From Nitrospinota bacterium (GTDB lineage: Bacteria; Tectomicrobia; Entotheonellia; J063), in assembly GCA_003696125.1 (NCBI GenBank), contig RFHZ01000005.1:1-5825 (forward strand): DNA of 5,825 bases, in the 5' to 3' direction. Positions 1 to 5,825 of the stretch are shown one piece after another. A program made the translations under genes and the position numbers. The notes under the pieces were generated by a model that saw only the letters and a list, made by a program, of their open reading frames with translations, did no database searches and was not told the DNA's origin. Numbering within the stretch: position 1 is the first letter of the stretch; each line of letters opens with the position of its first letter.

Positions 1-495
1 GAGCTGGCCCACCAGCTCATAGGTCAGGGTACCGCTGCGGGAGATCACGCCGACCGGACCCCGCTTGTGGATATGGCCGGGCATGATCCCGATCTTGCAC
101 CGCTCAGGCGAGATGATGCCGGGACAGTTCGGGCCGATCAGGCGCGACTTCTTTCCGGCCAGGTACCGGGAGACGGTCACCATGTCCTGCACCGGGATCC
201 CTTCGGTGATACAGACGATCAGGGGGATCTCCGCTTCCGCAGCCTCCAGGATGGCATCGGCGGCAAAGGGGGCCGGGACAAAGATGACCGTTGCATCGGC
301 ACCGGTCTGGGCCACCGCCTCGGCCACCGTATTAAAGACCGGGACCCCTTCAAACGTCTCTCCTCCCCGGCCCGGGGTTACCCCTCCCACCACCTTGGTG
401 CCGTAAGCCATGGCCTGCCGGGCATGAAATCCCCCTTCTTTACCCGTGATCCCCTGTACCAGCAAACGGGTGTTGGCATCAACCAGGATGCTCAT
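1..495 (-). CDS. sucD: Succinyl-CoA synthetase (ADP-forming) alpha subunit, 5' part only
   Basis: Alpha subunit of succinate-CoA ligase, a cytosolic TCA-cycle enzyme that interconverts succinyl-CoA and succinate with phosphorylation of ADP (or GDP). The window holds the first 165 residues. The protein is normally about 290, so the left edge cuts it. I see the N-terminal CoA-binding Rossmann region: [10 protein letters not shown] at residues 16-25, then [11 protein letters not shown] at 35-45. [10 protein letters not shown] at 121-130 includes the Cys that sits by CoA in the family, and [13 protein letters not shown] lies at 148-160. The His that is phosphorylated (His246 in E. coli) lies beyond the edge and cannot be checked. 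The ATG start overlaps the sucC stop as ATGA and has GGGAGGAG six bases upstream, so translation is probably coupled to sucC. The reading frame is intact and family identity is near certain. Confidence 0.97.
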
Positions 496-1670
496 GATGT
501 TCTCCTCCCGCCTTTGAGCGCCGCAACAACCTTCTCCGCTGCATCCTTCATCCCTGAAGCCACGATGAAGCTGAGTGGCGACTCTTCCAGAATGCGTTTT
601 CCCTCTTCCACATTGGTCCCCTCCATGCGCACGACAATGGGTAAGGAGACCTGCACCTTGGAGGCGGCCTGCACCACCCCCTGGGCAAAGATGTCACAGC
701 GCAGGATCCCGCCAAAGATGTTGATCAGCACCGCTTCCACTTTGGGATCGGAGAGGAGGATACGGAAGGCGTTCTCCACCATCTCCGCACTGGCTCCCCC
801 TCCCACGTCGAGGAAGTTGGCCGGCTCAGCCCCGGCCAGCTTGATGATGTCCATGGTGGCCATGGCCAGTCCTGCACCGTTGACGATACACCCGACGTTT
901 CCGTCCAGCTTGATGTAGTTCAGCCCGTACTTGGAGGCCTCCACCTCCAGCGGGTTCTCCTCGTCCAGGTCGCGCAGGGCCCGGATATCCTCGTGCCGGA
1001 AGAGCCCGTTGTCATCGAAGTCGAGCTTGGCATCCAGGGCCAGCAGCCTGTTCTCCGCGGTGACCACCAGCGGGTTGATCTCGGCCAGCGAGCAGTCCTT
1101 CTCCACAAAGAGCCGGTAGAGGTTTTGGAAGAGCGATGTCGCCTCGCGCAGGAGGCTTCCCTCCAGGTGCAGGCCGTAGGCGAGGCGTCGCGCCTGGAAG
1201 GCGGGCAGGCCCAGCAGCGGGTCGATCGCCTCCCGCAGGATCTTTTCCGGGGTCTGGGCCGCGATCTCTTCGATCTCCATCCCCCCGGCCTCACTGGCGA
1301 TGATGACCGGACGGGCCGTGGTCCGGTCGATGACGATCCCCAGGTAGAGCTCGCGCACCGTCTCCACCGCCTCTTCGATCAAGACCCGCCGCACCACCTG
1401 GCCTTGCGGACCGGTCTGGTGCGTCACCAGGGTCATCCCCAGGATCTCTTTGGCCCGGGCCTCGGCCGCATCAGGGGTATCGGCCACCTTGATCCCCCCG
1501 CCTTTTCCCCGGCCACCGGCATGGATCTGGGCCTTGACCACCACCCGCTTTCCCCGGAAGGAGTTGGCAATTCCCCTCGCCTCCTGCGGGTTAAAGGCGA
1601 CCTCCCCGCGGGGGACCGGAATGCCATAACTCGCCAGGATCTTCTTGGCCTGAAATTCATGGATTTTCAT
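492..1670 (-). CDS. sucC: Succinyl-CoA synthetase beta subunit
   Basis: Nucleotide-binding beta subunit of succinate-CoA ligase, partner of the sucD product in a cytosolic heteromer. It has 392 residues, the usual family length (E. coli 388). An ATP-grasp domain opens with [12 protein letters not shown] and has the glycine-rich loop [10 protein letters not shown] at 52-61. EINPL at 197-201 and Asp213 (ALDAK) match the Mg-binding Asn199 and Asp213 of the E. coli enzyme. The C-terminal ligase domain has [18 protein letters not shown] at 257-274, FLDVGGGA at 287-294 and INIFGGI at 317-323. I chose the ATG at 1670, with GAGGAG five bases upstream. A GTG two codons earlier overlaps that Shine-Dalgarno site and is less likely. 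It follows mdh after 111 bases and overlaps sucD by four. No motif is missing. Confidence 0.97.
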
Positions 1671-1693
1671 AGACACTCCTCTTCAAGGTACGT

Positions 1694-1773
1694 ACTCCCC
1701 TCTGTCCTGTTTTTCCCAGGCTCTGACAGCGTAAATCGATAGAGCGCAGGAGTTCAAAGGTCAAGAGGGGAGT
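1694..1773. repeat. Perfect 10-bp inverted repeat between mdh and sucC
   Basis: ACTCCCCTCT at 1694-1703 and AGAGGGGAGT at 1764-1773 are exact reverse complements separated by 60 bases. They nearly fill the 111-base gap between the mdh stop and the sucC start. In the mRNA they could pair to form a long-loop stem that adjusts stability or the mdh:sucC ratio. A chance match of this length in such a gap is unlikely but not excluded, because the region is purine/pyrimidine biased. A third copy of AGAGGGGAGT occurs at 2967-2976, at the end of the B2/nucleotidyltransferase gene. Confidence 0.45.
1736..1764 (-). promoter_or_regulatory. Weak candidate internal promoter ahead of sucC
   Basis: TTGACC (1764-1759), a 17-base spacer and TATCGA (1741-1736). 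The -35 is good but the -10 matches consensus at only three positions. It could give extra sucCD transcription; it may equally be chance. Confidence 0.2.
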
Positions 1774-1781
1774 CGAGTGGT

Positions 1782-2895
<1,114 letters not shown>

Positions 2896-2961
2896 CCGCA
2901 ATCCGCAGACCCCAGGCAGCACAAGGCTTTTCCAGAGAGGGTTCCGGGTAATGTGGGGATA

Positions 2962-4527
2962 TCAGGAGAGGGGAGTAAATGCCCTGTTCCGGGCCTGTCG
3001 TAACCGCCTTCCCACGCGCTGTCCAATCCGTCGGCTCAGGGTACCGATCCTCCTGCCGGTCTTCTGGGGACTGAGCAAGGCGGTGCCAAGCTCATACAGC
3101 AAGGCCAGGGTGAGGGGAGAGGTGGTAGATTCGCTGGTGAGAATCGCCCTGGTGGCAACGGCTCTGAGTACACGATCCTCGTAAGGGAAACCATGGAAAC
3201 CGGCTGCCAGCGTGGAAAGCACGGCATCCGGAATCCCGGCCCCGGCGATGTGCCGGGCCAGCCAGAGGGTGGCGTACATTCCCCTGTCCACCTTGTAGGC
3301 CTGCCCTCTCCCCAGCAGTCGTTCCCAGTCGAGTTCCCCCTGATAGCGCTGGATGGTCAGGGCCATGTCATAGAGGGCCCGGAGCTTTCCCACCCCCAGG
3401 AAGCGGTCCAGGTAGGCGAGATGCAGGCAGAGATGCAACAGCAGGTCTTCCGGTGCCAGGATGAGGGTGGGGATCGAGGCGATCGACACAGGACGGGCTC
3501 GTTGCCAGAGATCCTGGACCGGCACCTGCACCCCGATATGGGGAGGCACAAGATGATGATGGAGTTCCAGGGCCAGGGTGCGGTCGCGGTTCATATAGGG
3601 GGCCAGGTGATGGTGCTCCCTGTACCAGGCGGCAAAGCGAGGAGGAGAGAGAGCAGTGTAGTGGAGCCGGCGCAGGAGTCGATCCGCTTCTCCAGTATCC
3701 TCCCTCCTCACCAGCAGGTCGAGATCGCGCATGGGCCGGAGGGCAATATGCGGGTAGACCACCTCGGCCAGGGCCGCGCCTTTTAAGACCACCACCGGCA
3801 CACCCGCCTTTGCAAAGGCAGAGAGAATCTCCTGGAGTCTCTTGCGCATGTGCAGATTCTGGACAGCATGCTGGTGGTAAAGGGTCTTTAATTGCATCAT
3901 GGTCCCTGCAGGCAAACGAGCCTTCTTGTCCAGGCGCTGCAGGCTGGTATAGAGCAGGGGGACCAGGCTGTAGTGCACGGCCATTTCCGTTATCTCCTGC
4001 CAGTTAAGGTCAGAGCGGAGCAGGACCTGCATCTCCTGGGGGTCGGTTGCAGGTCGAGCACAGGTGAACAGGTATCGCTGTTCAGGTGAGAGCGAGGAGA
4101 CCTGGGAGCCGGGAAAGGAGAAGGTTACCGTATGGGAGGGACTACTCCTTTCCAGAAACGGCCTGTCCCGGAGGCTCAGCCAGGCGTGTCCATCCAATGA
4201 TTCTCCGACCCGGCGCACCCCACAGCAGACCTGAACCGGGAAGCCGTATCTCGTGGCAAAGTAGTAGAGGGCCAGGGTGCGGGGCAGGCATTTCCCCGGT
4301 CCGGGAAAGGGGAAGTGGCGGAGCAGGGCATCGGTGTACCGGACCACCGTTTCCAGGCGGGCAGGAGCGGGACTCCCTGGGATCTGCCTGGGGGTCAACC
4401 ACCTGAGGAGCGTGTTCAGCTTCAGGCGGGGAAGGAAGAGGCGTAAGATGCCGAGCAGGCCGGCAACCCGCAGGAAGAGCCAGATTTCTGGGCCGGTCCT
4501 GGGCCATGCCCGCCCCTTTATCCTCAT
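2962..4527 (-). CDS. Lasso-type B2 transglutaminase-like leader peptidase fused to a nucleotidyltransferase
   Basis: Two-domain protein of 521 residues (numbered from the ATG at 4527). The N-terminal third matches the lasso-peptide B2 family (Transglut_core3). A hydrophobic stretch (EIWLFLRVAGLLGILRLFL, about 15-33) precedes the catalytic region with Cys80 in GKCLPRTLALYYFATRYG and His114 in DGHAWLSL. Asp121 may be the third triad member. In known lasso systems B2 cuts the leader from the precursor. The rest (about 145-521) resembles the uncharacterised nucleotidyltransferase family PF14907: a helical lead-in with SLVPLLYTSLQRL, then VPVVVLKGAALAEVVY at 243-258, the metal-binding motif RPMRDLDLLV at 264-273 (Asp268, Asp270) and LELHHHL near 320-326. 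Its natural substrate is unknown. The ATG start overlaps the kinase stop as ATGA and has GGGAG eight bases upstream; a GTG five codons earlier lacks a site. The stop comes 253 bases before mdh. The domain calls are firm; the joint role is inferred. Confidence 0.88.
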   Translation of the reverse strand: MRIKGRAWPRTGPEIWLFLRVAGLLGILRLFLPRLKLNTLLRWLTPRQIPGSPAPARLETVVRYTDALLRHFPFPGPGKCLPRTLALYYFATRYGFPVQVCCGVRRVGESLDGHAWLSLRDRPFLERSSPSHTVTFSFPGSQVSSLSPEQRYLFTCARPATDPQEMQVLLRSDLNWQEITEMAVHYSLVPLLYTSLQRLDKKARLPAGTMMQLKTLYHQHAVQNLHMRKRLQEILSAFAKAGVPVVVLKGAALAEVVYPHIALRPMRDLDLLVRREDTGEADRLLRRLHYTALSPPRFAAWYREHHHLAPYMNRDRTLALELHHHLVPPHIGVQVPVQDLWQRARPVSIASIPTLILAPEDLLLHLCLHLAYLDRFLGVGKLRALYDMALTIQRYQGELDWERLLGRGQAYKVDRGMYATLWLARHIAGAGIPDAVLSTLAAGFHGFPYEDRVLRAVATRAILTSESTTSPLTLALLYELGTALLSPQKTGRRIGTLSRRIGQRVGRRLRQARNRAFTPLS

Positions 4528-5531
4528 GCCCTCTGCTCCCACAGGTGAGCGAGAAGCCGGGGCAGGGCCTGGACATCCTCCCCGAAGTAGAGCCGGTAGC
4601 AGTCTGCCTGCTGGACGAGCCGGGTAAGGATTTGAAACTGGTGTCTCGCCACCTCTTTATCCAGGATCAACAGAGAGTGGGGGAGGAGTTCCTCCAGGGC
4701 CCGGCTCTTGGGAAAAACCTCCAGCCGGCTCCGCGGCCAGTCCATCACCTGGGGGAAGAGGAGCAGGCGGGGTGCACATCGCTCTACCGGGGCCTGGGGG
4801 TAGAAGTCCTCCGGGTAAAAATAGCGTTTCTGCGTCCCTGAATAGAGCTTTTCCTGCGCCTGTTGCAACTCTGGGAACATGCGGATCGTCTGCTCGGTGA
4901 CGTCGATCTTGACCGGAAAGGAGAGGAGTTCGAGCCGGGCTCCCTGGCTACGTAACAGGGGATGATCATCGGAGAGGTAGCGGTAGCCTGCCCGGAGCAG
5001 GGAGATACAGCAGGTCGTCTTTCCCTGCCCGCTGTACCCGGGAATCAGGATCCCCTGTCCCTCTTTTTCCAGGGCTGTGGCATGGATGGTGTACAGGCCC
5101 TCCCTCTTGAGTAGCTCGGTGAGGGCAAAATGGAAGAAGCTCATCCGGATATCGAGACGCATCGCCTCTGGTCTGACCAGATACCCTTCTACCTGTCCCT
5201 GCTGAGGATCGATGCACAGCAGGCCCTGCGCATGAAAGTCACAGATCGTGCGCCGCGACTCTCGATACACGGTACACTTCCACTCGGCACGGAGCAGATC
5301 ACCCACCGCCTTCCCGGTCTGGGAGAGGAGGACCCGGGCAGCAGGGGAAACCCGGATCGGTATGGCAGCACGGTCGGGTACCGCCTGCAGCCCCACCTCC
5401 AGGCATCTTCCCTGCCTAGACCCTGCTGGCGGAAAATGTCGTAGCAGGGAGTGGACCGCGTCGGCAATGTCCGTGCTGTTGGTGGTTATCTGGAGGGTCA
5501 TTCCATGAAAATCATACCGGTACTCGGGCAT
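4524..5531 (-). CDS. HPr kinase/phosphorylase-like P-loop protein of a RiPP cluster
   Basis: A 335-residue protein. Its C-terminal half resembles the HPr serine kinase fold: YTIHATALEKEGQGILI (147-163), Walker A loop GYSGQGKTT at 165-173, and LSDD at 186-189, which supplies the acidic residues after the P-loop. The N-terminal half (1-140) is not recognisable as the HPr kinase N-domain and may bind a different partner. In lasso clusters of the paeninodin type, such kinases phosphorylate the precursor peptide rather than HPr. That is the likely role here, because the gene lies 62 bases after a lasso-like precursor and overlaps a B2-type gene. The ATG start has AGGA six bases upstream. No ptsH or other PTS gene is present in the window to suggest a role in sugar regulation. 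The kinase-like fold is well supported; the substrate is inferred. Confidence 0.85.
   Translation of the reverse strand: MPEYRYDFHGMTLQITTNSTDIADAVHSLLRHFPPAGSRQGRCLEVGLQAVPDRAAIPIRVSPAARVLLSQTGKAVGDLLRAEWKCTVYRESRRTICDFHAQGLLCIDPQQGQVEGYLVRPEAMRLDIRMSFFHFALTELLKREGLYTIHATALEKEGQGILIPGYSGQGKTTCCISLLRAGYRYLSDDHPLLRSQGARLELLSFPVKIDVTEQTIRMFPELQQAQEKLYSGTQKRYFYPEDFYPQAPVERCAPRLLLFPQVMDWPRSRLEVFPKSRALEELLPHSLLILDKEVARHQFQILTRLVQQADCYRLYFGEDVQALPRLLAHLWEQRA
4536..4540 (-). promoter_or_regulatory. Ribosome binding site fixing the start of the B2/nucleotidyltransferase gene
   Basis: GGGAG lies eight bases before the ATG at 4527, which itself overlaps the kinase stop codon (ATGA). The alternative GTG at 4542 has nothing resembling a binding site upstream, so the shorter protein is preferred. 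Confidence 0.6.
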
Positions 5532-5593
5532 TGTTGTTCCTGGCGTTCAGGGTACCGGCCATCCTGGTCGAGGAAACCGATACCCTACTGGTG

Positions 5594-5734
5594 TTAGAAT
5601 AAAACTTCTCCAAACCTTGTTGTCTTCTCATCCACCTCACCGTACTTCGAGGGGCTGCCGGTCAGATCCTGCAGCCGGGCATGCCGGGTGAGAAACGGGG
5701 TCTGGTAGACCTCCTTCTTCACTTCCTTCTCCAC
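5594..5734 (-). CDS. Lasso-RiPP-type precursor peptide (leader plus 20-residue core)
   Basis: A 46-residue peptide with a GTG start, a textbook AAAGGAGGTGA site and a TAA stop. The leader begins MEKEVKKEV and continues YQTPFLTRHARLQDLTG. This fits the published lasso leader pattern YxxPxLx3Gx5Tx: Tyr10, Pro13, Leu15, Ala19 in place of Gly, Thr25, then one residue. The pattern is recognised by the RRE (PqqD-like) protein, and the Thr normally sits at position -2 of the cut. The predicted core therefore starts at Ser27 and reads SPSKYGEVDE then KTTRFGEVLF. Ser1 to Asp9 would give a nine-residue ring (Glu7 would give a seven-residue one), leaving an 11-residue tail with Arg14 and Phe15 as possible steric plugs. 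The gene is directly followed by the kinase and B2/nucleotidyltransferase genes. That it is expressed and is a RiPP precursor is likely; that the product is a true lasso is unproven, since no cyclase is visible. Confidence 0.8.
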   Translation of the reverse strand: MEKEVKKEVYQTPFLTRHARLQDLTGSPSKYGEVDEKTTRFGEVLF

Positions 5735-5739
5735 AGGCT

Positions 5740-5750
5740 TCACCTCCTTT
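5740..5750 (-). promoter_or_regulatory. Strong ribosome binding site of the precursor gene
   Basis: AAAGGAGGTGA is nearly a full complement of the 16S rRNA anti-Shine-Dalgarno tail. Its GGAGG core lies 8-9 bases before the GTG at 5734. It is the strongest such site in the window and decides the start of this very short gene. A strong site fits a precursor peptide that must be made in excess over its enzymes. Confidence 0.85.
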
Positions 5751-5823
5751 CTCGGAGTAGGCCCTCCTGCCGCTCAAGGGATCGGCTCTCCCGGTCGAGA
5801 CCGCCGATCCTCTGGTGGTGTAG
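5740..5823 (-). CDS. Possible 3' end of an upstream gene (unidentified)
   Basis: One minus-strand frame is open from the right edge to a TGA at 5742-5740, inside the Shine-Dalgarno site of the precursor and five bases before its GTG. It would encode a charged tail: LHHQRIGGLDRESRSLERQ followed by EGLLRERR. Such tight packing matches the style of this operon, and most third codon positions are G or C. The call is weak. The other two frames are also open from the edge: one stops at 5776-5774, and another runs on to about 5636 across the precursor with even higher GC at third positions. Twenty-seven residues are too few to name a family. Confidence 0.3.
   Translation of the reverse strand, partial: LHHQRIGGLDRESRSLERQEGLLRERR
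5779..5810 (-). repeat. Interrupted hairpin upstream of the precursor gene
   Basis: Perfect 8-bp arms GGATCGGC (5810-5803) and GCCGATCC (5786-5779) flank a second 4-bp stem, TCTC/GAGA, with a six-base loop and a two-base bulge. No T-run follows on either strand, so it is not a standard intrinsic terminator. It may be a regulatory or processing hairpin in the operon transcript, or simply part of an upstream coding region. Confidence 0.5.
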
Positions 5824-5825
5824 AC

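Follow-up and report, generated by a model that had tools for sequence, protein, structure and literature searches.

A short gene with a lasso-type leader: probable origin of a phosphorylated, graspetide-like RiPP

The locus described here raises the question of what is made from a very short gene that a first-pass annotation had taken for a probable lasso-type RiPP precursor. The DNA under study (the window, 5,825 nt) is an entire 5.8 kb contig of a MAG that consists of 990 contigs and is 95% complete and 8% contaminated. Housekeeping genes, namely sucD, sucC and the gene for malate dehydrogenase, adjoin on the same strand (window 1-2819). The remaining features are collected in Table 1.

The 46-codon gene with its GTG start is present as claimed, and its Shine-Dalgarno sequence is indeed the best in the window, being closest there to the 16S complement while the runner-up reaches 9 matches. 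A second in-frame GTG is located at 5743. Because it falls inside the Shine-Dalgarno sequence, the GTG at 5734 is the better start. Tyr10, Pro13, Leu15, Ala19 and Thr25 all occupy the positions assigned to them. A survey of 557 kb from other loci gave 1518 short ORFs preceded by a Shine-Dalgarno sequence. The strict motif YxxPx[LIVFM]x9T was found in 1 of them, and this sole match, in locus L039, is itself a likely precursor residing beside a PqqD/kinase/radical-SAM/B2 cluster. The leader motif is therefore not due to chance. Curated leader models, the search of which had been suggested as a check, did match, yet below their cut-offs (lasso_cyano 16.5 bits versus 33, lasso_leader_L3 13.9 bits versus 19). 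These weak matches are what speaks for a chance ORF or a decayed remnant, an explanation that we consider extremely improbable in view of the strong Shine-Dalgarno sequence, a background frequency of the motif no higher than about 1 per 1500 short ORFs, a paralogue with conserved leader and free C-terminus, and synteny. In addition, the conserved short ORF in related genomes on which the annotation had staked its claim exists: the window genome contains a second copy, and about 30 related loci of the Nitrospira group hold homologues with intact frames at a conserved place. Judged by these sequence features, the short gene is a genuine RiPP precursor.

Table 1 Coordinates of features on the window contig (C637) and on contig C674 of the same genome
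Contig	Feature	Position	Strand	Remarks
C637	RiPP precursor gene	5594..5734	-	46 aa (46 codons and stop), GTG start: MEKEVKKEVYQTPFLTRHARLQDLTGSPSKYGEVDEKTTRFGEVLF; leader MEKEVKKEVYQTPFLTRHARLQDLTG, predicted core SPSKYGEVDEKTTRFGEVLF
C637	Shine-Dalgarno sequence AAAGGAGGTGA	5740..5750	-	10/11 bases match TAAGGAGGTGA
C637	Spacer 5' of precursor	5744..5825	-	diverged repeat recurs at C674 end, 80% identity over ~250 bp
C637	HprK-like peptide kinase	4524..5531	-	335 aa; TIGR04352 (72 bits) and PF07475, both below cut-off
C637	B2 leader peptidase domain fused to NTP_transf_5 nucleotidyltransferase (NTase)	2962..4542	-	526 aa; NF033537, PF13471, PF14907
C674 (L004)	G1, ATP-grasp protein	5503-6489
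C674 (L004)	G2, ATP-grasp protein	6425-7369
C674 (L004)	B1, PqqD-type RRE	ending 7839
C674 (L004)	Precursor paralogue VEKEVKKEVYQTPLLTRHARLQDLTGSPSKYGEVDEKVVLNAEVFE	7848-7988

The second copy forms the end of contig C674 (8.1 kb). Over the first 37 codons it differs from the window precursor by one silent and one Leu/Phe change, and the C-termini diverge beyond this point. A conserved leader combined with a diverging C-terminus is usual for paralogous RiPP precursors. As the spacer is repeated at both contig ends, the assembly evidently broke at an array of tandem precursors, and since the two ends are similar and not identical, at least one further repeat unit probably lies between C674 and the window contig. 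Upstream of the paralogue, C674 carries genes for G1, G2 and B1, all in one direction. That the ATP-grasp and B1 genes lie on a different contig of a fragmented, 8% contaminated MAG speaks against the pathway proposed below; C674 is connected with the window solely by the precursor paralogue common to both, by the similar repeat of the spacer and by the order of genes in relatives. The G+C content of both contigs is about 60-61%. The genome's single match to PqqD lies on C674 and its single match to B2 on the window contig. No exporter linked to the window cluster was found, and the best ABC match in the same genome sits on an unrelated contig.

The precursor gene had been described as lying directly upstream of a B2-type gene. 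Such a gene is present, but the next gene downstream encodes the HprK-like kinase, and the B2 domain comes after it. The kinase residues His150, Lys171, Asp188 and Asp189 are invariant in 38 of 38 relatives and correspond to HKDD, the catalytic set of lasso kinases (PMC9266682). The fusion protein scores 55 bits with NF033537 (lasso_biosyn_B2, cut-off 33), 56 bits with PF13471 and 215 bits with PF14907, and contains the cysteine-peptidase residues Cys85, His119 and Asp126. B1 is matched by PF05402 with 69 bits, and its closest solved structures are TbiB1 and TfuB1. The pair that characterizes lasso peptide clusters, a PqqD-type B1 RRE and a transglutaminase-like B2 peptidase, is thus encoded in this genome.

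An ordinary lasso peptide, its cyclase gene residing elsewhere or lost in an assembly gap, would be in keeping with leader spacing, B1, B2, kinase and NTase, all of which are known from paeninodin/pseudomycoidin-type clusters, with a predicted core starting with Ser1 and offering Glu7 or Asp9, and with a contig break exactly at the precursor array. Nevertheless, this possibility is very remote. A lasso cyclase was not found in the window locus, and a search for an Asn-synthase-like macrolactam cyclase in the 95% complete genome yielded marginal fragments only, the best one with 21.2 bits to PF00733 over 69 of 354 positions, so that a cyclase elsewhere in the genome was rejected. An SGGxDS (Asn synthase) ORF was likewise missing from the regions flanking the locus in each of the 17 close relatives; full Asn synthases occur outside the locus flanks in six of the seven relatives' genomes tested. 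Lasso cores are expected to begin with Gly, Ala, Ser or Cys and to have Asp/Glu at position 7-9. S1, E7 and D9 of the window core would suit this rule; the cores of many relatives begin instead with Q, N, V, L or T (as in QKYREK, NKYREK, VKYREK and TKYQEK). The precursor gene and the lasso-type handling of its leader (PqqD/B1 RRE, B2 domain, motif spacing) therefore stand, whereas a lasso product is not supported, because the defining macrolactam cyclase is missing. The likeness to phosphorylated lasso peptides (paeninodin, pseudomycoidin) covers B1, B2, HKDD kinase, nucleotidyltransferase and a leader Thr near the cut site; it ends with the lack of a macrolactam cyclase, with cores that do not keep to the lasso ring rule across the whole family and with the position of a His at Tyr+8 instead of a Gly at Tyr+9. 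The latter also explains the Ala at the Gly position of the lasso pattern: the leader group has the His at Tyr+8 that is found in the consensus of linear polyphosphorylated peptides, LPP (YxxPxVLxHQxIxFETxxS; PMC13381572).

The two ATP-grasp proteins point in a different direction. In G2, the residues Lys125, Lys165, Glu197, Asp265, Glu278 and Asn280 are invariant, such that the ATP-grasp set is kept. Its closest PDB entries by profile are PsnB, CdnC, AMdnB, MdnC and MdnB, and the same graspetide ligases rank top by fold for its AlphaFold2 model (pLDDT 83), with RimK and LysX-type ligases behind. The score for G2 is 120 bits versus PsnB and 38.9 bits versus the best RimK-like entry. G2, its ATP-grasp residues intact, thus represents the MdnB/MdnC/PsnB kind of ligase that is characteristic of graspetide clusters, though it remains under every curated graspetide-ligase (equivalog) cut-off (best 141 bits versus 350). 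G1 has the same fold, but it lacks the Asp, carries Asp in place of Glu in the ExN motif and has often lost the Asn as well. It is probably a pseudo-enzyme partner. The graspetide rosaritide likewise requires a partner protein, in that case of another fold (PMC13097080). Among 386 broadly sampled genomes, 13 contained strong matches to the ATP-grasp proteins, and none of these matches except those of the genome studied here lay beside B1, B2 or kinase genes. The composite is therefore not general to the ATP-grasp family. The ATP-grasp protein of a genome of the same class (G004) was rejected as a counterpart, its neighbourhood being unrelated.

Further loci were sought by scanning 84,980 species genomes with the kinase alignment, a diverse ATP-grasp alignment having proved too divergent. 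This yielded 17 loci from Nitrospira and close relatives, with 48-54% identity between the window kinase and theirs. The main organisms that oxidise nitrite in soils and wastewater belong to the Nitrospira group. Where covered, these loci mostly encode B1, at least one short ORF, kinase and NTase, with B2 and an ABC exporter close by, and their short ORFs share the leader KxxYVxPxLVKHELLRD[IV]TA. One of them, from Nitrospirales (L081), contains the precursor MDQEVRSYTKKELYSQPILLAHSALKNFTAKQYPEKNPKEDE, G1, G2, B1 and kinase contiguously; its G2 is 46% identical to that of the window genome, and no B2 was found within its 21 kb. When the class of L081 was searched with its G2, matches were obtained in 33 of 269 genomes. 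G1-G2-B1 together with lasso-type precursors are present in sixteen Nitrospiria loci (L141-L156), most of which show the order B2, ABC exporter, G1, G2, B1, precursor(s), kinase, NTase. In L152 the precursor MEQQKKESYAEPVLIAHELLRDVTGQKYKEKTSDKVADDV forms a contiguous set with G1, G2 and B1. Several of the sixteen are arranged in tandem with a second, ATP-grasp-free set. In loci L157-L176, neither B1 nor kinase was present within the 20 kb inspected. Those numbered L157-L169 (Nitrospiria) encode an ATP-grasp that resembles G2, in some cases together with one that resembles G1, and represent other graspetide-type loci. Nitrospira loci L079 and L082-L095 comprise B1, kinase, NTase, B2 and ABC exporter without ATP-grasp and without cyclase, and some of their precursors end in Gly/His-rich tails (AKRSGHGGGHGHGHGFGHGF) that are perhaps metal-binding. 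In L145, a PF04116 fatty-acid-hydroxylase-like membrane protein is encoded between kinase and NTase (12493-13530) and may contribute extra tailoring; similar ORFs hold the corresponding place in L151 (4700-5743 and 6453-7601).

The precursors were sorted by their context into 33 that are linked to ATP-grasp genes and 40 that are not, and the two types differ. The leader ends in Thr-Gly (T-G) in 30 of the 33 ATP-grasp-linked precursors, the rest having Thr-Ala (T-A), versus T-A in all 40 of the ATP-grasp-free type. YxE, whatever the residue before it, occurs in the core of 21/33 versus 0/40 (Fisher p ~3e-10, related genomes not being independent). Typical forms are KYREKTSDK or KYKEKTSDK, and the window has KYGEVDEK. 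Twelve of the 33 linked cores are without YxE, some of them resembling GTSGVKTSDK. Lys, Glu and Asp amount to 14, 8 and 7% in ATP-grasp-linked cores versus 5, 3 and 5% in ATP-grasp-free ones, Lys and Glu thus being nearly threefold enriched. The donor (Lys/Ser/Thr) and acceptor (Glu/Asp) residues expected of a graspetide core are present. The window peptide, LTG/SPSKYGEVDEK, belongs to the ATP-grasp kind by leader end and YxE alike, and its core would have a Ser at position 3, the residue that is polyphosphorylated in LPP, if cleaved after Gly26. In the kinase tree, the ATP-grasp label requires a single change, a value as low as this was reached in none of 500 shuffles, and the window kinase groups with those of the ATP-grasp type. 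Support for the branch that divides the tree is weak (46/0), however, and several long branches converge. The B1 tree does not cleanly separate the ATP-grasp-linked and ATP-grasp-free types. The gene, its leader, the gene set and order, the catalytic residues and the co-variation of precursor type with ATP-grasp genes are features of the DNA itself.

The same gene set could in principle serve a linear phosphopeptide of the LPP kind, which B1, kinase, NTase and B2 would phosphorylate or glycosylate and to which the ATP-grasp proteins would append an amino acid or amine in RimK-like fashion. LPP clusters (Popov et al. 2026, PMC13381572) lack a lasso cyclase and combine a discrete RRE with an NTP transferase and an HprK-like kinase, and this combination is found here; the MsbA-like exporter of LPP has its equivalent in the relatives, and the kinase step without cyclase has been demonstrated for LPP (PMC13381572). 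Of the LPP consensus, Y, P (+3), V/L (+5), H (+8), I/L (+11) and T (+15) recur in the window leader, and Q, F and E do not. Moreover, many Nitrospira loci carry an equal set without ATP-grasp, and RimK is a structural neighbour of G2, though a more distant one. We nevertheless regard a linear product as unlikely: both its sequence and its fold place G2 nearer to the macrocyclases of graspetides than to RimK-like ligases, and Lys/Glu-rich YxE cores occur only where ATP-grasp genes are present. In LPP clusters, furthermore, a SipW-like signal peptidase takes the place of the B2 encoded here, ATP-grasp ligases are an addition of the present loci, and LPP clusters are said to be restricted to Bacillota (PMC13381572).

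Compared with graspetides (microviridin MdnB/MdnC, plesiocin PsnB, CdnC; TIGR04184/04185/04187), the system agrees in ligase fold, ATP-grasp residues, paired ATP-grasp genes and short precursors with cores rich in Lys, Ser/Thr and Glu/Asp. It differs in its lasso/PQQ/LPP-type YxxPxL leader with a discrete PqqD-type RRE, in the attached lasso-type B2 peptidase, HprK-like kinase and NTase, in the degeneration of one ATP-grasp of the pair in 18/18 copies and in scores that fall short of every curated cut-off. Carter et al. 2026 (PMC13097080) report that the synthetases of graspetide groups 33 and 39 co-occur with a protein of transglutaminase fold, possibly B2. For these groups, the main text of that paper mentions neither an RRE nor an HprK-like kinase, an NTase, a leader of the lasso type or Nitrospira; the family described here may overlap group 33 or 39. 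Searches of open-licence papers retrieved nothing on graspetides together with Nitrospira, nor did those for RRE, PqqD or HPr kinase with ATP-grasp yield a description of the present gene combination.

Taken as a whole, the evidence favours, with a probability of roughly 0.76, that the peptide encoded by the gene matures into a phosphorylated, graspetide-like RiPP by means of leader machinery of the lasso/LPP type. The annotation was correct in seeing a RiPP precursor with a lasso-type leader and wrong in expecting a lasso; a phosphorylated graspetide-like product of a composite pathway is most likely. B1, as a discrete PqqD-type RRE, would bind the YxxPxL leader. G2, probably aided by the degenerate G1, would activate Glu/Asp of the core and join them to Lys (or Ser/Thr) side chains, so that omega-amide or omega-ester bonds would close rings in the region of SKYGEVDEK. 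The HprK-like kinase would phosphorylate a Ser/Thr of the core, and the NTase may decorate the phosphate, an extension with precedent in pseudomycoidin (PMC9266682). B1 would then present LTG, at the end of the leader, to the cysteine peptidase B2 for a cut after Gly, and an ABC exporter, which is present in most relatives, would secrete the product. Bond type, ring pattern, phosphosite, step order and cut site are predictions throughout.

A wider proposal is a composite RiPP family, centred on Nitrospira and extending to another phylum, in which a lasso/LPP leader-RRE-B2 module feeds a graspetide macrocyclase with a catalytically dead ATP-grasp partner, giving rise to phosphorylated (perhaps phosphoglycosylated) cross-linked peptides. 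Cross-linked and non-cross-linked precursors would be distinguished by T-G versus T-A and by separate, often tandem B1/kinase sets. We see the chances for and against this proposal as evenly balanced. Lasso and graspetide enzymes were joined on one peptide by engineering in 2026, and the modifications were called unseen in nature (PMC13003496); the loci described here apparently constitute a natural joining of a lasso-type leader module to graspetide ligases and a phosphorylation module. The tandem two-pathway loci offer testable systems for leader discrimination. The findings also serve as a warning that clusters of this kind are mislabelled when lasso annotation relies solely on leader, B1 and B2.

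In two other genomes, PqqD, HprK-like kinase, radical SAM and B2 proteins are encoded together without lasso cyclase (L038:7751-10493, L039:5686-12880), in L039 with a precursor-like ORF (MKKKVEKKKYSKPTVKKNEPLVNITFATAG...) at 8055-8201. By its gene content, this is again the chassis described above, combined with another modifying enzyme, and it suggests that the RRE/B2/kinase module is portable and serves differing modifying enzymes, ATP-grasp proteins here and radical SAM proteins elsewhere. Outside the cluster, the uvrB reading frame of the window genome (contig C245, L180:2559-3662) contains an apparent intein-like insert right after Walker A (GKS...VHNTFTMAN).
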